A stretch of 64,000 nt of DNA, taken from contig NZ_CAKMAA020000006.1 of NCBI RefSeq assembly GCF_924101635.2, positions 1 to 64,000 on the forward strand. Direction: 5' to 3'. The notes beneath the pieces are model-generated. The model made no database searches. It was not told the DNA's origin and was given only the letters and a program-made list of their open reading frames with translations. The DNA comes from Candidatus Nitrotoga sp. HW29. GTDB lineage: Bacteria; Pseudomonadota; Gammaproteobacteria; Burkholderiales; Gallionellaceae. Both the position numbers and the translations under genes were made by a program. Positions 1 to 64,000 of this stretch are shown piece by piece. How positions within the stretch are numbered: position 1 is the first letter of the stretch; every line of letters starts with the position of its first letter.

Positions 1-5
1 GATGC

Positions 6-53
6 GCTATACCAAGCCAGCATCAGTTGTTGCACTTCGAACTTGAATCCGCC
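6..53. repeat. 48-bp dispersed repeat, copy 1
   Basis: This segment matches 11535-11582 at 45 of 48 positions, compared by eye. The shared 3' part contains TTGTTGCACTTCGAAC followed by TTGAATCCGCC. It sits at the window edge upstream of a lipoprotein gene, while the other copy lies between a small secreted protein gene and thrS. It could be an end of a lost insertion sequence or a small intergenic repeat, and I cannot name the family. Bases 54-260 hold no other recognisable feature except an AT-rich leader before the next gene. Confidence 0.7.
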
Positions 54-273
54 TGGCGAAAAATTATGAGGTGAATGGATTACGAGTATTAAGAGATCGA
101 TTTAGAAGAGGTTATATATCAATCCGATGTCAATTCAGGGCATCTCGTACAGTTATGAAGCTGTAATATAATTTTAAAGTCTTACCAGTTACATCCGTAA
201 TAAGTAAATAGTTGTAATAACAAACGTATTTAATTAAATATTCAATAATACAAAAAATTAAGGGAGGTAAATT

Positions 274-1119
274 ATGAAGCGTGTTTCTAACGGTTTCCGC
301 CGTACAACCACGGTAACGGTCGTTTCTGTTTTCATGGCGAGTTGCGCTTTCCTGGCGGGTTGCGCCGACATGAAGATGGGGTCTCAAGAAGCGAAAACGA
401 CCGCAACTGGCTCTGCGGGTGGCGCAACCTCACAAAACGCCAACAGCAAGCTTGAAAAATGTGCTGAATCTTTGGGTACTTTGGCCGTTGTCGAGGATAC
501 CAACTCCCCATGGTATGGCATTTTAACGGGGCAAATGAAACTGGGATCCACTACGCCCGTACTTAAAATGCTTGTTCAACAGTCTAACTGCTTTGTGGTG
601 GTAGACCGAGGGCGTGCGATGGGTAATATGATGGGCGAACGTGCACTGGCGGAATCGGGAGAGTTACGTAAGGGCTCTAAATTCCAAAAAGGACAAATGG
701 TAGCGGCTGACTTTTCCATGAGCCCTTCTATCACGTTCAGTAATATGAATGCCGGGGGCGCGGGTGCTGCTCTGGGTGGCCTCTTTGGGTCCGTTGGTGC
801 TTTATTGGGCGGCAGTATGTCTGCCAAAGAGTCCAGCACCATGTTGACTTTGGTTGATAACCGTTCCGGTGTTCAGTTAGCTGCGGCTGAGGGTAGTTCA
901 CGTAATATGGACTTTGGATTCTTGGGTGGTTTATTCGGGAGCGCGCTTGGCGGGGCAGGTGGCGGTTATTCCAATACGGCGGAAGGCAAGGTTATTGTTG
1001 CCGCATTTACCGATTCCTATAATAATCTGGTGAAAGCCGTGCGTTCTTACAAAGCACAAGAGGTCAAAGGTGGGCTTGGGACGGGCGGTCACCTGGGTGT
1101 TCAGGGCGGAGACAATTAG
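274..1119 (+). CDS. CsgG/HfaB-like outer-membrane lipoprotein
   Basis: The 281-residue product begins with a signal peptide ending in the lipobox LAGC (residues 27-30), so it should be lipidated at Cys30 and sent to the outer membrane. The body (roughly residues 60-265) resembles CsgG/HfaB-type proteins, with a QSNCFVVVDRG stretch and a conserved FTDSYNNLVKAV near the end. Two Gly-rich, zipper-like segments (about residues 155-180 and 213-228) alternate with beta-type sequence. GGGAGG (262-267) lies a few bases before the ATG and supports the start. No csgE or csgF partner is visible, so curli secretion is not implied. Related proteins are also annotated as peptidoglycan-binding or LpoB-like. 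The family call is fairly sure, the role is not. Confidence 0.65.
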   Translation: MKRVSNGFRRTTTVTVVSVFMASCAFLAGCADMKMGSQEAKTTATGSAGGATSQNANSKLEKCAESLGTLAVVEDTNSPWYGILTGQMKLGSTTPVLKMLVQQSNCFVVVDRGRAMGNMMGERALAESGELRKGSKFQKGQMVAADFSMSPSITFSNMNAGGAGAALGGLFGSVGALLGGSMSAKESSTMLTLVDNRSGVQLAAAEGSSRNMDFGFLGGLFGSALGGAGGGYSNTAEGKVIVAAFTDSYNNLVKAVRSYKAQEVKGGLGTGGHLGVQGGDN

Positions 1120-1148
1120 GAAATAAATCGGTACGAGGAAAATTATAT

Positions 1149-1198
1149 TTCCTTTATGCACATTGCGATCTATTCGGGTTGCGATGTGCATAAAGGAA
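1149..1198. other. long stem-loop after the CsgG-like gene
   Basis: Bases 1149-1166 and 1181-1198 form an 18-bp stem with one G-T wobble and a 14-base loop. It lies 30 bases after the lipoprotein stop codon. No T-run follows, so it is not a standard intrinsic terminator. It may stabilise the upstream mRNA or be a small palindromic repeat. Confidence 0.6.
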
Positions 1199-1399
1199 CA
1201 CTATGTAAACTTAAAGAGACAAGGTATTCGTAATACAGAAATATTAAATGTCATTATTCGAAATGCCCCTTTTTTGTATTACGCAGGGGAATATTCAACA
1301 CGTGTTACGCCGCCTGATGACAGCTCAGGCAACTTCATTTCGGTTTCGAGCTTGATACGTCACATTCATTCTTTGGTTATGGGTGAATGTAAGGGTTAA
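1184..1399 (+). CDS. doubtful small hypothetical ORF
   Basis: A 71-codon frame opens at an ATG inside the 3' arm of the preceding stem-loop. An in-frame TTG at 1163 would add seven residues. There is no convincing ribosome binding site and I recognise no domain. The sequence has mixed polar and hydrophobic content with no signal peptide or membrane span. It may be a chance ORF in the 440-base gap before bioD, and nothing else is evident in that gap. Confidence 0.2.
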   Translation: MCIKEHYVNLKRQGIRNTEILNVIIRNAPFLYYAGEYSTRVTPPDDSSGNFISVSSLIRHIHSLVMGECKG

Positions 1400-1559
1400 G
1401 TTTCTTGCCTCCGTCATTAAAATTGCAGTCCTTAATCAATCTCGCTGGAATTCGTTATTATGATTTTATGCCTGCGGCGATTGATTCATTCAGTACCAGC
1501 CTGCTATGCATCAAACTCTTCAGCCTGAGTGCAAAAACCCTGAATATTAAAGGATAAGA

Positions 1560-2228
1560 ATGAGTTATTTTATAACAGGCACCGATACGGGAGTCGGCAA
1601 GACGCTGATCAGTTGCGCACTGTTGCACGCTTTTGTCGCGCAAGGACAGCGTGTAGTCGGCATGAAGCCGGTGGCGGTGGGTTGTGACGACAATGGGCAT
1701 AATCAGGATGTGAAACAATTGCAGGCAGCCAGCAACGTACTGGTGAGCTATGGTCAGATTAATCCCTATAGTTTTCAAGATCCGATCGCGCCGCACATTG
1801 CTGCGTGGAATGCAGGTGTGTGCATCGATTTTGCACGTATCCTGACGTCATATCACGAGCTGGCAGCACAAGCGGATGTGGTAATCGTAGAAGGCGCAGG
1901 AGGATTCAGAGTGCCACTGAATAACAATCAAGATATCGCCGATCTGGCTCTGCAATTGGGTTTGCCCGTTATTTTGGTGGTGGGTATGCGTTTGGGCTGT
2001 CTCAACCATGCATTGCTGACAACAAGCGCGATTGAGGCATGTGGATTAAAATGTGCCGGATGGGTGGCCAATGTGCTGGATGCTGATATGCTCGCGCTAC
2101 AGGCCAATATTGCGGCATTGCAGCAACGTTTGGTCGCACCGCTGTTGGGCGTGGTACCTTGGCAGATGCAGCCGGATGCGAGGATGGTGGCCTTGCAACT
2201 CAAACTTGAATTGCTGGAGGAAATATAG
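1560..2228 (+). CDS. bioD: dethiobiotin synthetase
   Basis: BioD catalyses the ATP-dependent carboxylation of 7,8-diaminopelargonic acid to dethiobiotin, the next-to-last step of biotin synthesis, in the cytoplasm. The 222-residue length is typical. The P-loop GTDTGVGKT spans residues 7-15, KPVA with the substrate-binding Lys starts at residue 36, and EGAGG starts at residue 111, all BioD signatures. AAAGGA shortly before the ATG supports the start. No other bio gene is in the window. In related bacteria bioD often ends a bio cluster, but here the upstream neighbour is unrelated. Confidence 0.95.
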   Translation: MSYFITGTDTGVGKTLISCALLHAFVAQGQRVVGMKPVAVGCDDNGHNQDVKQLQAASNVLVSYGQINPYSFQDPIAPHIAAWNAGVCIDFARILTSYHELAAQADVVIVEGAGGFRVPLNNNQDIADLALQLGLPVILVVGMRLGCLNHALLTTSAIEACGLKCAGWVANVLDADMLALQANIAALQQRLVAPLLGVVPWQMQPDARMVALQLKLELLEEI

Positions 2229-2392
2229 CGGTTCAGTTCAATGTTACGAGGCCGCATGAATTTATTATTTCTTCAGAAGTAGCATGGCTTGTACCGAATT
2301 GTATACGCAGGTTAAAAATTTTTACGGCACATCGCGTGCCAAGGTTTTGAGCGGGTAGGGCTGCATCCCGCCAAGATGTGACAATCAAATAA

Positions 2393-4693
2393 ATGGGGTA
2401 TGAACGCACGATGGCGTTATTGAGTAGCAAGCTTGAAAAACCCTCTCCGCTATCAGGTCGATTAGCTGCGTTGCTGCGCGAATCGCGCCTGCTGTTGCTG
2501 GTTGCAGTGGTAATTTATTTAATTCTAATTTTGTATGGTTATGATCGGAATGACCCTGCCTGGTCGAATAGTGCCAGCAATGCTGTACTGCATAATTCGG
2601 GCGGCGTGTTCGGTGCCTGGCTGGCGGACGTACTGTTGTATGTATTCGGTTTTTCTGCCTGGTGGTGGGTTGCATTTTTGTTGCAGCAGATATGGGTAGA
2701 TTATCGCGGTATATCGCAAAATAGTCTGTTCGATCGCCGTGCCTTATGGGTAGCGCTGATCGGCTTTGTCGTGTTGTTGCTGGCCAGTAGTTCATTGGAA
2801 GCGCTACGGCTGCATACACTGAAGGCTACGCTACCACTCGCGCCAGGCGGTATGTTGGGCATGGTGCTGGGTGACGGGTTGGCGCACTTGCTGGGCTTTA
2901 CCGGTGCTACGTTGTTTCTGTTGGTGTTAATGGCCATCGGGTTTAGTGTGTTCAGTGGTTTGTCGTGGTTGCGATTCATTGATCGATCAGGGGCCGCTCT
3001 TGAAGCCTTTTATTTCTGGGCGAGAAATGCTTGGGTGACCTGGCAGGACAAGCGTGTGGGTGCACAATCAGTAAATGAACGCCAGGTGGTGGTAGAAGAA
3101 GAAAAGAAACGTGTAGAGAACCATCTGCCGATATATATCGAGCAGCCACTGATTGAAGTGCGACAATCTGCGCGCGTGTCGGAAGAAAAACAGGTGCCCT
3201 TGTTTCCTGACATGCCGGATTCACCGCTGCCGCCATTGCATCTGCTGGATCAACCGGTGCATGAGGTTGAAATGTTGTCTGCCGACACGCTGGAATTTAC
3301 TTCGCGTTTGATTGAACGCAAACTCAAGGATTTTTGCGTGGAAGTGAAAGTGGTGGCAGCCTATCCGGGACCGGTTATCACGCGCTATGAGATCGAACCT
3401 GCAGTCGGGGTAAAGGGCAGTCAGATCACCAGTTTGGTGAGAGACTTGGCGCGCGCATTATCTGTAGTCAGTATTCGGGTGGTGGAAACGATCCCGGGAA
3501 AATCCTACATGGCGTTGGAACTGCCCAATCCGAAGCGGCAGATGGTGAGATTGTCCGAAATTCTCAGCTCGCAGGATTACGCGGGCATGAATTCGTCGCT
3601 CACGATGGCAATGGGCAAAGATATTTCCGGCAAACCTGTGGTTGCCGATCTGGGCAAGATGCCGCACGTTCTGGTGGCAGGTACCACCGGTTCTGGCAAG
3701 TCGGTGGCGATCAATGCCATGATTCTGAGCTTGCTCTACAAGGCCACGCCGCAGCAGGTACGACTATTGCTGGTTGATCCCAAGATGCTCGAACTATCCG
3801 TGTATGAAGGGATTCCACACCTGTTGGCGCCCGTGGTGACCGACATGCGCCAAGCTGCGTCTGCGCTTAACTGGTGCGTGCAGGAAATGGATAAGCGTTA
3901 TCGTCTGATGTCGTCCCTCGGCGTGCGTAACATCGCCGGTTACAACCAAAAAGTGCGCGATGCTATCAAGGCGGATCAACCGTTGACCAATCCCTTTACC
4001 CTGACTCCGGATAATCCCGAAGCGGCGGAAGAGTTACCGTTCATTGTGGTGTTTATTGACGAGTTGGCCGACTTGATGATGGTAGTGGGCAAGAAGGTCG
4101 AGGTGTTGATTGCGCGTTTGGCGCAGAAGGCGCGTGCTGCCGGTGTTCACCTGGTATTGGCGACGCAGCGTCCTTCGGTGGACGTTATTACTGGTTTGAT
4201 CAAGGCTAACGTGCCAACACGTGTGGCGTTCCAGGTGTCCAGCAAGATTGATTCGCGCACCATTCTCGATCAAATGGGTGCGGAGGCATTACTTGGCCAA
4301 GGCGACATGCTTTATTTACCGCCCGGTACCGGCTACCCACAGCGAGTGCATGGCGCCTTTGTTTCCGATCAGGAGGTGCACCGCGTGGCAGAGTATCTAA
4401 AAGCGCTGGGTGTGCCGCAATATGTCGAAGGCGTGCTAACTTCGTTGGATGAACTTGAAGCGGGCGGCGAAGTCGAAAGTGAAGGCGGCGTAGAAGCCGA
4501 TGCACTATATGATCAGGCGGTGGACATTGTGCTGAAATCGCGCCGCGCGTCTATCTCGCTGGTGCAGCGCCATTTGCGGATTGGCTACAATCGTGCCGCA
4601 CGCTTGGTAGAACAGATGGAACGCGCTGGCGTGGTGACGCCCATGCAGAGTAACGGCAACCGTGAAGTGATTGCACCTGCCAGGCAGGAGTAA
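2393..4693 (+). CDS. ftsK: DNA translocase FtsK
   Basis: FtsK is the septal DNA pump that clears and aligns chromosome termini and activates XerCD at dif. The product is 766 residues, the shorter form with a brief linker. Four hydrophobic segments in about residues 30-193 anchor it at the septum. A short charged linker follows, then the RecA-like motor with Walker A GTTGSGKS (430-437) and Walker B in [12 protein letters not shown]-terminal winged-helix gamma domain (about 703-761) reads KOPS sequences. The start is uncertain: ATG 2393 is used, but ATG 2411 gives a protein six residues shorter, and neither has a clear Shine-Dalgarno sequence. lolA follows after 66 bases, as in many proteobacteria (ftsK-lolA-rarA-serS). 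Confidence 0.95.
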
Positions 4694-4759
4694 GCAGTTA
4701 AACCCTGATTCATCTGGCATCTCCCGAAAAAGAGACGTGAATGCTTAAAGGAATTTCAC

Positions 4760-5371
4760 ATGTTCAGATTTTTTATTTTTTTATTTTTTGTTTTGCCTCT
4801 TTCAGCGTATGCCGGAGCCACCGATAAGCTGAAAAATTTCATTGCGTCTACGCATTCGGCACAGGCCAATTTCACTCAAGAAGTGCTGGATAAAGGTGGC
4901 AAGCGCATTCAGTCGGCTTCCGGCACAATGCAATTTGTACGACCCGGAAAATTTCGCTGGGTCTATCAGAAGCCTTTTGAACAATTGATTGTGGGCGATG
5001 GCGAGAAATTCTGGTTGCATGACGTGGAACTTAATCAGGTCACAGTAAAGAAAATAGATGCAGCATTGGGCAGTAGTCCTGCGGCACTTCTGTCTGGTAG
5101 CAATGAAATTGAGCGCGGTTTTGAGTTGAAAGATAACGGAATGAAGGATAGCCTCGAATGGCTGCAAGCTATGCCCCGTGCACAGGACACCAGCTTCGAG
5201 AAAATTCTTATGGCATTTAATGCGCAATCCGAGCTGATGATCATGGAATTGCAAGATGCCTTTGGTCATACCACTGTGCTTCGTTTTTCGAAGCTGCAAC
5301 GCAACCCGAAACTATCCCCGCAATTGTTCAAATTTGTACCGCCCAAAGGGGCGGACGTACTGGGTGAATAA
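4760..5371 (+). CDS. lolA: outer-membrane lipoprotein carrier LolA
   Basis: LolA is the periplasmic chaperone that takes lipoproteins from LolCDE and hands them to LolB in the outer membrane. The 203-residue product has a signal peptide with cleavage expected after AYA (residue 18). The mature part carries the LolA pattern: an ANFTQ region, a PGKFRW strand and YQKPFEQLIVGDGEKFW. AAAGGA about 8 bases before the ATG supports the start. It lies between ftsK and rarA in the conserved proteobacterial order and is probably cotranscribed with them. Confidence 0.95.
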   Translation: MFRFFIFLFFVLPLSAYAGATDKLKNFIASTHSAQANFTQEVLDKGGKRIQSASGTMQFVRPGKFRWVYQKPFEQLIVGDGEKFWLHDVELNQVTVKKIDAALGSSPAALLSGSNEIERGFELKDNGMKDSLEWLQAMPRAQDTSFEKILMAFNAQSELMIMELQDAFGHTTVLRFSKLQRNPKLSPQLFKFVPPKGADVLGE

Positions 5372-5427
5372 ATTTTTTCCCGATTTGGCTTGTTCGGGGA
5401 ATAAGATCATATTGTTATTTTCGGATT

Positions 5428-6756
5428 ATGTTTTCCTCGCGCGATAACCTGTTTGACCCACCTGCACCCGCTGCGCCCCTGGCCGAGCGTTTGCGTCCCA
5501 AGCACATCGATGAGGTGATCGGGCAAGCCCATCTGCTGGGTCCGGGTCGACCACTGCGCTTGGCGTTTGAATCAGGCAAGCTGCATTCCATGATTCTGTG
5601 GGGGCCACCCGGCGTGGGTAAGACCACTTTGGCCAGGCTCATGGCCTTGGCGTTTGATGCCGAATTTGTGCCGCTATCGGCAGTGCTATCCGGTGTGAAG
5701 GACATTCGCGATGCTATTGCGCAAGCGCAGCATACCTTGCAGCAGAGCGGGCGCCACACTATTTTGTTTGTGGACGAGGTACATCGCTTCAATAAATCGC
5801 AGCAGGATGCATTTCTGCCTTTCGTCGAACAAGGCTTGGTCACCTTCATCGGCGCGACCACCGAAAATCCTTCATTTGAAGTGATTAGCGCGTTGTTGTC
5901 ACGGGCCCAGGTTTATGTGTTGCAAGCCTTGTCAGAGGCTGAATTGAATCAACTGTTCAAACGCACGCAACAGCTTGCCTTACCGGATTTGGAATTTGAC
6001 GATGCGGTGCGTGAACGCATTATCGGCTATGCCGATGGCGATGCGCGCCGCTTGCTAAACGTGCTTGAGCAATTGCAAACCGCCGCTCAGGCCGCGCATA
6101 TTACGCATCTCAATGCCGATTTTCTGGACAAAACTTTGGCCCAGAATCTGCGTCGTTTCGACAAGGGCGGCGAAGCATTCTATGATCAGATCTCCGCATT
6201 GCATAAATCGGTGCGAGGTTCCAATCCCGATGCCGCTCTGTATTGGCTGGTGCGTATGCTGGATGGCGGTGCCGATCCGCGTTATCTGTCGCGGCGTATT
6301 GTGCGTATGGCATGGGAAGATATTGGCTTGGCCGATCCGCGCGCGATTCAATTAACGTTGAATGCCGCCCAGACCTACGAGCAATTAGGCTCGCCGGAAG
6401 GCGAGCTGGCATTGGCGCAGGCGGTGCTCTACCTGGCCGCTGCGGCCAAGTCGAATGCGGGTTATGTCGCGTATAATGCTGCCCGCGCCTTGGTCGCCCA
6501 AGACGGGTCGCGTCCGGTACCCTTGCATTTGCGCAATGCGCCAACCAAATTGATGAAACAGCTTGATTACGGCAAGGACTATCGTTACGCACACAATGAA
6601 ATGGAAGGCTATGCAGCCGGTGAAAGTTATTTTCCGGAGGACATGCCGGAGGTGAATTTTTACCAACCAGCCGAGCGAGGCCTTGAAGCAAAAATCGCGG
6701 AAAAACTGGCCCACCTCCGTGAGCTGGATGCTGCGGCAAAAAGAAATGAAAAATGA
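5428..6756 (+). CDS. rarA: replication-associated recombination ATPase RarA (MgsA)
   Basis: RarA is a clamp-loader-like AAA+ ATPase acting at stalled replication forks. The 442-residue product has the N-terminal PLAERLRP segment, Walker A GPPGVGKTT (59-67), Walker B DEVH (116-119), a sensor region GATTENPSFE and the C-terminal MgsA tetramerisation domain rich in Ala and Tyr. Length and motifs match full-length family members. It lies between lolA and serS, the same order as in E. coli. No strong ribosome binding site precedes the ATG, so translation may depend on readthrough from the upstream message. Confidence 0.93.
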   Translation: MFSSRDNLFDPPAPAAPLAERLRPKHIDEVIGQAHLLGPGRPLRLAFESGKLHSMILWGPPGVGKTTLARLMALAFDAEFVPLSAVLSGVKDIRDAIAQAQHTLQQSGRHTILFVDEVHRFNKSQQDAFLPFVEQGLVTFIGATTENPSFEVISALLSRAQVYVLQALSEAELNQLFKRTQQLALPDLEFDDAVRERIIGYADGDARRLLNVLEQLQTAAQAAHITHLNADFLDKTLAQNLRRFDKGGEAFYDQISALHKSVRGSNPDAALYWLVRMLDGGADPRYLSRRIVRMAWEDIGLADPRAIQLTLNAAQTYEQLGSPEGELALAQAVLYLAAAAKSNAGYVAYNAARALVAQDGSRPVPLHLRNAPTKLMKQLDYGKDYRYAHNEMEGYAAGESYFPEDMPEVNFYQPAERGLEAKIAEKLAHLRELDAAAKRNEK

Positions 6757-6769
6757 TTACAGCATGTGA

Positions 6770-8098
<1,329 letters not shown>

Positions 8099-8245
8099 TG
8101 ATCATTGTCGTCGCGATGGAATGTGTGATCTACATATCGAAGAGGCGTGAGAAGTGATAGCACGAGATGGGTTCACCAAATATCCGGTGGATGGTGCTAC
8201 GCTTTCTTGTCTTGTCGAGCTATACTGAAAAATTTTGGAAGTTAA

Positions 8246-8272
8246 AAAGGTGATGGGTATACCATCACCTTT
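8246..8272 (+). other. perfect 11-bp hairpin downstream of serS
   Basis: AAAGGTGATGG and CCATCACCTTT form a perfect stem around a 5-base loop. No T-run follows, so it is only a possible weak terminator or mRNA-end stabiliser for serS, or a leader structure of the next gene. Confidence 0.5.
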
Positions 8273-8340
8273 AGCAATGTATATTTAAAATGTGCCTGCC
8301 TAAAAGGCGGGCGTTGTTGTATGGGCACAAGGAGATAGAA

Positions 8341-8853
8341 ATGGAAATATCGGGAATTTCAACATTGAGCACTATTTTGATGCGCCCTATCGAGGCCAGA
8401 AGTGATGCTCTTGCCCAGCGCAGAGAACTGGCAGCTGAGTTGCAAGAAAATTGCCAAAAATTGACGGTACTTTTGAAAAGTACGTTTCGTATTGCTAGCC
8501 AAGTGAGCGAAATAGATTCCGGAGCGTCTGAAAAGAAAATCATGAGTCTGATGGATGATTTTAAAAATGTGGATAGCATATTTCTGGAAGACGAGAGTTC
8601 AATTCTGCTGTATTTGGCAATTGACTGGCGTTTTAAGGATTTCGCAAAAAGTTGCGCAGACTTTTATAAATCGGCGCTTAACTTGAAACAACTTCTCAAC
8701 GAGAATATACCGGATTCGACCGCGCTTAAAGCATTAAGCAAAGAAGAAGGTTTGTTAAAATTGGCGGGGGCTTGGCAAGGTGAGCTTGAAGCAATGCTGG
8801 AACGTGTCAATCAAGAGTACATGAAAGTTATGGTTATTAAATTTTCTTGGTAA
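8341..8853 (+). CDS. hypothetical helical protein
   Basis: I recognise no family for this 170-residue product. AAGGAGA (8329-8335) precedes the ATG at 8341 at good spacing. The frame is open for 17 further codons upstream, but that extension has no ribosome binding site. The protein looks almost wholly alpha-helical and acidic, with several heptad-like stretches (about residues 15-60 and 125-160), no signal peptide and no membrane span, and probably sits in the cytoplasm. It stands alone between serS and the convergent mltF. Codon use resembles its neighbours but is richer in A+T. Confidence 0.6.
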   Translation: MEISGISTLSTILMRPIEARSDALAQRRELAAELQENCQKLTVLLKSTFRIASQVSEIDSGASEKKIMSLMDDFKNVDSIFLEDESSILLYLAIDWRFKDFAKSCADFYKSALNLKQLLNENIPDSTALKALSKEEGLLKLAGAWQGELEAMLERVNQEYMKVMVIKFSW

Positions 8854-8892
8854 TTGTGAAATGTAGCGAACTTGGAAACGGGGCGAGTTGAA

Positions 8893-10392
8893 TTAGTGTG
8901 CGGGTTGCACTTCGCTTTTCGCAGGGTGGTAGATGCCAAGAGGCTTACTGGGCTCAGATAAATTATTAATGGTATTTAAGGATGGGCGGCGTGGAGCTTC
9001 ATTCTTGCTCTTCTTTAGTATTTTATAGTCTTGCGCTGGGGGAATCAGTCGTGGCACGGTGCCTAAAGGTAGGCTGTTTAGCATGTCATGGTGCATACGC
9101 ACCATCTCAACCAGATTGACCGCTTCGCCACCGCGCGCATAACCGTATTTGGTCTGTTTAAAATAGAGTGGTTGTGCCAGTAGCGGCATTACTTTTTTTA
9201 CATCTACCCATTTATCTGGATCGTGACCTTGCTGTTGTGTCAGCACACGTGCATCCTCCAAGTGCCCGTATCCTTGGTTATAAGCTGCCAGCGCTAGCCA
9301 GGTACGATCCGGTTCATGGATGCGTAGTGGTAGTTGCTCCTTCAGCAACAGCAGGTATTTTGCACCGCCAATAATGCTTTGGCGTGCATCTAATCGGTTG
9401 GTGACGCCCATACGGTCTGCTGTGTCTTCAGTCAGCATCATCATGCCGCGCACTTTTGTAGGCGAAGTGGCAAGCGGATCCCAATGCGATTCCTGATAGG
9501 CGAGAGCGGCGATTAGTTGCCACTCCATTCCGGTTAAAGTAGCAGCTTCCTCAAACAGATTTCGTATATGGGGTAACACAGTTCGCGCCTTGGTGATAAA
9601 CGCAACTGCGTCGTCTGATTCCAGTTGTTTGTTGTGCCCGTAATAACGATCCAGCAGGCGATGCAAAGTGCCATCTTGTTTAATGAGAGCGAAAAATTTT
9701 TGCGCTTCTGCCAATAACTCAGCGTCAGCGTCCGGTGCAAACAACCAGGCTAGTTTGGAAGGTGTAGCGATATCGAGTGCGGAATCCAGATTGGGATAGT
9801 AATTGCGTGCCAGCGTCAGTTGTTCCTCGTTGGCGACCGTGCATTCCAGTTTTCCCTCTGCCACTTCTTTCAGTAGTTGTGCAACTGATTGATTGGGGCG
9901 TATATGCCAGTGCAACGCTGGAAATTTCTTGTGTGCTTCATGTAGGGCAGCTTCTTGTGCAGAGCCAGCCGCGACAGCGATGTTTTTTTTAAGAAGCCCC
10001 TCTATGCGCCGTAGCGGCACGCCATTACATACCGCCTGTTCATTTACCGTTTGATAGGATGGTCCAAATCTTGCGCTTTCGCTGTCGTTGCTCCGTAATC
10101 CGGATGCGGCGAAATGTGCATCGTTCGTTATAATGGACTGCATCACTTGATCCAACGGCAGTGATATAAGTTTTGTTTTTACGTGCAATTGTTCGGCAAA
10201 AAGATTAACGAGCTGGAGCTCGAATTCAGAGTCCACACTATTCTCACCTGGCACCACGATGACCGTTAATTCTTCTCGCCATGGTTTTTTGGGTGGCTCT
10301 TCAGGCGTACAGGCGACGAGCAAAGCAATATTTAGCAATGCAAGTGCGAGAAGTCTTGTTTTTGAAAGGGAAGAATGTAGAGACTTGATCAT
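8893..10392 (-). CDS. mltF: membrane-bound lytic transglycosylase F-like
   Basis: The product is a lipoprotein that should cleave peptidoglycan glycan strands with anhydromuropeptide formation. It has a signal sequence ending in lipobox LVAC, a periplasmic solute-binding-protein-like domain (about residues 40-270) and a C-terminal SLT domain with the catalytic Glu in YQESHWDP and the structural AAYNQGYGH. This two-domain order is that of MltF. The start is placed at ATG 10392; ATG 10419 is a possible alternative. Longer versions of the frame reach 10533 and begin with a peptide that is simply the antisense of the tRNA-Ser gene, so they are rejected. It converges with the hypothetical gene and diverges from tRNA-Ser. 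Confidence 0.88.
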   Translation of the reverse strand: MIKSLHSSLSKTRLLALALLNIALLVACTPEEPPKKPWREELTVIVVPGENSVDSEFELQLVNLFAEQLHVKTKLISLPLDQVMQSIITNDAHFAASGLRSNDSESARFGPSYQTVNEQAVCNGVPLRRIEGLLKKNIAVAAGSAQEAALHEAHKKFPALHWHIRPNQSVAQLLKEVAEGKLECTVANEEQLTLARNYYPNLDSALDIATPSKLAWLFAPDADAELLAEAQKFFALIKQDGTLHRLLDRYYGHNKQLESDDAVAFITKARTVLPHIRNLFEEAATLTGMEWQLIAALAYQESHWDPLATSPTKVRGMMMLTEDTADRMGVTNRLDARQSIIGGAKYLLLLKEQLPLRIHEPDRTWLALAAYNQGYGHLEDARVLTQQQGHDPDKWVDVKKVMPLLAQPLYFKQTKYGYARGGEAVNLVEMVRMHHDMLNSLPLGTVPRLIPPAQDYKILKKSKNEAPRRPSLNTINNLSEPSKPLGIYHPAKSEVQPAH

Positions 10393-10441
10393 ATGAACAT
10401 TCTGCCTGATTTTACGCATTGATGGTAAAATCAAGCTAAAC

Positions 10442-10532
<91 letters not shown>

Positions 10533-10543
10533 AGAGTTTTATT

Positions 10544-10575
10544 AAGCCAGTACATATACTGGCTTTTTTGTTTTT
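10544..10575 (+). terminator. intrinsic terminator after tRNA-Ser
   Basis: AAGCCAGTA (10544-10552) pairs with TACTGGCTT (10557-10565) around a 4-base loop, followed by a T-rich tract. It is placed 12 bases after the CCA end. Confidence 0.9.
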
Positions 10576-10649
10576 ATTATCCGTAAATTCTCGCCTTCGT
10601 TATCCCGTACGTAACATTGCTTGATGTAAGAATATAGATCAGAGGATAT

Positions 10650-11003
10650 ATACCAATTTCCGGTTTTCAAGATTTGATGCTTCCATTTTTGCAAGTTTGT
10701 GGGGACGGCAAAGAACGAACTGTTCTGGAAGTCGGTGAAATAATTGCACAGCAATTGCAACTTTCAGAAATTGATTTACAAGAAACAATCTCATCCGGGC
10801 ACAGTAAATTTTAAAACCGGGTAGCGTGGGTAAAATCTTATTTTGGCAAAGCTTGCTTATTGGATTTTCCCTCAAGAGCAAAACTTACGTTGTCGCAACG
10901 TGGATTAGATTTACTAAAATCCGTGATATCTTTAATGTCGGATAACTTACAGAATATGTTGAAAGGATTTGATAGGGTGAACTTGGACTATCAATCAACC
11001 TGA
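10650..11003 (+). pseudogene. Mrr N-terminal-domain remnant
   Basis: Translating this gap shows a frame matching the N-terminal winged-helix domain of Mrr-type restriction proteins: GFQDLMLPFLQ, then CGDGKERTVLEV, SEIDLQETISSG, and after a stop NRVAWVKSYFGKACLL and LSQRGLDLL. A single in-frame TAA (10812-10814) interrupts it and the frame ends at TGA 11001. The catalytic Mrr domain is absent. AGAGGA (10641-10646) stands before an ATA (10650) that may be a decayed start codon. It is a dead fragment of a type IV restriction gene or of a related Mrr_N protein. The frame is recognised from pattern alone. Confidence 0.65.
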
Positions 11004-11082
11004 CCTGGACGTAAATTAGAATATCAAGCCTTTATCTTAATTTCATAAATATTTTGCCCATACAAATACGGAGGAGTTACTT

Positions 11083-11391
11083 ATGAAATTCTTTATGAAT
11101 CTGGTAATTGTGTCATGTTGTGTGATAGGCACTACCTTGGCTCAAGCTGATCCCCAAGAAAACGATGGAGATGGAATAAATAAAAAAACCGGTACGTCTG
11201 AAGGAAGCAGCACGGCTGGCACATCGGGAGGGATGAGTATTTCTGATCTGTTCGGTGTAATTGATCCCTCTGGTTCATCCCGGGTAGTTGATCCATCGGG
11301 TGCATCTGGTGAAATGGGTCTTCCTGGCACATCCGGGGGAGCTGGTAGCTTTGGCTTTAGTTCCGGTCTGGTTGGGAGGCCTGAACATTAA
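11083..11391 (+). CDS. small secreted Gly/Ser-rich protein
   Basis: The 102-residue product starts with a signal peptide (MKFFMNLVIVSCCVIGTTLAQA, cleavage after about residue 22). A low-complexity tail follows with recurring DPSG, TSGG and SGASG units and no cysteine after the signal. GGAGGAG about 9 bases before the ATG is an excellent ribosome binding site, so expression is likely. No known family is recognised. It may be a periplasmic or surface low-complexity peptide. It stands alone between the Mrr remnant and the repeat at 11535. Confidence 0.6.
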   Translation: MKFFMNLVIVSCCVIGTTLAQADPQENDGDGINKKTGTSEGSSTAGTSGGMSISDLFGVIDPSGSSRVVDPSGASGEMGLPGTSGGAGSFGFSSGLVGRPEH

Positions 11392-11534
11392 TCTTACGGG
11401 TTTTAATATAAATGCTGCATTTTTACAGTGACCAATAAGAACAGTAAAGTATGAATGATTGATAATTTTCGGAAATTTTTTTACTTGTCTCCATAAAATG
11501 TTGCTCATTGTCTCAGATCAAGGATTTTATTTAG

Positions 11535-11582
11535 GCTATACCTTGCCAGCATTAGTTGTTGCACTTCGAACTTGAATCCGCC
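11535..11582. repeat. 48-bp dispersed repeat, copy 2
   Basis: It matches 6-53 at 45 of 48 positions. It lies in the 305-base gap before thrS, just upstream of a terminator. A weaker partial match (14 of 15 bases of the GAACTTGAATCCGCC end) occurs at 50588-50602. Confidence 0.7.
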
Positions 11583-11590
11583 ATATAATA

Positions 11591-11620
11591 AATGCGGCTA
11601 AAAGCCGCATTTCATTTTTT
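11591..11620 (+). terminator. intrinsic terminator before thrS
   Basis: AATGCGGCT and AGCCGCATT form a perfect 9-bp stem around AAA, followed by TCATTTTTT. It ends transcripts from the small secreted protein gene and isolates the thrS operon. Confidence 0.85.
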
Positions 11621-11696
11621 ATGAGAGGCATTTGACGCGGTTTATTTGAGTGTGCGAGTACATTACTTTTAATTTTAACTACATAAATATATAAAT

Positions 11697-13610
11697 ATGC
11701 CTTGTATTACATTGCCAGATGGCTCGCAACGCAGTTTTGCGCAGCCTGTTACCGTCGCCGAAGTTGCACAGAGTATAGGCGCAGGTTTGGCGCGTGCGGC
11801 ATTAGCCGGAAAAGTGGATGGGCATTTGGTTGATACCTCTCATCTTATTGTCGCTGACGCAGCTTTGTCCATCATCACCGATAAGGACGAGGACGGGTTG
11901 GAGATTATTCGCCATTCCACTGCACACCTTTTGGCCTACGCGGTTAAGGAGTTATTTCCCGAGGCTCAAGTGACTATTGGCCCGGTGATTGAAAACGGGT
12001 TCTACTATGATTTTTCTTATGCACGTCCGTTTACTCCGGATGACTTGACGGCGCTTGAAAAACGCATGGCGGAATTAGCCAGGCGTGATATTGCAGTAAC
12101 GCGTAAAGAGCTGCCACGCGATGAAGCGGTAGCCTATTTCAAAAGCATAGGGGAGTATTACAAGGCAGAGATTATTGAATCTATTCCCGCTGAGCAGGCC
12201 GTGTCACTTTACACCGAGGGTGATTTTACCGACCTGTGCCGCGGCCCGCATGTGCCGTCTACGGGTAAGCTCAAAGTGTTCAAGTTGATGAAGCTGGCGG
12301 GTGCTTATTGGCGCGGCGATTCCAGGAATGAAATGTTGCAGCGCATTTACGGTACGGCTTGGGCAAAAAAAGAAGACCTGGATGCTTATCTCTTCCGCTT
12401 GGAAGAAGCGGAAAAACGCGACCATCGTCGTTTGGGCAAACATCTTGATTTGTTCCACATGCAAGATGAAGCGCCGGGCATGGTGTTTTGGCACCCAAAA
12501 GGTTGGGCGATGTGGCAGGTGATCGAGCAATACATGCGCCGTGTTTATGTTGACAACGGCTATCAGGAAGTGCGCTGCCCTCAAATTATCGACCGCGTAT
12601 TGTGGGAAAAATCGGGTCATTGGGAGCACTTCAAGGCTGGTATGTTCACTACTGAGTCGGAGAAACACGAATATGCCATCAAGCCGATGAATTGTCCCGG
12701 TCATATTCAAGTGTTCAATGCCGATCTGCGCTCTTATCGCGAGTTGCCGCTGCGCTATGGTGAATTCGGTTCGTGCCACCGTAATGAACCGTCCGGCGGC
12801 TTGCATGGATTGATGCGCGTGCGCGGTTTTGTGCAAGATGATGGTCACATTTTTTGCACCGAAAGTCAGATAGAATCCGAAGTGACAGCTTTCAATGCAT
12901 TGGTACTGAAAGTGTATAAAGATTTCGACTTTCACGATGTGGAGGTGAAGCTGGCCCTACGCCCGGAAGGGAGAGTGGGCTCTGATGAAATTTGGAATAA
13001 ATCCGAAGAAGCCTTGCGTGGCGCTTTGCGTGCTTCCGGCATATCATGGATAGAGTTGCCGGGTGAGGGTGCGTTCTATGGTCCGAAGATTGAATTTCAT
13101 ATCAAGGACGCCATTGGCCGTTCCTGGCAATGCGGGACGATACAAGTGGATTTCTCCATGCCGGGTCGCCTTGGTGCCGAATTTGTCGATGAAGACAATA
13201 CGCGCAAAGTGCCGGTGATGTTGCACCGTGCGATATTGGGTTCACTCGAACGTTTCATAGGCATTTTGGTGGAAAACCACGCCGGGGCGTTGCCGTTATG
13301 GCTTGCGCCGGTGCAGATAGTGGTGATGAATATCTCGCAGGCGCAAAATGCTTATGCGATTCAGGTTATGGAAGCTTTGCGCGCAGCCGGATTTCGTGTG
13401 CAACTGGATTTGCGTAATGAGAAGATTACCTATAAAATACGCGAACATAGCTTGCAGAAACTTCCTTACCAGTTAATTGTGGGAGATAAGGAAATGGCTG
13501 CTGAATTAGTTTCTGTGCGAACCCGAAAAGGTGAGGATCTTGGGCAGATGTCAATGGAAGTGTTATTGCAACATCTCCAATTGGAACTGCAGCCGGGTAG
13601 TACGGTTTAA
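11697..13610 (+). CDS. thrS: threonyl-tRNA synthetase
   Basis: ThrS charges tRNA-Thr. The 637-residue product has an N-terminal TGS domain (1-60), the editing domain with [11 protein letters not shown] (HxxxH, about residue 72 on) and the SAD zinc-like motif near 180. The class II catalytic core has MNCPGH with zinc ligand Cys333, and the C-terminal anticodon-binding domain begins near 535. No Shine-Dalgarno is visible in the A/T-rich stretch before the ATG, which fits a structured or leader-controlled start but is not proof. In E. coli the thrS leader mimics tRNA and is bound by ThrS; I do not see a clear mimic here. infC follows after 21 bases. Confidence 0.97.
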
Positions 13611-13631
13611 TTTTTTGATGGAGAAACTGCA

Positions 13632-14150
13632 ATAGCTCAGGATAAAGAACAACGCATTAACGAGCAAATAACAGCACCTCAGGTGCGGCTGGTTGGTGTA
13701 GCAGGGGAGCCACTTGGTGTTGTGGCAGTCGCGGAAGCGTTACGCTTAGCTGAAGAGGCAGATTTGGATCTGGTGGAAGTTGCGCCGATGGCGGAACCGC
13801 CAGTTTGCCGTATCATGGATATTGGCAAGTTCAAGTATGCCGAGAGCAAGAAGCAGCACGAGGCGAAGCTTAAGCAAAAACAAATTCAGATTAAGGAAGT
13901 TAAGTTCAGGCCGGGTACGGATGATGGTGATTACAATATTAAAGTACGTAACCTGATCCGATTTTTGGGGGAGGGTGACAAGACCAAAATTACGTTACGT
14001 TTTCGTGGGCGTGAGATTGCGCATCAGAATATTGGTATGCAAATGATGGAGCGAGTTATGGCTGATCTTGGAGAGCACGGTGTCGTGGAGCAGTATCCTA
14101 AAATGGAAGGCCGTCAGATGGTGATGGTGTTGGCGCCGAAGAAAAAATAA
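13632..14150 (+). CDS. infC: translation initiation factor IF-3, AUA start
   Basis: IF-3 keeps 30S subunits free and rejects non-canonical start codons. The conserved N-terminal sequence, beginning [13 protein letters not shown], lies upstream of the first ATG/GTG/TTG candidate (GTG 13683), so a start there would delete the family's conserved beginning. The only plausible start is ATA at 13632, eight bases after GGAG (13620-13623), giving 172 residues, close to the usual 170-180. E. coli infC uses AUU to autoregulate itself. AUA here would act the same way, because IF-3 discriminates against it when abundant. The ATG at 13618 is out of frame and ends after five codons. Confidence 0.93.
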
Positions 14151-14319
14151 TTTTATGTGATAAATCGCGGCTTTGTTGAGGGCGATTTCTTGATGCTGCT
14201 CGGATTAAGGGACTGGTCAGAGCGGTTTAGCGGTAGGCAGTCCAAAATAAGTGATCCTAGGTTCTTAAGTGTTTCTGCCAGAAACCTCCTGGTGTCATCA
14301 AATATTCTAAGGAGTTGTT

Positions 14320-14517
14320 ATGCCTAAAATGAAAACAAAAAGTGGCGCTGCAAAGCGCTTCAAAGTACGTGCGGGTGGCAGTATCAAGCGCGCGCAAGCA
14401 TTTAAGCGTCATATCCTGACCAAAAAAACCACCAAAAGCAAGCGTCAATTGCGTGGTATTACCGAAGTTCACGCAAGCAACACGGCGTCTATTCGCGCCA
14501 TGATGCCTTACGCATAA
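14320..14517 (+). CDS. rpmI: 50S ribosomal protein L35
   Basis: The 65-residue basic protein begins [14 protein letters not shown], the classic L35 start, and has the usual length. AAGGAG precedes the ATG. It lies in the order infC-rpmI-rplT. The 169-base gap after infC contains short hairpins (14162-14188 and others) of the kind through which L20 could control this operon, but I cannot identify the known L20-binding pseudoknot. Confidence 0.97.
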
Positions 14518-14526
14518 GGAGTAAAC

Positions 14527-14886
14527 ATGCCAAGAGTTAAACGTGGTGTAACGGCGCGAGCGCGTCATAAGAAGGTCTTGGATCTGGCCAAGGGTTATCG
14601 TGGTCGCCGTAAAAATGTCTATCGTATTGCCAAAGAAGCGGTGATGAAGGCTGGGCAATATGCCTACCGTGATCGTCGACAACGTAAGCGCCAGTTTCGT
14701 ACACTGTGGATTGCACGTATTAATGCAGCAGCACGTGAGCAAGGACTGAGCTACAGTGTATTTATGAATGGCCTGAAGAAAGCTGCGATTAGCATTGACC
14801 GCAAGGTACTAGCGGATATTGCCGTATTTGATAAGCTTGCCTTCATACAGATTGTTGGACAGGCCAAAGCCAGCCTCGGCGTTTAA
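14527..14886 (+). CDS. rplT: 50S ribosomal protein L20
   Basis: The 119-residue, strongly basic product starts [17 protein letters not shown] after Met and has [11 protein letters not shown], both L20 signatures. L20 is an early 50S assembly protein and in other bacteria represses its own operon. AAGGAG precedes the ATG, 9 bases after the rpmI stop. Confidence 0.97.
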
Positions 14887-14905
14887 GCGTAAGGTAAATA
14901 ATATT

Positions 14906-14937
14906 AAAGAGGCGTTTGGCGCCTCTTTTTTATTTTT
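14906..14937 (+). terminator. intrinsic terminator after rplT
   Basis: AAAGAGGCG (14906-14914) pairs with CGCCTCTTT (14920-14928), and a T-rich tract follows. It separates rplT from pheST. Confidence 0.9.
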
Positions 14938-14976
14938 AACAAGGTCGTTCAGGTTATGTGCTTGATTAGGAATTAA

Positions 14977-16092
<1,116 letters not shown>

Positions 16093-16093
16093 C

Positions 16094-18445
16094 ATGAAAT
16101 TTTCCGAGAATTGGTTAAGATCCTGGGTTAATCCCAAGCTTTCCAGTCATGAGCTGGCTCATGCGTTGACCATGGCTGGGCTGGAAGTGGAAGCGCTGGA
16201 ATCAGTCGCGCCTGTATTTAACAATGTAGTGGTGGCGGAAGTATTGGAGGTGCTCAAACATCCCAATGCGGATCGGCTAAATGTGTGTCAGGTCAATGTG
16301 GGCGAGGCTACATCGCTGAGTATCGTTTGCGGTGCACCCAATGTTGCCGTTGGTATAAAAGTACCGTGTGCGCGCATCGGCGCTATATTGCCAGGTGATT
16401 TTGTTATAAAGCAAGCTAAGGTGCGCAATGTCGATTCCTCCGGTATGTTGTGTTCGGCCAGTGAATTGGGATTGGTTGAAGAAAGCCAAGGTCTATGGTT
16501 GTTGCCTGAGGATGCGCCGGTGGGGATGGGGTTACGTCAATATCTAGAATTAGACGATATGCTGTTTACTTTAAAGCTTACACCTAACCGTAGTGATTGT
16601 TTAAGTATGGTGGGCGTGGCGCGTGAAGTGGCAGCGATTACTGGCGGTACACTAAATGCGTTGCAGGTCAATCCCGTTCCGCCGAGTTTGACTGAAACTT
16701 TAACTGTAGACATTAATGCACCTGAAGCTTGCCAATTATATTGCGGTCGCATCGTGCGCAGTGTGAATGCCGCTGCTGTGACGCCATCATGGATGATGCG
16801 CCGTCTGGAGCGCGGTGGGCTGCGTAGTATCAATGCGGTGGTAGATATTACCAATTACGTCATGCTCGAACTTGGTCAGCCCCTCCATGCCTTTGACTTG
16901 GATAAACTTGCCGGTGGCATTACAGTGCGCTATGCGCGAGCGGATGAGGAATTGGCTTTGCTCAATGGGCAAAACGTCATGTTGCAGGATGACATGCTGG
17001 TGGTTGCAGATGATACGCGATTGCTGGCATTGGCTGGAATTATGGGTGGCGCGGCCAGCAGCGTGGAAACAGTTACTCGTGATATCTTTTTGGAGAGTGC
17101 CTTTTTTGTACCCGATGCAATTGTTGGAAAAGCGCGTAGATTGACCGTTTCCACGGATTCTTCGTATCGTTTTGAGCGCGGTGTGGATTTTGCCGCGACA
17201 CGCATGGCACTAGAGCGTGCAACACAATTATTACTGGAAATTTGTGGTGGGCAAGCTGGAGTGATCAGCGAGGTACGTGGGAAATTGCCAGCACGTGATC
17301 CGATAATGTTACGTACTAGCCGAGTAAAACGCGTTTTGGGTATTATGCTGGATCCTGACCAAATCACCGCCTTGCTGCAACGCTTGCAGTTTAAATTTGA
17401 ACAGCAGGGTGATGATTTCTATGTGACGCCGCCTAGCTATCGTTTTGATTTGTCACTGGAAGTGGATTTCATCGAGGAAATTGCCCGAATAGCCGGTTAC
17501 GATAACATTCCGGCACAGCCACCACAAACTGCAGTTATGATGGTGCCGCAAACAGAAACACAGCGTTTAGTGTCTCGCTTGCGTCAAATACTAGTGGCAC
17601 GTGATTATCAGGAAACAATCAGTTATGCTTTTCTAGATGCAGCGGTTGAGCGCGATCTATGTGCTAATGCTACGCCCGTTGCGCTGAAAAACCCTATCTC
17701 TAGTCAATTGGCAGTAATGCGTAGCAGTCTTTTAGGTGGTTTGATCGGGGCTTTGCGTATAAACCTTGTACGTAAACAATCGCGTGTGCGTTTGTTTGAA
17801 ACGGGAGTATGTTTTACAGGTGAAAATCATGTTCAACGTGAGCGATTCGCCGGATTGTGTTATGGCACACAGCTTTCTGAACAATGGGGGGGGGTGGCGC
17901 GTAGCGTGGATTTTTACGATGTAAAGGCAGATGTTGAAGTGCTGTTCGCTCCAGTGCCATTAAATTTTGTAGCATCACCACATCCGGCCTCCCACCCTGG
18001 GCGTTCGGCACAAATATTATTGCATGGACAGGTAGTGGGGTGGATAGGAGAGTTGCATCCGAAGTGGTTGCAACAGTATGGGATTTCGCAGGCAGTGGTG
18101 TGGTTTGAGGTTGAGCTTGATGTTTTGATATCGGCTAATGTACCACATGCCAGCGAGATTTCTAAGTTTCCGTCAGTGCGTCGCGATCTTGCCGTAGTCG
18201 TGGATGAAAATATAACGGTTCAATCTTTATTGGACGCTATGTTAGGTAGTAATACCACTTATGTGGCAGAACTTGCGCTGTTTGATCTGTATCGTGGTAA
18301 AGGTGTGGGTGATGGAAAAAAAAGCCTTGCTTTCCGTGTGTTATTGCAAGATACTCAAAAAACATTAATTGATAGTGAAATTGAACTAAGTATCGCGCGC
18401 TTGACCGAGGTTTTGCAACAGCATGGTGCGCAGGTGCGTATATAA
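16094..18445 (+). CDS. pheT: phenylalanyl-tRNA synthetase beta subunit
   Basis: The 783-residue beta chain of PheRS carries tRNA-binding and editing functions. Domains in order: B1, the EMAP-like tRNA-binding fold (about 40-150, with HPNADRLNVCQVNVG), the B3/B4 editing domain (about 210-380, with INAVVDITNYVMLELGQP), B5, a pseudo-catalytic region and a C-terminal anticodon-binding FDX-ACB domain (about 690-783, with KFPSVRRDLAVVVDE). Length is normal. The ATG begins one base after the pheS stop, indicating tight coupling. Confidence 0.96.
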   Translation: MKFSENWLRSWVNPKLSSHELAHALTMAGLEVEALESVAPVFNNVVVAEVLEVLKHPNADRLNVCQVNVGEATSLSIVCGAPNVAVGIKVPCARIGAILPGDFVIKQAKVRNVDSSGMLCSASELGLVEESQGLWLLPEDAPVGMGLRQYLELDDMLFTLKLTPNRSDCLSMVGVAREVAAITGGTLNALQVNPVPPSLTETLTVDINAPEACQLYCGRIVRSVNAAAVTPSWMMRRLERGGLRSINAVVDITNYVMLELGQPLHAFDLDKLAGGITVRYARADEELALLNGQNVMLQDDMLVVADDTRLLALAGIMGGAASSVETVTRDIFLESAFFVPDAIVGKARRLTVSTDSSYRFERGVDFAATRMALERATQLLLEICGGQAGVISEVRGKLPARDPIMLRTSRVKRVLGIMLDPDQITALLQRLQFKFEQQGDDFYVTPPSYRFDLSLEVDFIEEIARIAGYDNIPAQPPQTAVMMVPQTETQRLVSRLRQILVARDYQETISYAFLDAAVERDLCANATPVALKNPISSQLAVMRSSLLGGLIGALRINLVRKQSRVRLFETGVCFTGENHVQRERFAGLCYGTQLSEQWGGVARSVDFYDVKADVEVLFAPVPLNFVASPHPASHPGRSAQILLHGQVVGWIGELHPKWLQQYGISQAVVWFEVELDVLISANVPHASEISKFPSVRRDLAVVVDENITVQSLLDAMLGSNTTYVAELALFDLYRGKGVGDGKKSLAFRVLLQDTQKTLIDSEIELSIARLTEVLQQHGAQVRI

Positions 18446-18455
18446 GGGGTAATCA

Positions 18456-18761
18456 ATGACATTGACCAAAGCAGAGCTCGCGGATTTATTGTTTGAAAAA
18501 GTTGGTTTGAATAAGCGTGAAGCCAAAGATATGGTTGAGTCCTATTTCGAAGAAATTCGTGCTCAACTTGAACATGGTGAAAGTGTTAAGCTGTCCGGTT
18601 TTGGTAATTTTCAGCTACGTGATAAGCCTCAGCGTCCCGGGCGCAACCCTAAGACAGGCGAAGATATTCCCATAACGGCACGTCGTGTAGTCACTTTTCA
18701 TCCCAGCCAGAAACTCAAGAGTATGGTAGAGATGAACTATCATGGAAAACCACAAGCTTAA
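18456..18761 (+). CDS. ihfA: integration host factor alpha subunit
   Basis: The 101-residue DNA-bending protein forms a heterodimer with IhfB and acts in recombination, replication and sigma-54 promoter architecture. The signature [14 protein letters not shown] and the beta-arm [12 protein letters not shown] with the intercalating Pro are present. It follows pheT by 10 bases, the same order as E. coli pheST-ihfA. The merR-type gene begins inside its last codons. Confidence 0.95.
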
Positions 18762-19113
18762 TTCCGCCTTGCCATTAATTCCGGCGAAGCGGTACTTCAC
18801 TATTGGTGAAGTAAGTGATTTGTGCGGGGTGAAGGCACATGTATTGCGTTATTGGGAGCAGGAATTTACCCAGCTTAAGCCAGTAAAACGGGGTGGTAAT
18901 CGACGCTATTACCAGCATCATGAAGTTCTACTCATACGTCGTATCAGGCAATTGCTGTATGAAGAGGGTTTTACGATCAGTGGCGCTCGTGGTCGCCTTA
19001 ATAGCTTTATCGAGCAACGAGTAGAAGATTTACAGCCCAAACCGTTTCAACCATCCGCTAATTGGTCTGAATTACGTCGCGAAATCCGCGAAATACTGAC
19101 GCTGTTAACCTAA
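18742..19113 (+). CDS. MerR-family transcriptional regulator
   Basis: The 123-residue product has an N-terminal MerR winged helix ([20 protein letters not shown], residues 17-36, then WEQEF and KRGGNRRYY) and a short dimerisation helix. No cysteine metal-sensing site or ligand domain is seen. The coding region overlaps ihfA by 20 bases, so translation is probably coupled. A MerR gene immediately after ihfA is a common betaproteobacterial arrangement, but its target is unknown to me. Confidence 0.88.
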
Positions 19114-19236
19114 GTTTTTATTCGTCGGATTATTAGTTTGCGAAGTATTTACAGTTTGCGCTGAATCCTGTTTGAATTCATGGATTGAAATAGTTTATTG
19201 CATAAATTCCGTGCTTTTCTAGTGTGGTGAGGTCAA

Positions 19237-19266
19237 TTTCCACTAACAGATTATTTTTGCTATAAT
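19237..19266 (+). promoter_or_regulatory. probable promoter of the rimP-nusA-infB operon
   Basis: TATAAT at 19261-19266 is a consensus -10. TTTCCA at 19237-19242, 18 bases upstream, is a weak -35. Transcription would begin near 19273, immediately before the hairpin at 19283. Confidence 0.5.
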
Positions 19267-19282
19267 CCGCGCAGTTTTCCAG

Positions 19283-19303
19283 ATGGGCCTAGGCCCATTT
19301 TTT
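19283..19303 (+). terminator. terminator-like attenuator in the rimP leader
   Basis: ATGGGC (19283-19288) pairs with GCCCAT (19293-19298) around CTAG, and six T residues follow (19298-19303). It lies between the likely promoter and the rimP start, so most transcripts would meet it within about 30 bases. This placement suggests autoregulation by NusA or another termination factor. Confidence 0.65.
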
Positions 19304-19319
19304 ATTTGTGGACGTGATT

Positions 19320-19745
19320 ATGGATGTGGCGAAATTGGTGGAAACGACCGTGACTGGTTTGGGGTATGAGTTGGTTGACTTCGAATTGTCTGGTAGGGGC
19401 TTGATGCGAGTACTTCTCGACCAGGCAACGGGAATTACGGTGAATGATTGTGAATTGGTCAGTCACCAGCTGACTCGTTTGTTTGCAGTAGAGGGAGTGA
19501 ATTATGGGCGTCTTGAAGTCTCATCTCCGGGGTTGGATCGACCGATCAAAAAAGAAGCAGATTTCATACGTTTTTGCGGTCAGAAGGTGCAGTTAAAATT
19601 ACGTATTCCGTTGGCAGGCCGTAAGAATTTTATTGGTGTTCTCGGTAGCCTTGAGAATGGTGTATTACAGTTAGATGTGGATGACAAGCAGGTATTGATC
19701 GAGCTATCGAATTTGGATAAGGCGCATTTAGTGCCTACATTTTAA
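19320..19745 (+). CDS. rimP: ribosome maturation factor RimP
   Basis: RimP helps assemble the 30S subunit head. The 141-residue product has an N-terminal alpha/beta domain with LGYELVDFEL and the signature LEVSSPGLDRPIKK, followed by an SH3-like C-terminal barrel. The frame is open from GTG 19308, but homologues begin close to MDVAKLVE, so ATG 19320 is chosen. It heads the conserved rimP-nusA-infB-rbfA-truB operon, and a terminator-like hairpin lies directly upstream. Confidence 0.93.
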   Translation: MDVAKLVETTVTGLGYELVDFELSGRGLMRVLLDQATGITVNDCELVSHQLTRLFAVEGVNYGRLEVSSPGLDRPIKKEADFIRFCGQKVQLKLRIPLAGRKNFIGVLGSLENGVLQLDVDDKQVLIELSNLDKAHLVPTF

Positions 19746-19977
19746 TATTAAGACTGTTTGCTTGTAGCAAATGATTAGCTTAAACCGAATGTTTTTAAAA
19801 TTCGCTTTATGCGTTATGCATAATTGAAATTATGTTTGTCTGGCTCCACAAGATGGGAGAGCGGAATGGCTACTGTACTTGGCTTACATAAAATTTAACA
19901 TGGCAAATTTTAAGCATTAAAAATTAAGCGAGTGAGCGTATTAGTTTAAAAAATATTCGGGTTGGTTGGAGACAGTG

Positions 19978-21450
19978 ATGAGTCGTGAAGTTTTATTGTT
20001 AGTTGATGCTTTGGCGCGTGAAAAAAACGTGGACAAAGGAATCGTGTTTGGTGCGCTGGAGTCTGCTTTGGCATCTGCCACCAAAAAGCGTTTTGTCGAG
20101 GAATCTGATGTACGTGTCAGTATTGACCGTAACACGGGTGAATATGTGTCATTTCGTTGCTGGCAGGTGATGGATGATGAAACTTTTGAAACGCCTGATC
20201 TGCACGTCAAACTTAGTGAGGCTCGGAAACGTAATCCGGATATTCAGTTGGAAGAATTTATTGAAGAGCCTTTGGAGTCCATTGATTTTGGGCGTATAGG
20301 TGCTCAAGCAGCTAAACAGGTGATCTTTCAAAAAATTCGTGACGCTGAACGCGAACAGATTCTAAATGATTTTATGGAGCGGAAGGAGCATTTGGTATCC
20401 GGTACGGTAAAGCGTATCGAGCGCGGCAATGCCATCATCGAGTTTGGTAAAATTGAAGCGCTGCTGCCACGTGATCAAATGATTCCAAAGGAGAATATGC
20501 GCGTTGGAGATCGTGTGCGCGCTTATTTATTGCGTGTAGATCGTTCTATACGGGGACCACAAATTACTTTGTCGCGTATCACACCTGAATTTTTGATTAA
20601 ATTGTTTGAACTTGAAGTTCCGGAAGTTGAAGAAGGGCTGCTGGAGATAATTAGTGCTGCGCGCGATCCAGGTGTTCGGGCAAAAATATCGGTACGCTCC
20701 CACGATAAAAGGATAGATCCTATTGGTACTTGCGTGGGTATGCGTGGTTCACGTGTGCAAGCTGTAACCAATGAGTTGGCAGGTGAGCGTGTTGATATTG
20801 TATTGTGGTCGGAAGACCCCGCTACCAGTGTAATTAATGCTTTGGCCCCGGCTGATGTGACTAGCATTATGGTAGATGAAGATAGTCACAGCATGGATGT
20901 GGTCGTTGAGGAAGAAAATCTTGCGCAGGCTATTGGTCGAAATGGACAAAATGTACGTCTGGCCAGTGAGTTGACCGGATGGGAACTCAATATCATGACG
21001 ATGGAAGAATCCAGTCAGAAGAATGAGCAGGAATTTTCCAAGGTGCGTGATTTGTTCATGGATAAGCTTGATGTGGATGCAGAGGTGGCAGATATTCTGG
21101 TACAGGAAGGTTTTAATACACTAGAGGAAGTGGCTTATGTGCCATTGAATGAAATGCTGGAAATTGAATCATTGGATGAAGCTACAGTGAATGAGTTGCG
21201 TAGCCGTGCGCGTAATGCTTTGCTGACAGCAGCAATTGTCAACGAGGAGCTAGTGGAGCATAACATTGAGGACTTGGTTAAACTTGATGGTATGGACGAG
21301 CAAACCGCACGTATTTTAGCAAGCAAAGGCATCGGTACACAGGAGCAACTCGCTGATTTGGCCGTGGACGAATTGGTTGAACAGGCAGGCATAGATGAAG
21401 AGCGAGCAAATCGGTTAATTATGGCTGCACGCGCCCCTTGGTTTACTTAA
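19978..21450 (+). CDS. nusA: transcription termination/antitermination factor NusA
   Basis: NusA binds RNA polymerase and controls pausing, termination and antitermination. The 490-residue product has the N-terminal RNAP-binding domain (1-130), S1 (about 135-200, with [19 protein letters not shown]), two KH domains (about 230-345, with [15 protein letters not shown] and [12 protein letters not shown]), and two acidic C-terminal repeats (about 360-490), the long proteobacterial form. TTGGAG 6 bases before ATG 19978 sets the start; the TTG at 19966 is part of that site. The 230-base gap after rimP is unusually long for this operon and shows no clear element. Confidence 0.96.
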
Positions 21451-21700
21451 GGGCGAGTTGATTGGAGATAATTATGTTAACCAGAGCGATCCATAAGTTT
21501 GCATAATATTTATTTTAAATATTATTAAATATACAAATTTTGTAAAAGGCTAATGCGATCATTTATGTATATTCGATTGAGCAAAATCTTGCTTGGCAAA
21601 GACTAGCGGGGGCATAAATTAATTTAAATCGGTTCTGGCTAGCTGTTTCTGTTGAGTATTGAGAGCGATAAGTCTCAAATTTTGGGGTTAAGGGGTAGTG

Positions 21701-24325
21701 ATGGTAAAAATGAATGTAGCGCAGTTTGCTGGCGAGCTTAGCTTGCCGGTTGGATTGCTGCTTGAACAACTACAGGCGGCCGGGATTGCCAAACAGCAGG
21801 AATCAGACAGCATATCGGAGCAGGACAAGGCACAGCTGCTGGAATATTTGCACAGCACGCATGGTAGTGGCAGTGCTAAAAGTAAAAAAATTACATTGAC
21901 GCGTCGTGAAACCACGGAAATCAAGAAAGCGGACAGTACAGGCAGAGCTCGCACCATTCAAGTCGAGGTGCGCAAAAAGCGCGTGGTTGCATCAATCACA
22001 GGTACCCAGATAGAACAACCGGTTGCTGTTGTAGCAAAAATTACTACGCAGCCTGTGCCAAAGACCTCGAAAGTAGAAATATTAGGCGAGCAGGAAATTG
22101 CTCTACGTACTGAAGAAGCACGTAATCAGGCAGAATTAGCTTCGCGCCAGGCCGCCGAAGTTCAAGCCAAGAAAGAATACGCTAAACGCAAAGTGGCGCC
22201 CGCTGTCGAGCCTGTGGTGCCACCCGTTAAAGTGCCGGAAGTGAATGTAGTGACAGTTGCTGAAGTAGTGGCAATCCCTGTTGCTAAACCTGATTTGGCT
22301 GAGGGTACGTTACATAAGCCTATGCCCAAGCCTGGTGACAAGGTTGTTCGGCCTGCGGCCAAAAAAGGTGTCAAAGCCGCCGCCCCAGATAAAGTCAGTC
22401 CATGGACCGAGGCTGGTCATAAGAAACGTACTCCCGCAGTCGTTGATGCGCGACCTGGCGGTTGGACGGCTGGCCGTGGAAACGTTAGTCCACGCCATCA
22501 TGTTAAGCAGGTCAAGCAAGAAGAAATTGTCCAGCATGCTTTTTCATTGCCAACCGAACCAGTTGTGCATGAAGTCATGGTGCCAGAGACAATTAGTGTC
22601 GCTGAATTGGCACAGAAAATGTCAATCAAAGCCATCGAAATTATCAAGGCGCTAATGAAACTGGGCTCTATGGTGACCATTAATCAGGTGCTGGATCAAG
22701 AAACCGCTATGATTGTAGTGGAAGAATTGGGGCATATTGCCAAGCCAGCCAAGGTGGATGATCCTAGTGCTTATCTAACAGAATCTGAAGAGCATAAGAA
22801 TGCGCCTCTTGAGCCGCGCGCTCCGGTCGTTACCGTGATGGGCCATGTTGATCATGGTAAGACCTCGTTACTAGATTATATCCGTCGAACCCGTGTGGCC
22901 AGTGGTGAAGCAGGTGGCATTACGCAGCACATTGGTGCTTATCATGTGAATACCCCGCGCGGCATGGTTACTTTTCTTGATACACCGGGCCATGAGGCAT
23001 TTACGGCAATGAGAGCGCGCGGTTCGAAAGTGACTGACATTGTGATTTTAGTGGTGGCGGCCGATGATGGTGTAATGCCGCAGACCAAAGAGGCAATTCA
23101 TCATGCCAAGGCAGCCAACGTACCCATCGTGGTAGCGGTAACTAAAATTGATAAACCTGATGCTAATTCTGAGCGCGTAAAACAAGAGTTGGTTGCAGAA
23201 GGTGTGGTGCCGGAAGACTGGGGTGGTGACACTATGTTTGTTGAGGTGTCTGCGAAAAATGGACTGGGTATCGATTCCCTGTTGGAAAGTGTGTTATTGC
23301 AAGCTGAATTGTTACAACTCACTGCACCTAAATTAAGCTTGGCCAAGGGTATTGTGATTGAAGCTAGGTTGGACAAAGGCAAGGGGCCAGTGGCGACCAT
23401 ACTGGTGCAGTCTGGCACCTTGAAGCGCGGCGATGCAGTGCTGGTCGGCGTAGTATCCGGGCGCGTGCGTGCCATGTTGGATGAGAATGGTAAGGCAATA
23501 AATGAGGCCGGGCCGTCCATTCCGGTGGAGATTCAGGGGCTATCCGAAGTGCCTGTAGCGGGTGAAAGCGTGCTAGTGCTTTCGGATGAGAAAAAAGCAC
23601 GTGAAATTGCTTTGTTCCGTCAAGGTAAGTTCCGTGCTGTGAAATTAGCCAAGCAGCAGGCCGCCACGCTGGAAAATATGTTTGAACAAATGGCAGAAGG
23701 CGAAGTACGCATGTTGCCATTGATTATCAAAACCGATGTACAGGGTTCTTGTGAAGCGATTGCACATGCCTTGCAAAAATTATCTAACGATGAAGTCAAA
23801 GTTAATCTGATTCATAGTGCTGTGGGCGCGATTAGCGAATCCGACATTAATTTGGCGCTGGCTTCTAAGGCAATCGCGATTGGTTTTAATACTCGGGCCG
23901 ATGCGGCTGCACGTAAGCTGGCGGAATCTGCGGGCGTGGATGTACGTTATTACAATGTCATCTATGAGATGGTAGATGATATTAAAGCGGCTTTATCGGG
24001 TATGCGGGCTCCGGAAAAGAAGGAGGTTATCCTTGGTATGGTGGAAGTACGTCAGGTATTTGTCATCTCCAAGATTGGTACGGTGGTTGGTGGCTACGTA
24101 ACCAATGGCATAGTCAAGCGTAATGCGCAGATACGAGTGCTGCATAATAATGTGGTTATTCATACTGGCGAATTGGATTCGTTGAAACGTTTTAAAGATG
24201 ATGTTAAAGAAGTGCGATCGAATTTTGAATGTGGTTTATCGTTGCGTAATTTTAATGACCTTGAAGTGGGGGATCAGCTTGAGGTATTTGAAATAATCGA
24301 AGTGGCACGCTCTTTAAATGCCTAA
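21701..24325 (+). CDS. infB: translation initiation factor IF-2
   Basis: IF-2 is the GTPase that delivers initiator fMet-tRNA to the 30S subunit. The product is about 874 residues. Domains: an IF2-N module (1-50), a long charged linker (about 55-280), a second IF2-N module (about 290-345), the G domain with GHVDHGKT (381-388), DTPGHEAF and TKIDKP, then domains II-IV. AAGGGG lies 5 bases before ATG 21701; ATG 21710 is also possible. A 250-base gap after nusA holds nothing I recognise. The last 8 bases overlap rbfA. Confidence 0.96.
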
Positions 24326-24770
24326 AGGTTATGCTAGGACAGATCGGATAGCCGAGCAAATTCAACGCGAGGTAGCTCAATTGTTGCGCCTCGATGTTAA
24401 AGATCCGCGCGTGCGCATGATTACCCTCACTGGAGTTGAAGTAACCAAAGATTATTCACACGCCAAATTATTCTACACGACTCTGGACGGCGTAAGCGAT
24501 GCAGTGCAGCAAGGCTTGGAGCATGCAAGTGGTTATTTGCGCAGTCAACTTGCGCATTCAATGAAGTTACGTATTATGCCGCAACTCCATTTTGTTTACG
24601 ACCCGTCGATTGAACGCGGCGCACATTTATCGCAGCTCATTGATCAAGCGGTTGCCAGCGATAAAACATTAAATAGCGCTTCCGAAGCTCCTGTGAGCCA
24701 CTTGTCAGAGGAGGATGAAATCGACCACCCTCCTGACAAGGGGGCAGCGAAGGGTGTTTCGGGGGGGTAA
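24318..24770 (+). CDS. rbfA: ribosome-binding factor A with extra C-terminal tail
   Basis: RbfA is a KH-fold factor for late 30S maturation and cold adaptation. Residues 1-115 contain the family core ([47 protein letters not shown]). The product is 150 residues, about 20-30 longer than usual. The extra tail (about 125-150, with [14 protein letters not shown]) is encoded by a G-run and C-run rich stretch that looks more like an intergenic repeat read as protein than conserved sequence. It starts inside the infB stop region, so translation is coupled. truB starts 2 bases after its stop. Confidence 0.93.
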
Positions 24771-24772
24771 TT

Positions 24773-25705
24773 ATGATCCGCATAATGCGCCCATTAGACG
24801 GCGTTTTGTTGTTCGACAAGCCTCTGGGACTCAGTTCTAATATCGCCTTGCAAAAGGTACGCCGCCTGTTTCAGGCGGAAAAGGCGGGGCATACTGGTAC
24901 GCTGGATCCTTTGGCGACTGGCTTGCTACCTGTTTGTTTTGGCGAAGCTACTAAATTTACTAGTTCATTGCTAGAGGCAGACAAAACTTATTGTGCATTG
25001 ATTCGGCTTGGTCAGACTACTACCACAGGCGATGCCGAGGGCGAAATTATCAATACTCATGTTGTAGAGCTGGATCACGCACAGGTGCGCGCGGTGTTAC
25101 GCAATTTTATCGGTGAAATTCAGCAGATGCCGCCTATGCATAGCGCCATCAAACATCAGGGTAAACCACTGTATGAATACATTCGTAAGGGCGAAACGGT
25201 AACACGAGTGAGCCGTAGCGTGATCATTCACGAATTGATATTGGAGCGTTTCGCCGGGGACGAGATGGAGATCACAGTGCGTTGCAGCAAGGGTACATAC
25301 GTGCGCACGCTGGCTGAGGATATTGGATTGGCTTTGGGGTGTGGGGCGCACCTAAAAGGATTACGGCGTACAGCGATTGGCCGATTCGGCCTTGAAAGTG
25401 CGCATAATTTGGCTCAGATGGAATCGGTAACCATGTTAGAACGAGAGGCATGCATGTTACCGTTAGATAGTTTGTTACAAGATCTACCGGTACTTGATCT
25501 GGATGCGGTGCAAGTGACCCGTATTGCTCAGGGGCAGCGGCTTGCCATTGCAGCAGTATTGCCGGACGGTAAAGTTCGATTATATGGAGCAGGGTGCTTC
25601 ATTGGAGTAGCCGATCTTATGGAACAGCAGCTGACCCCAGTAAGATTGTTGTCCAGCGTGGCTAAAAGCGCCGCTTGTATAGAATTAGGTTGTGGTTCTA
25701 TTTAA
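24773..25705 (+). CDS. truB: tRNA pseudouridine-55 synthase
   Basis: TruB converts U55 of tRNA T-loops to pseudouridine and acts as a tRNA chaperone. The product is about 310 residues. The catalytic Asp lies in GHTGTLDPLATG, and other motifs are DGVLLFDKP, PPMHSAIKHQGKPLYEY and CSKGTYVRTLAEDIG. A C-terminal PUA-like segment follows. ATG 24773 is used, and the internal ATG 24785 at MRPLDGV is also possible. A G-run just upstream may act as ribosome binding site. It closes the rimP-truB operon. Confidence 0.95.
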   Translation: MIRIMRPLDGVLLFDKPLGLSSNIALQKVRRLFQAEKAGHTGTLDPLATGLLPVCFGEATKFTSSLLEADKTYCALIRLGQTTTTGDAEGEIINTHVVELDHAQVRAVLRNFIGEIQQMPPMHSAIKHQGKPLYEYIRKGETVTRVSRSVIIHELILERFAGDEMEITVRCSKGTYVRTLAEDIGLALGCGAHLKGLRRTAIGRFGLESAHNLAQMESVTMLEREACMLPLDSLLQDLPVLDLDAVQVTRIAQGQRLAIAAVLPDGKVRLYGAGCFIGVADLMEQQLTPVRLLSSVAKSAACIELGCGSI

Positions 25706-25769
25706 AGGCGTTTCTGATAGAGACGTTTAAGAAAATAAATCGTTCTTGTCCGAATAGACTTGAGTAACC

Positions 25770-25803
25770 GCTGCATTCAAGAGTAAAATGCGGCACTTTT
25801 TTA
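25770..25803 (+). terminator. intrinsic terminator between truB and rpsO
   Basis: GCTGCATT (25770-25777) pairs with AATGCGGC (25787-25794) with one T-G wobble, followed by a run of T. The rpsO ribosome binding site lies only a few bases beyond. Confidence 0.7.
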
Positions 25804-25823
25804 TTTAGTGGAGTGTGGATGTT

Positions 25824-26093
25824 ATGTCTATTACGGTAGCGCAGAAAGCGCAAATTGTGACTGATTATCAAAGAATTAAAGGTGATACTGGTTCGCCGGA
25901 AGTGCAGGTTGCATTGATGACTGCTCGTATTAACTACTTGACTGGTCATTTTAAGGAACATATTAAAGATCACCATTCTCGTCGCGGCTTGTTGCGCTTG
26001 GTGAGTCGCCGCCGCAAGCTCTTGGATTACCTTAAGGGCAAGAATGAGGGCAGCTACCGTGCATTGATTCAGCGTTTGGAATTACGCAAGTAA
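25824..26093 (+). CDS. rpsO: 30S ribosomal protein S15
   Basis: The 89-residue product, the standard S15 length, begins [12 protein letters not shown] and has [16 protein letters not shown] and the [20 protein letters not shown] signature. S15 binds 16S rRNA helices h20-22 early in 30S assembly. The frame is open from GTG 25815, but ATG 25824 gives the conserved start, with GGAG 10 bases upstream. pnp follows across a hairpin, the classic rpsO-pnp pair. Confidence 0.96.
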
Positions 26094-26103
26094 TGTATAT
26101 TAA

Positions 26104-26125
26104 GTGGGTCGCAGATGCGACCCAC
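26104..26125 (+). other. rpsO-pnp intergenic hairpin
   Basis: GTGGGTCGCA and TGCGACCCAC form a perfect 10-bp stem around GA, 11 bases after the rpsO stop, followed by GTTGTTTTG. It may be the rpsO terminator or an RNase processing hairpin. In E. coli RNase III cutting in this interval lets PNPase repress its own mRNA. Confidence 0.75.
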
Positions 26126-26205
26126 GTTGTTTTGGGCGAATTTATCCCAATTATGGTTTTACTCCATGGCGCATTCGCGCCACGTCATGCACAGAGAGGC
26201 GTACT

Positions 26206-28317
26206 TTGAGTCACTACAAGAAAACATTAGCGTATGGTAATCATCAGCTCACCCTGGAAACTGGGGAAATCGCACGTCAGGCTAGTGGAGCAGTCGTTGT
26301 TAGTCTGGACGATACGGTTGTGCTGGTTACCGTGGTAGGCAGGAAAGATGCTAAACCGGACCAAGATTTTTTCCCATTGACTGTGGATTATCAGGAACGT
26401 ACCTATGCTGCAGGCAAGATTCCAGGCGGTTTCTTTCGACGTGAAGGACGTCCCAGTGAAAAGGAAGTTTTGACGTCTCGTTTAATCGATCGTCCGTTGC
26501 GTCCGCTTTTCCCGGAAGGTTTTTATAATGAAGTGCAAATCGTTGCTACGGTGATATCTTCCGATAATCAGATTGATTCTGATATTCCCGCCATGATTGG
26601 TGCTTCCGCTGCCTTGGCGCTGTCCGGCATTCCGTTTGATGGCCCCATAGGCGCGGCGCGCGTTGGCTATATTAACGGTGAATATGTACTCAATCCGACT
26701 GCAGAGCAGCTTATTCTATCCAAGATGGATCTAGTTGTTGCTGGTACGGAACAGGCGGTCTTGATGGTGGAGTCAGAAGCACAAGAATTACCTGAAGACG
26801 TCATGCTGGGCGCGGTCATGTTTGGTCATCAGCAAATGCAAGCGGTAATTCAGGCCATTATCGAAATGGCGGATGCAGTTGGTGCGCCGGATTGGGATTG
26901 GAATGCGCACGTCCATGATATTTTATTGAGTTCGAAAATTGCCGAACTAGCCGAAAGTAGCTTACAGCAAGCTTATGTCGTTCGCGAAAAACAGGCGCGT
27001 ACCAATCAGGTGGACGCGATTCGTACGCGCGTTCTGGAAGCAGTGTCTGCATCGGAAAATGGTTCGGTGCCCAAAAATCATCTTAATGATCTGTTTCAGG
27101 CACTGGAATCTAAAATTGTGCGCAGCCAGATACTAAGCGGTGAACCGCGGATCGACGGGCGTGACACACGTACCGTGCGTCCAATTACCATACGCACTGG
27201 CGTATTACCGCGGACGCATGGTTCAGTCCTGTTTACCCGTGGTGAAACGCAGGCACTGGTCGTGGCTACACTAGGCACTGCGCGCGATGCGCAGAAAATC
27301 GATGCGTTGCAAGGTGAATATTTGGATCGTTTCATGCTTCATTATAATTTCCCTCCCTATTCCACTGGTGAAACTGGTCGCGTCGGTACACCAAAGCGAC
27401 GTGAAATTGGCCATGGTCGTTTGGCGAAACGTGCTCTAGTTGCAACGTTGCCGAGTGAGGAAGAGTTCGGATATTCCATTCGCGTGGTTTCTGAAATCAC
27501 CGAGTCGAATGGATCCAGTTCAATGGCCTCAGTATGCGGCGGTTGCTTGGCGATGATGGATGCCGGTGTGCCAGTCAGGACTCATGTGGCAGGTATTGCC
27601 ATGGGTTTGATTAAAGAAGGTAATCGCTTTGCGGTACTGACCGACATTCTTGGCGACGAAGATTATCTGGGTGACATGGATTTTAAGGTGGCAGGATCGG
27701 AACAGGGTATTACTGCACTGCAAATGGACATCAAGATCAACGGAATAACGAGTGAAATTATGCAAGTTGCTTTGAATCAAGCGCGCGAAGGGCGTTTGCA
27801 TATTCTGGGCATCATGAAACAGGCTATGCCTACAGTACGTGAAGAAGTGTCGGCACATGCGCCACGCATGATTAAAATCAAGATCAATCCGGAGAAAATC
27901 CGTGATGTGATTGGTAAGGGTGGTGCTGTGATACGTGCGTTAACAGAGGAGACGAATACCACTATCGACATCGACGATGAAGGTAATGTAACGATTGCCA
28001 GTATTAGCGGTGAAGGTGGAATGTTAGCAAAAAAACGTATTGAAGATATTGTAGCGGAAGTTGAGGTAGGTAAAACTTATGAAGGTCCAGTTGTCAAACT
28101 GCTGGATTTTGGTGCGATTGTGAATATCATGCCTGGCAAAGATGGTTTACTTCACATCTCGCAAATTTCAAATGAACGCATTAACGTTGTGTCGGATGTA
28201 CTGAAAGAAGGTCAGATTGTAAAAGTCAAAGTGCTGGAGGCCGATGAGAAAGGGCGCTTGCGCTTAAGTATGAAGGCTTTGATTGTGCCAGAATCTGGAG
28301 TTTCTAGTCCAGAGTAA
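26206..28317 (+). CDS. pnp: polyribonucleotide nucleotidyltransferase (PNPase), TTG start
   Basis: PNPase degrades RNA 3' to 5' by phosphorolysis and is part of the degradosome. The frame reaches back to 26104, but family sequences begin at [17 protein letters not shown]. The codon before SHYKK is TTG 26206, preceded by GAGAGG at good spacing. This gives 703 residues. Domains: RNase PH 1 (1-145, [21 protein letters not shown]), a helical linker, RNase PH 2 (about 310-540, [19 protein letters not shown]), KH (about 550-610, [18 protein letters not shown]) and S1 (about 620-690). It is probably autoregulated through the upstream hairpin. Confidence 0.96.
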
Positions 28318-28333
28318 AGATTGAAAGCGGAGT

Positions 28334-28372
28334 GCAATAAAAAAGCCCCTCGGTATGGGGCTTTTTTATTGC
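28334..28372. terminator. bidirectional terminator after pnp
   Basis: A near-perfect 16-bp stem (GCAATAAAAAAGCCCC with its complement) encloses a 7-base loop. A-run and T-run flanks make it active in both directions. Confidence 0.93.
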
Positions 28373-28392
28373 GAGAATAAAAACGATTTTAA

Positions 28393-29628
28393 ATGCACAC
28401 TACGAATAGAAAAAATAAACCGATTACCTGTGATATTTTTTGCGCCGTGATAGATAATTTCGGTGACATTGGTGTGTGTTGGCGGCTGGCTAAACAACTG
28501 GTGCATGAGCATGATGTGTCAGTGCGATTATGGGTGGATGATTTGTTGAGCTTTTGCAGATTACACCGGGCAATCTCTCCAGATATGCCAATACAGTATT
28601 GCCTTGGCGTGGAAATTCGGCATTGGAATTCAGCTTTTTTGGAGCTTACCTTTTTAAAGATAGAGCCAGCGCAACTAGTGATTGAAGCGTTTGCATGTGA
28701 TTTGCCCGAATGCTATGTGGCAGCGATGGTGGCGCAAGAGCGTAAATCGATTTGGGTGAACTTGGAATACCTCAGTGCGGAAGAGTGGGTGGCTGGATGT
28801 CATTGCCTACCTTCACCTTATCCATCGTTACCTATTATTAAATATTTCTTTTTTCCGGGATTCACTCTGCAAACAGGAGGTCTGTTGCTGGAGCGAGATC
28901 TCATCGCACGACGTGATGTATTTCAAAGTGAGTTGCATATGCAGGCTGCATTTTGGCGAGCACTGGGTGTGCCCTTGCCTAAGCCTGATGAAGTGCGTGT
29001 GTCGTTATTCTGTTATGAAAGCATTGCGCTGCCAGAATTATTCTCCACTTGGGCGAAAGCTACTACCCCGATACTGTGTTTTGTGCCGGAAGGTTGTGTG
29101 CTGCCTCAGGTGGCAGCTTTTTTTGGAAAGGAACATGTTGTAGCGGGTGATATATTGCAGTACGGTAATTTGGAAATTCGCGTATTGCCATTTATTGCGC
29201 AAGAGCGTTATGACGACCTGTTGTGGGCCTGTGATATTAACTTTGTGCGAGGGGAAGATTCTTGCGTACGTGCGCAATGGGCGGGTAAGCCATTTGTTTG
29301 GCACATTTATCCTCAGCAGGATAAAGTGCATTTGAAAAAATTGAGCGCTTTTATGGAGTTGTATTGTTCTGGGCTGCAGCCAGACGCAAGACAAGCATTG
29401 TATAGCTTGTGGCAAGAATGGAACATTGGACAAAGTGAAGGCCAAGTAGCTTCGACAAGTTTAAAGCCTGTTTGGAACGAATACTGGGAGCACATAGCGT
29501 TATTGCAGAGACATGCGCGTGAATGGTCGCAACACTTATCCGGTAATAACCTTGTTTTGAATTTGCTGAATTTTGTTCAAAAAATTGATAGAATGCGCAG
29601 CTTGGAATGTAAATCAGATTTAAGGTAA
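28393..29628 (+). CDS. earP: EF-P arginine rhamnosyltransferase EarP
   Basis: EarP transfers rhamnose from dTDP-L-rhamnose to Arg32 of elongation factor P, activating it to rescue ribosomes stalled at polyproline. The 411-residue product is a GT-B fold protein. The N-terminal FCAVIDNFGDIGVCWRLA region holds the conserved Asp residues, and the C-terminal donor-site segment has GEDSCVRAQWAGKPFVWHIYPQ. The target gene efp begins 6 bases after the stop, and the EF-P carries Arg at position 32, so enzyme and substrate agree. It starts 21 bases after the pnp terminator. Confidence 0.95.
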   Translation: MHTTNRKNKPITCDIFCAVIDNFGDIGVCWRLAKQLVHEHDVSVRLWVDDLLSFCRLHRAISPDMPIQYCLGVEIRHWNSAFLELTFLKIEPAQLVIEAFACDLPECYVAAMVAQERKSIWVNLEYLSAEEWVAGCHCLPSPYPSLPIIKYFFFPGFTLQTGGLLLERDLIARRDVFQSELHMQAAFWRALGVPLPKPDEVRVSLFCYESIALPELFSTWAKATTPILCFVPEGCVLPQVAAFFGKEHVVAGDILQYGNLEIRVLPFIAQERYDDLLWACDINFVRGEDSCVRAQWAGKPFVWHIYPQQDKVHLKKLSAFMELYCSGLQPDARQALYSLWQEWNIGQSEGQVASTSLKPVWNEYWEHIALLQRHAREWSQHLSGNNLVLNLLNFVQKIDRMRSLECKSDLR

Positions 29629-29634
29629 GCAGAC

Positions 29635-30195
29635 ATGAAAATAGCACAAGAACTGCGCACAGGTAACGTCGTCATGATCGGTAGCGACCCCATGGTGGTA
29701 TTAAAGGCAGAATATACCCGCTCTGGCCGTAATGGTTCGGTAGTTAAAATGAAATTCAAGAATTTGTTAACAGACTCGCCGAGCGAGGCAATCTATAGGG
29801 CAGACGACAAATTTGAAATAGTTTTACTGGATCGTAAGGATGCTACGTATTCTTATTTTTCTGATCCTATGTATGTATTTATGGATGCTGATTACAATCA
29901 GTATGAAGTGGAAAAAGAAAATTTGGGTGAATCACTCAACTATCTCGAAGATGGTATGGCCTGCGAGATGGTTTTTTACAACGATAAGGCTATTTCGGTT
30001 GATTTACCTAATACTGTCGTACGCGAAATTGTCTACACCGAACCAGCAGCGCGTGGCGATACCTCTGGCAAAGTGATGAAGCCTGCCAAAATTGGTTCCG
30101 GTATAGAGTTACAAGTGGCTGCATTTTGTGAAATTGGCGATCAAATTGAAATTGACACACGTACTGGCGAATTTAAGCGCCGTGTTAATACTTGA
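29635..30195 (+). CDS. efp: elongation factor P (Arg32 type)
   Basis: EF-P enters the ribosomal E site and promotes peptide-bond formation at consecutive prolines. The 186-residue product has the KOW-like N domain with the modified tip SGRNG, Arg at residue 32, and two OB domains ending in [12 protein letters not shown]. Arg32 instead of Lys marks the EarP-dependent class and matches the adjacent earP. The order earP-efp is typical for betaproteobacteria and pseudomonads. Confidence 0.97.
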
Positions 30196-30262
30196 TGGTC
30201 TTAAGAAAAAGTTATGTCCGTACTAAATATTGACTAAACGTACGTTGAACTAAATCGCTTTC

Positions 30263-30286
30263 GCGGTGGTACTTCGACCCCACCGC
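30263..30286 (+). terminator. possible terminator after efp
   Basis: GCGGTGG (30263-30269) pairs with CCACCGC (30280-30286) around a 10-base loop, followed by TTCATTTTC, a weak T-tract. It lies in a 425-base gap between efp and mscL in which I see no gene. Confidence 0.5.
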
Positions 30287-30620
30287 TTCATTTTCTCTAT
30301 ATCCCTGTATCTATATAGTTCCAGTTCTGACTCAGCAGGCAATTGAACGATGCGCGACAAAGCTGTGTATTGTCCGACTACGTCTACGTTTAATTACTGC
30401 GGCTTGGGAACTGGTTTTGTCTCCCCTCTCGTTATGCCCAATTGTTTTCGTTGGATGTTAAACTTAAACCTTAGACTCATTAGCCAGATGAGTTGGGGGG
30501 TATTTATTAGGGGTGGCTAGATCCAAGGAATGGAGATATCCATGGTAATGCTGATGGGAATTGAGTTTTAGGTCACAATAGTTATATATTCAATCACCTT
30601 AATTACGAAGGAGAAATATC

Positions 30621-31025
30621 ATGGGTATGATGAAAGAATTTAAGGAGTTTGCTGTCAAGGGTAATGTTATTGACATGGCCGTAGGTATTATTATCGGGGC
30701 TGCCTTTGGTAAAATTGTTTCGTCTTTCGTTGGCGATGTAATTATGCCTCCAATCGGGGTTCTCTTGGGCGGAGTTGATTTTTCCGGTTTGGTGTTTATC
30801 GTACAGGAAGCCAAAGAGGGAGCACCAGCTGTTGTAATCAGCTACGGGAAATTCATCCAGTCAATGATTGATTTTGCAATTGTTGCTTTTGCAATATTTG
30901 TGGCAATAAAAGGTATCAATTCATTGAAGAGGGAATCGGAAGAGAAACCGGTAGAGCTGCCAAAAATTTCAAATGAAGAGGTACTGCTTACGGAGATTCG
31001 TGACTTACTTAAAGAACGAAAATAA
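30621..31025 (+). CDS. mscL: large-conductance mechanosensitive channel
   Basis: MscL opens under membrane tension during osmotic downshock and releases solutes. The 134-residue product has the N-terminal amphipathic helix [21 protein letters not shown]1 (about 17-45, with the gate-forming [14 protein letters not shown]), a periplasmic loop, TM2 (about 75-98) and a C-terminal helical bundle ending in [20 protein letters not shown] precedes the ATG. It is a single-gene unit. Confidence 0.97.
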
Positions 31026-31071
31026 GCTGAGCATTGAACTGGATCTTAAGAGCAGGAAACTTAAGGAAACG

Positions 31072-31136
31072 CTGATTAGTTCAAAATTTCGCATGTGACA
31101 GCTTGACTTTCAAATGCGAAATTTTGAACTAATCAG
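31072..31136. repeat. perfect 23-bp palindromic repeat with 19-base centre
   Basis: 31072-31094 (CTGATTAGTTC followed by AAAATTTCGCAT) is exactly complementary to 31114-31136. Imperfect complementarity continues outward (about 10 of 14 positions between 31061 and 31150). It lies 46 bases after mscL. It could serve as an mscL terminator hairpin but has no T-run. Its length and perfection suggest a palindromic mobile remnant such as a MITE. Confidence 0.85.
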
Positions 31137-31289
31137 TGCTTGCCTAATACTTGTGGCATTTGTAACTATGGCGCGTGTTGCTTGTACTAACTGAACTAAA
31201 ACCGATGCAAGCGGCGAAATTGGATGTCGAGACGACGCTGGTTCGCTTATGAAAAAAATATTCCCAAGGGCTGACGCTACCGAATACAT

Positions 31290-31541
31290 GGGGAATTAAA
31301 TGTGGCCTACAAGTGCGGCACCTTCAGATTGATTCCGCATAGAGTGAATTACTTGCTCTCGGTGCGTTTTTCGACGAGTCCCAATGTGAGATTCAATAGT
31401 CCGGCGCGGGGCGGCATATTAAATGCTGACCTGCCTATCCAAGCGACTGAGGCGCAATTTCAGTTCAGTTTCAAAACCAAGGGTTGGGAAAACATCTTTG
31501 ATGACAATGGTGATCTGTGGCTGAAATATACACAACAATCG
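31290..31541 (+). pseudogene. phospholipase A1 (PldA) fragment
   Basis: The frame contains GTFRLIPHRVNYLL and ATEAQFQFSFKT followed by WENIFDDNGDLWLKYTQQS, which match the N-terminal strands of outer-membrane phospholipase A. After TQQS the similarity ends. The expected FRETNYEPE region and catalytic His-Ser site are absent and the frame runs on as unrelated sequence to 31676. No signal peptide is joined in frame, and the upstream stop is at 31272. It is therefore a truncated relic. It lies directly before a lipid-transport operon with a related task, outer-membrane lipid asymmetry. Confidence 0.7.
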
Positions 31542-31682
31542 AAAGGTTGCTTTTATGAGTGTTTACGGCTACAACGATCAACACGATGTGGTTCATGCGA
31601 TTTGCTCTCCGCGTTGATGTATCACGCACTCAGTCGCCGATTTAGTGTCCGCAATTCGATTGTCCGACTGCGATAGCAGGAT

Positions 31683-32795
31683 ATGAGTAATTTTCAACTC
31701 ACTATTGCTGAGGATCGTCTTACACTTTCGTTGAGGGGCCGGCTCGATGCATACTCGATTTTAGCTGTTTGGCGAGAGGCTAGTGAGGTGTTGGCTGAAA
31801 TCGACAGCGCCCGTGTGGTGATCGACGGCACACAGATCGACTATTGCGATACCGCCGGCGCGGCAATGCTGCTTGATCTCGCGCAAATCGCGCGCGCGAC
31901 AGGAGCCGAGACGGAGTTTGTCAACCTGTCCGAGCAGGTACAGCAGTTCCTTAAGCTGTTTGATCCGACCACGCTCGCTGCGCAGAACCGGCAGGAGGAT
32001 AGGTCGTCATGGCTCGAACGTATCGGTCAATGGGGCTCCCGTGTTGGCAACGAGTTCGTCACACTGATCAGTTTCGTCGGGGAAGCAGCATCGGCTCTGG
32101 TTATAGCCTTGCGCCATCCTGCGTGCATTCGATGGGGCGACGCTATGCGAATCGCTCGTGAGGCGGGTGTCGATGCATTACCCATCGTATCCCTCATCTC
32201 CTTTCTTATCGGCGTCATCCTCGCATTTCAGGCGGCCGCGGCCATGAGCCGTTTCGGTGCAGAAGTCTTTGTCGCGGATTTGGTTGGCCTGGCCGTCTTG
32301 CGCGAGCTCGGCCCCCTGATGACTGCAATTTTGCTCGCCGGACGCTCCGGGGCGGCATTTGCCGCAGAATTGGGCACAATGAAGGTGAATGAGGAAATTG
32401 ACGCACTCAGTACTCTCGGATTCGAACCGGTGCGCTTCCTTGCAGTGCCCCGCATTTTGGCCACTGTTGCAGTAATTCCGGTGCTCACCGTGTATGCAAA
32501 TCTGATCGGTCTTATTGGAGGTGCCATAGTCATGATGGGATTCGGTATTTCGCTGGTATCCTATTATCAGGAGCTTCTCGGGGTGTTGAGTCTCTCCGAT
32601 CTATTGACCGGACTTGGCAAGGCACTGCTTTTCGGTGTGATTGTCGCAGGCGTTGGCTGCCTGCGCGGTTTGCAGGCAGGTCTTGGCGCTGCGGCGGTGG
32701 GACGTTCCGCGACGAGCGCAGTAGTGAGCGCGATTGTGCTCATCGTTGCTGTTGACGGTCTCTTTACTGTCATTTTCTATTACGCGGGGATCTGA
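31683..32795 (+). CDS. MlaE-like lipid ABC permease with N-terminal STAS domain
   Basis: The 370-residue product fuses a STAS domain (residues 1-100, with VVIDGTQIDYCDTAGAAML) to an MlaE-type permease (about 115-370). The permease has ALPIVSLISFLIGVILAF, LAVLRELGPLMTAILLAGR and five or six hydrophobic helices. In E. coli Mla the STAS protein MlaB is separate; here it is built in. It should form the inner-membrane core of a retrograde or anterograde phospholipid transporter with the next three genes. The ATPase starts 2 bases after the stop. The region is richer in C-ending codons than the housekeeping genes nearby, which may hint at transfer. Confidence 0.9.
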   Translation: MSNFQLTIAEDRLTLSLRGRLDAYSILAVWREASEVLAEIDSARVVIDGTQIDYCDTAGAAMLLDLAQIARATGAETEFVNLSEQVQQFLKLFDPTTLAAQNRQEDRSSWLERIGQWGSRVGNEFVTLISFVGEAASALVIALRHPACIRWGDAMRIAREAGVDALPIVSLISFLIGVILAFQAAAAMSRFGAEVFVADLVGLAVLRELGPLMTAILLAGRSGAAFAAELGTMKVNEEIDALSTLGFEPVRFLAVPRILATVAVIPVLTVYANLIGLIGGAIVMMGFGISLVSYYQELLGVLSLSDLLTGLGKALLFGVIVAGVGCLRGLQAGLGAAAVGRSATSAVVSAIVLIVAVDGLFTVIFYYAGI

Positions 32796-32797
32796 CA

Positions 32798-33547
32798 ATG
32801 TCACCTATTATACGTGTCAACAATCTTACTGCTGGATTCGCTGATCGCATCGTGCTGCGCGATATTTCATTTGACGTGCAGCGAGGAGAGGTGTTTGTCA
32901 TTGTAGGTGGATCAGGCAGCGGCAAAAGCACGTTGCTTAAGCATATGATTGGCCTGTATCAACCACAATGCGGTACGATCTGCATCGAAGGAGAGGATAT
33001 CGTCGCGGCGCACGGCTCGGAGCGGCAATCCATTCTGCGCAAGATTGGGGTTTCATTTCAGACGGGAGCGCTTTTCGGGTCGATGAGCATCTTGGACAAT
33101 GTGTGCCTTCCGCTGGAAGCGTATACCGACCTTCCAAAACAGGCTATTGCGATGATCGCGCGCATGAAATTGCAGCTTGTGTCGCTCGGGGATGCGGCTA
33201 ACCGCATGCCTGCGGAGCTCTCGGGCGGAATGCGCAAACGTGCAGCCATCGCGCGCGCCATGGCGCTGGATCCACTGATCCTGTTTCTCGATGAGCCTTC
33301 GGCTGGACTTGACCCAGTGCTTTCGGCAGAACTCGACGCATTACTTCTGAACCTGTCGCGCGTACTACACGTGACGCTGGTTGTGGTGACCCACGAGCTG
33401 AACAGCATCTTTACTATCGCAGACAGGATACTGATGCTCGATGGCGCCACGCAGACAATTGCTGCAGATGGACCGCTGCTAAAACTTCTTGCGCACGCAA
33501 ATCCACAAGTTCGTCGTTTTTTCGCACCGAATAAGGAGCAAATGTGA
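32798..33547 (+). CDS. MlaF-like ABC transporter ATPase
   Basis: The 249-residue ATPase has Walker A GGSGSGKST (residues 37-45), a Q-loop, the signature ELSGGMRKRAAIARA, Walker B LILFLDEPSAGLDPV and the H-loop VVTHE. This variant signature and the DEPSAGLDP motif are typical of MlaF/Ttg2A lipid exporters. It energises the STAS-permease encoded just upstream. Its last 4 bases overlap the MCE gene, indicating a single operon. Confidence 0.92.
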   Translation: MSPIIRVNNLTAGFADRIVLRDISFDVQRGEVFVIVGGSGSGKSTLLKHMIGLYQPQCGTICIEGEDIVAAHGSERQSILRKIGVSFQTGALFGSMSILDNVCLPLEAYTDLPKQAIAMIARMKLQLVSLGDAANRMPAELSGGMRKRAAIARAMALDPLILFLDEPSAGLDPVLSAELDALLLNLSRVLHVTLVVVTHELNSIFTIADRILMLDGATQTIAADGPLLKLLAHANPQVRRFFAPNKEQM

Positions 33548-34554
33548 CCAGCCATTTCAAACTTGGACTTTTTATTATTATCGGTTTTGGAATACTTTGC
33601 GTGATGGTGATCGCGCTTGGTGCCAGAACACTTTTTCAGTCGGCTGTAGTTTTTGAAACTTATATCAACGGGTCTGTCCAAGGTCTGGAAGTGGGTTCAG
33701 CTGTTAAGTACCGAGGAGTCGTCATCGGTAAGGTGAGCAAGATTACTTTTACTTACACAGTTTACGAGCAAGAGAAACCGCTCGACGCACGGAAGCCTTA
33801 CGTCATGATTCTAGCTAAGGTACGGCCCGAGTTAATTGGCGTGGAAACGGTAAGCAATGAGCAACTACAAACGCAGATAGATCGTGGGCTGCGAATGAGA
33901 CTTGCCTCAGTTGGGATCACCGGCACTTCTTTTCTCGAGCTCGACTACGTCAAACCAAAAAACAATCCACATTTGCTAATCGACTGGAAGCCCCAAAATT
34001 ACTATGTGCCATCCGCGGAAGGATTGGTCGCGCAGATTTCAAGCGCCGCCGAAGCCTTTGCCCAAAGATTGGAGCATATCGATATTGAAGCCGTGTTGAC
34101 GAACATTAATTCTTTCACCGCCACCGCGCAGCGTAAACTTGATGAGTTACCGATCGAACGCCTCAGCAGTGAGGGATTGATGCTGATGCGAGAGATGGGT
34201 ATCACTAACAGCAAACTGCAAGCGACGATTGTGGGGTTGAACGATATTGTCGGTGATCCCGCTTGGAAAGTTACTTTAAAGCACACAGGCAGTGCCAGCA
34301 GTGATGTGGCTGCAGCGGCCGCGCGGATTCGCAAAATTACTGAATCCGGTCAGATCGAAAACGTGCTGGCACGTGTCAACCGCTTGGCTCAGCGCGCTGA
34401 CCGGTTAGTTGCCGGTGAGGAGGACGATATCGCTTCGATTGTAGGCAATATGCGCAGGGCTTCGGAGAACTTGCAACTGCTAAGCGAAGACCTGAAGCGC
34501 AATCCCTCGCGCCTTCTGCGCAGCGCACCCCCACCGGAGATCAAGCGACCATGA
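33544..34554 (+). CDS. MCE/MlaD-family lipid-binding protein
   Basis: The 336-residue product has one N-terminal membrane anchor (about residues 7-28) and a single MCE domain (about 38-130, with GSVQGLEVGSAVKYRGVVIGKV), followed by a long alpha-helical tail (about 150-320). MCE proteins form periplasmic hexamers that ferry lipids. The start is GTG at 33544, overlapping the ATPase stop. The helical tail suggests a needle or tube extension longer than in E. coli MlaD (183 residues). Its end overlaps the next gene by 4 bases. Confidence 0.9.
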   Translation: MTSHFKLGLFIIIGFGILCVMVIALGARTLFQSAVVFETYINGSVQGLEVGSAVKYRGVVIGKVSKITFTYTVYEQEKPLDARKPYVMILAKVRPELIGVETVSNEQLQTQIDRGLRMRLASVGITGTSFLELDYVKPKNNPHLLIDWKPQNYYVPSAEGLVAQISSAAEAFAQRLEHIDIEAVLTNINSFTATAQRKLDELPIERLSSEGLMLMREMGITNSKLQATIVGLNDIVGDPAWKVTLKHTGSASSDVAAAAARIRKITESGQIENVLARVNRLAQRADRLVAGEEDDIASIVGNMRRASENLQLLSEDLKRNPSRLLRSAPPPEIKRP

Positions 34555-35144
34555 CGACACGATGGATAATTTTGCTGCTCTTGGCTATGCTTGGCGGATG
34601 TAGCTTCAATATGACGCAGCCTGCCAGGGAAACAGGCAGGTTTGTTATTCCCGAGCCACCTGCGAATACTGCCGCGTCGACCACTCCGCGACCAGGGGTG
34701 TTGGGGATCGGACGCTGCATTGTTACGCCACCGTTTGACGTTCGAGGTTTGGTGTATCGTACCGATGAACTCCGGTATCAAGCGGACTATTACAACGAAT
34801 TTTTCGCAGCACCGGACGAATCCATCCGCAGCCGCATCGCTGGCTATTTCGCGCACGCGAAGCCGTACGAGAGCGTCATTCTTGCTGAAAATTTGAATGC
34901 ATCGTATGAGCTCAGAGCTACCATCAAGGAGATATATGGCGACATTCGGGACCAAGCGCGACCCGCTGCGGTGTTGACCATCCATTGGTATCTTCTACGT
35001 AACTCCTCGGAAGTACTTCTTGATCGTGAATACAGCGAGCACGTATTGCTTCCTGACGGTTCGCCCGAGGCGCTGATGCGTGGTTTCGGCAGTGGGCTAT
35101 ATCGTATGTTGAATTTACTTGTCCGTGAGTTCCCTCCGCCATGA
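34551..35144 (+). CDS. ABC-type transport auxiliary lipoprotein (PqiC-like)
   Basis: The 197-residue product has a short signal peptide with lipobox LGGC (residues 14-17), so it is an outer-membrane lipoprotein. The body fits the ABC transport auxiliary lipoprotein family (PqiC/DUF330-like): VTPPFDVRGLVYR, YQADYYNEFFAAPDE and a final Leu-rich helix. Such proteins receive or dock the MCE needle at the outer membrane. With the three preceding genes it completes a four-gene lipid-transport system. The operon seems to end here. Confidence 0.85.
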   Translation: MTTRWIILLLLAMLGGCSFNMTQPARETGRFVIPEPPANTAASTTPRPGVLGIGRCIVTPPFDVRGLVYRTDELRYQADYYNEFFAAPDESIRSRIAGYFAHAKPYESVILAENLNASYELRATIKEIYGDIRDQARPAAVLTIHWYLLRNSSEVLLDREYSEHVLLPDGSPEALMRGFGSGLYRMLNLLVREFPPP

Positions 35145-35292
35145 CGCGACAGGTTGATTTGAGAGAAAGAAAATATTTGCAATGACTGATTGGAAATATG
35201 GCACTTTGATTCGGAGCATTTCACGATGGAATGACCAGAAGAAACTGTTAGGGTAAAATACACTGCAACTTTAGTAATTGGAAAGTACATAC

Positions 35293-35556
35293 ATGCCAGC
35301 AAAATCCCAAAAACCCCCCAGCTTTGAGGTAGCACTGGCCGAACTGGAGCAGGTAGTCGCTGACATGGAGGTAGGCAAGTTGTCGTTGGAAGACTCGCTG
35401 TCAGCTTATCGACGCGGTGCCGAGCTGTTGCAGGTTTGCCGGGGCCGGTTGGAGGATGCGCAACAGCAGGTGCGTATTCTGGAAGAAGGCACGCTACAAA
35501 ATTTTTTTACCAATCCGACTAGCGTGAGTGATTTTGCCAAGCGAGAAGAGGACTAG
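35293..35556 (+). CDS. xseB: exodeoxyribonuclease VII small subunit
   Basis: XseB pairs with XseA to degrade single-stranded DNA. The 87-residue product is helical with the family pattern SFEVALAELEQVVADMEVGKLSLEDSL (spread over residues 11-37). ATG 35293 is preferred over the in-frame TTG 35278 because conservation begins near FEVALAEL. It stands before ispA and dxs, the standard xseB-ispA-dxs operon. Confidence 0.93.
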   Translation: MPAKSQKPPSFEVALAELEQVVADMEVGKLSLEDSLSAYRRGAELLQVCRGRLEDAQQQVRILEEGTLQNFFTNPTSVSDFAKREED

Positions 35557-35563
35557 ATCTAAG

Positions 35564-36460
35564 ATGCCTGGTATTGATTTTCAAATGTGGGCAAGTTCCC
35601 ATCAGAGTCGTTTTGAGGATCAGTTACAACAGTTGTTGCCACAACCGGATATTGCTCCGCAGCGTTTGCATGAAGCTATGCGCTACAGTGTATTGGATGG
35701 GGGTAAGCGTGTGCGCCCGCTGTTGGCGTTTGCTGCGGGTGATTTGGTCGGGGCGGACAGCATGCGTGTCAATATAGTCGCTGCTGCCGTCGAACTGATT
35801 CACGCTTATTCATTGGTACACGACGACATGCCATGCATGGACAATGATGTGCTTCGACGGGGTAAACCTACCTGCCATGTTGAGTACGATGACGCCACTG
35901 CGTTGCTGGTTGGTGATAGTTTGCAAAGCTTGGCGTTCCAGTTGATTACTGAGCATCAACTCAGTAATAATGCCGTACAACAATTGGCTATGATCAAGCT
36001 ATTGGCTACCGCATCCGGGTCGCGTGGTATGGCGGGCGGACAAGCGATTGATTTAGCGAGTGTGGGCAACCAGCTAAGTGTACCGGAACTTGAATTCATG
36101 CATATCCATAAAACGGGTGCGCTGATTCGTGCTGCTGTTTTGCTTGGTGCCCAGTGTGGATCTGCGCTAGAGGAAGTGGAATTGGCCAGGCTTGATCGCT
36201 ACGGAAAATGTGTCGGATTGGCTTTCCAGGTGGTGGATGATGTACTCGACAGTGAGGCGGACACTGTCACTTTAGGTAAAACCGCGGGTAAGGATGCCAA
36301 ACAGGACAAGCCTACTTATGTCACGCTACTTGGCGTGCAGGCAGCTAAACAGATGGCGGCGGAATTGCATGACGAAGCATTGGAAGCGCTGGTGGAGTTC
36401 GGTGAGTCAGCACGTCGCTTACGTGAGATAGCTAATTTTATTTTACTAAGAAAATTTTGA
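35564..36460 (+). CDS. ispA: farnesyl diphosphate synthase
   Basis: IspA condenses DMAPP and IPP to geranyl and then farnesyl diphosphate, the precursor of undecaprenyl phosphate and quinone tails. The product is 298 residues from ATG 35564. Key motifs are [11 protein letters not shown], the first Asp-rich motif [19 protein letters not shown], and the second Asp-rich motif VDDVLD. A longer frame from GTG 35528 would overlap xseB and adds non-conserved residues. The stop shares one base with the dxs ATG. Confidence 0.95.
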
Positions 36461-38328
36461 TGGTTTCGTTGCTCAATACCATCAATACCCCGGAAGTTTT
36501 ACGCCAACTGGATCGCAAGCAATTGCCTCAACTGGCGGACGAGTTGCGCCAGTTTTTAGTAGAGTCTGTGAGTAAGACGGGTGGGCACCTGTCTTCCAAT
36601 CTCGGTACGATAGAATTAACCATTGCATTGCACTACGTTTTTAATACACCGCATGACAAGCTGGTGTGGGATGTGGGTCATCAAACCTACGCACACAAGA
36701 TACTTACGGAACGCCGTGAAGCAATGAAAACCCTGCGTATGACAGGTGGTATTTCGGGTTTCCCTAATCGCGCTGAAAGTGCCTATGATGCTTTTGGCAC
36801 CGCGCATTCCAGTACATCGATCAGCGCAGCGCTAGGAATGTCGGTGGCAGCGAAAATTGATGGAAGCGATCGCTGTGCGGTGGCTATCATTGGTGATGGT
36901 GCGATGAGCGGTGGCATGGCATTTGAGGCACTTAACAATGCGGGTGCGATGGATACTAACCTGTTGGTGATCCTCAATGACAATGACATGTCTATATCGC
37001 GACCAGTGGGTGCGCTCAATAATTATTTTGCCAAGCTAATGTCAGGACGTTTTTATTCTGCCATGCGACGCGGTAGTGAAAAAATGCTGAAAGGTATGCC
37101 GCCCGTATTGGAGTTTGCCAAGCGTGCCGAGGAGCACGTCAAGGGCATGGTTACACCGGGTACGTTGTTTGAAGAATTTGGTTTCAACTACATCGGTCCG
37201 ATCGATGGGCACGATCTTGATACCTTAGTCACAACTCTTGGAAACATACGTCAGCTCAAAGGGCCGCAATTTTTGCATGTCGTTACGCAAAAAGGCAAAG
37301 GCTACACTCGCGCAGAAGAAGATTGCCTGCTTTATCATGGCGTGGGTAAGTTTGATCCAGAGCAAGGCATCGTTACCAAACCTGTCCAGAAAAATATTGA
37401 AGGGCAAGTCAGCAAGCTTACGTACACCCAGGTTTTTGGTGAATGGTTGTGCGATATGGCAGAGCAGGATAAGCGTTTAATAGGCATTACCCCTGCCATG
37501 TGCGAGGGTTCCGGCCTGGTTGAATTTTCAAAAAGATTTCCACAACGTTATTTTGACGTAGGTATTGCCGAGCAACATGCACTGACCTTCGCCGCCGGGC
37601 TTGCGTGTGAAGGATATAAGCCGGTCGTGGCGATTTATTCCACTTTTTTGCAACGAGCTTACGATCAACTGATACACGATATCGCGATTCAAAACCTACC
37701 GGTGTTGCTGGCAATAGATCGTGCCGGGCTGGTTGGCGCGGATGGCGCTACGCATGCGGGTAGTTTTGATCTGAGTTTTTTGCGCTGCATTCCCAACATG
37801 ACAGTAATGGTTCCTGCTGACGAGAATGAGTGTCGCCAGTTGTTATACACGGCGTTTCAGTTGAATACACCGACTGCTGTGCGTTATCCGCGGGGCTATG
37901 GATCGGGTGTTGCGCCACGTAAGGAAATGCAGGCACTGTCTTTGGGTAAGGGTGAAGTGCGTCGTACGGGCTCAGGTGTCGCAATTTTATCTTTTGGTTC
38001 TATGCTGGGCCCAGCTCTTGTTGCTGCAGATTCACTCAATGCCACGGTTGCTAACATGCGCTTTGTTAAGCCTCTGGATACAGAGCTGGTGTTGCATTTG
38101 GGGCGCGAGCATGCTTTGCTTGTTACGATAGAAGAAAATACCATCCAAGGCGGAGCGGGTAGCGCGGTGGCCGAGTGCTTGCAACAGCACGGTATGACAA
38201 ACGCACTGCTCCAACTTGGATTACCAGATAGATTTTTGGAGCAAGGAGAGACAGAAAAAATGTTGGCTGCATGCGGTTTGGACGCAACAGGTATTGTTGC
38301 CGCAATTCGTCAAAAAATGTCTTTATAA
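36460..38328 (+). CDS. dxs: 1-deoxy-D-xylulose-5-phosphate synthase
   Basis: DXS joins pyruvate and glyceraldehyde-3-phosphate to start the MEP isoprenoid pathway. The 622-residue product has the thiamine diphosphate motif [33 protein letters not shown], the catalytic Glu in [17 protein letters not shown], and the C-terminal transketolase domain. The ATG uses the last base of the ispA stop (TGATG), so translation is coupled. Together with ispA it supplies prenyl precursors. Confidence 0.97.
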
Positions 38329-38561
38329 ATTGAAGTGTTGTATTTCTCAAGAGTAGATAACTGATAAAGTCTTAAGCTATCTTACAGATCTCGAAAGATA
38401 TATAAATCCAATCAATGAATTATTAAATTTACTTTTGAAGTAAACTTAATAATAAGTAAATAGTCATCAAAATATATTTGATTGCAAAAAATCACAGTGT
38501 GATCAATATGTAGTAGTAAAAGGTGTTACGGCATAATTTCAATATAAACGGAGGATAGACC

Positions 38562-39221
38562 ATGTCACTACGGATTAATGATGAAGCACCAAATTTTACT
38601 GCCCCCACAACTCAAGGTACCATTAATTTTCATGAGTGGATTGGTAACGGTTGGGCAATATTATTTTCTCATCCAAAAGATTTTACGCCAGTATGTACAA
38701 CTGAATTAGGCTACATGGCAAAACTAGAGCCAGAGTTTACAAAACGGAATTGCAAAATAATTGGATTAAGTGTTGATCCAGTGGATAACCATACAAAATG
38801 GGCAAAAGATATTCAGGAAACACAAGGTTATGCTGTTAATTATCCTATGATCGGAGATGAAAATTTAACTGTAGCAAAGCTCTATAACATGCTGCCCGCT
38901 TCAGAAACGGGGACATCCGAGGGGCGTACTGCGGCTACGAATGCAACGGTCCGTTCAGTCTTTATTATCGGCCCAGATAAAAAAATTAAATTGACACTGA
39001 CCTACCCGATGTCCACCGGTCGAAATTTTGATGAGATCTTGCGTGTTCTGGATTCCATGCAGCTCACCGCCAGATCCAAAGTCGCTACACCTGTTAATTG
39101 GAAAAATGGTGATGACGTAATTATCGTGCCGTCGGTATCGGATGATGATGCAAAGGCGATGTTCCCGGAAGGTTGGAAAACAGTTAAACCTTATTTACGT
39201 GTAGTCAAGCAACCGAGCTAA
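38562..39221 (+). CDS. 1-Cys (Prx6-type) peroxiredoxin
   Basis: The 219-residue protein reduces peroxides. The peroxidatic Cys45 sits in HPKDFTPVCTTELG, and the C-terminal extension with TPVNWKNGDDVIIVPSV is characteristic of the Prx6/AhpC-like 1-Cys group. Cys64 (RNCKI) is not at a standard resolving position. A 230-base AT-rich leader precedes it, and CGGAGGA before the ATG is a strong ribosome binding site. A perfect 9-bp stem (39238-39246 with 39256-39264) lies after the stop without a T-run. It stands alone between dxs and folE2. Confidence 0.93.
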   Translation: MSLRINDEAPNFTAPTTQGTINFHEWIGNGWAILFSHPKDFTPVCTTELGYMAKLEPEFTKRNCKIIGLSVDPVDNHTKWAKDIQETQGYAVNYPMIGDENLTVAKLYNMLPASETGTSEGRTAATNATVRSVFIIGPDKKIKLTLTYPMSTGRNFDEILRVLDSMQLTARSKVATPVNWKNGDDVIIVPSVSDDDAKAMFPEGWKTVKPYLRVVKQPS

Positions 39222-39381
39222 AAGGTGATTTTGTGAGGGATTCCCTTGATGTCCCAGGGAATCCGCAAAACTTGACCTTGATGTTCGCCGAATTGAATTT
39301 TTGTTTATTATCTTAAATGCTGAGACTTATGTGTGTTTAGCTTAATGCGGTTAAACGACTTTTGTCTGCATTCAGGCTGTA

Positions 39382-39452
39382 TTACCCGATCTGTTTGGTA
39401 GCGGGTAACCTCGTTAGTAATATAGTCTGATAACGCTATAGACTATATTACT
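39382..39452. promoter_or_regulatory. two consecutive inverted repeats upstream of folE2
   Basis: TTACCCG (39382-39388) pairs with CGGGTAA (39402-39408). Downstream, AGTAATATAGTCT (39416-39428) is perfectly complementary to 39440-39452 around an 11-base spacer. The second lies 56 bases before the folE2 ATG and could be an operator or leader hairpin. It does not resemble the Zur consensus I know. Confidence 0.5.
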
Positions 39453-39507
39453 GTAATTATATCTATCTGAATTCCTGTATCTCTCTGGCTATATACATTG
39501 CGCAAAC

Positions 39508-40314
39508 ATGAACTCTCCCCAGGCTATTCTTATCCCTGATGTACAAAATATGGCTGATACGCGCCACTTGGCGATTAACAAAGTCGGCATCAAGAGTATT
39601 CGTCATCCAGTGCAAGTTAAAGATAAAAAAGCGGTGGTGCAGCATACCGTTGCTATTTTTAATATGTATGTGCACTTGCCGCATAACTTCAAAGGCACGC
39701 ACATGTCGCGTTTTGTCGAGATCCTCAACCATCATGGGCGGGAGATTTCGGTAGAGTCATTTGAAAGCATTCTACGTGAGATGGTTGAGAAGTTAGAGGC
39801 TCAGTCTGGTTATATTGAAATGAACTTTCCTTATTTTATCAATAAGACTGCCCCGATCTCTGGTGTGCAGAGTTTGTTGGACTACGACGTTACTTTTATG
39901 GGCGAAATTAACAATGGGCAATACCGCTTTACCATGAAGGTAGTCGTGCCGGTAACCAGTCTGTGCCCATGCTCCAAAAAAATATCTGAGCGAGGCGCGC
40001 ACAATCAACGTTCACACGTGACAATTACCGTACGTACCAGCCGTTCTGTATGGATCGAGGAGGTAGTACGTTATGCCGAAGAGCAGGCATCTTGCGAACT
40101 GTATGGCTTACTTAAGCGCCCGGATGAGAAATTTGTCACTGAACGAGCTTATGATAATCCCAAGTTCGTTGAAGATATGGTGCGCGATGTTGCAGCAGTG
40201 CTTAATCGCGACGAACGTATTGAGGCGTATGTAGTTGAGTCGGAGAATTTTGAATCAATCCATAATCATTCGGCTTATGCATTGATAGAATGGGATAAAG
40301 GGGTGAACAACTGA
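39508..40314 (+). CDS. folE2: GTP cyclohydrolase IB (FolE2)
   Basis: FolE2 converts GTP to dihydroneopterin triphosphate, the entry to folate and to queuosine-type deazapurines. It replaces zinc-dependent FolE and can use other metals. The 268-residue product carries PDVQN, the metal/active-site Cys in [21 protein letters not shown] and the Glu-rich C-terminus [13 protein letters not shown], all family signatures. Two inverted repeats precede it. No folE is visible in the window. Confidence 0.95.
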
Positions 40315-40361
40315 ACAACCTAAGGTCTGACCCTCATGGCCAAGCTCAGGAAGCACCCGCA

Positions 40362-42482
40362 GTGCATTCTGGCAATCAGCTGACTTTACCACTCGTCTCC
40401 GTCATCGTGCGCAGCATGGGGCGACCGGAGCTTCGCTTGGCGCTAGAATCGATCGCACGGCAGGATTATCCGAATGTAGAGATTATCGTGGTTGATGCTA
40501 CTGGCGGAAACCACCCGACACTACCGGTTATTGTTTGGCAGCCTGGCCATTCGATTCGAATCGTTGGCGGCCACTGCCGTTTGATGCGACCGCATGCCGC
40601 CAACGAAGGATTGCAGGCTGTGCATGGTGAGTGGTTCTGTTTTCTGGATGACGACGATACGTATGACCCTAATTTTCTCTCTGCAATGCTGAGTGCCTCC
40701 CGTGAATATCCCGAAACGCTGCTAGTTTATGGTAGGACCAGAATGCTTGATAAGAACGGGGATGTCGAAAAGCTATTTGGTTGCCCGTTTAATCGCTCAT
40801 TGATGTACTACGGCCCTTTGTTTTACTGGCAGGCGGCGATTATCCGCCGCAAAGTCATTGAATTGGGCTGCCACTTTGATGAAGCACTGGAAGTTTGCGA
40901 GGACCGTGATTTTCTGTATCAAATTGCAGAACACTCAGATTTTGTGTTCGTTCCGGTTATAGGGTTCAATTATCGTTCCGACTTAGGCACTTCTGGTACT
41001 GGTTCCGGGACAAACCGGGATATACCTCGGCTTCTGCGTTCAGAAAATTTGTTGCGAGCCAAATGGGCTAATGCATCGGCTTATCATACCAACCGTCTTG
41101 TCGGGATGTGTATGAACGCAGTTCGTGCCTTTCACGATGGGGACATTGCGCTTTCCCGCACCTTGTTCAATAAAACGCTGGAAGCCTACCCAGACGACCC
41201 CAGTGCTCTGCATGGACTCGCCCGCTTGGCCCTTCACGATGGTCAGTTGGATGTGGCAGAAAAATTGGCCCGACGGGCCATCGAGATCAATCCGTCAGCC
41301 GCCGAGTTCTGCATGACAATGGCGCTCATTCTAGAAGCCTCACATAAATACGAAGAAGCGCTTTCTTTCGTTTGGCGAGCAGCAATGAATCCAGCATTTC
41401 AGGCTGGGGCTTATGCACTCGCACAACGCTTGCCGGCCTCTGTCCGAGCAACACTTCCCGTCCAGACTTCCGCGACAAACGTTCATCGGATAAATGACAA
41501 ACCGCAAGAGCTGAGCCATTCTCAAGAGATTGAAAAATTTTTGCTTTGTCGACCAATAGGAGGGCTTAACGATACTCTCTGCCAAATTGAAAAATGTTGG
41601 AGATACGCCGAAAAGTTTTCGCGTTCTCTTATTATCGACACCCGTAAGTCTGGTTTGCTTGCCGAGTTTTCAGAGTTTTTTTCACCAAGAACTAGTCTGA
41701 CGAAGGTTTATTTTCGTTTATCGGAGGCACAGTTATGTCTTCTTGATACCCTTCCTTGCTTCCCTCATTCCGTCCAAGGGAAGATAAAAACTTATTTTTC
41801 GATTTCCTCGAAGGATTCAATAAATTATATTGACCGGGAAATATCTACAATACTTACCTTTGATTTTAATAAAAATTATGATGAGAGAGTACTAATTCAC
41901 GAGCAATGTGGCGGTGGAGAATTATCCTTTGACTTACTTAACAGAGTTTCAATTTCTGAAAAAATTCGTCCAATAATATTAGATAAAATTCAAAAGCTGG
42001 ATCACGATTACCTTGCGATACATGTCAGGAATACCGATTATCAGACCAAATTTGAAGATTTATTTAAGGATATCTACCCGAAGGTCTCTAACAAATCATT
42101 ATTGGTATGTAGCGATGATGCCGAAGTTATTTCACGGGCCAAAAGTTTCTTTACTTTATCAAAAATATTGATAAGCAGTTATCCTCCGCAAACGGAAAAA
42201 AAACCACTGCACTATAGTACTACATACAATGATGACGAGCAGCGCAAAAAAGCGACGATCAATTCCATTATCGACCTGGTCGCACTGGGTCGATCAACTG
42301 AACTTTACTTTGCAAATGTGACCGCTGGGCATCCATCTGGTTTTTCAAGACTAGCCATGTATCTCTGTGGAAATAAGAATGTAATTGACGCTTTACTCAA
42401 GCTCGACGCCTCCACACCAACTTCTGCGTCGTTAGGACAATCACTTCAGTATGTATCGAGATACAGCTCTCGCTGGAATTAA
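40362..42482 (+). CDS. GT2 glycosyltransferase - TPR - fucosyltransferase-like fusion
   Basis: The 706-residue product has three parts. Residues 1-230 are a GT-A family 2 glycosyltransferase (PLVSVIVRSMGRPELRLALE, IIVVDATGG, and the DxD-like FLDDDDTYDP). Residues about 255-345 are TPR-like repeats (YPDDPSALHGLARLALHDG). Residues about 385-690 resemble bacterial fucosyltransferase-like proteins (GGLNDTLCQIEKCWRYAEKF and AIHVRNTDYQT). The GTG start has AGGAAG upstream, and the frame is open back to folE2. DNA after about 41520 is visibly richer in A+T, which suggests the last domain was acquired separately. Acceptor and donor are unknown; a surface glycan or glycoprotein role is inferred. Confidence 0.75.
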   Translation: MHSGNQLTLPLVSVIVRSMGRPELRLALESIARQDYPNVEIIVVDATGGNHPTLPVIVWQPGHSIRIVGGHCRLMRPHAANEGLQAVHGEWFCFLDDDDTYDPNFLSAMLSASREYPETLLVYGRTRMLDKNGDVEKLFGCPFNRSLMYYGPLFYWQAAIIRRKVIELGCHFDEALEVCEDRDFLYQIAEHSDFVFVPVIGFNYRSDLGTSGTGSGTNRDIPRLLRSENLLRAKWANASAYHTNRLVGMCMNAVRAFHDGDIALSRTLFNKTLEAYPDDPSALHGLARLALHDGQLDVAEKLARRAIEINPSAAEFCMTMALILEASHKYEEALSFVWRAAMNPAFQAGAYALAQRLPASVRATLPVQTSATNVHRINDKPQELSHSQEIEKFLLCRPIGGLNDTLCQIEKCWRYAEKFSRSLIIDTRKSGLLAEFSEFFSPRTSLTKVYFRLSEAQLCLLDTLPCFPHSVQGKIKTYFSISSKDSINYIDREISTILTFDFNKNYDERVLIHEQCGGGELSFDLLNRVSISEKIRPIILDKIQKLDHDYLAIHVRNTDYQTKFEDLFKDIYPKVSNKSLLVCSDDAEVISRAKSFFTLSKILISSYPPQTEKKPLHYSTTYNDDEQRKKATINSIIDLVALGRSTELYFANVTAGHPSGFSRLAMYLCGNKNVIDALLKLDASTPTSASLGQSLQYVSRYSSRWN

Positions 42483-42682
42483 CCGTGGTTGACGTCGAAA
42501 AAAATTGAGGTCGAATTCTAGGTCTTGTCATAATATTCCGTTGAATTTCAATAAAATAGGACGTATTGTCTGCTCAAAAACAGTACATGCATGACAGGTT
42601 TATTGTCTCTTTCGTGCAGATAAACGCTATTCGTTAGGCCATACTACGCTCACCTCACCGACCACCAACGAAAGGAATTAAA

Positions 42683-43378
42683 ATGAAAAACAAAATACTT
42701 GTTGTCGTCACCAGCTTCGAAAAATATCCGACTATTAACCGTCCCACGGGTTTGTGGCTCGGTGAGGCTGTTCACTTCGTCAAGAAGGTCGAGGCGGCGG
42801 GCTACACCGTTGATTTTGTCAGCCCCAAGGGCGGTTACACGCCGATTGACCCGCACAGCCTGGAGATGGCCGAGCCAGTGGACTGGGAGTGGTATCAAAA
42901 CAAGGCATTCATGAGTCGGCTGGGTACTACACTGCCACCGAGCGCGGTCAACCCTGCTGATTACGTGGCTATCTATTACGCAGGTGGTCATGGCGTCGTC
43001 TGGGACTTTCCCGACAACGTGGAGTTGCAAGCCATCAGTCGAAAGATTTATGAGAGTGGCGGTATTGTCTCGTCGGTCTGTCACGGTGCAGTGGGTCTTC
43101 TGAATATCAAGCTTTCGGACGGTTCGCTGCTCATCAAAGGTAAGAAGGTCACGGGCTTTTCCAACGCCGAGGAGAAGTTGGCCGAGTTGGACAAGCATGT
43201 TCCCTATCTGACGGAGAGTGAGATGTTGGCGCGAGGGGCGCTTTACCAGAAGGCCGACAAGCCGTGGGCGGTGTTTGCGGTCGAGGATAGCCGAGTCATC
43301 ACCGGACAGAATCCGGCATCCGGAGCCGCGGTCGCCGACTTGGTAATTCCGAGACTTAAAAAGATGAATGAGATATGA
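42683..43378 (+). CDS. DJ-1/PfpI-family (Hsp31-like) protein
   Basis: The 231-residue product has the nucleophile elbow with Cys133-His134 in SSVCHGAVGLL and YYAGGHGVVWDF, matching class I glutamine-amidotransferase-like DJ-1/PfpI proteins of the Hsp31 type. These are reported as glyoxalase III-like enzymes or stress chaperones. GAAAGGA precedes the ATG. The gene is richer in G+C than the sequence before and after it and is flanked by a transposase scar downstream, so it may be a separate acquisition. Confidence 0.85.
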   Translation: MKNKILVVVTSFEKYPTINRPTGLWLGEAVHFVKKVEAAGYTVDFVSPKGGYTPIDPHSLEMAEPVDWEWYQNKAFMSRLGTTLPPSAVNPADYVAIYYAGGHGVVWDFPDNVELQAISRKIYESGGIVSSVCHGAVGLLNIKLSDGSLLIKGKKVTGFSNAEEKLAELDKHVPYLTESEMLARGALYQKADKPWAVFAVEDSRVITGQNPASGAAVADLVIPRLKKMNEI

Positions 43379-43427
43379 CCGTGTGGCCTAGTCGGTTAAA
43401 TGTCATGAAATGGGGTAATGGGGAAAG

Positions 43428-43451
43428 GAAAAAAAGAAAAAAAGAAAAAAA
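43428..43451. repeat. (GAAAAAAA)3 tandem repeat
   Basis: Three exact 8-base units of GAAAAAAA followed by GAAAAGG form a purine-only tract immediately before the transposase remnant, outside any gene. Confidence 0.9.
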
Positions 43452-43457
43452 GAAAAG

Positions 43458-43568
43458 GATGTGGAGGCTATCCGTAATGCAACAAACAAAGGATGGGTTT
43501 TGGGCGATAGTCGCTTGGGCGCGAAGGTGGCTGCATTCACGGAGCAACGGGTAATGCCTCTGCTATGA
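43458..43568 (+). pseudogene. C-terminal scrap of a Y1/RAYT-type transposase
   Basis: The 36-codon frame (VEAIRNATNKGWVLGDSRLG, then AKVAAFTEQRV) matches the C-terminal end common to IS200-like REP-associated (RAYT) transposases, where an I-R-ATN-GWVLG pattern recurs. The rest of the gene is missing. About 30 bases further on, TTGAATCTGCCCC resembles sequence commonly seen after such genes. The remaining part of the 343-base gap before fdxA holds nothing else I recognise. Confidence 0.5.
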
Positions 43569-43721
43569 AGCAGGTTGAAACGTGAAGTAGTAGATTAAAT
43601 TGAATCTGCCCCAATTTACCTAAACGTTACGCTCTTGGCTTGAATAATTAAATCGCTATAGCTGACACTAACCTGTATTTTGTTTAAAATAGCGAACATA
43701 TTTCAATAGGAGTTTGAATCC

Positions 43722-44144
43722 ATGACTTACGTAGTGACCGAAGCTTGTATCAAATGCAAATATACCGATTGTGTTGAAGTTTGTCCTGTGGATTGTTTTT
43801 ACGAAGGACCCAATAGTTTAGTAATTGACCCGGATGAATGCATAGATTGCACCCTGTGCGTTGCCGAATGCCCAGTCAACGCAATTTATGCTGAAGATGA
43901 TTTGCCGGAAGACCAGCAACAATTCAGCGCACTGAACGCAGAGTTATGCAAGATATGGAAGTGTATCGTCGAGAAAAAAGATCCACCTGCTGATGCGGAT
44001 GAATGGAAAGAAGTGAAGAATAAACTGCATTTGTTAGAGAGAGAATATGCGCCTGGTGAGGAAGAACGAAACTATCCAGGTGGATCGAAGGATGGAAAAG
44101 ATGAAGATGGCTTGACAGGGATGGATAAACTGCTGATGCGTTGA
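43722..44144 (+). CDS. fdxA: seven-iron ferredoxin with C-terminal extension
   Basis: The product is a small electron carrier with one 3Fe-4S and one 4Fe-4S cluster. Cys9, Cys17, Cys21 and Cys25 with Cys12 form the first cysteine group, and [12 protein letters not shown] (Cys40, 43, 46, 50) forms the second, the FdxA/Azotobacter FdI pattern. The first about 107 residues match the usual size. The 33 extra residues at the end (Gly/Glu/Lys-rich, ending [11 protein letters not shown]) are unusual. TAGGAG precedes the ATG. Partner enzymes are not evident nearby. Confidence 0.9.
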
Positions 44145-44264
44145 GATTGCTTTTCCAGCATTGTCAGAATATGTGTTTGAATGCCGAATCCGTTTTGAAA
44201 TCTAAAAATATCACCGTATTTCTTCATTATGGATTGGTTTAACGGTATCCGCTAAAGGCTTATA

Positions 44265-44294
44265 GTTTCCCCCTGTACGCACAGGGGAGGAAAC
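44265..44294. other. stem-loop between fdxA and addB
   Basis: GTTTCC plus CCCTGT (44265-44276) pair with ACAGGG (44281-44286) and GGAAAC (44289-44294) around ACGC, with a 2-base bulge. It is stable but lacks a T-run, so it may be an mRNA-end structure or leader element. Confidence 0.6.
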
Positions 44295-44391
44295 GTGGGT
44301 TTCACTGAATATACCTAATGTATCTTCAATCAATGTAAGTACTGATAGCGCTTATCTGTTTGCGCGGGAATGACGATGGAGGTAATCAACG

Positions 44392-47190
44392 TTGAACCCG
44401 ATACCGCAAAGTAATACATCTACCGCCGCTGTTTTTTTTGATTCTGTTGCACGCGTCATTCTCACGCGTCATTCTCACGAAATACCTGATCTGCGCCGTG
44501 CCAGGGTATTGCTGCCTAATTACCATGTGTCGCAACCATTGGCGCAAAGTTTGGCACGTGTAGCCAACTTGCCTGCGATTTTATTGCCGCAGATGGTTAC
44601 GCTGAGTGATTGGGTTCAGTCCGTTCCCCTCGCACTATCTGTTATTCCCGACACTTGCCGTATCACCACTTTGTATCAAGCACTGCGCGCTCGGCGTTGG
44701 TTTGCCGATGCCGATCTATGGAGCATCGCGCGCGAACTGTTGGTTTTGCTGGATGAGCTGACACAAAATCATGTCACGCTGCCACAAAGTGCCGAAGATT
44801 TTCTATCGCAATTGGAACAAGCCTATCAGTCCAAGCGTGGTATCGCCATGCAGTTCGAGGCACGCGTAGTGCATGAACTATGGTATGCGATGAACAATAG
44901 CGGCGAACTCGATACCGCACGCGCTTATCAGCAAAATTTGACGCAACTCGCGCAGCAAGCTGAGCTACCGTTGTATGTGTTATTAACTTCCAATCTTGCT
45001 GCGCCTGAAGCCCGCTTTCTGAAGGCATATCATCAACGCGCGCCGGTGATGATCATTGATTTGCGTGAATTAGCATCACAACAGCCAGAATGTGCAGCAA
45101 TGCGCATCATCGCCTCTAGCCGGTCTCGTTTTTCTGACCCTATTCCAACGGAAAATGAGAGAGAGGTGCACGATAACTTGCGCACGCAGGAGAGTGTGGA
45201 GGAGATGGATGCCCTGTCATTGCGCGAGCAAGCTAATCACCTGCAAAAACATTTCCCTCGCGCTGCATTGGGACATCGCCTGCACTTTTTCGGCGCGCAT
45301 GGTTTGGAACAGGAAGCGCGTGCCGCCGAGGGTCAGATACGGCGCTGGTTGCTGGCAGGCAAGAAAAACATCGCCATCGTTGCACAAGATCGCCTGGTAG
45401 CAAGACGTATGCGTGCTTTGTTGGAGCGCGCTGGTGTGTTGGTATGCGACGAAACAGGCTGGAAGTTATCCACGTTATCTGTGAGCACGGCGTTAATGCG
45501 CTGGCTGGATGCGCTGCAAAGTGATTTTTACTATCAGGATTTACTCGACCTGCTTAAATCGCCATTTATTTTTGCCGATCAAGCCGTGAGCGAACGTAAA
45601 CAAACGGTGTATCAGTTTGAACAACTGGTGCGCAAACATGGTGTGGTGGCGCACCTTGATACATTTTTCGATTTGACGCAGGGTAATGTCGGGATGCGGA
45701 TGGCATTGATACGATTGCGCCAGGCGGCAGAGGTTTTGCATAAAAAAAACGATACGCTGTCCGGCTGGCTAAGCGCGCTTTACGCCAGTTTGGAGATGCT
45801 GGGCATCGTGCAGGGGCTGAAGCTGGATGATGCCGGGATACAGTTGTTGCAGGCGCTGCAAAATTGGCAGCGTGAATTGCATGGCGATACCACGCGCGTC
45901 AGCTTAACCGAGTGGCGACATTGGTTGGCGCAACAACTCGATGAACATACTTTCCGTGATTTATCGATCGACAGCCCGGTTTTACTCACCCATCTTGCCG
46001 CAATGCGCTGGCGCAGTTTTGATGCAGTATTGATGCTTGGTTGTGATGCCGCCCATCTGCCGGGCACTGACAACAGCGGACGATGGTTCAATGATGCGGT
46101 GCGTACAACACTTGGCTTGCCAACGCGCGAAGTGTATTTGGCACAGCAGCGCGATGACTTGCTGGCATTGCTCGCTATGAATGACACCGTGTTGGTTACC
46201 TGGCAAGCCAGCAAAAGCGGCGAAGCAAACCTGTTAAGCCCCTGTTTTGAAATGCTGCGTGCCCTGCACGAATTGGCTTATGGCGACGATCTAACGATAA
46301 AGCCGGGGGAATGGGATAAGTTGCTTGAAAGTACGCAAGTGCGCAGTGCAGAATTTCCACTGCCACCGGCGGCTGCAATGCCAGCGCCAGTTGCGCGGCA
46401 AGGACTTATTCCGAAACGTATTTCAGCCAGCGGCTATAACAGTTTGGTGGCGTGTCCCTATCAATTTTATGCCCGCCATATTTTGCATCTCAATGAAATG
46501 GACGAGGTGCGTGAAGATGTCGAGAAACGTGATTATGGGGAATGGGTACATGACATTCTGTGGCGCTTCCATGAGCAATATCAGGTGCTGGGTAATCATC
46601 TGCGCGCCGATCTGGATTCGGCCCTGCAGCACATCAGCATCGAGATTTTTACGCCTGCTGTGCAACGCGATTATTTAGCGCGCGCTTGGCTGTTGCGTTG
46701 GCAACAAGCAATCCCGGAATATCTGGAGACACAGTTAAAAAATGAAGCGGAAGGTTGGCGATATCAAAGTGGCGAAGTGCCATTTGAATTGCCATTATCT
46801 GCTGATTTGCTTATGCATGGACGGATAGACCGTGTAGATGTACAGGCCAAGGAAGCGAGCGCAGTACGCGTGCTCGATTACAAGATGATGGATGCGGTCA
46901 GGCTACGCAACAAGCTCAAAGAAGCAGGCGAGGACGTGCAACTGGCTTGCTATGCCTACGTGTATGAGGCTGAAGAAGCCGTATTTATCAGTATCGAAAA
47001 AGATAAAGTGATTGCAGTTGCGCCACCACAAGACGTGGCTGACCTGGCGCAGGCAAATATCGCCCGTCTGCTGGAAGTGTTTGCGCAAATGCGCAGTGGT
47101 GCAGCGTTGCCCGCGCATGGAGCGGAAGAGGCGTGCCAGTATTGCGAGATGCGCGGGCTATGCCGGAAATCGGAATGGAATGAACGCTAA
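44392..47190 (+). CDS. addB: AddB-like nuclease/helicase subunit, TTG start
   Basis: The 932-residue product is the AddB-type partner of AddA in double-strand-break end processing (RecBCD analogue). The N-terminal two thirds is an inactive helicase-like fold. The C-terminal PD-(D/E)XK nuclease has GEWVHDILWRFHE, GRIDRVD and VLDYKMMDA followed by QLACYAYV. Cysteines in VACPYQFYARH and CQYCEMRGLC are placed to hold the 4Fe-4S cluster typical of AddB. The TTG start is supported by GGAGG 9 bases upstream. addA follows after 30 bases. Confidence 0.9.
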   Translation: MNPIPQSNTSTAAVFFDSVARVILTRHSHEIPDLRRARVLLPNYHVSQPLAQSLARVANLPAILLPQMVTLSDWVQSVPLALSVIPDTCRITTLYQALRARRWFADADLWSIARELLVLLDELTQNHVTLPQSAEDFLSQLEQAYQSKRGIAMQFEARVVHELWYAMNNSGELDTARAYQQNLTQLAQQAELPLYVLLTSNLAAPEARFLKAYHQRAPVMIIDLRELASQQPECAAMRIIASSRSRFSDPIPTENEREVHDNLRTQESVEEMDALSLREQANHLQKHFPRAALGHRLHFFGAHGLEQEARAAEGQIRRWLLAGKKNIAIVAQDRLVARRMRALLERAGVLVCDETGWKLSTLSVSTALMRWLDALQSDFYYQDLLDLLKSPFIFADQAVSERKQTVYQFEQLVRKHGVVAHLDTFFDLTQGNVGMRMALIRLRQAAEVLHKKNDTLSGWLSALYASLEMLGIVQGLKLDDAGIQLLQALQNWQRELHGDTTRVSLTEWRHWLAQQLDEHTFRDLSIDSPVLLTHLAAMRWRSFDAVLMLGCDAAHLPGTDNSGRWFNDAVRTTLGLPTREVYLAQQRDDLLALLAMNDTVLVTWQASKSGEANLLSPCFEMLRALHELAYGDDLTIKPGEWDKLLESTQVRSAEFPLPPAAAMPAPVARQGLIPKRISASGYNSLVACPYQFYARHILHLNEMDEVREDVEKRDYGEWVHDILWRFHEQYQVLGNHLRADLDSALQHISIEIFTPAVQRDYLARAWLLRWQQAIPEYLETQLKNEAEGWRYQSGEVPFELPLSADLLMHGRIDRVDVQAKEASAVRVLDYKMMDAVRLRNKLKEAGEDVQLACYAYVYEAEEAVFISIEKDKVIAVAPPQDVADLAQANIARLLEVFAQMRSGAALPAHGAEEACQYCEMRGLCRKSEWNER

Positions 47191-47220
47191 TGGCAGAGAT
47201 GCCAGGAATGGGGGCATGCA

Positions 47221-50200
47221 ATGAATAATTCCATTGCGCTCAATCCCCAGTGCAGCGTTGTCGTGGAAGCCTGCGCGGGCAGCGGCAAAACTTGGCTGCT
47301 GGTGTCACGCATTCTGCGTTTGCTGTTGGCTGGTGTTAAGCCTGAAGAAATTTTAGCTATCACTTTTACTCGAAAAGCGGCGCAAGAAATGCAGGCGCGC
47401 TTGCACGAATGGTTACATTTTCTTGCCACACAAGATGACACTGCGGTCCGTGCTTTTTTGATGGAGCGCGAATTGTGCGATGTAAACGACAACCTGCTGG
47501 CGCGCGCGAGAGATTTGTATCGCGACTGTTTAATGGCGCAACCTGCTATTACCATCAATACTTTTCACGGTTGGTTCATGCAGATCATCCAGCGTGCTCC
47601 TTTGAATTCTGGCCTGTTTATAGGGATGCAATTGCTGGAGCGCACCTCGGTATTGCATGAGGAAGCATGGCAAATGTTTGCCGACAGCCTGCATGCCGCA
47701 CCTGATGATGTCACTGCGCAAGAGATGCAATGGTTGTTTACGGAATATGGTTTGCACAATACGCGCATGTTGCTGAAGAATTTTGTACAGAAGCGAGCTG
47801 AATGGTGGGCTTATACCAGCGGTCAGGAAGACGCGGTGGGCTATGCGATGGAGCAACTTCGTATCAAGCTTGACGTTGATCCCGAGGGCACACCGTTTGC
47901 GGCGCTGCTGGATAAAAAATTTGACTCTAATGTACAGGCATTTGCAAGCTTGTTACAAAGCGGCTCGGCAGCGCAACAGAGCGAAGCGTGCAAGCTGATG
48001 GATGCCTTAAGTCTACAAGATATAGCCGCACGCTTTGAAGCACTCAGCGCCAGGTTTTATACCAAACAGGGCGAGCCACGCAAACTCAAGGCGAATAAGG
48101 GACAGGACGAAGTGCGCTATACCAGCCTTTGTTGTGCCTTGTTTGAATCTCTGCAGTCCGTACGTGACGCGTTGATAGAGCGCGAAGCGCTGCGTATGAA
48201 CCAGGCCGCGTTGCATTGCGGGGTAGCATTGCTGCAACACTATCAGAATTTGAAGCTGCGTCAGCAGTTAATGGATTTTACTGATGTGGAATGGCAGGTG
48301 TGCCGTTTACTTAGCCAGAGCGATTGTGCCGAGTACATGCAGTACAAATTGGATAGTCGCTACAAACACGTCTTGTTGGACGAGTTTCAGGATACCAACC
48401 CGGTTCAATGGCAGATTCTGCAAGCCTGGTTTGCCGCCTCTGCTGCTGTGGAATCGCGGCCAACCGTTTTTGTGGTGGGTGATCCGAAGCAATCCATTTA
48501 TCGTTTTCGTCGTGCCGACGCGCGCCTGTTCGGGGAGGTGAGTGCATGGCTGCAACAAGAATTTGATGCGCATTACCTTAGCCAGAATATTACGCGGCGC
48601 AATGCTCCGGCAGTGCTGCAAGCGGTAAATAGTGTGTTTGATTCGCATCCGGATGGCTTTGTGGATTTCGAAACACACATCGCGCATCACATGAATTTCC
48701 CCGGTTTTGTCACTACCTTGCCACTAGCGATCATTGAAAAGTCGGCTGAGATTGACGCGCCAAGCAGATCGGGTTGGTTGCGTAACCCTTTGCAGGAAGC
48801 GCGTATCGAACAAGCGACCGGCGAGCGTGAAGCCGAGGCGCAGCAGTTTGCCGCTGGCATTGCCGACATCATGGCGCGCTGGAGTGTGCACGATGCAGAC
48901 GGCATAGTGCGGCGCGCAGCATACGGTGACATTATGGTACTGGTACGCAAGCGCACCCATTTACGCGTGTATGAGAGCGCTTTGCGTACGCACCGTATTC
49001 CCTTTTTAACTTCGCGACGCGGCGGACTGCTGGACACGTTGGAAGCGGAAGACATACAGGCGTTACTGACCTTTCTGATCACCCCGTTCGCCGATTTGGA
49101 ATTGGCGCAAATTCTGCGTTCTCCCATTTTCGCCTGCCCCGATGGCGATTTAATGCAACTGGCTCAAGACGAAATCGGTGGTGGCTGGTGGTTACGGCTG
49201 CAACGCTGTGAACAGAGCGGCGCAGCATCTGCCGAATTGTCACGTGCGCATCGTCTGCTGAATAACTGGCTGGATCGCGCTGACAAATTGCCTGTTCATG
49301 ATCTGCTTGATCGCATCTATTTTGAGGGTGATGTGTTGCATCGGTATGAAGCCGCGTTGCCTGTCGAAATGATTGAAACGATACGCGCCAACCTGCAAGC
49401 TTTTATGGAGATTGCGCTGAACGTGGATGCTGGGCGCTATCCCAGCTTGCCCCGCTTTCTGGCCGAGCTGAAAGAACTTCGCACAGCTGACAATAATGAA
49501 TCACCGGACGAGGGCAAGGTAGGTGAGGTCGGTAATGCCGTGCGTATTTACACCGTGCATGAGGCCAAGGGACTGGAAGCACCTATCGTGTGGTTGCTTG
49601 ATGCCAACGACACGCAACGTAAATCAGACAGCTATGGCGTGTTGCTTGATTGGCCACCCAACGTACCGCAACCCGTGCATTTTTCACTATTTACGGATAA
49701 GCGTGGGCACGGAGCTAAAAGAGCGGCCTATTTTGATGCCGAGGAAGATTATGTTCGGCGTGAAGAAATGAATTTGTTGTACGTCGCCATGACGCGTGCG
49801 AAACAAGCGCTGCTCGTGAGCGGAAATGGTGAATTGAAAGAAACTTCCTGGTATGGCCGCATTTCGGCGGCGGTAGAGGAGGGCGATAATCCCTTGTCGA
49901 TTGCGGTTGATAGTTGTACTTCTGTTTTGCCTGATGTTGCTACTGAAATTGATGCTGCATTATTGCGCTCATTACCTACTGGCCAGCGCGCAATGCGTGC
50001 CAACGCTGCGCAGCGGCAAGGGATTTTGTTACACACGTTGCTGCAACATTTAAGCGCATCTTCGCCAGTTCTGCCGCGCACCTCCGGCCCACTTACAGCA
50101 CAGAGCATCAAGAAGAAAGAAATAACTGACAAAACGGCGCTGCAACTACAGTTCGGTGTTTCGTCCAGCGATATGGAGTTACCCTGGCAACAGGCACAAT

Positions 50201-50511
50201 ATCTATTGGCATTACCGGCATTGCAACGTTTCTTCGACCCGCAGCAATACCGTGGAGCATGCAATGAAATGTCCTATGTTAATGCACGTGGCGAACTACG
50301 TCGTATCGATCGGTTGGTGGAGTTTGACGACGAAGTATGGGTGCTCGATTACAAGACCGGTGTATCGTCAGATTTTATGTCTCATAGTATGCAGATGCAG
50401 GAATATCGTGTCGCGATGCAGGCCGTTTATGCTGGAAAAATAGTTCGCTGCGCGTTGCTGTATTCGGACGGGATGCTATGCGAGATTAGTACTCCAACGA
50501 CAAAATCGTAA
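47221..50511 (+). CDS. addA: AddA-like UvrD-family helicase-nuclease
   Basis: The 1096-residue product is an SF1A 3'-5' helicase fused to a RecB-type nuclease. Motif I is EACAGSGKTWLL (about residues 17-28), followed by AITFTRKAAQEM, motif II HVLLDEFQDTNP, GDPKQSIYRFRRADARLF, motif V TVHEAKGLEAPIVW and motif VI LLYVAMTRAKQALL. The C-terminal nuclease carries RRIDRLVEF and VLDYKTG and QEYRVAM. With AddB it resects double-strand breaks and loads RecA, and also degrades foreign linear DNA. The order addB-addA and short spacing indicate one operon. Confidence 0.93.
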   Translation: MNNSIALNPQCSVVVEACAGSGKTWLLVSRILRLLLAGVKPEEILAITFTRKAAQEMQARLHEWLHFLATQDDTAVRAFLMERELCDVNDNLLARARDLYRDCLMAQPAITINTFHGWFMQIIQRAPLNSGLFIGMQLLERTSVLHEEAWQMFADSLHAAPDDVTAQEMQWLFTEYGLHNTRMLLKNFVQKRAEWWAYTSGQEDAVGYAMEQLRIKLDVDPEGTPFAALLDKKFDSNVQAFASLLQSGSAAQQSEACKLMDALSLQDIAARFEALSARFYTKQGEPRKLKANKGQDEVRYTSLCCALFESLQSVRDALIEREALRMNQAALHCGVALLQHYQNLKLRQQLMDFTDVEWQVCRLLSQSDCAEYMQYKLDSRYKHVLLDEFQDTNPVQWQILQAWFAASAAVESRPTVFVVGDPKQSIYRFRRADARLFGEVSAWLQQEFDAHYLSQNITRRNAPAVLQAVNSVFDSHPDGFVDFETHIAHHMNFPGFVTTLPLAIIEKSAEIDAPSRSGWLRNPLQEARIEQATGEREAEAQQFAAGIADIMARWSVHDADGIVRRAAYGDIMVLVRKRTHLRVYESALRTHRIPFLTSRRGGLLDTLEAEDIQALLTFLITPFADLELAQILRSPIFACPDGDLMQLAQDEIGGGWWLRLQRCEQSGAASAELSRAHRLLNNWLDRADKLPVHDLLDRIYFEGDVLHRYEAALPVEMIETIRANLQAFMEIALNVDAGRYPSLPRFLAELKELRTADNNESPDEGKVGEVGNAVRIYTVHEAKGLEAPIVWLLDANDTQRKSDSYGVLLDWPPNVPQPVHFSLFTDKRGHGAKRAAYFDAEEDYVRREEMNLLYVAMTRAKQALLVSGNGELKETSWYGRISAAVEEGDNPLSIAVDSCTSVLPDVATEIDAALLRSLPTGQRAMRANAAQRQGILLHTLLQHLSASSPVLPRTSGPLTAQSIKKKEITDKTALQLQFGVSSSDMELPWQQAQYLLALPALQRFFDPQQYRGACNEMSYVNARGELRRIDRLVEFDDEVWVLDYKTGVSSDFMSHSMQMQEYRVAMQAVYAGKIVRCALLYSDGMLCEISTPTTKS

Positions 50512-50687
50512 TGGCGTTCAATGGGACTGGCTGGTGCCAGATTGGTTACTCAAACAGCCGCAGGGCATAAAATGGTTAATTGAATTAGAAGTTGAATCCG
50601 CCTTGTCATTATTTTTGATTTGGTTGTTTTGATATCAACCTAAGCGCATAATCGAAAAGATATATTCAATATTTTCGGGGGGTTATT

Positions 50688-51626
50688 GTGACTGATGATA
50701 GCTGTATATACGACCGTTCCGCTACCAAGCTGCTTATCAATTTGTCTGCCGGGAGCGGGCGTTGCAGTCGTCTGTTCGCGCATGGGTTGTCCAAGCGATA
50801 TGTTGAAAATACGCGCTATGTTAATCAGTACCGTGATTATATGAAGCGCAAGGGAGAGAGCCTTAAGGTGATCGGATTTTTGCTGATAGGTATCTATTTT
50901 TTGGCTCTATGTTGCCATTTTGATAATGCATCTGCGAATGAACTTTCCCAGACCATAGAAATAGTCAGGCCTTCCATTGTAGCTGTCGGAACCCTATTGC
51001 AAACTCGCGCGCCACCAGCCAATTTTCTCGGAACGGGATTTGCTGTAGGCGATGGTCTCCATATCATTACCAATGCCCATGTCGTTCCGCAAAATCTAAA
51101 CACGGAAAAAAAGGAGTCGCTGGCCATTTTTGTTGGTCGCGGTGCAGCAGCCAAAGCTCGGTCTGCGACCGTAGTCGAGGTTGATGTTGAGCATGACTTG
51201 GCGCTCTTGAAAATCAGTGGCGAACCCTTGCCAGCCTTGGTGATTGGAGATTCAGATACTGTAAAAGAGGGGGAAACAGTCGCATTTACCGGCTTTCCCA
51301 TTGGCATGGTGTTGGGGCTATACCCGGTGACGCATCAGGCCATTATTTCGGCAATTACCCCTATCGTTATCCCAGCGCTATCCACGAAACAGCTTGACAT
51401 CAATGTAGTCAAGCGGCTTCGAGCACCCTATTTGGTATTTCAACTGGATGGAACTGCTTATCCGGGGAATAGCGGAAGTCCGCTGTTTGACCCAAAAACA
51501 GGCAAAGTTTTTGGCATCCTTAATATGGTATTTGTAAAAGGCACCAAGGAAAACGTGTTAGCCCATCCGAGCGGTATTTCATATGCCATCCCCAGCAATT
51601 ACATTCATGCAATCATGAAGCACTAA
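50688..51626 (+). CDS. trypsin-like serine protease (S1C-type, no PDZ)
   Basis: The 312-residue product has a catalytic triad readable as His131 (NAHVV), Asp170 (EHDLALL) and Ser262 (PGNSGSPL), the DegP/HtrA-like S1 fold. It has no PDZ domain. A membrane segment (about 60-78) precedes the protease, so it is probably anchored or secreted to the periplasm. The GTG start follows a GGGGGG ribosome binding site; an alternative ATG at 50841 would remove 51 N-terminal residues and leave a normal signal peptide. The N-terminal 51 residues match nothing I know. The gene stands alone after addA. Confidence 0.8.
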   Translation: MTDDSCIYDRSATKLLINLSAGSGRCSRLFAHGLSKRYVENTRYVNQYRDYMKRKGESLKVIGFLLIGIYFLALCCHFDNASANELSQTIEIVRPSIVAVGTLLQTRAPPANFLGTGFAVGDGLHIITNAHVVPQNLNTEKKESLAIFVGRGAAAKARSATVVEVDVEHDLALLKISGEPLPALVIGDSDTVKEGETVAFTGFPIGMVLGLYPVTHQAIISAITPIVIPALSTKQLDINVVKRLRAPYLVFQLDGTAYPGNSGSPLFDPKTGKVFGILNMVFVKGTKENVLAHPSGISYAIPSNYIHAIMKH

Positions 51627-51635
51627 ACACTGCGG

Positions 51636-51668
51636 TTTAGTCGCTGTTGTATGACTAAATTTTTATTA
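51636..51668 (+). terminator. intrinsic terminator after the protease gene
   Basis: TTTAGTC (51636-51642) pairs with GACTAAA (51653-51659) around a 10-base loop, followed by TTTTTATT. It sits between the convergent protease and purA genes. Confidence 0.65.
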
Positions 51669-51800
51669 CTTTGTATGGTGATTGACTGGGTACGTTCAAA
51701 GAAGTGTAAGCAATCTAAAAGTATATTCAAACGTTCTTGAATTCCTACCGGAGTTTTATTATAGCCTCGTAAGTGAAAAGAGCATCATGCCAAAAATTAC

Positions 51801-53129
<1,329 letters not shown>

Positions 53130-53169
53130 TCAAAATTGCCTTCACTTTTTTGGCAAGCGGGTGATAAAT

Positions 53170-54336
53170 TTAAAATTTCATTTTTACCACGTGCCATGCG
53201 CCATCGCGCATGATTAGTTCGCTATCACAATTGAGTTCAGTGCGCAGTTCCAAAGCGTCCAAAAAATCGACGATCACTGCGTGTCCCTGTGCGCGCAATT
53301 GCGCGATTTTTTCATGGAGTGCCGGATCATCAAGATGGGGTGCCAAGATGGCCATCGGTTGCGAGTGTTGCGCCAGCAAGCCATGCAACTGGCGTAAATC
53401 CATACTAAAGCCAGTGGCGGGGCGGGCACGGCCGAAGCTTTTTCCCACATCGTCGTAGCGTCCGCCCACAGCGATGGCATCATGGCTGCCTGCATGATAA
53501 GCGGCAAATACCATGCCACTGTGGTAGTGATAGCCCCGCAGTTCGGCAAGATCGATGCCAATGCTGTGTGCCAGAGGTTGCAGGTGACTCGCAGCTTGTT
53601 CCAGCTCACTCAGCGCTGCCGTCACTTCAGGATAGTTTGGCAACGTCGCACGGGCCTGTTCTATCACTTCTATCCCGCCGTACAATTTGGGCAACGCCAA
53701 TAGCGCATTTCTTACTTCAGGTATCAAGTCAGCTACTAATGGACGCAATGCAGGTATATTTTTACCTTGCAATGCGTTGGATAATTCCATTTCCAGTTTT
53801 TTTGAGATTCCTGAGCGATTAATTAGCGCACGAAAAAGTGCAACATGGCCCAGGTCAAGATGAACGCCTTCGATACCGAGTAAAGTCAGAGCCTGAAGCA
53901 TTAAGCGCTGTATTTCCAGATCACTTTCCAAACCGCTGTGACCATATAATTCTGCACCAATCTGTAATAATTCGCGCGTGCGCGTTATTCCCGCAGGTTG
54001 GGTGTGTAGCACGCTTCCGGCGTAGCACAACCGGGTTATGCCTTGACGATTGAGCAAATGTGCGTCAATACGCGCCACCTGTGGCGTAATGTCGGCGCGC
54101 AGCGCCAAGGTGCGTCCACCCAATTGGTCAATTAGCTTAAAAGTACGTAAATCCATAGCATGATTGCCAATGATTTGCAGAGATTCGGCATATTCCAGCA
54201 ACGGCGGTGCCACTAATTGATAACCGGACAGGCGCAGCAATTCAAGCACATTGGCGCGCATGCTCTCAATGCGCCATGCCTCATCCGGCAATATATCTTG
54301 AATGTATTCTGGCAGGAGCCAGTTTGAGTTCGGCAT
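53170..54336 (-). CDS. hisZ: ATP phosphoribosyltransferase regulatory subunit
   Basis: HisZ is a catalytically dead HisRS paralogue that pairs with the short form of HisG in the first step of histidine synthesis. The 388-residue product has LLPEYIQDILPDEAWRIE, the class II core TFKLIDQLGGRTLALRADIT, RLCYAGSVL, and the C-terminal GGRYDDVGKSFGRARPATGF. It lacks the HisRS anticodon-binding domain. ATG 54336 overlaps the preceding DUF2065 stop by one base (TAATG). Its presence predicts a short HisG elsewhere in the genome. Confidence 0.93.
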   Translation of the reverse strand: MPNSNWLLPEYIQDILPDEAWRIESMRANVLELLRLSGYQLVAPPLLEYAESLQIIGNHAMDLRTFKLIDQLGGRTLALRADITPQVARIDAHLLNRQGITRLCYAGSVLHTQPAGITRTRELLQIGAELYGHSGLESDLEIQRLMLQALTLLGIEGVHLDLGHVALFRALINRSGISKKLEMELSNALQGKNIPALRPLVADLIPEVRNALLALPKLYGGIEVIEQARATLPNYPEVTAALSELEQAASHLQPLAHSIGIDLAELRGYHYHSGMVFAAYHAGSHDAIAVGGRYDDVGKSFGRARPATGFSMDLRQLHGLLAQHSQPMAILAPHLDDPALHEKIAQLRAQGHAVIVDFLDALELRTELNCDSELIMRDGAWHVVKMKF

Positions 54337-54521
54337 TATTTTACCCAATACAGTAACAGCAGCCCTGATAGCATGGCAGTGAGGCCTAAAAAACGGATTT
54401 GCCCATCAGAAAACAGTACCAGTTTGTGAAGCGCTTCACGCCACAGGGCAGGAAATAGAAACGGCATGATACCTTCAATAACCAGCATCAATGCCAACCC
54501 GATAAACCAATAAGTCAGCAT
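54336..54521 (-). CDS. DUF2065 small membrane protein (YjeT-like)
   Basis: The 61-residue product has two hydrophobic helices (about residues 4-24 and 42-59) separated by a short loop with FSDGQIRFLG, the DUF2065/YjeT pattern. Such proteins lie directly after hflC in E. coli and betaproteobacteria. Function is unknown; an auxiliary role to the HflKC complex is a guess from position. It starts 15 bases after hflC. Confidence 0.88.
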   Translation of the reverse strand: MLTYWFIGLALMLVIEGIMPFLFPALWREALHKLVLFSDGQIRFLGLTAMLSGLLLLYWVK

Positions 54522-54536
54522 ATTGAAAATCCCTAC

Positions 54537-55415
54537 TTATTTGCCCGGTTTACTGGAGCCCTTGAGATATTTAAAGAATGCGGAGCTGGGGTCCATCACC
54601 ATGACATCGCTCTTGTTCTTGAAGCTTTGTTTATAGGCATCCATGCTGCGATAAAACGCATAAAACTCTGCATTACGGCCAAATGCGGCAGCATAAATCG
54701 CAGATGATTTTGCATCACCATCTCCCTTTATTTTTTGTGCGTCACGGTATGCATCGGCGAGGGTCACTTCTCGTTGCCGGTCAGCATCGGCGCGAATCTT
54801 CTCACTTTCGGCATTACCGGTTGCACGTAATTCATTGGCAACGCGTTTACGCTCGGCATCCATCCGGCGATAGACCGATTCACTGATCTCGGTTGGGAAG
54901 TCTACCCGTTTCAGACGTACATCCAGTACTTGTACGCCGATTTTGCGTGCGTCTAGATCGGCTTTTTGACGCAAAGTATCCATAATTTTGTCACGTTCGC
55001 CGGACACAACTTCATTGATAGTTCGTTTACCGAACTCTTCACGCATGCTTGAATTAACTGTCTGCATTAAGCGAGTTTTTGCACGGATTTCGTCTCCCCC
55101 CACGCTGACGTAATACTGTTTTACATCGGCGATGCGCCACTTGACGAAGGAATCCACCATCACATTTTTCTTTTCGGCCGTGATAAAGCGTTCTGGTTCC
55201 ACGCTATCAAAGGTCAAAATGCGTGAGTCGAAATAACGTACATTCTGTATCAGCGGGATTTTGAAATACAGACCGGGTGCGGTCTTCACTCCCACCATTT
55301 CACCGAGTTGTAATACGATGACTGCCTGGCGCTGATCTACTACGAACATACTCAGACTGAGCAAGATCAATAGTGCAGCTGCACCCATCAAAATATTGAC
55401 AAAATTAAGTTTCAT
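54537..55415 (-). CDS. hflC: HflC, SPFH-domain modulator of FtsH
   Basis: HflC with HflK forms a large inner-membrane cage around FtsH and tempers its proteolysis of membrane proteins. The 292-residue product has an N-terminal TM helix (about 6-26), the SPFH/band-7 domain (with RQAVIVLQLGEMV and PGLYFKIPLIQNVRYFD) and a helical C-terminus. The start overlaps the hflK stop by 4 bases. Order and spacing match E. coli hflX-hflK-hflC. Confidence 0.95.
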   Translation of the reverse strand: MKLNFVNILMGAAALLILLSLSMFVVDQRQAVIVLQLGEMVGVKTAPGLYFKIPLIQNVRYFDSRILTFDSVEPERFITAEKKNVMVDSFVKWRIADVKQYYVSVGGDEIRAKTRLMQTVNSSMREEFGKRTINEVVSGERDKIMDTLRQKADLDARKIGVQVLDVRLKRVDFPTEISESVYRRMDAERKRVANELRATGNAESEKIRADADRQREVTLADAYRDAQKIKGDGDAKSSAIYAAAFGRNAEFYAFYRSMDAYKQSFKNKSDVMVMDPSSAFFKYLKGSSKPGK

Positions 55416-56635
55416 TGACGTGCCTCCCTGTTGCGGCCGCGTAATTCTTCGCGCGCGCGCGGCATGACTGCCGCACTTTCATTTATCGGTGCAGATGAAC
55501 CCGCTTGTTGATCAATATGGTTTGCTGCTTGTGTCTCGAGTGAAGGTAGGCTGCCACCCGGCGCAGTACTTTGAATCAATTTATCCAAAGGCAGGTACAG
55601 CAGGTTGTTACCACTCTTCTGATCCACCATTACCTTACTGGTGCTGGTCAAAATTTGTTGCATCATGTCGATATACATGCGCTCACGAGTAACCGCAGGT
55701 GCTTTTTCGTATTCCAGTAGCACTTGTTGGAAGCGGCTGGCATCTCCCTCGGCGCTGGCAATCACGCGCTGGCGATAACCTTCTGCTTCCTGCATCAGGC
55801 GTGCCGCTGCCCCTTTTGCTCTGGGTATGACATCATTGGCGTAAGCCTGACCTTCGTTCTTCTGACGTTCCCTGTCCTGTCCTGCCTTAACCGCATCGTC
55901 GAATGCGGCCTGCACTTGTTCAGGCGGTTGCGCATTTTGCATGGTCACTTTGCTTAAGTGAATCCCGGATTTATAGCGGTCCAGAATGTCTTGGGCAAGT
56001 TTGGTCGTAGCTGCAGCTACCTGTTCGCGTCCTTCGTACAGCACGAAGTCCATTTTGTTTTTTCCAACAATTTCACGTATTGCGGTTTCTGCCGCTTGAC
56101 GGACATTCTCATCCGGTGCGCGGTTATTAAACAAATAATCGCCCGGATCTTTCAAGAAATACTGAACGGCGAATTGAATGTCGATAATATTTTCATCGTC
56201 GGTCAACATTAATGACTCTTTTAAAATCTTGTTTTTGACATTGTCTCGGTAACCGATTTCTACCGTTCTGACTTGACTGATATTTACGACTTCAACGGAC
56301 TCAATAGGGAATGGCATATGCCAGCGCGGGCCGGGTTGAGTGGTCTCGACAAAGCTACCGAAACGTAACACCACGCCGCGCTGGCTGGCATCCACGATGT
56401 AAAATCCACTGGCGATCCAGATCAATGCAACTACCGTTGCAATCAGACCGATGCTGGCATTGAATTTATTGGGGTTGTTACCGCCGCTCGTGTTTCCGCC
56501 ACCGCCCGCGTTTCCACCGCCGCCCTTGTTGCCAAACAGTGCGGAGATTTTTTTATTGATATCGCGCAACACTGCTTCTATGTCTGGTGGACCGCCACTG
56601 TTTTTGTTGCCCCATTGAGGGTCATTCAATCCCAT
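55412..56635 (-). CDS. hflK: HflK, SPFH-domain modulator of FtsH
   Basis: The 407-residue partner of HflC has a cytosolic N-terminal tail with a Gly/Asn-rich run (about residues 36-56), a TM helix (about 62-82), the SPFH domain (with RGVVLRFGSFVETTQPGPRW) and coiled-coil helices (about 230-310). A C-terminal tail rich in polar residues follows. The family usually has a similar Gly-rich opening. It starts 21 bases after hflX. Confidence 0.95.
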   Translation of the reverse strand: MGLNDPQWGNKNSGGPPDIEAVLRDINKKISALFGNKGGGGNAGGGGNTSGGNNPNKFNASIGLIATVVALIWIASGFYIVDASQRGVVLRFGSFVETTQPGPRWHMPFPIESVEVVNISQVRTVEIGYRDNVKNKILKESLMLTDDENIIDIQFAVQYFLKDPGDYLFNNRAPDENVRQAAETAIREIVGKNKMDFVLYEGREQVAAATTKLAQDILDRYKSGIHLSKVTMQNAQPPEQVQAAFDDAVKAGQDRERQKNEGQAYANDVIPRAKGAAARLMQEAEGYRQRVIASAEGDASRFQQVLLEYEKAPAVTRERMYIDMMQQILTSTSKVMVDQKSGNNLLYLPLDKLIQSTAPGGSLPSLETQAANHIDQQAGSSAPINESAAVMPRAREELRGRNREARQ

Positions 56636-56656
56636 AACTCATCCTATATTAATCAA

Positions 56657-57775
56657 TTATTTAGTTTCAGGAGGATCCAATTGTGTTCGGGTGCTGCATA
56701 CTTCCGCCAACGCCGCACGCAATTCATCTATCCCTGCGCCAGTTTTAGCGCTCAAATAAATGCGCGCAATTCTAGCATAATCGTCACGCTGCATACCCGC
56801 CGGTAAATCCTGTAGATCAATCTTATTGAAGATCAAAATTTGCGGAATATGCTGTGCGCCAATTTCCAGTAATACTTTATTAACTTCAGCGATCTGGTCA
56901 AACCGTTCTGAACTGTTGGCATCGACTACGTGCAGCAACAAATCGGCCTGCGCCGTTTCGTCTAATGTGCTGCGAAAGGCTGCAATCAAGCTATGCGGCA
57001 GATGACGAATGAAGCCTACCGTATCCGACAATACCACTTGGCCTGACCCTTCGATATAGACGCGTCGGGCAGTTGTGTCGAGTGTGGCAAATAATTGATC
57101 TGCAACATATGCATTCGCGTGGGTCAATTTATTAAATAAAGTAGATTTGCCCGCATTGGTGTAACCAACGATAGATACCGATAATACATCCGATCGTGTG
57201 CGTGACCGGCGTAGCACTTGGCGATGGCGATGAAGCTTTTCCAGGCGTTCTTTCAACAAAACTACACGTTTGTCCAGTTTGCGTCTATCCAGTTCCAACT
57301 GTGTTTCGCCGGGACCGCGAGCACCGACTGCGTATTTCTGTTGGCCCATGTCGGTATTCATTCCGACCAAACGTGTGGAAAGGTATTTAAGTTGGGCCAG
57401 TTCCACTTGTACCTTGCCTTCATGGCTTTGAGCGCGCAAGGCAAAGATATCCAGAATCAGCATGGTGCGGTCAATCACCCGGACCTTAATTCTAGCGGTC
57501 AGATTGCGCATTTGCGCGGGGGATAAGTCGTGGTTAAAAATAACCAGTGGGACCTCGTTCTGTTCGACAATGGCGGAGATTTCATCCACCTTGCCGCTAC
57601 CTGCAAATAATGACGCATCAGGTCGATGCCGCCGTCCTTCTACTAATGCGACGCAATGTACGCCCGCACTTTCTGCCAGCAGGCGCAATTCTTCCAAGCT
57701 TTCTGCATAATCCGGTGTACCAAAATCCAAGCTGACTAATACTGCCGTGTTAATTACCGCAGTGCTTTTGTGCAT
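56657..57775 (-). CDS. hflX: GTPase HflX
   Basis: HflX is a ribosome-binding GTPase that splits stalled 70S or 100S particles during stress. The 372-residue product has the N-terminal HflX domain (with KVDEISAIVEQNEVPLVIFNHDL), a coiled coil with ARGPGETQLELDRR, and the G domain with GYTNAGKSTLFNKLT (G1), DTVGFIRHLPHSL (G3) and NKIDL (G4). It overlaps the hfq stop by one base. The downstream hflK belongs to the same operon. Confidence 0.96.
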   Translation of the reverse strand: MHKSTAVINTAVLVSLDFGTPDYAESLEELRLLAESAGVHCVALVEGRRHRPDASLFAGSGKVDEISAIVEQNEVPLVIFNHDLSPAQMRNLTARIKVRVIDRTMLILDIFALRAQSHEGKVQVELAQLKYLSTRLVGMNTDMGQQKYAVGARGPGETQLELDRRKLDKRVVLLKERLEKLHRHRQVLRRSRTRSDVLSVSIVGYTNAGKSTLFNKLTHANAYVADQLFATLDTTARRVYIEGSGQVVLSDTVGFIRHLPHSLIAAFRSTLDETAQADLLLHVVDANSSERFDQIAEVNKVLLEIGAQHIPQILIFNKIDLQDLPAGMQRDDYARIARIYLSAKTGAGIDELRAALAEVCSTRTQLDPPETK

Positions 57776-58005
57776 TAGTCAGTGTCTAATGGAATAGTAA
57801 TAGCGCGTGCAGGAACAATGGTAGAAATGGCGTGTTTGTAAACCATTTGCGTGATTGAGTTTTTTAGCAGTACTACATATTGATCGAATGATTCGACCTG
57901 GCCTTGCAGTTTGATACCATTTACCAGATAAATGGCGACTTGCACATGTTCCTTGCGTAGTGCATTCAGGAACGGGTCTTGTAATTGTTGCCCTTTAGTA
58001 CTCAT
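57775..58005 (-). CDS. hfq: RNA chaperone Hfq
   Basis: Hfq is a hexameric Sm-like protein that helps small RNAs pair with mRNAs. The 76-residue product has [27 protein letters not shown] (Sm1, starting at residue 1) and the Sm2 signature [10 protein letters not shown]. The C-terminal tail is short, as in many betaproteobacteria. It heads the hfq-hflX-hflK-hflC row. The 315-base region upstream (58006-58320) must hold its promoter, but I see no clear elements and no gene there. Confidence 0.97.
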
Positions 58006-58320
58006 TTGTTTTGCTCTTAATTTGGTTATGGCAGGAAAGTACTTTACTGGATTTCTTGGTTATTCGGAAGAGTGCATGACCTCTATTTACTTGTAAATCT
58101 CAAAAAATCTCAAACTATTTAACGGGCTATCGCATTCAGGCCGGAGGCGGTTACTCTTTTCATAGAAAATTAGTTGTGGTTATATCGTTGCGCTTCGTCT
58201 GTGAATCCAAGGGAAACGGATACGGCAGAATTACAAGATGATCGTTCAGGTATGCGATATCACTAGAAATGGCGATTGATTGACGCTTCGAATGGGTTTG
58301 CAAGATTTTTGAATAAAATT

Positions 58321-60305
<1,985 letters not shown>

Positions 60306-60316
60306 ATTGAGTTATA

Positions 60317-60510
60317 AGTTCAAGTACGTAATAGATGGGTATCATACCAACGTTTGTTCAAGGCAATAGCGTGAGCGAGCATTCATTACCTTGAATAAAA
60401 CAGTGCTTCCTGTTTCAATCCGCTTGTAAATATAAAACGATTACGGACAAAATATGATTCCTGTATCAGAAAGAATCGGCATCATCGGCGGTAGCGTGAT
60501 TTATAACATT
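60317..60510. repeat. 194-bp direct duplication, copy A
   Basis: This interval matches 61748-61941 without gaps at about 170 of 194 positions (24 mismatches counted by eye). It covers the nadE-mtnP intergenic region and the first 19 codons of mtnP, ending at ACATT. Copy A runs into unrelated sequence while copy B continues into the intact mtnP. The pair brackets the attC-like site and the HEPN gene. Confidence 0.9.
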
Positions 60511-60609
60511 AATTTAAAGGGAATAGCCTTGACATCACGCATCTGGCCTAACGTTGTGTCAAGACTTGCCTCCTTGATTTCAGCTGCAAAAATTAAGGCA
60601 GCGCCCTAA
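60454..60609 (+). pseudogene. truncated mtnP start with foreign tail
   Basis: Copy A of the duplication keeps the mtnP start codon and a divergent N-terminus (MIPVSERIGIIGGSVIYNIN). It then switches to an unrelated 31-codon tail and stops at a TAA lying inside the first core box of the attC-like site. A Gly of the nucleoside-binding loop is changed to Val. It is not a working phosphorylase. Whether the 51-residue peptide is made is unknown. Cassette genes often end at the attC box, so the tail may be the last piece of an older cassette gene. Confidence 0.6.
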
Positions 60610-60686
60610 CATGGTGCTCAACCTCGCTCCTTTCGCTGGGCGCTGCGCGATAAAGCCGCGCAGCGCTGGTTAGCTTTTCATTAGGT
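60604..60686 (+). other. attC-like integron recombination site
   Basis: The 83-bp segment has attC architecture. CCCTAAC (60604-60610, outer box) faces ATTAGGT (60680-60686). GCTCAACC (60616-60623) faces GGTTAGC (60668-60674) with one unpaired base, as expected for the extrahelical base. 5-base unpaired spacers lie between boxes on both sides. A perfect 10-bp GC-rich inner stem (60640-60649 with 60657-60666) caps it. Weak points are the A instead of G at the crossover box and a 16-base asymmetric interior. The HEPN gene starts 12 bases after it. No integrase or second attC is visible. Confidence 0.6.
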
Positions 60687-60698
60687 GTCAGGAATACC

Positions 60699-61730
60699 GT
60701 GCCCGGCGCCTCCTATCGCTTCCGACTCCGACTTGCGTGCAAGCGAACTGGCACGTTTGCCTTTTCGACACCGACCGCCTCAGTCCCAGTTTCGGATGGG
60801 CTGACGTTTGAGCTTTCTGCGCGGAACGCCGATTCACTTGACGAGGCAACTAACTTTCACTTTGATGGCGGCGGATTCCTCAGTGCGAATGAAGCGAGAC
60901 AAGCTGCCGAAGCTCTGCGAATCAGACTTCGACTGCTGAATGCGATTTTGGGACTAGGACTGAACATCCCGGTGGGCGACAAAGTCTCTTCTCAAGTATC
61001 GGAGGAGATCAAGACTAAATTGAAGTCAGAGCAAAACGCGACCGTGATCGACAGCATTTGGGGTGTCAGTGTCTATCCCGACGACGGGCTTCACTTCGAG
61101 TACATCCTAAGCGGAAACGTCGTTGTCAAACCAAGCGATCCTTCGTACATCCTCGACGGCCTCAAAACCATCTGGGATTTAGTTGTCTCCCTTGACTCAG
61201 CGTCTGAGGTCGCTCTCCACATTCTTTGTCTCGCCACACAGGAAACATCTGACAAGGCAAACTTTCTGACAAGCTACCTTGCACTTGAGCAGTTGGTCGA
61301 TCGCGAATCTCGCAGCACTGCAGCTCAAGCCGCCATTCGTAGATTCCAGGACGAACTAACATCGGCTGCGACAATCGAAAAGTCGTTGACTGATGCGGAA
61401 GTACGCTCTTTGAATGGAGCACTTGCCTCACTCAACGAGGAGTCGTTTCCCTCAGCGCTCACTCGATTGGGAACTCGCATCGCCACTCCAGCGCGCATCT
61501 GCGGTGTTACCCCCACCAAATTTCTTTCAGCCTGCATCTCGGCGCGAAACAAAATTGCACACCACGCTGAACCTGAGACGGAGATTCCTCTCGGGGAACT
61601 CGCTAAGGGCCTCCGTGAGTTCGTCCTCGGATTGATCTGGACGCGAAACAGCCTTCCTTCGTTTACGATGACCACGCCGCCGTCAGCAGTCAGCATTCCA
61701 TCTGGTGGCATGTCCATTCGCGTCATGTGA
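60699..61730 (+). CDS. HEPN-domain protein, putative cassette-borne toxin/defence gene
   Basis: I do not recognise a named family for the whole 343-residue product. Its C-terminal third (about 245-320) is helical and contains SARNKIAHH, where Arg283 and His288 form the R-x4-H motif of HEPN ribonucleases. The layout of a beta-rich N-terminus (about 1-170) followed by a C-terminal HEPN domain recalls ApeA-type abortive-infection proteins. AGGA lies 6 bases before the GTG start. No signal peptide or membrane span is present. Codon choice (many TTC, ATC and CTC) differs from the neighbours. It lies 12 bases after an attC-like site and between two copies of a chromosomal duplication, so recent acquisition is likely. 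Function is inferred only from motif and context. Confidence 0.65.
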   Translation: MPGASYRFRLRLACKRTGTFAFSTPTASVPVSDGLTFELSARNADSLDEATNFHFDGGGFLSANEARQAAEALRIRLRLLNAILGLGLNIPVGDKVSSQVSEEIKTKLKSEQNATVIDSIWGVSVYPDDGLHFEYILSGNVVVKPSDPSYILDGLKTIWDLVVSLDSASEVALHILCLATQETSDKANFLTSYLALEQLVDRESRSTAAQAAIRRFQDELTSAATIEKSLTDAEVRSLNGALASLNEESFPSALTRLGTRIATPARICGVTPTKFLSACISARNKIAHHAEPETEIPLGELAKGLREFVLGLIWTRNSLPSFTMTTPPSAVSIPSGGMSIRVM

Positions 61731-61747
61731 GCCCAAGCCGCTCGCTG

Positions 61748-61941
61748 AGTTCAAGTAGGTAATGGGTGGGTATCATACCAACGTTTGTTAAAGGCAATAG
61801 CGTGGGCAAGCATTCATTGTATTGAATAAAACTGTACTTCCTGTTTCAATCCGCTTGTAAAAATAAAATAATTACGGACAAGTCATGATTGATGTACCAG
61901 AAAGAATCGGCATAATCGGCGGCAGCGGGATTTATGACATT
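61748..61941. repeat. 194-bp direct duplication, copy B
   Basis: This is the partner of 60317-60510. It begins 18 bases after the HEPN gene stop and contains the promoter region, ribosome binding site and first codons of intact mtnP. Confidence 0.9.
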
Positions 61942-62772
61942 GCCGGGTTGACCAACAAGCGCTGGGAAAAGGTCACTTCGCCTTTTGGAGAACCATCCAG
62001 CGAGTTATTGTTCGGTGAGCTGGACGGCCACAATATTGTGTTTTTGCCTCGTCATGGTCGCGGACATAGAGTTCCGCCGACCGAAATCAATTTTCACGCC
62101 AATATCGACGTGCTGAAGCGGGTAGGGGTGACTGATGTCATTTCAGTTAGTGCCGTTGGTTCCTTGCGCGAGGACTTGCCGCCGGGTACGTTCGTGATTG
62201 TTGATCAATTTATTGATCGTACTTTTGCGCGTAATAAGTCTTTTTTTGGTACGGGATTGGTGGCGCATGTTTCCATGGCACATCCTGTTTGCAAAAGGCT
62301 GGGCGATCATATTGAAAGGGCCGCGAGAGAGGCAAATATCCCTGTTGTTCGTGGCGGGACCTATCTGGTTATGGAAGGGCCGCAGTTTTCCAGTCTGGCT
62401 GAGTCGAATCTTTATCGTACCTGGGGGTGTGATGTCATTGGCATGACCAACATGCCAGAGGCCAAGCTCGCCCGCGAGGCAGAGTTGTGTTACGCCACCG
62501 TGGCGATGGTGACTGACTATGACTGTTGGCATCCCGACCATGAGCATGTCACGGTCGGGCAGATCATCAAGATGCTCACCGAAAATGCGGATAAGGCGAA
62601 AACGCTGGTAACGCACGTTGTTCCGAAAGTGCGCACTGATGCGCTGGCTGATGTCTGTAGCTGTCGCTCGACATTGGAATTCGCGCTCATTACTGCACCG
62701 GAAGCGCGTGATGCAGCCATGATTGAAAAGCTGGATGCGATTGCGGGTCGGGTGTTGAAGGGTAAGTCATGA
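61885..62772 (+). CDS. mtnP: S-methyl-5'-thioadenosine phosphorylase
   Basis: MtnP splits methylthioadenosine, a by-product of polyamine and homoserine-lactone synthesis, to adenine and methylthioribose-1-phosphate. It often also accepts 5'-deoxyadenosine. The 295-residue product has the phosphate loop IGGSGIYD (residues 10-17), PRHGRGHRVPPTEINF, MEGPQFSS and IGMTNMPEAKLAREAELCYA, the MTAP signatures that separate it from purine nucleoside phosphorylase. The aldolase gene overlaps its stop by 4 bases. The first codons are duplicated at 60454. Confidence 0.95.
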   Translation: MIDVPERIGIIGGSGIYDIAGLTNKRWEKVTSPFGEPSSELLFGELDGHNIVFLPRHGRGHRVPPTEINFHANIDVLKRVGVTDVISVSAVGSLREDLPPGTFVIVDQFIDRTFARNKSFFGTGLVAHVSMAHPVCKRLGDHIERAAREANIPVVRGGTYLVMEGPQFSSLAESNLYRTWGCDVIGMTNMPEAKLAREAELCYATVAMVTDYDCWHPDHEHVTVGQIIKMLTENADKAKTLVTHVVPKVRTDALADVCSCRSTLEFALITAPEARDAAMIEKLDAIAGRVLKGKS

Positions 62773-63416
62773 CGCCATCCGGTGAAGATGGCCTGCGCCT
62801 GGAGTTACTGGATGTGTCCCAGCGTTTGCTCGATCTGGGTTTGAATCGCGGTACTTCCGGCAATGCTGCCGTGCGTTGCGGTGATGGCATATTAATTACA
62901 CCGTCTGCGATGGCGGTGGCGGATATGACACCCGCAGACATGGTACGCATGGATTTGAATGGCAATGCCCTGTGCGGTGGCAAGCCTACCAGCGAGTGGC
63001 GCTTCCACTGTGACATTTTGGCCAGCCGTCCTGACGTGGGCGCTGTCATTCATACGCATTCAGCATTTGCCACCACGTTGGCCTGTTTGCGCAAGGATGT
63101 TCCGGCTGTGCATTACATGATTGCCGCAGCGGGCGGCAATACGATTCGTTGCACACCCTATGCGTTGTTTGGCGAACAAACGCTTTCAGACTATGCATTG
63201 TCCGCGCTGGAGGGCCGAAAAGCGTGCTTGCTCGCTAACCACGGCATGATTGCATTGGGCTCTGATTTAACCGATGCGTTGATGGTAGCCATCGAGGTTG
63301 AATTTTTGTGCGAATTGTACTGGCGCGCTTTGCAGGCAGGTGAGCCACACATTCTTACGCCGCAACAAATGCACGACGTGCAAGAAAAATTCGTCGATTA
63401 CAAAAAATGCACCTAA
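62769..63416 (+). CDS. class II aldolase (FucA/Ald2-like)
   Basis: The 215-residue zinc aldolase has the acid Glu in TSEWRFHCDIL, zinc ligands in VIHTHSAFAT and LANHGMIALG, and the N-terminal RGTSGNAAVR phosphate loop. The family includes fuculose-phosphate aldolase and MtnB dehydratase. In several bacteria a class II aldolase linked to mtnP and mtnA cleaves methylthioribulose-1-phosphate or 5-deoxyribulose-1-phosphate to DHAP plus an aldehyde. The 4-base overlap with mtnP and the following apt make that role the best guess. mtnA is not in the window. Confidence 0.85.
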   Translation: MTPSGEDGLRLELLDVSQRLLDLGLNRGTSGNAAVRCGDGILITPSAMAVADMTPADMVRMDLNGNALCGGKPTSEWRFHCDILASRPDVGAVIHTHSAFATTLACLRKDVPAVHYMIAAAGGNTIRCTPYALFGEQTLSDYALSALEGRKACLLANHGMIALGSDLTDALMVAIEVEFLCELYWRALQAGEPHILTPQQMHDVQEKFVDYKKCT

Positions 63417-63430
63417 CAACCTGAAGATCT

Positions 63431-63958
63431 ATGCCTATCAAATCTCTTATCCGCACCATCCCGAACTATCCTAAGCCGAATATCATGTTTCGCGACATCA
63501 CGTCCCTCCTTAAGGATCCGATTGGTTTCAGGGTCACCATAAACGAGTTGGTGCGTCGCTATGCCGATATGGAAATCGACAAGGTGATGGGTATCGAAGC
63601 GCGTGGTTTTATAGTAGGCGCAGCGCTGGCTTATGCCTTGGGTAAAGGTTTTGTGCCGATTCGTAAAAAAGGTAAGTTGCCCGCAGAAACGATAGGGCAC
63701 GACTACGAATTGGAATATGGTACTGACCGTATCGAAATTCATGCGGATGCGATTTCTCCGGGCGAGAGGGTATTGCTTGTGGATGATCTAATTGCTACCG
63801 GCGGTACGGCGGAGGCGGCCACCATACTGATCGAGAAGATTGGCGGCAAAATTGTTGAATGCTGTTTTGTCATCGATCTGCCCGATATCGGTGGACGTAA
63901 GCGTTTGGAAAAAAAAGGCTACAACGTGTTTGCGCTGTGCGAATTTGAGGGGGACTGA
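63431..63958 (+). CDS. apt: adenine phosphoribosyltransferase
   Basis: Apt joins adenine with PRPP to give AMP. The 175-residue product has [14 protein letters not shown] near the start, [14 protein letters not shown] and the PRPP motif [17 protein letters not shown]. It lies 14 bases after the aldolase and would recycle the adenine released by MtnP, so the three genes form a coherent salvage operon. After its stop the window ends with GAGGCGTCAAG and an ATG at 63990, perhaps the first codons of the next gene, too short to identify. Confidence 0.96.
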
Positions 63959-64000
63959 ATGCCTGGTCAATTGTTCTTGAGGCGTCAAGATGAAAGTTGA

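Follow-up and report, generated by a model that had tools for sequence, protein, structure and literature searches.

In the window analysed here, a stretch of 64,000 nucleotides from Candidatus Nitrotoga sp. HW29, a gene for a HEPN-like protein lies between nadE and mtnP, and it is interpreted with moderate confidence as an integron-cassette gene, separated from any working integron, which encodes a single-chain HEPN effector. The presence of a HEPN domain in this protein is considered highly probable. The larger point concerns the place in which the gene is found, a chromosomal site that holds unrelated cargo, integron cassettes included, between copies of the 5' end of a neighbouring gene.

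The features of the gene and of its surroundings are collected in Table 1. The initial annotation had placed a HEPN gene at 60604-61730, which gives the correct end of the ORF, but 60604 is the start of the attC site and the gene itself begins at 60699. Its other statements on the immediate setting agree with the present analysis: the protein has 343 residues with a C-terminal Rx4H motif in which Arg283 and His288 are both present, 12 bases (60687-60698) separate the end of the attC site from the start codon, and no antitoxin-like gene of the kind expected in a type II toxin-antitoxin system adjoins the gene, its only neighbours being nadE and mtnP. No promoter-like site was found in 60250-61900, the attC site scored as terminator-like at the chance rate, and Rfam gave no match.

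Table 1. Features of the nadE-mtnP interval in the window
Feature	Position	Strand	Basis or remark
nadE (NAD+ synthase), left border of the hotspot	58701..60305	-	
194-bp repeat, left copy (decayed), spanning the region upstream of mtnP and the first 19 codons of the gene	60317..60510	+	
Remnant of the 66-bp palindrome ('seg') that flanks cargo in relatives	60525..60581	+	
attC site, R'' CCCTAAC, R' ATTAGGT	60604..60686	+	Covariance model of attC sites of the genus
Likely ribosome-binding site AGGAA	60690..60694	+	Within the gap between attC and start codon; read by eye
ORF for the HEPN-like protein, complete	60699..61730	+	GTG start, 343 aa
C-terminal helical HEPN-like region, ~residues 161-320	61179..61658	+	Weak profile matches, hhalign, HMM against shuffles, structural alignments
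Rx4H motif, R283-N-K-I-A-H288	61545..61562	+	Sequence; alignment with the relative
Right junction, like the flank beside the right repeat of relatives; no attC match	61731..61747	+	
194-bp repeat, right copy, running on into intact mtnP	61748..61941	+	
Intact mtnP (S-methyl-5'-thioadenosine phosphorylase), bordering the hotspot on the right	61885..62772	+	

The gene is linked to integrons by the attC site directly upstream of it. A covariance model trained on 11 attC sites from other members of the genus, and not on the window site, assigned the latter 79.6 bits (E 5.7e-20 in its own genome), making it the only match at E ≤ 0.001 in that 2.99-Mb genome among the best 150 of ~1,640 candidates. 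Since only the best 150 of ~1,640 candidates were scored per genome, genome-wide counts are lower bounds: at least 101 sites at E ≤ 0.001 were found over 19 genomes, 18 of which carry them. Some of these adjoin integron integrases (e.g. at G043:C22 and G076:C96), and the window site is of the same type. It possesses R'', L'', L' and R' boxes, the layout of attC sites being given in PMC8946536, and the ORF lies directly behind it, as in a cassette. A further match at 30325-30394 of the window is weak (19.1 bits) and intergenic, with no cassette gene seen beside it, and is probably a chance match or a relic.

Behind the HEPN-like gene, no attC match was obtained from 61731 to mtnP at E up to 10, indicating a cassette-derived gene rather than an intact cassette. 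The bases at 61731-61741 resemble those past the stop codon of the relative described below and were considered as the start of the gene's own attC, a reading that was ruled out because the sequence runs on into the flank of the right repeat of relatives; it is possible that a short-homology deletion removed the cassette attC together with the right palindrome. The R' core of the upstream site is altered, with ATT in a position where the first G is found in 11/11 and GTT in 10/11 of the sites in the model. This change is not unique, as a site excluded from the model (L072) also has ATT at R'. The only integron-integrase match over the family cut-off in the genome, at G000:C93:20561-21502, contains one TGA, which may be a sequencing error, and an integrase may also be missing from the draft. 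In the surrounding region (L076, G000:C93:14000-26000; positions 4250-7506), the integrase remnant stands beside transposase-like and phage-type integrase ORFs, named by eye. Given the lack of a downstream attC, the altered attC core and the stop codon in the only integrase match, the gene looks like what is left of a cassette, stranded in a genome that may no longer have a live integron. The integron-cassette gene proposed by the initial annotation is thus retained with regard to the true attC upstream, but it appears to be a stranded remnant in a nadE-mtnP hotspot and not a member of an integron array.

One relative of the protein was found, in a Sulfuritalea MAG (L022), by a scan of genome contigs for short peptide patterns through which distant relatives can be missed; it shows 67% identity and its end falls at the same residue. 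No further relative was detected in 149 other genomes of the family, 368 of the class and 397 of the phylum (overlapping samples), nor in IMG/VR, phage and plasmid records. Comparison of the two genes gives identities of 74, 80 and 36% at codon positions 1, 2 and 3, a dN of ~0.27 and saturated synonymous sites, on the basis of which the HEPN-like ORF is judged to be a real gene. Values of pN (0.23) and pS (0.76) are similar in both halves, which indicates that both protein halves are under purifying selection. R283, N284 and H288, corresponding to Rx4-6H with a polar residue after R, are kept in both proteins (two sequences only), the Rx4H lies within a run of 13 identical residues (ARNKIAHHAEPET), and the longest identical run, R76-S97, belongs to the N-terminal half.

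The surroundings of the relative contain weak attC-like matches. In a five-source search, the upstream match (5906-5972) reached 12.3 bits (E 0.75) and the downstream match (7035-7113) reached 17.4 bits (E 0.02), whereas in the whole-genome search the downstream match had E 0.97 and the upstream match was absent at E up to 1. In the Sulfuritalea MAG as a whole, 12 or more sites of the window's attC type reach E < 0.001 (best 94.2 bits), which makes an exchange of cassettes between the two lineages plausible. Within ~2.2 kb of the relative are an addiction-module antidote gene with a sub-threshold Gp49-like partner, as well as a ParE/antitoxin pair. The initial annotation had named two observations on homologues that would speak against its proposal, namely loss of R283/H288 and occurrence in housekeeping contexts only; the only relative found has kept both residues and is accompanied by weak attC-like matches and nearby toxin-antitoxin genes.

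In the proposed mechanism, the C-terminal HEPN domain would dimerise, with R283 and H288 forming a metal-independent RNase site, as expected from the HEPN superfamily, in which domains with Rx4-6H are described as metal-independent RNases (PMC3710099). The N-terminal part of ~150 residues would keep the protein inactive until a trigger such as phage infection or stress is sensed, a controlling role for this part being likely because no antitoxin is found beside the gene. The HEPN fold, the RNase activity, the trigger and a role in abortive infection or dormancy are inferred. A role in phage defence is plausible, if tentative, given that at least 16 of 179 V. cholerae cassettes provided protection against phage (as reviewed in PMC12409362).

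A competing interpretation, which appears somewhat unlikely, is that of a cassette-borne HEPN RNase serving stress dormancy or integron stabilisation, for which any phage-defence effect would be incidental. A dormancy role has been proposed for another integron-cassette HEPN family (PDB 3jrt; Anantharaman et al. 2013, PMC3710099), 19 toxin-antitoxin cassettes are reported from the V. cholerae chromosomal integron (PMC11023631), and toxin-antitoxin genes lie near the Sulfuritalea relative. However, the antitoxins near the relative pair with other toxins, the window gene has no adjoining antitoxin and a free toxin would need self-control, and the V. cholerae cassettes mean that defence is no remote prior.

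Evidence for the HEPN fold is weak but concordant across methods. The Pfam model HEPN_Apea (PF18739) scored 12.5 bits (E 0.21) with the window protein, second in a match list headed by the unrelated and weak TraF_2 (E 0.066), and 14.7 bits (E 0.043) with the relative, for which it was the top match, followed by HEPN_RiboL-PSP; the cut-off of HEPN_Apea is 24.4. Cas13-ApeA was the only PADLOC match of the window protein and was non-significant (E 0.059), NCBIfam gave no match for it, PHROGs gave only weak matches of unknown function, and no family library reached its curated cut-off. Such a protein would be passed over by Pfam and PADLOC models, being below the cut-off in the former and non-significant in the latter. 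The HMM comparison with Apea_HEPN that the initial annotation had suggested thus remains below the cut-off for both proteins. In view of these scores and of an N-terminal part of ~150 aa instead of ~300, membership in the ApeA family is not supported, and the protein would best be filed with integron-cassette HEPN proteins.

Further comparisons were made with six Apea-type proteins from the same family of bacteria. With hhalign, RNKIAHH was aligned with RNYLTHY (E 0.0033, probability 9.6%), and against a four-row Apea-type alignment the probability was 0.6% and the motif was not aligned. An HMM of the six proteins gave 6.3 bits for the window protein, reached by 0/2000 shuffles, with a small margin over the best other window ORF (5.7 bits; 42 given, 32 reported), and 7.4 bits for the relative, reached by 1/2000 shuffles. 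A PDB sequence search yielded no HEPN-named chain, 3jrt included, at E up to 10. Many HEPN families have a second conserved acidic residue in the form Ex3[KR] (PMC3710099); E197 is conserved here, and in the window protein the basic residue follows after x4 (LEQLVDR) instead of x3.

Structure prediction provided models of low confidence. The full-length model is poor (mean pLDDT 39.8), and that of residues 148-320 has a mean pLDDT of 54.3, with values of 61-77 in ten-residue blocks over its residues 21-50 and 121-170, which hold most of the four helices of the would-be HEPN core. R283/H288 are found at the end of helix 272-287 in this weak model, and in the HEPN fold the motif is expected to end the third core helix (PMC3710099). 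Foldseek against the PDB gave a best E of 0.54 and no HEPN among the 50 matches listed, and against viral models it gave nothing significant, with one HEPN among the 50 matches listed (E 3.3). When 719 Foldseek PDB chains were realigned, a procedure in which the absence of a family proves nothing, HEPN-named chains took ranks 1 (8xeh), 2 (8yuf), 4 (8xdj), 5 (3o10) and 9 (7ae8) with Z of 5.3-6.3, and HepS of a Salmonella prophage, which we take to be a HEPN protein, appeared at ranks 13 and 34. Unrelated helical chains, including a Roquin domain, two HopQ megabodies, a designed protein and rhodopsins, followed close behind (Z 4.8-5.9). For a helical bundle a Z of 5-6 is low, and widespread ways of packing helices can produce such values.

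That the C-terminal helical region is not HEPN, with RNKIAHH as a chance occurrence in a protein of other function, is considered very unlikely. Such a chance occurrence would not be surprising in itself, since R[NDH]x3H is present in 4/43 non-overlapping window ORFs of at least 150 aa (the HEPN-like ORF included), and it would be compatible with the low-confidence models, the Foldseek matches to the PDB and the lack of any library match over the cut-off. Against it, several weak sequence signals converge on one HEPN group with the motif in register, HEPN chains lead the structural realignment, and the motif is placed inside the 13 identical residues. A HEPN fold is likely, in line with the initial annotation.

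The insert that carries the HEPN-like gene sits between two copies of a ~194-bp repeat that are 88% identical, and in empty genomes this segment is single-copy, extending from just after nadE to mtnP codon 19. Nine of the 19 genomes of the genus were taken as filled (G000, G055, G064, G008, G051, G039, G043, G026 and G073), of which the window genome (G000) and seven others were read within one contig and G073 was assigned from two contigs. Five are empty (G033, G076, G047, G061 and G082), and the remaining five were left unclassed, three having no mtnP match in the stretch examined (G018, G058 and G079) and two being left out (G067 and G070). The distance from nadE to mtnP is 1.5-6.1 kb in seven filled relatives and ~1.6 kb in the window; in the five empty genomes it is 203-208 bases. 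Repeat copies are cut or strongly diverged in G043 and G026 (66% and 72%), and G051 contains two tandem units with a partial repeat between them. The initial annotation had recognised the attC of this setting but missed the genus-wide nadE-mtnP hotspot with its duplicated mtnP 5' ends. That assembly or binning has wrongly joined two strains at the repeat is hardly credible, for although assemblies can misjoin at repeats 88% similar and the window genome is a 96-contig draft, its stated contamination is 0.17% and the order repeat-insert-repeat is found within one contig in seven other genomes, with G055 and G064 being single-contig assemblies.

The cargo of the hotspot is typically flanked by a near-perfect palindrome of 66 bp, whose consensus folds at -37.6 kcal/mol, a value attained by 0/200 shuffles. 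In 9/9 filled genomes a palindrome stands at the left end of the insert or close to it (cut or decayed in the window and G026). A second one, near the right end, is present in 7/9; it has decayed in G008 and G026, is inverted in G039 and is lacking from the window and G043. A REP-like GTTGGGCTTCGC element precedes the right repeat copy in 7/9 filled genomes and is absent in the window and G026. Single copies of the palindrome are likewise found at other places in several genomes of the genus (L078-L084), and around seven other palindrome loci no repeat pair like that of nadE-mtnP was detected, the only repeats being a tandem array in L080 and two repeat pairs in L082 (80 and 48 nt). It may represent a MITE, a REP or a terminator; a role as an IntI target was considered and dropped, as G055, G064, G051 and G039 have an intact palindrome at either side of the cargo.

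The inserts themselves are largely unrelated. According to blastn (E ≤ 0.001), they share no DNA besides the palindromes, attC sites and one 56-bp stretch, and none of the 20 cargo proteins compared across species matches that of another species at E ≤ 0.01. A strong attC is present in at least three of the nine inserts (G000, G051 and G073), that of G051 having been in the training set of the covariance model, and weaker matches occur in the inserts of G039 (21 bits) and G064 (17.7 bits). The 56-bp stretch, ~95% identical between G051 (L026) and G073 (L030), follows the palindrome and ends in a GTT-containing box directly before the cargo gene, the cargo genes behind it being unrelated; it may be the right part of another attC. 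As to orientation, 21/26 ORFs listed for the nine inserts (70 aa or longer) point towards mtnP, as do 17/20 of those taken as cargo (the window gene and 19 others, six having been dropped by judgement).

Functionally, the cargo includes a T5orf172/GIY-YIG protein and a protein with a sub-threshold cupin match. A PemK/MazF-like toxin gene (E 5.6e-13) is found in G051 (L026, 2895-3293), and no antitoxin for it was recognised among the insert ORFs of at least 70 aa listed. The 6-kb insert of G043 (L028, 2047-6638) encodes a SAM decarboxylase, a methyltransferase, two SET proteins and a deoxyhypusine-synthase-like protein. In G008 (L025, 2230-2691), a 154-aa cargo protein contains an RDQIHAH stretch and has no Pfam match at E 0.05; judged from this stretch, it is possibly another HEPN-like cargo at nadE-mtnP.

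With respect to the way in which cargo reached the hotspot, one proposal, regarded as distinctly unlikely, is that circular cassettes, each bringing a 194-bp mtnP arm of its own, dock in the nadE-mtnP interval. In this process, a single crossover between the arm of the circle and the chromosome, mediated by homology or by a recombinase, would insert the cargo, leave a broken mtnP start on the left and, on the right, restore mtnP in full together with its upstream region, and transcription from the left repeat copy may enter the cargo, comparable to that from Pc in integrons. The docking site would then be an integrase-free analogue of an integron, partly fed by real integron cassettes, with the HEPN gene as one cargo among others. 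One old tandem duplication followed by cargo exchange via flanking homology would give an identical layout. The tree of the 194-bp repeats is unresolved, and 7/8 left copies are closer to the copy of another species than to the right copy of the same genome, so that a single ancestral duplication with later exchange is indistinguishable from repeated gain. In this tree the label E is given to the left copy of G073, though G073 was taken as filled. An old split of the repeats into a left clade and a right clade is not borne out by this tree. Cassette insertion at attG sites, reportedly described by Loot et al. in 2024, would not explain the 194-bp repeats. If the site does gain cargo by a shared mechanism, cassettes would become fixed outside integrons with the neighbouring gene unharmed.

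A search of papers on HEPN, integron cassettes and phage defence did not show the gene described, which is no proof of absence, and nothing on point was listed on Gallionella or Nitrotoga integrons. HEPN proteins in integron cassettes are listed by Anantharaman et al. 2013 (PMC3710099) and anti-phage integron cassettes were reported in 2025 (reviewed in PMC12409362). The gene would best be classed with a known kind, that of integron-cassette HEPN proteins; the hotspot is the more novel of the two, its docking role being hypothetical. Like the integron-cassette HEPN family of PDB 3jrt, for which an RNase activity has been proposed (PMC3710099), the window protein is a cassette-borne Rx4H protein, but it has no PDB sequence match to 3jrt, its gene is stranded outside an integron, and it consists of two parts with a separate N-terminal half. 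With ApeA and HEPN_Apea it shares a HEPN-like C-terminal region, preceded by an N-terminal part in which strands are predicted, as well as weak profile similarity with RN-x3-H in register, whereas its N-terminal part comprises ~150-160 aa and ApeA-NTD1 comprises ~300 aa (PMC3710099). The anti-phage integron cassettes of Darracq et al. 2025 and of a mobile-integron study (both per PMC12409362) are similar in being single-gene cassettes without an assigned function, but the window gene is located outside an array with no integrase beside it. Finally, the CALIN arrays of Xanthomonas (PMC12444791) also represent integrase-free cassette material at the same place in several species. Their threshold is at least two attC sites, against one in the window insert, and the nadE-mtnP site further differs in having borders formed by a duplicated mtnP 5' segment and palindromes, with cargo that is unrelated between species.

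What the first reader, a model, noticed from the sequence alone, without database searches (positions are those of the whole stretch)
60604..60686. attC-like site without integrase, with the expected extrahelical base
Outer boxes CCCTAAC/ATTAGGT, inner boxes GCTCAACC/GGTTAGC differing by exactly one base, symmetric 5-base spacers and a 10-bp GC cap reproduce attC folding. It appears alone in a housekeeping region, which suggests a lone cassette inserted at a secondary site, or the remnant of an array.
Basis: partly seen in the sequence, partly recalled or inferred. Interest (0 to 1): 0.7.

Follow-up and report, generated by a model that had tools for sequence, protein, structure and literature searches.

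The report
Decayed integron cassette site beside mtaP
The hairpin is a genuine but worn integron recombination site (attC), part of a broken piece of a gene-cassette array parked next to the housekeeping gene mtaP; related bacteria carry different cassettes at the same spot, so it is a well-known kind of thing in an instructive place.

Summary
60604-60686 has all the stated boxes and spacers, the single extra L'' base and a 10-bp cap. A covariance model built from 16 other attC sites, without this one, scores it 58.2 bits, E = 3e-13. Its closest relatives (81-85% identical) lie mostly on contigs with intact intI genes in other species of the genus. The crossover G of the R' box is A (ATTAGGT), so the site is probably inactive.

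The genome is not integrase-free: it has an intI elsewhere, broken by a stop at codon 31, a three-attC array on another contig and a further attC. Nor is this a lone cassette. The attC is the tail of a lost cassette, followed in register by a second cassette gene (ORF 60699-61730) whose only relative found, in a Sulfuritalea MAG, lies between two attC-like sites. The second cassette's own attC is missing.

The fragment lies between a truncated and an intact copy of the mtaP 5' region. Nine of 13 congeners compared carry such an insert, with different genes; five of the nine contain attC. This is integron debris in a genus-wide insertion hotspot: a new member of a known kind. How cassettes reach the hotspot is not settled.

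The parts
60604..60686 (+). attC site, decayed at the R' crossover base (ATTAGGT instead of GTTRRRY)
   Evidence: Boxes read directly; covariance model without this site 58.2 bits, E 3e-13; 81-85% identical to attC sites of the genus, mostly on intI-bearing contigs; bottom-strand fold
60699..61730 (+). ORF of 343 aa, gene of the next cassette; starts 18 nt after the cassette boundary (60681), with AGGAA upstream
   Evidence: 67% identical homologue in Sulfuritalea MAG L017 lies between attC-like sites 4906-4972 (22 bits) and 6046-6106 (28 bits); no Pfam or NCBIfam family above cut-off; weak Apea-like HEPN hits (E 0.2 and 0.06) and RNKIAHH motif
60317..60510 (+). truncated copy of the mtaP leader and first 19 codons (left direct repeat)
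   Evidence: 88% identical to 61748-61941; same breakpoint in five other genomes of the genus
60516..60581 (.). about 60-bp imperfect palindrome, a repeat of the genus that borders most inserts at mtaP; not an attC of this family
   Evidence: copies also at unrelated intergenic places; not reported by the attC model in the mtaP loci
60582..60603 (+). short stretch before the attC, possibly the last codons of the lost cassette gene, with TAA inside R''
   Evidence: Reading frame GCT GCA AAA ATT AAG GCA GCG CCC TAA in the sequence; inference only
61731..61747 (+). right junction: the second cassette's attC is missing; the sequence runs into the mtaP 5' flank at GCCCAAGC
   Evidence: Compared with L017 (GAGCTCAAGC after the stop) and with relatives' right flanks (TTAGCCCAAGC)
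61748..61941 (+). right copy of the mtaP 5' region, continuous with intact mtaP (61885-62772)
   Evidence: mtaP identified by NCBIfam NF006492

Best explanation
The hairpin is an attC site by descent. It is the 3' end of one lost gene cassette, joined in the usual way to the start of a second cassette that encodes a 343-aa protein. This two-cassette fragment of an integron array was moved into a recurrent insertion spot between nadE and mtaP, where an insert with a duplicated mtaP 5' end lets mtaP remain intact. It later decayed: the crossover G of R' became A, and a deletion, plausibly at the short match GCCCAAGC, removed the second cassette's attC and the right-hand palindrome. The site is most likely inert now: its R' core is mutated and the genome's only recognised intI has a stop at codon 31. 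Shown: attC identity, cassette register, hotspot, intI defect in this assembly. Inferred: route of entry, order of decay, inactivity.
For: Held-out covariance model 58.2 bits, E 3e-13; L''/L' helix of the training set covaries; 85% identity to an attC of G412:C96, 6464-6550, on the opposite strand to and upstream of an intact intI (7435-8376); 91% over 35 nt to the blaOXA-2 cassette attC of R46. The ORF homologue in Sulfuritalea is flanked by attC-like sites on both sides and has a similar boundary-to-start leader. mtaP inserts in 9 of 13 congeners compared, empty in G401, G407, G411, G412; attC in the inserts of the window's genome, G399, G413, G404, G408. Own genome: intI with TGA where three close relatives have TGG, attC sites on C47 and C93.
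Against: No integrase acts visibly at the locus, so the route of entry is unobserved. Neither end of the insert is a clean G|TT junction. The two attC-like sites flanking the Sulfuritalea homologue score only 22-28 bits. The assembly is a draft of 96 contigs, so the intI stop could be a sequencing error.
Confidence: 0.85

Rival explanations
1. A single cassette was inserted by IntI into a secondary (attG-like) site at this spot while intI was still active, and later lost its ends.
For: Solitary cassettes do appear scattered in the genus, for example ORF177 plus attC between the trpE-like and xth-like genes in G404 (L163). IntI insertion outside att sites is reported (Loot et al. 2024, as cited in PMC12444791).
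Against: Here parts of two cassettes are present, the gene of the attC is missing, the attC is followed by a cassette rather than by host DNA, and the ends are a genus-wide palindrome and duplicated mtaP DNA.
Confidence: 0.12
2. The hairpin is a general intergenic hairpin or transcription terminator that only resembles attC.
For: Similar hairpins occur in 18 of 19 genomes of the genus, some of them solitary, including one behind efp in several species.
Against: It belongs by sequence to attC sites in intI-linked arrays and in the R46 class 1 integron; most of the solitary copies inspected directly follow a small ORF; 56 of 120 genomes of the order have none at E 1e-4; R and L boxes and extrahelical base all match.
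Confidence: 0.03

Closest known systems
CALIN elements (clusters of attC sites lacking an integron integrase; IntegronFinder, PMC9024848)
   Same: attC and cassette gene without intI nearby; reading as a degraded integron
   Different: Only one attC here, below the default threshold of two; the genome has a separate array and a broken intI
CALINs at conserved chromosomal loci in Xanthomonas (PMC12444791)
   Same: Integrase-less cassettes at the same housekeeping locus in several species, away from intI
   Different: Here the locus is nadE-mtaP, with a duplicated mtaP 5' end and palindromic repeats, and the gene content differs from species to species
blaOXA-2 cassette attC of plasmid R46
   Same: Same attC sub-family, 91% identity over 35 nt of the cap and L' region
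   Different: R46 site has a consensus R' (GTTAAAC); the window site is 13 nt longer and has ATTAGGT

Membership tests
integron attC site | R''/R' and L''/L' boxes with about 5-nt spacers and an extrahelical base in L'' | tested here: met
   Direct reading; bottom-strand fold; covariance model
integron attC site | Homology to attC sites of arrays next to intI | tested here: met
   81-85% to sites of G412:C96, E 3e-13 with held-out model
integron attC site | Intact GTT at the R' crossover point | tested here: not met
   ATTAGGT at 60680-60686; so it is filed as a decayed attC, not as a working one
integron attC site | Recombination by IntI | not testable with these tools
   Needs an assay
gene cassette | ORF followed by its own attC | tested here: not met
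   ORF343 has a cassette 5' boundary, but its own attC is missing at 61731-61747; the homologue L017 has an attC-like site there (28 bits). Filed as a truncated cassette
CALIN (IntegronFinder 2 default) | At least two attC sites close together without intI | tested here: not met
   One attC at this locus; no intI match on the window's contig

The most novel reading that the evidence does not exclude
The nadE-mtaP spot is an insertion platform of its own: an uncharacterised mechanism, perhaps using the 60-bp palindrome and the carried mtaP 5' end, repeatedly loads integron cassettes and other genes there without IntI acting at the locus, while keeping mtaP functional.
Probability: 0.15. Interest if true: 0.55.

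Novelty: new member of a known kind. Interest (0 to 1): 0.3.

Why it matters
It adds a clear natural case of integron cassettes living outside integrons, at one shared chromosomal spot with different cargo in different species of a genus where intI is common but absent or broken in several genomes. Single-contig genomes of that genus with scattered solitary cassettes and no intI match would let the question of how cassettes leave integrons be tested by comparing occupied and empty sites.

Tried and rejected
Box-and-spacing scans: too weak, shuffles score as high. Rfam at gathering thresholds: only a tRNA in the window. Treating the 60-bp palindrome as another attC: rejected, because most copies lack R'' and R', copies occur at unrelated conserved intergenic sites, and the attC model does not report them. 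In G408 and G310 the last copy happens to be framed by GCCCAAC or GGCTAAC and GTTGGGC; left unexplained. Phage records: no match. AlphaFold model of the 343-aa protein: pLDDT 39, not used. Gene trees of nadE and mtaP: occupancy is interspersed but poorly resolved, so gains and losses were not counted.

Full report
What is there. At 60604-60686 the + strand reads CCCTAAC-ATGGT-GCTCAACC-...-GCGCTGCGCG-ATAAAGC-CGCGCAGCGC-T-GGTTAGC-TTTTC-ATTAGGT. The bottom strand folds into the attC form with that base bulged.

Is it more than chance? Box matching alone is not decisive: my scan found equal scores in shuffled sequence. Homology is decisive. I aligned 16 attC sites from integron arrays of the same genus, from inserts at the mtaP locus of two congeners and from plasmids, leaving the window site out. 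The named structure has 88% of cells paired and a covariation score above all shuffles, with changes on both sides in the L''/L' helix. The model built from them scores the window site 58.2 bits, E = 3e-13, and it is the best hit in the whole genome. The nearest single relatives are sites in G412:C96, on the opposite strand to and upstream of an intact intI (85% and 81%), in G411:C4, a contig that also carries intI (83%), and in the mtaP insert of G399 (81%). The cap is 91% identical over 35 nt to the attC of blaOXA-2 in plasmid R46. E-values from the shortened calibration are rough.

What it belongs to. The site is followed, 12 nt after R', by an ORF of 343 aa at 60699-61730 whose start lies 18 nt after the cassette boundary. 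Its only homologue found, 67% identical in a Sulfuritalea MAG, has an attC-like site directly before (4906-4972, 22 bits) and after it (6046-6106, 28 bits), which supports a cassette gene. No homologue was seen in 398 other genomes of the order or in plasmids. The protein has no family assignment; weak Apea/HEPN hits and an RNKIAHH motif suggest, no more, a HEPN-type protein. Before the attC only about 22 nt separate it from a palindrome, so the gene that owned this attC is gone. After the ORF the expected attC is missing, and the sequence joins the mtaP flank at GCCCAAGC, a motif close to both the cassette end of L017 and the flank of relatives. The fragment therefore holds parts of two consecutive cassettes, not one lone cassette.

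The locus. The fragment is flanked by two copies of the mtaP 5' region, 60317-60510 truncated after codon 19 and 61748-61941 leading into intact mtaP. Thirteen genomes of the genus, this one included, were compared. Four have nadE and mtaP directly adjacent (G401, G407, G411, G412). Nine have inserts, bordered in most cases by the truncated mtaP 5' copy, a 60-bp palindrome and a second palindrome. Their genes differ: for example a PemK-like protein in G399, a lipoprotein-like and a cupin-like protein in G408, a longer multi-gene insert in G415 (names by eye, not by database). attC sites occur in the inserts of five: this genome, G399, G413, G404 and G408. The palindrome is a separate repeat of the genus with copies at unrelated conserved intergenic places.

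The integrase question. The genome has an intI on contig C93 with a score far above the family cut-off but with a TGA at codon 31, where three close relatives read TGG. An IS91-like element lies directly upstream of it (named by eye). Contig C47 holds three attC sites in a row on one strand and ends in a copy of the same element, and C93 holds another attC behind a 499-aa ORF. intI is over the cut-off in 12 of 19 genomes of the genus. attC of this family occurs in 18 of 19, often as solitary sites behind small ORFs even in single-contig genomes G404 and G406, which had no intI match. In a sample of the order, 63 of 119 other genomes have a site and the rest none at E 1e-4, so the model does not fire everywhere.

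Mechanism. Most likely an array fragment entered the nadE-mtaP hotspot by recombination that did not cut at attC boundaries, and then decayed. Insertion of one cassette by IntI at a secondary site is possible in this genus, but does not fit the truncated ends here. The site is probably inactive because the crossover G is A; that GTT is needed is established knowledge of integrons, not tested here.

Known or new. Integrase-less attC loci are a known class (CALIN; PMC9024848), and conserved chromosomal positions for them are described in Xanthomonas (PMC12444791). This is a new member of that kind. The hotspot with its carried mtaP 5' end is the part worth a second look.

Noticed in passing
window 30325-30394: A second, decayed attC-like site (31.1 bits, E 8e-6) between efp and mscL; sites at the same place behind efp in G404 (54 bits), G413, G415 and weakly in G412 and G406.
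   Followed up: partly
L012 1543-2505 (G000:C93) and L137 (G000:C47 59916-61174): The genome's own integron appears split: intI with a stop at codon 31 beside an IS91-like element on C93, and a three-attC array on C47 whose contig end carries the same IS91-like element.
   Followed up: partly
L163 929-1538 and other loci L162-L181: Solitary cassettes (small ORF plus attC) scattered through chromosomes of the genus, including single-contig genomes without an intI match, for example between trpE-like and xth-like genes in G404.
   Followed up: partly
L020 (NZ_CP092287.1, 1-1983): A 1983-bp circular Marinobacter 'plasmid' with three attC-like sites, toxin-antitoxin and cupin genes and no annotated replication gene: it looks like an excised circle of cassettes deposited as a plasmid.
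   Followed up: no
window 60516-60581; G408 oriented 7815-7882: 60-bp palindrome of the genus; in G408 its centre is inverted relative to the other copies and it is framed by GCCCAAC and GTTGGGC like an attC. Function unknown.
   Followed up: partly
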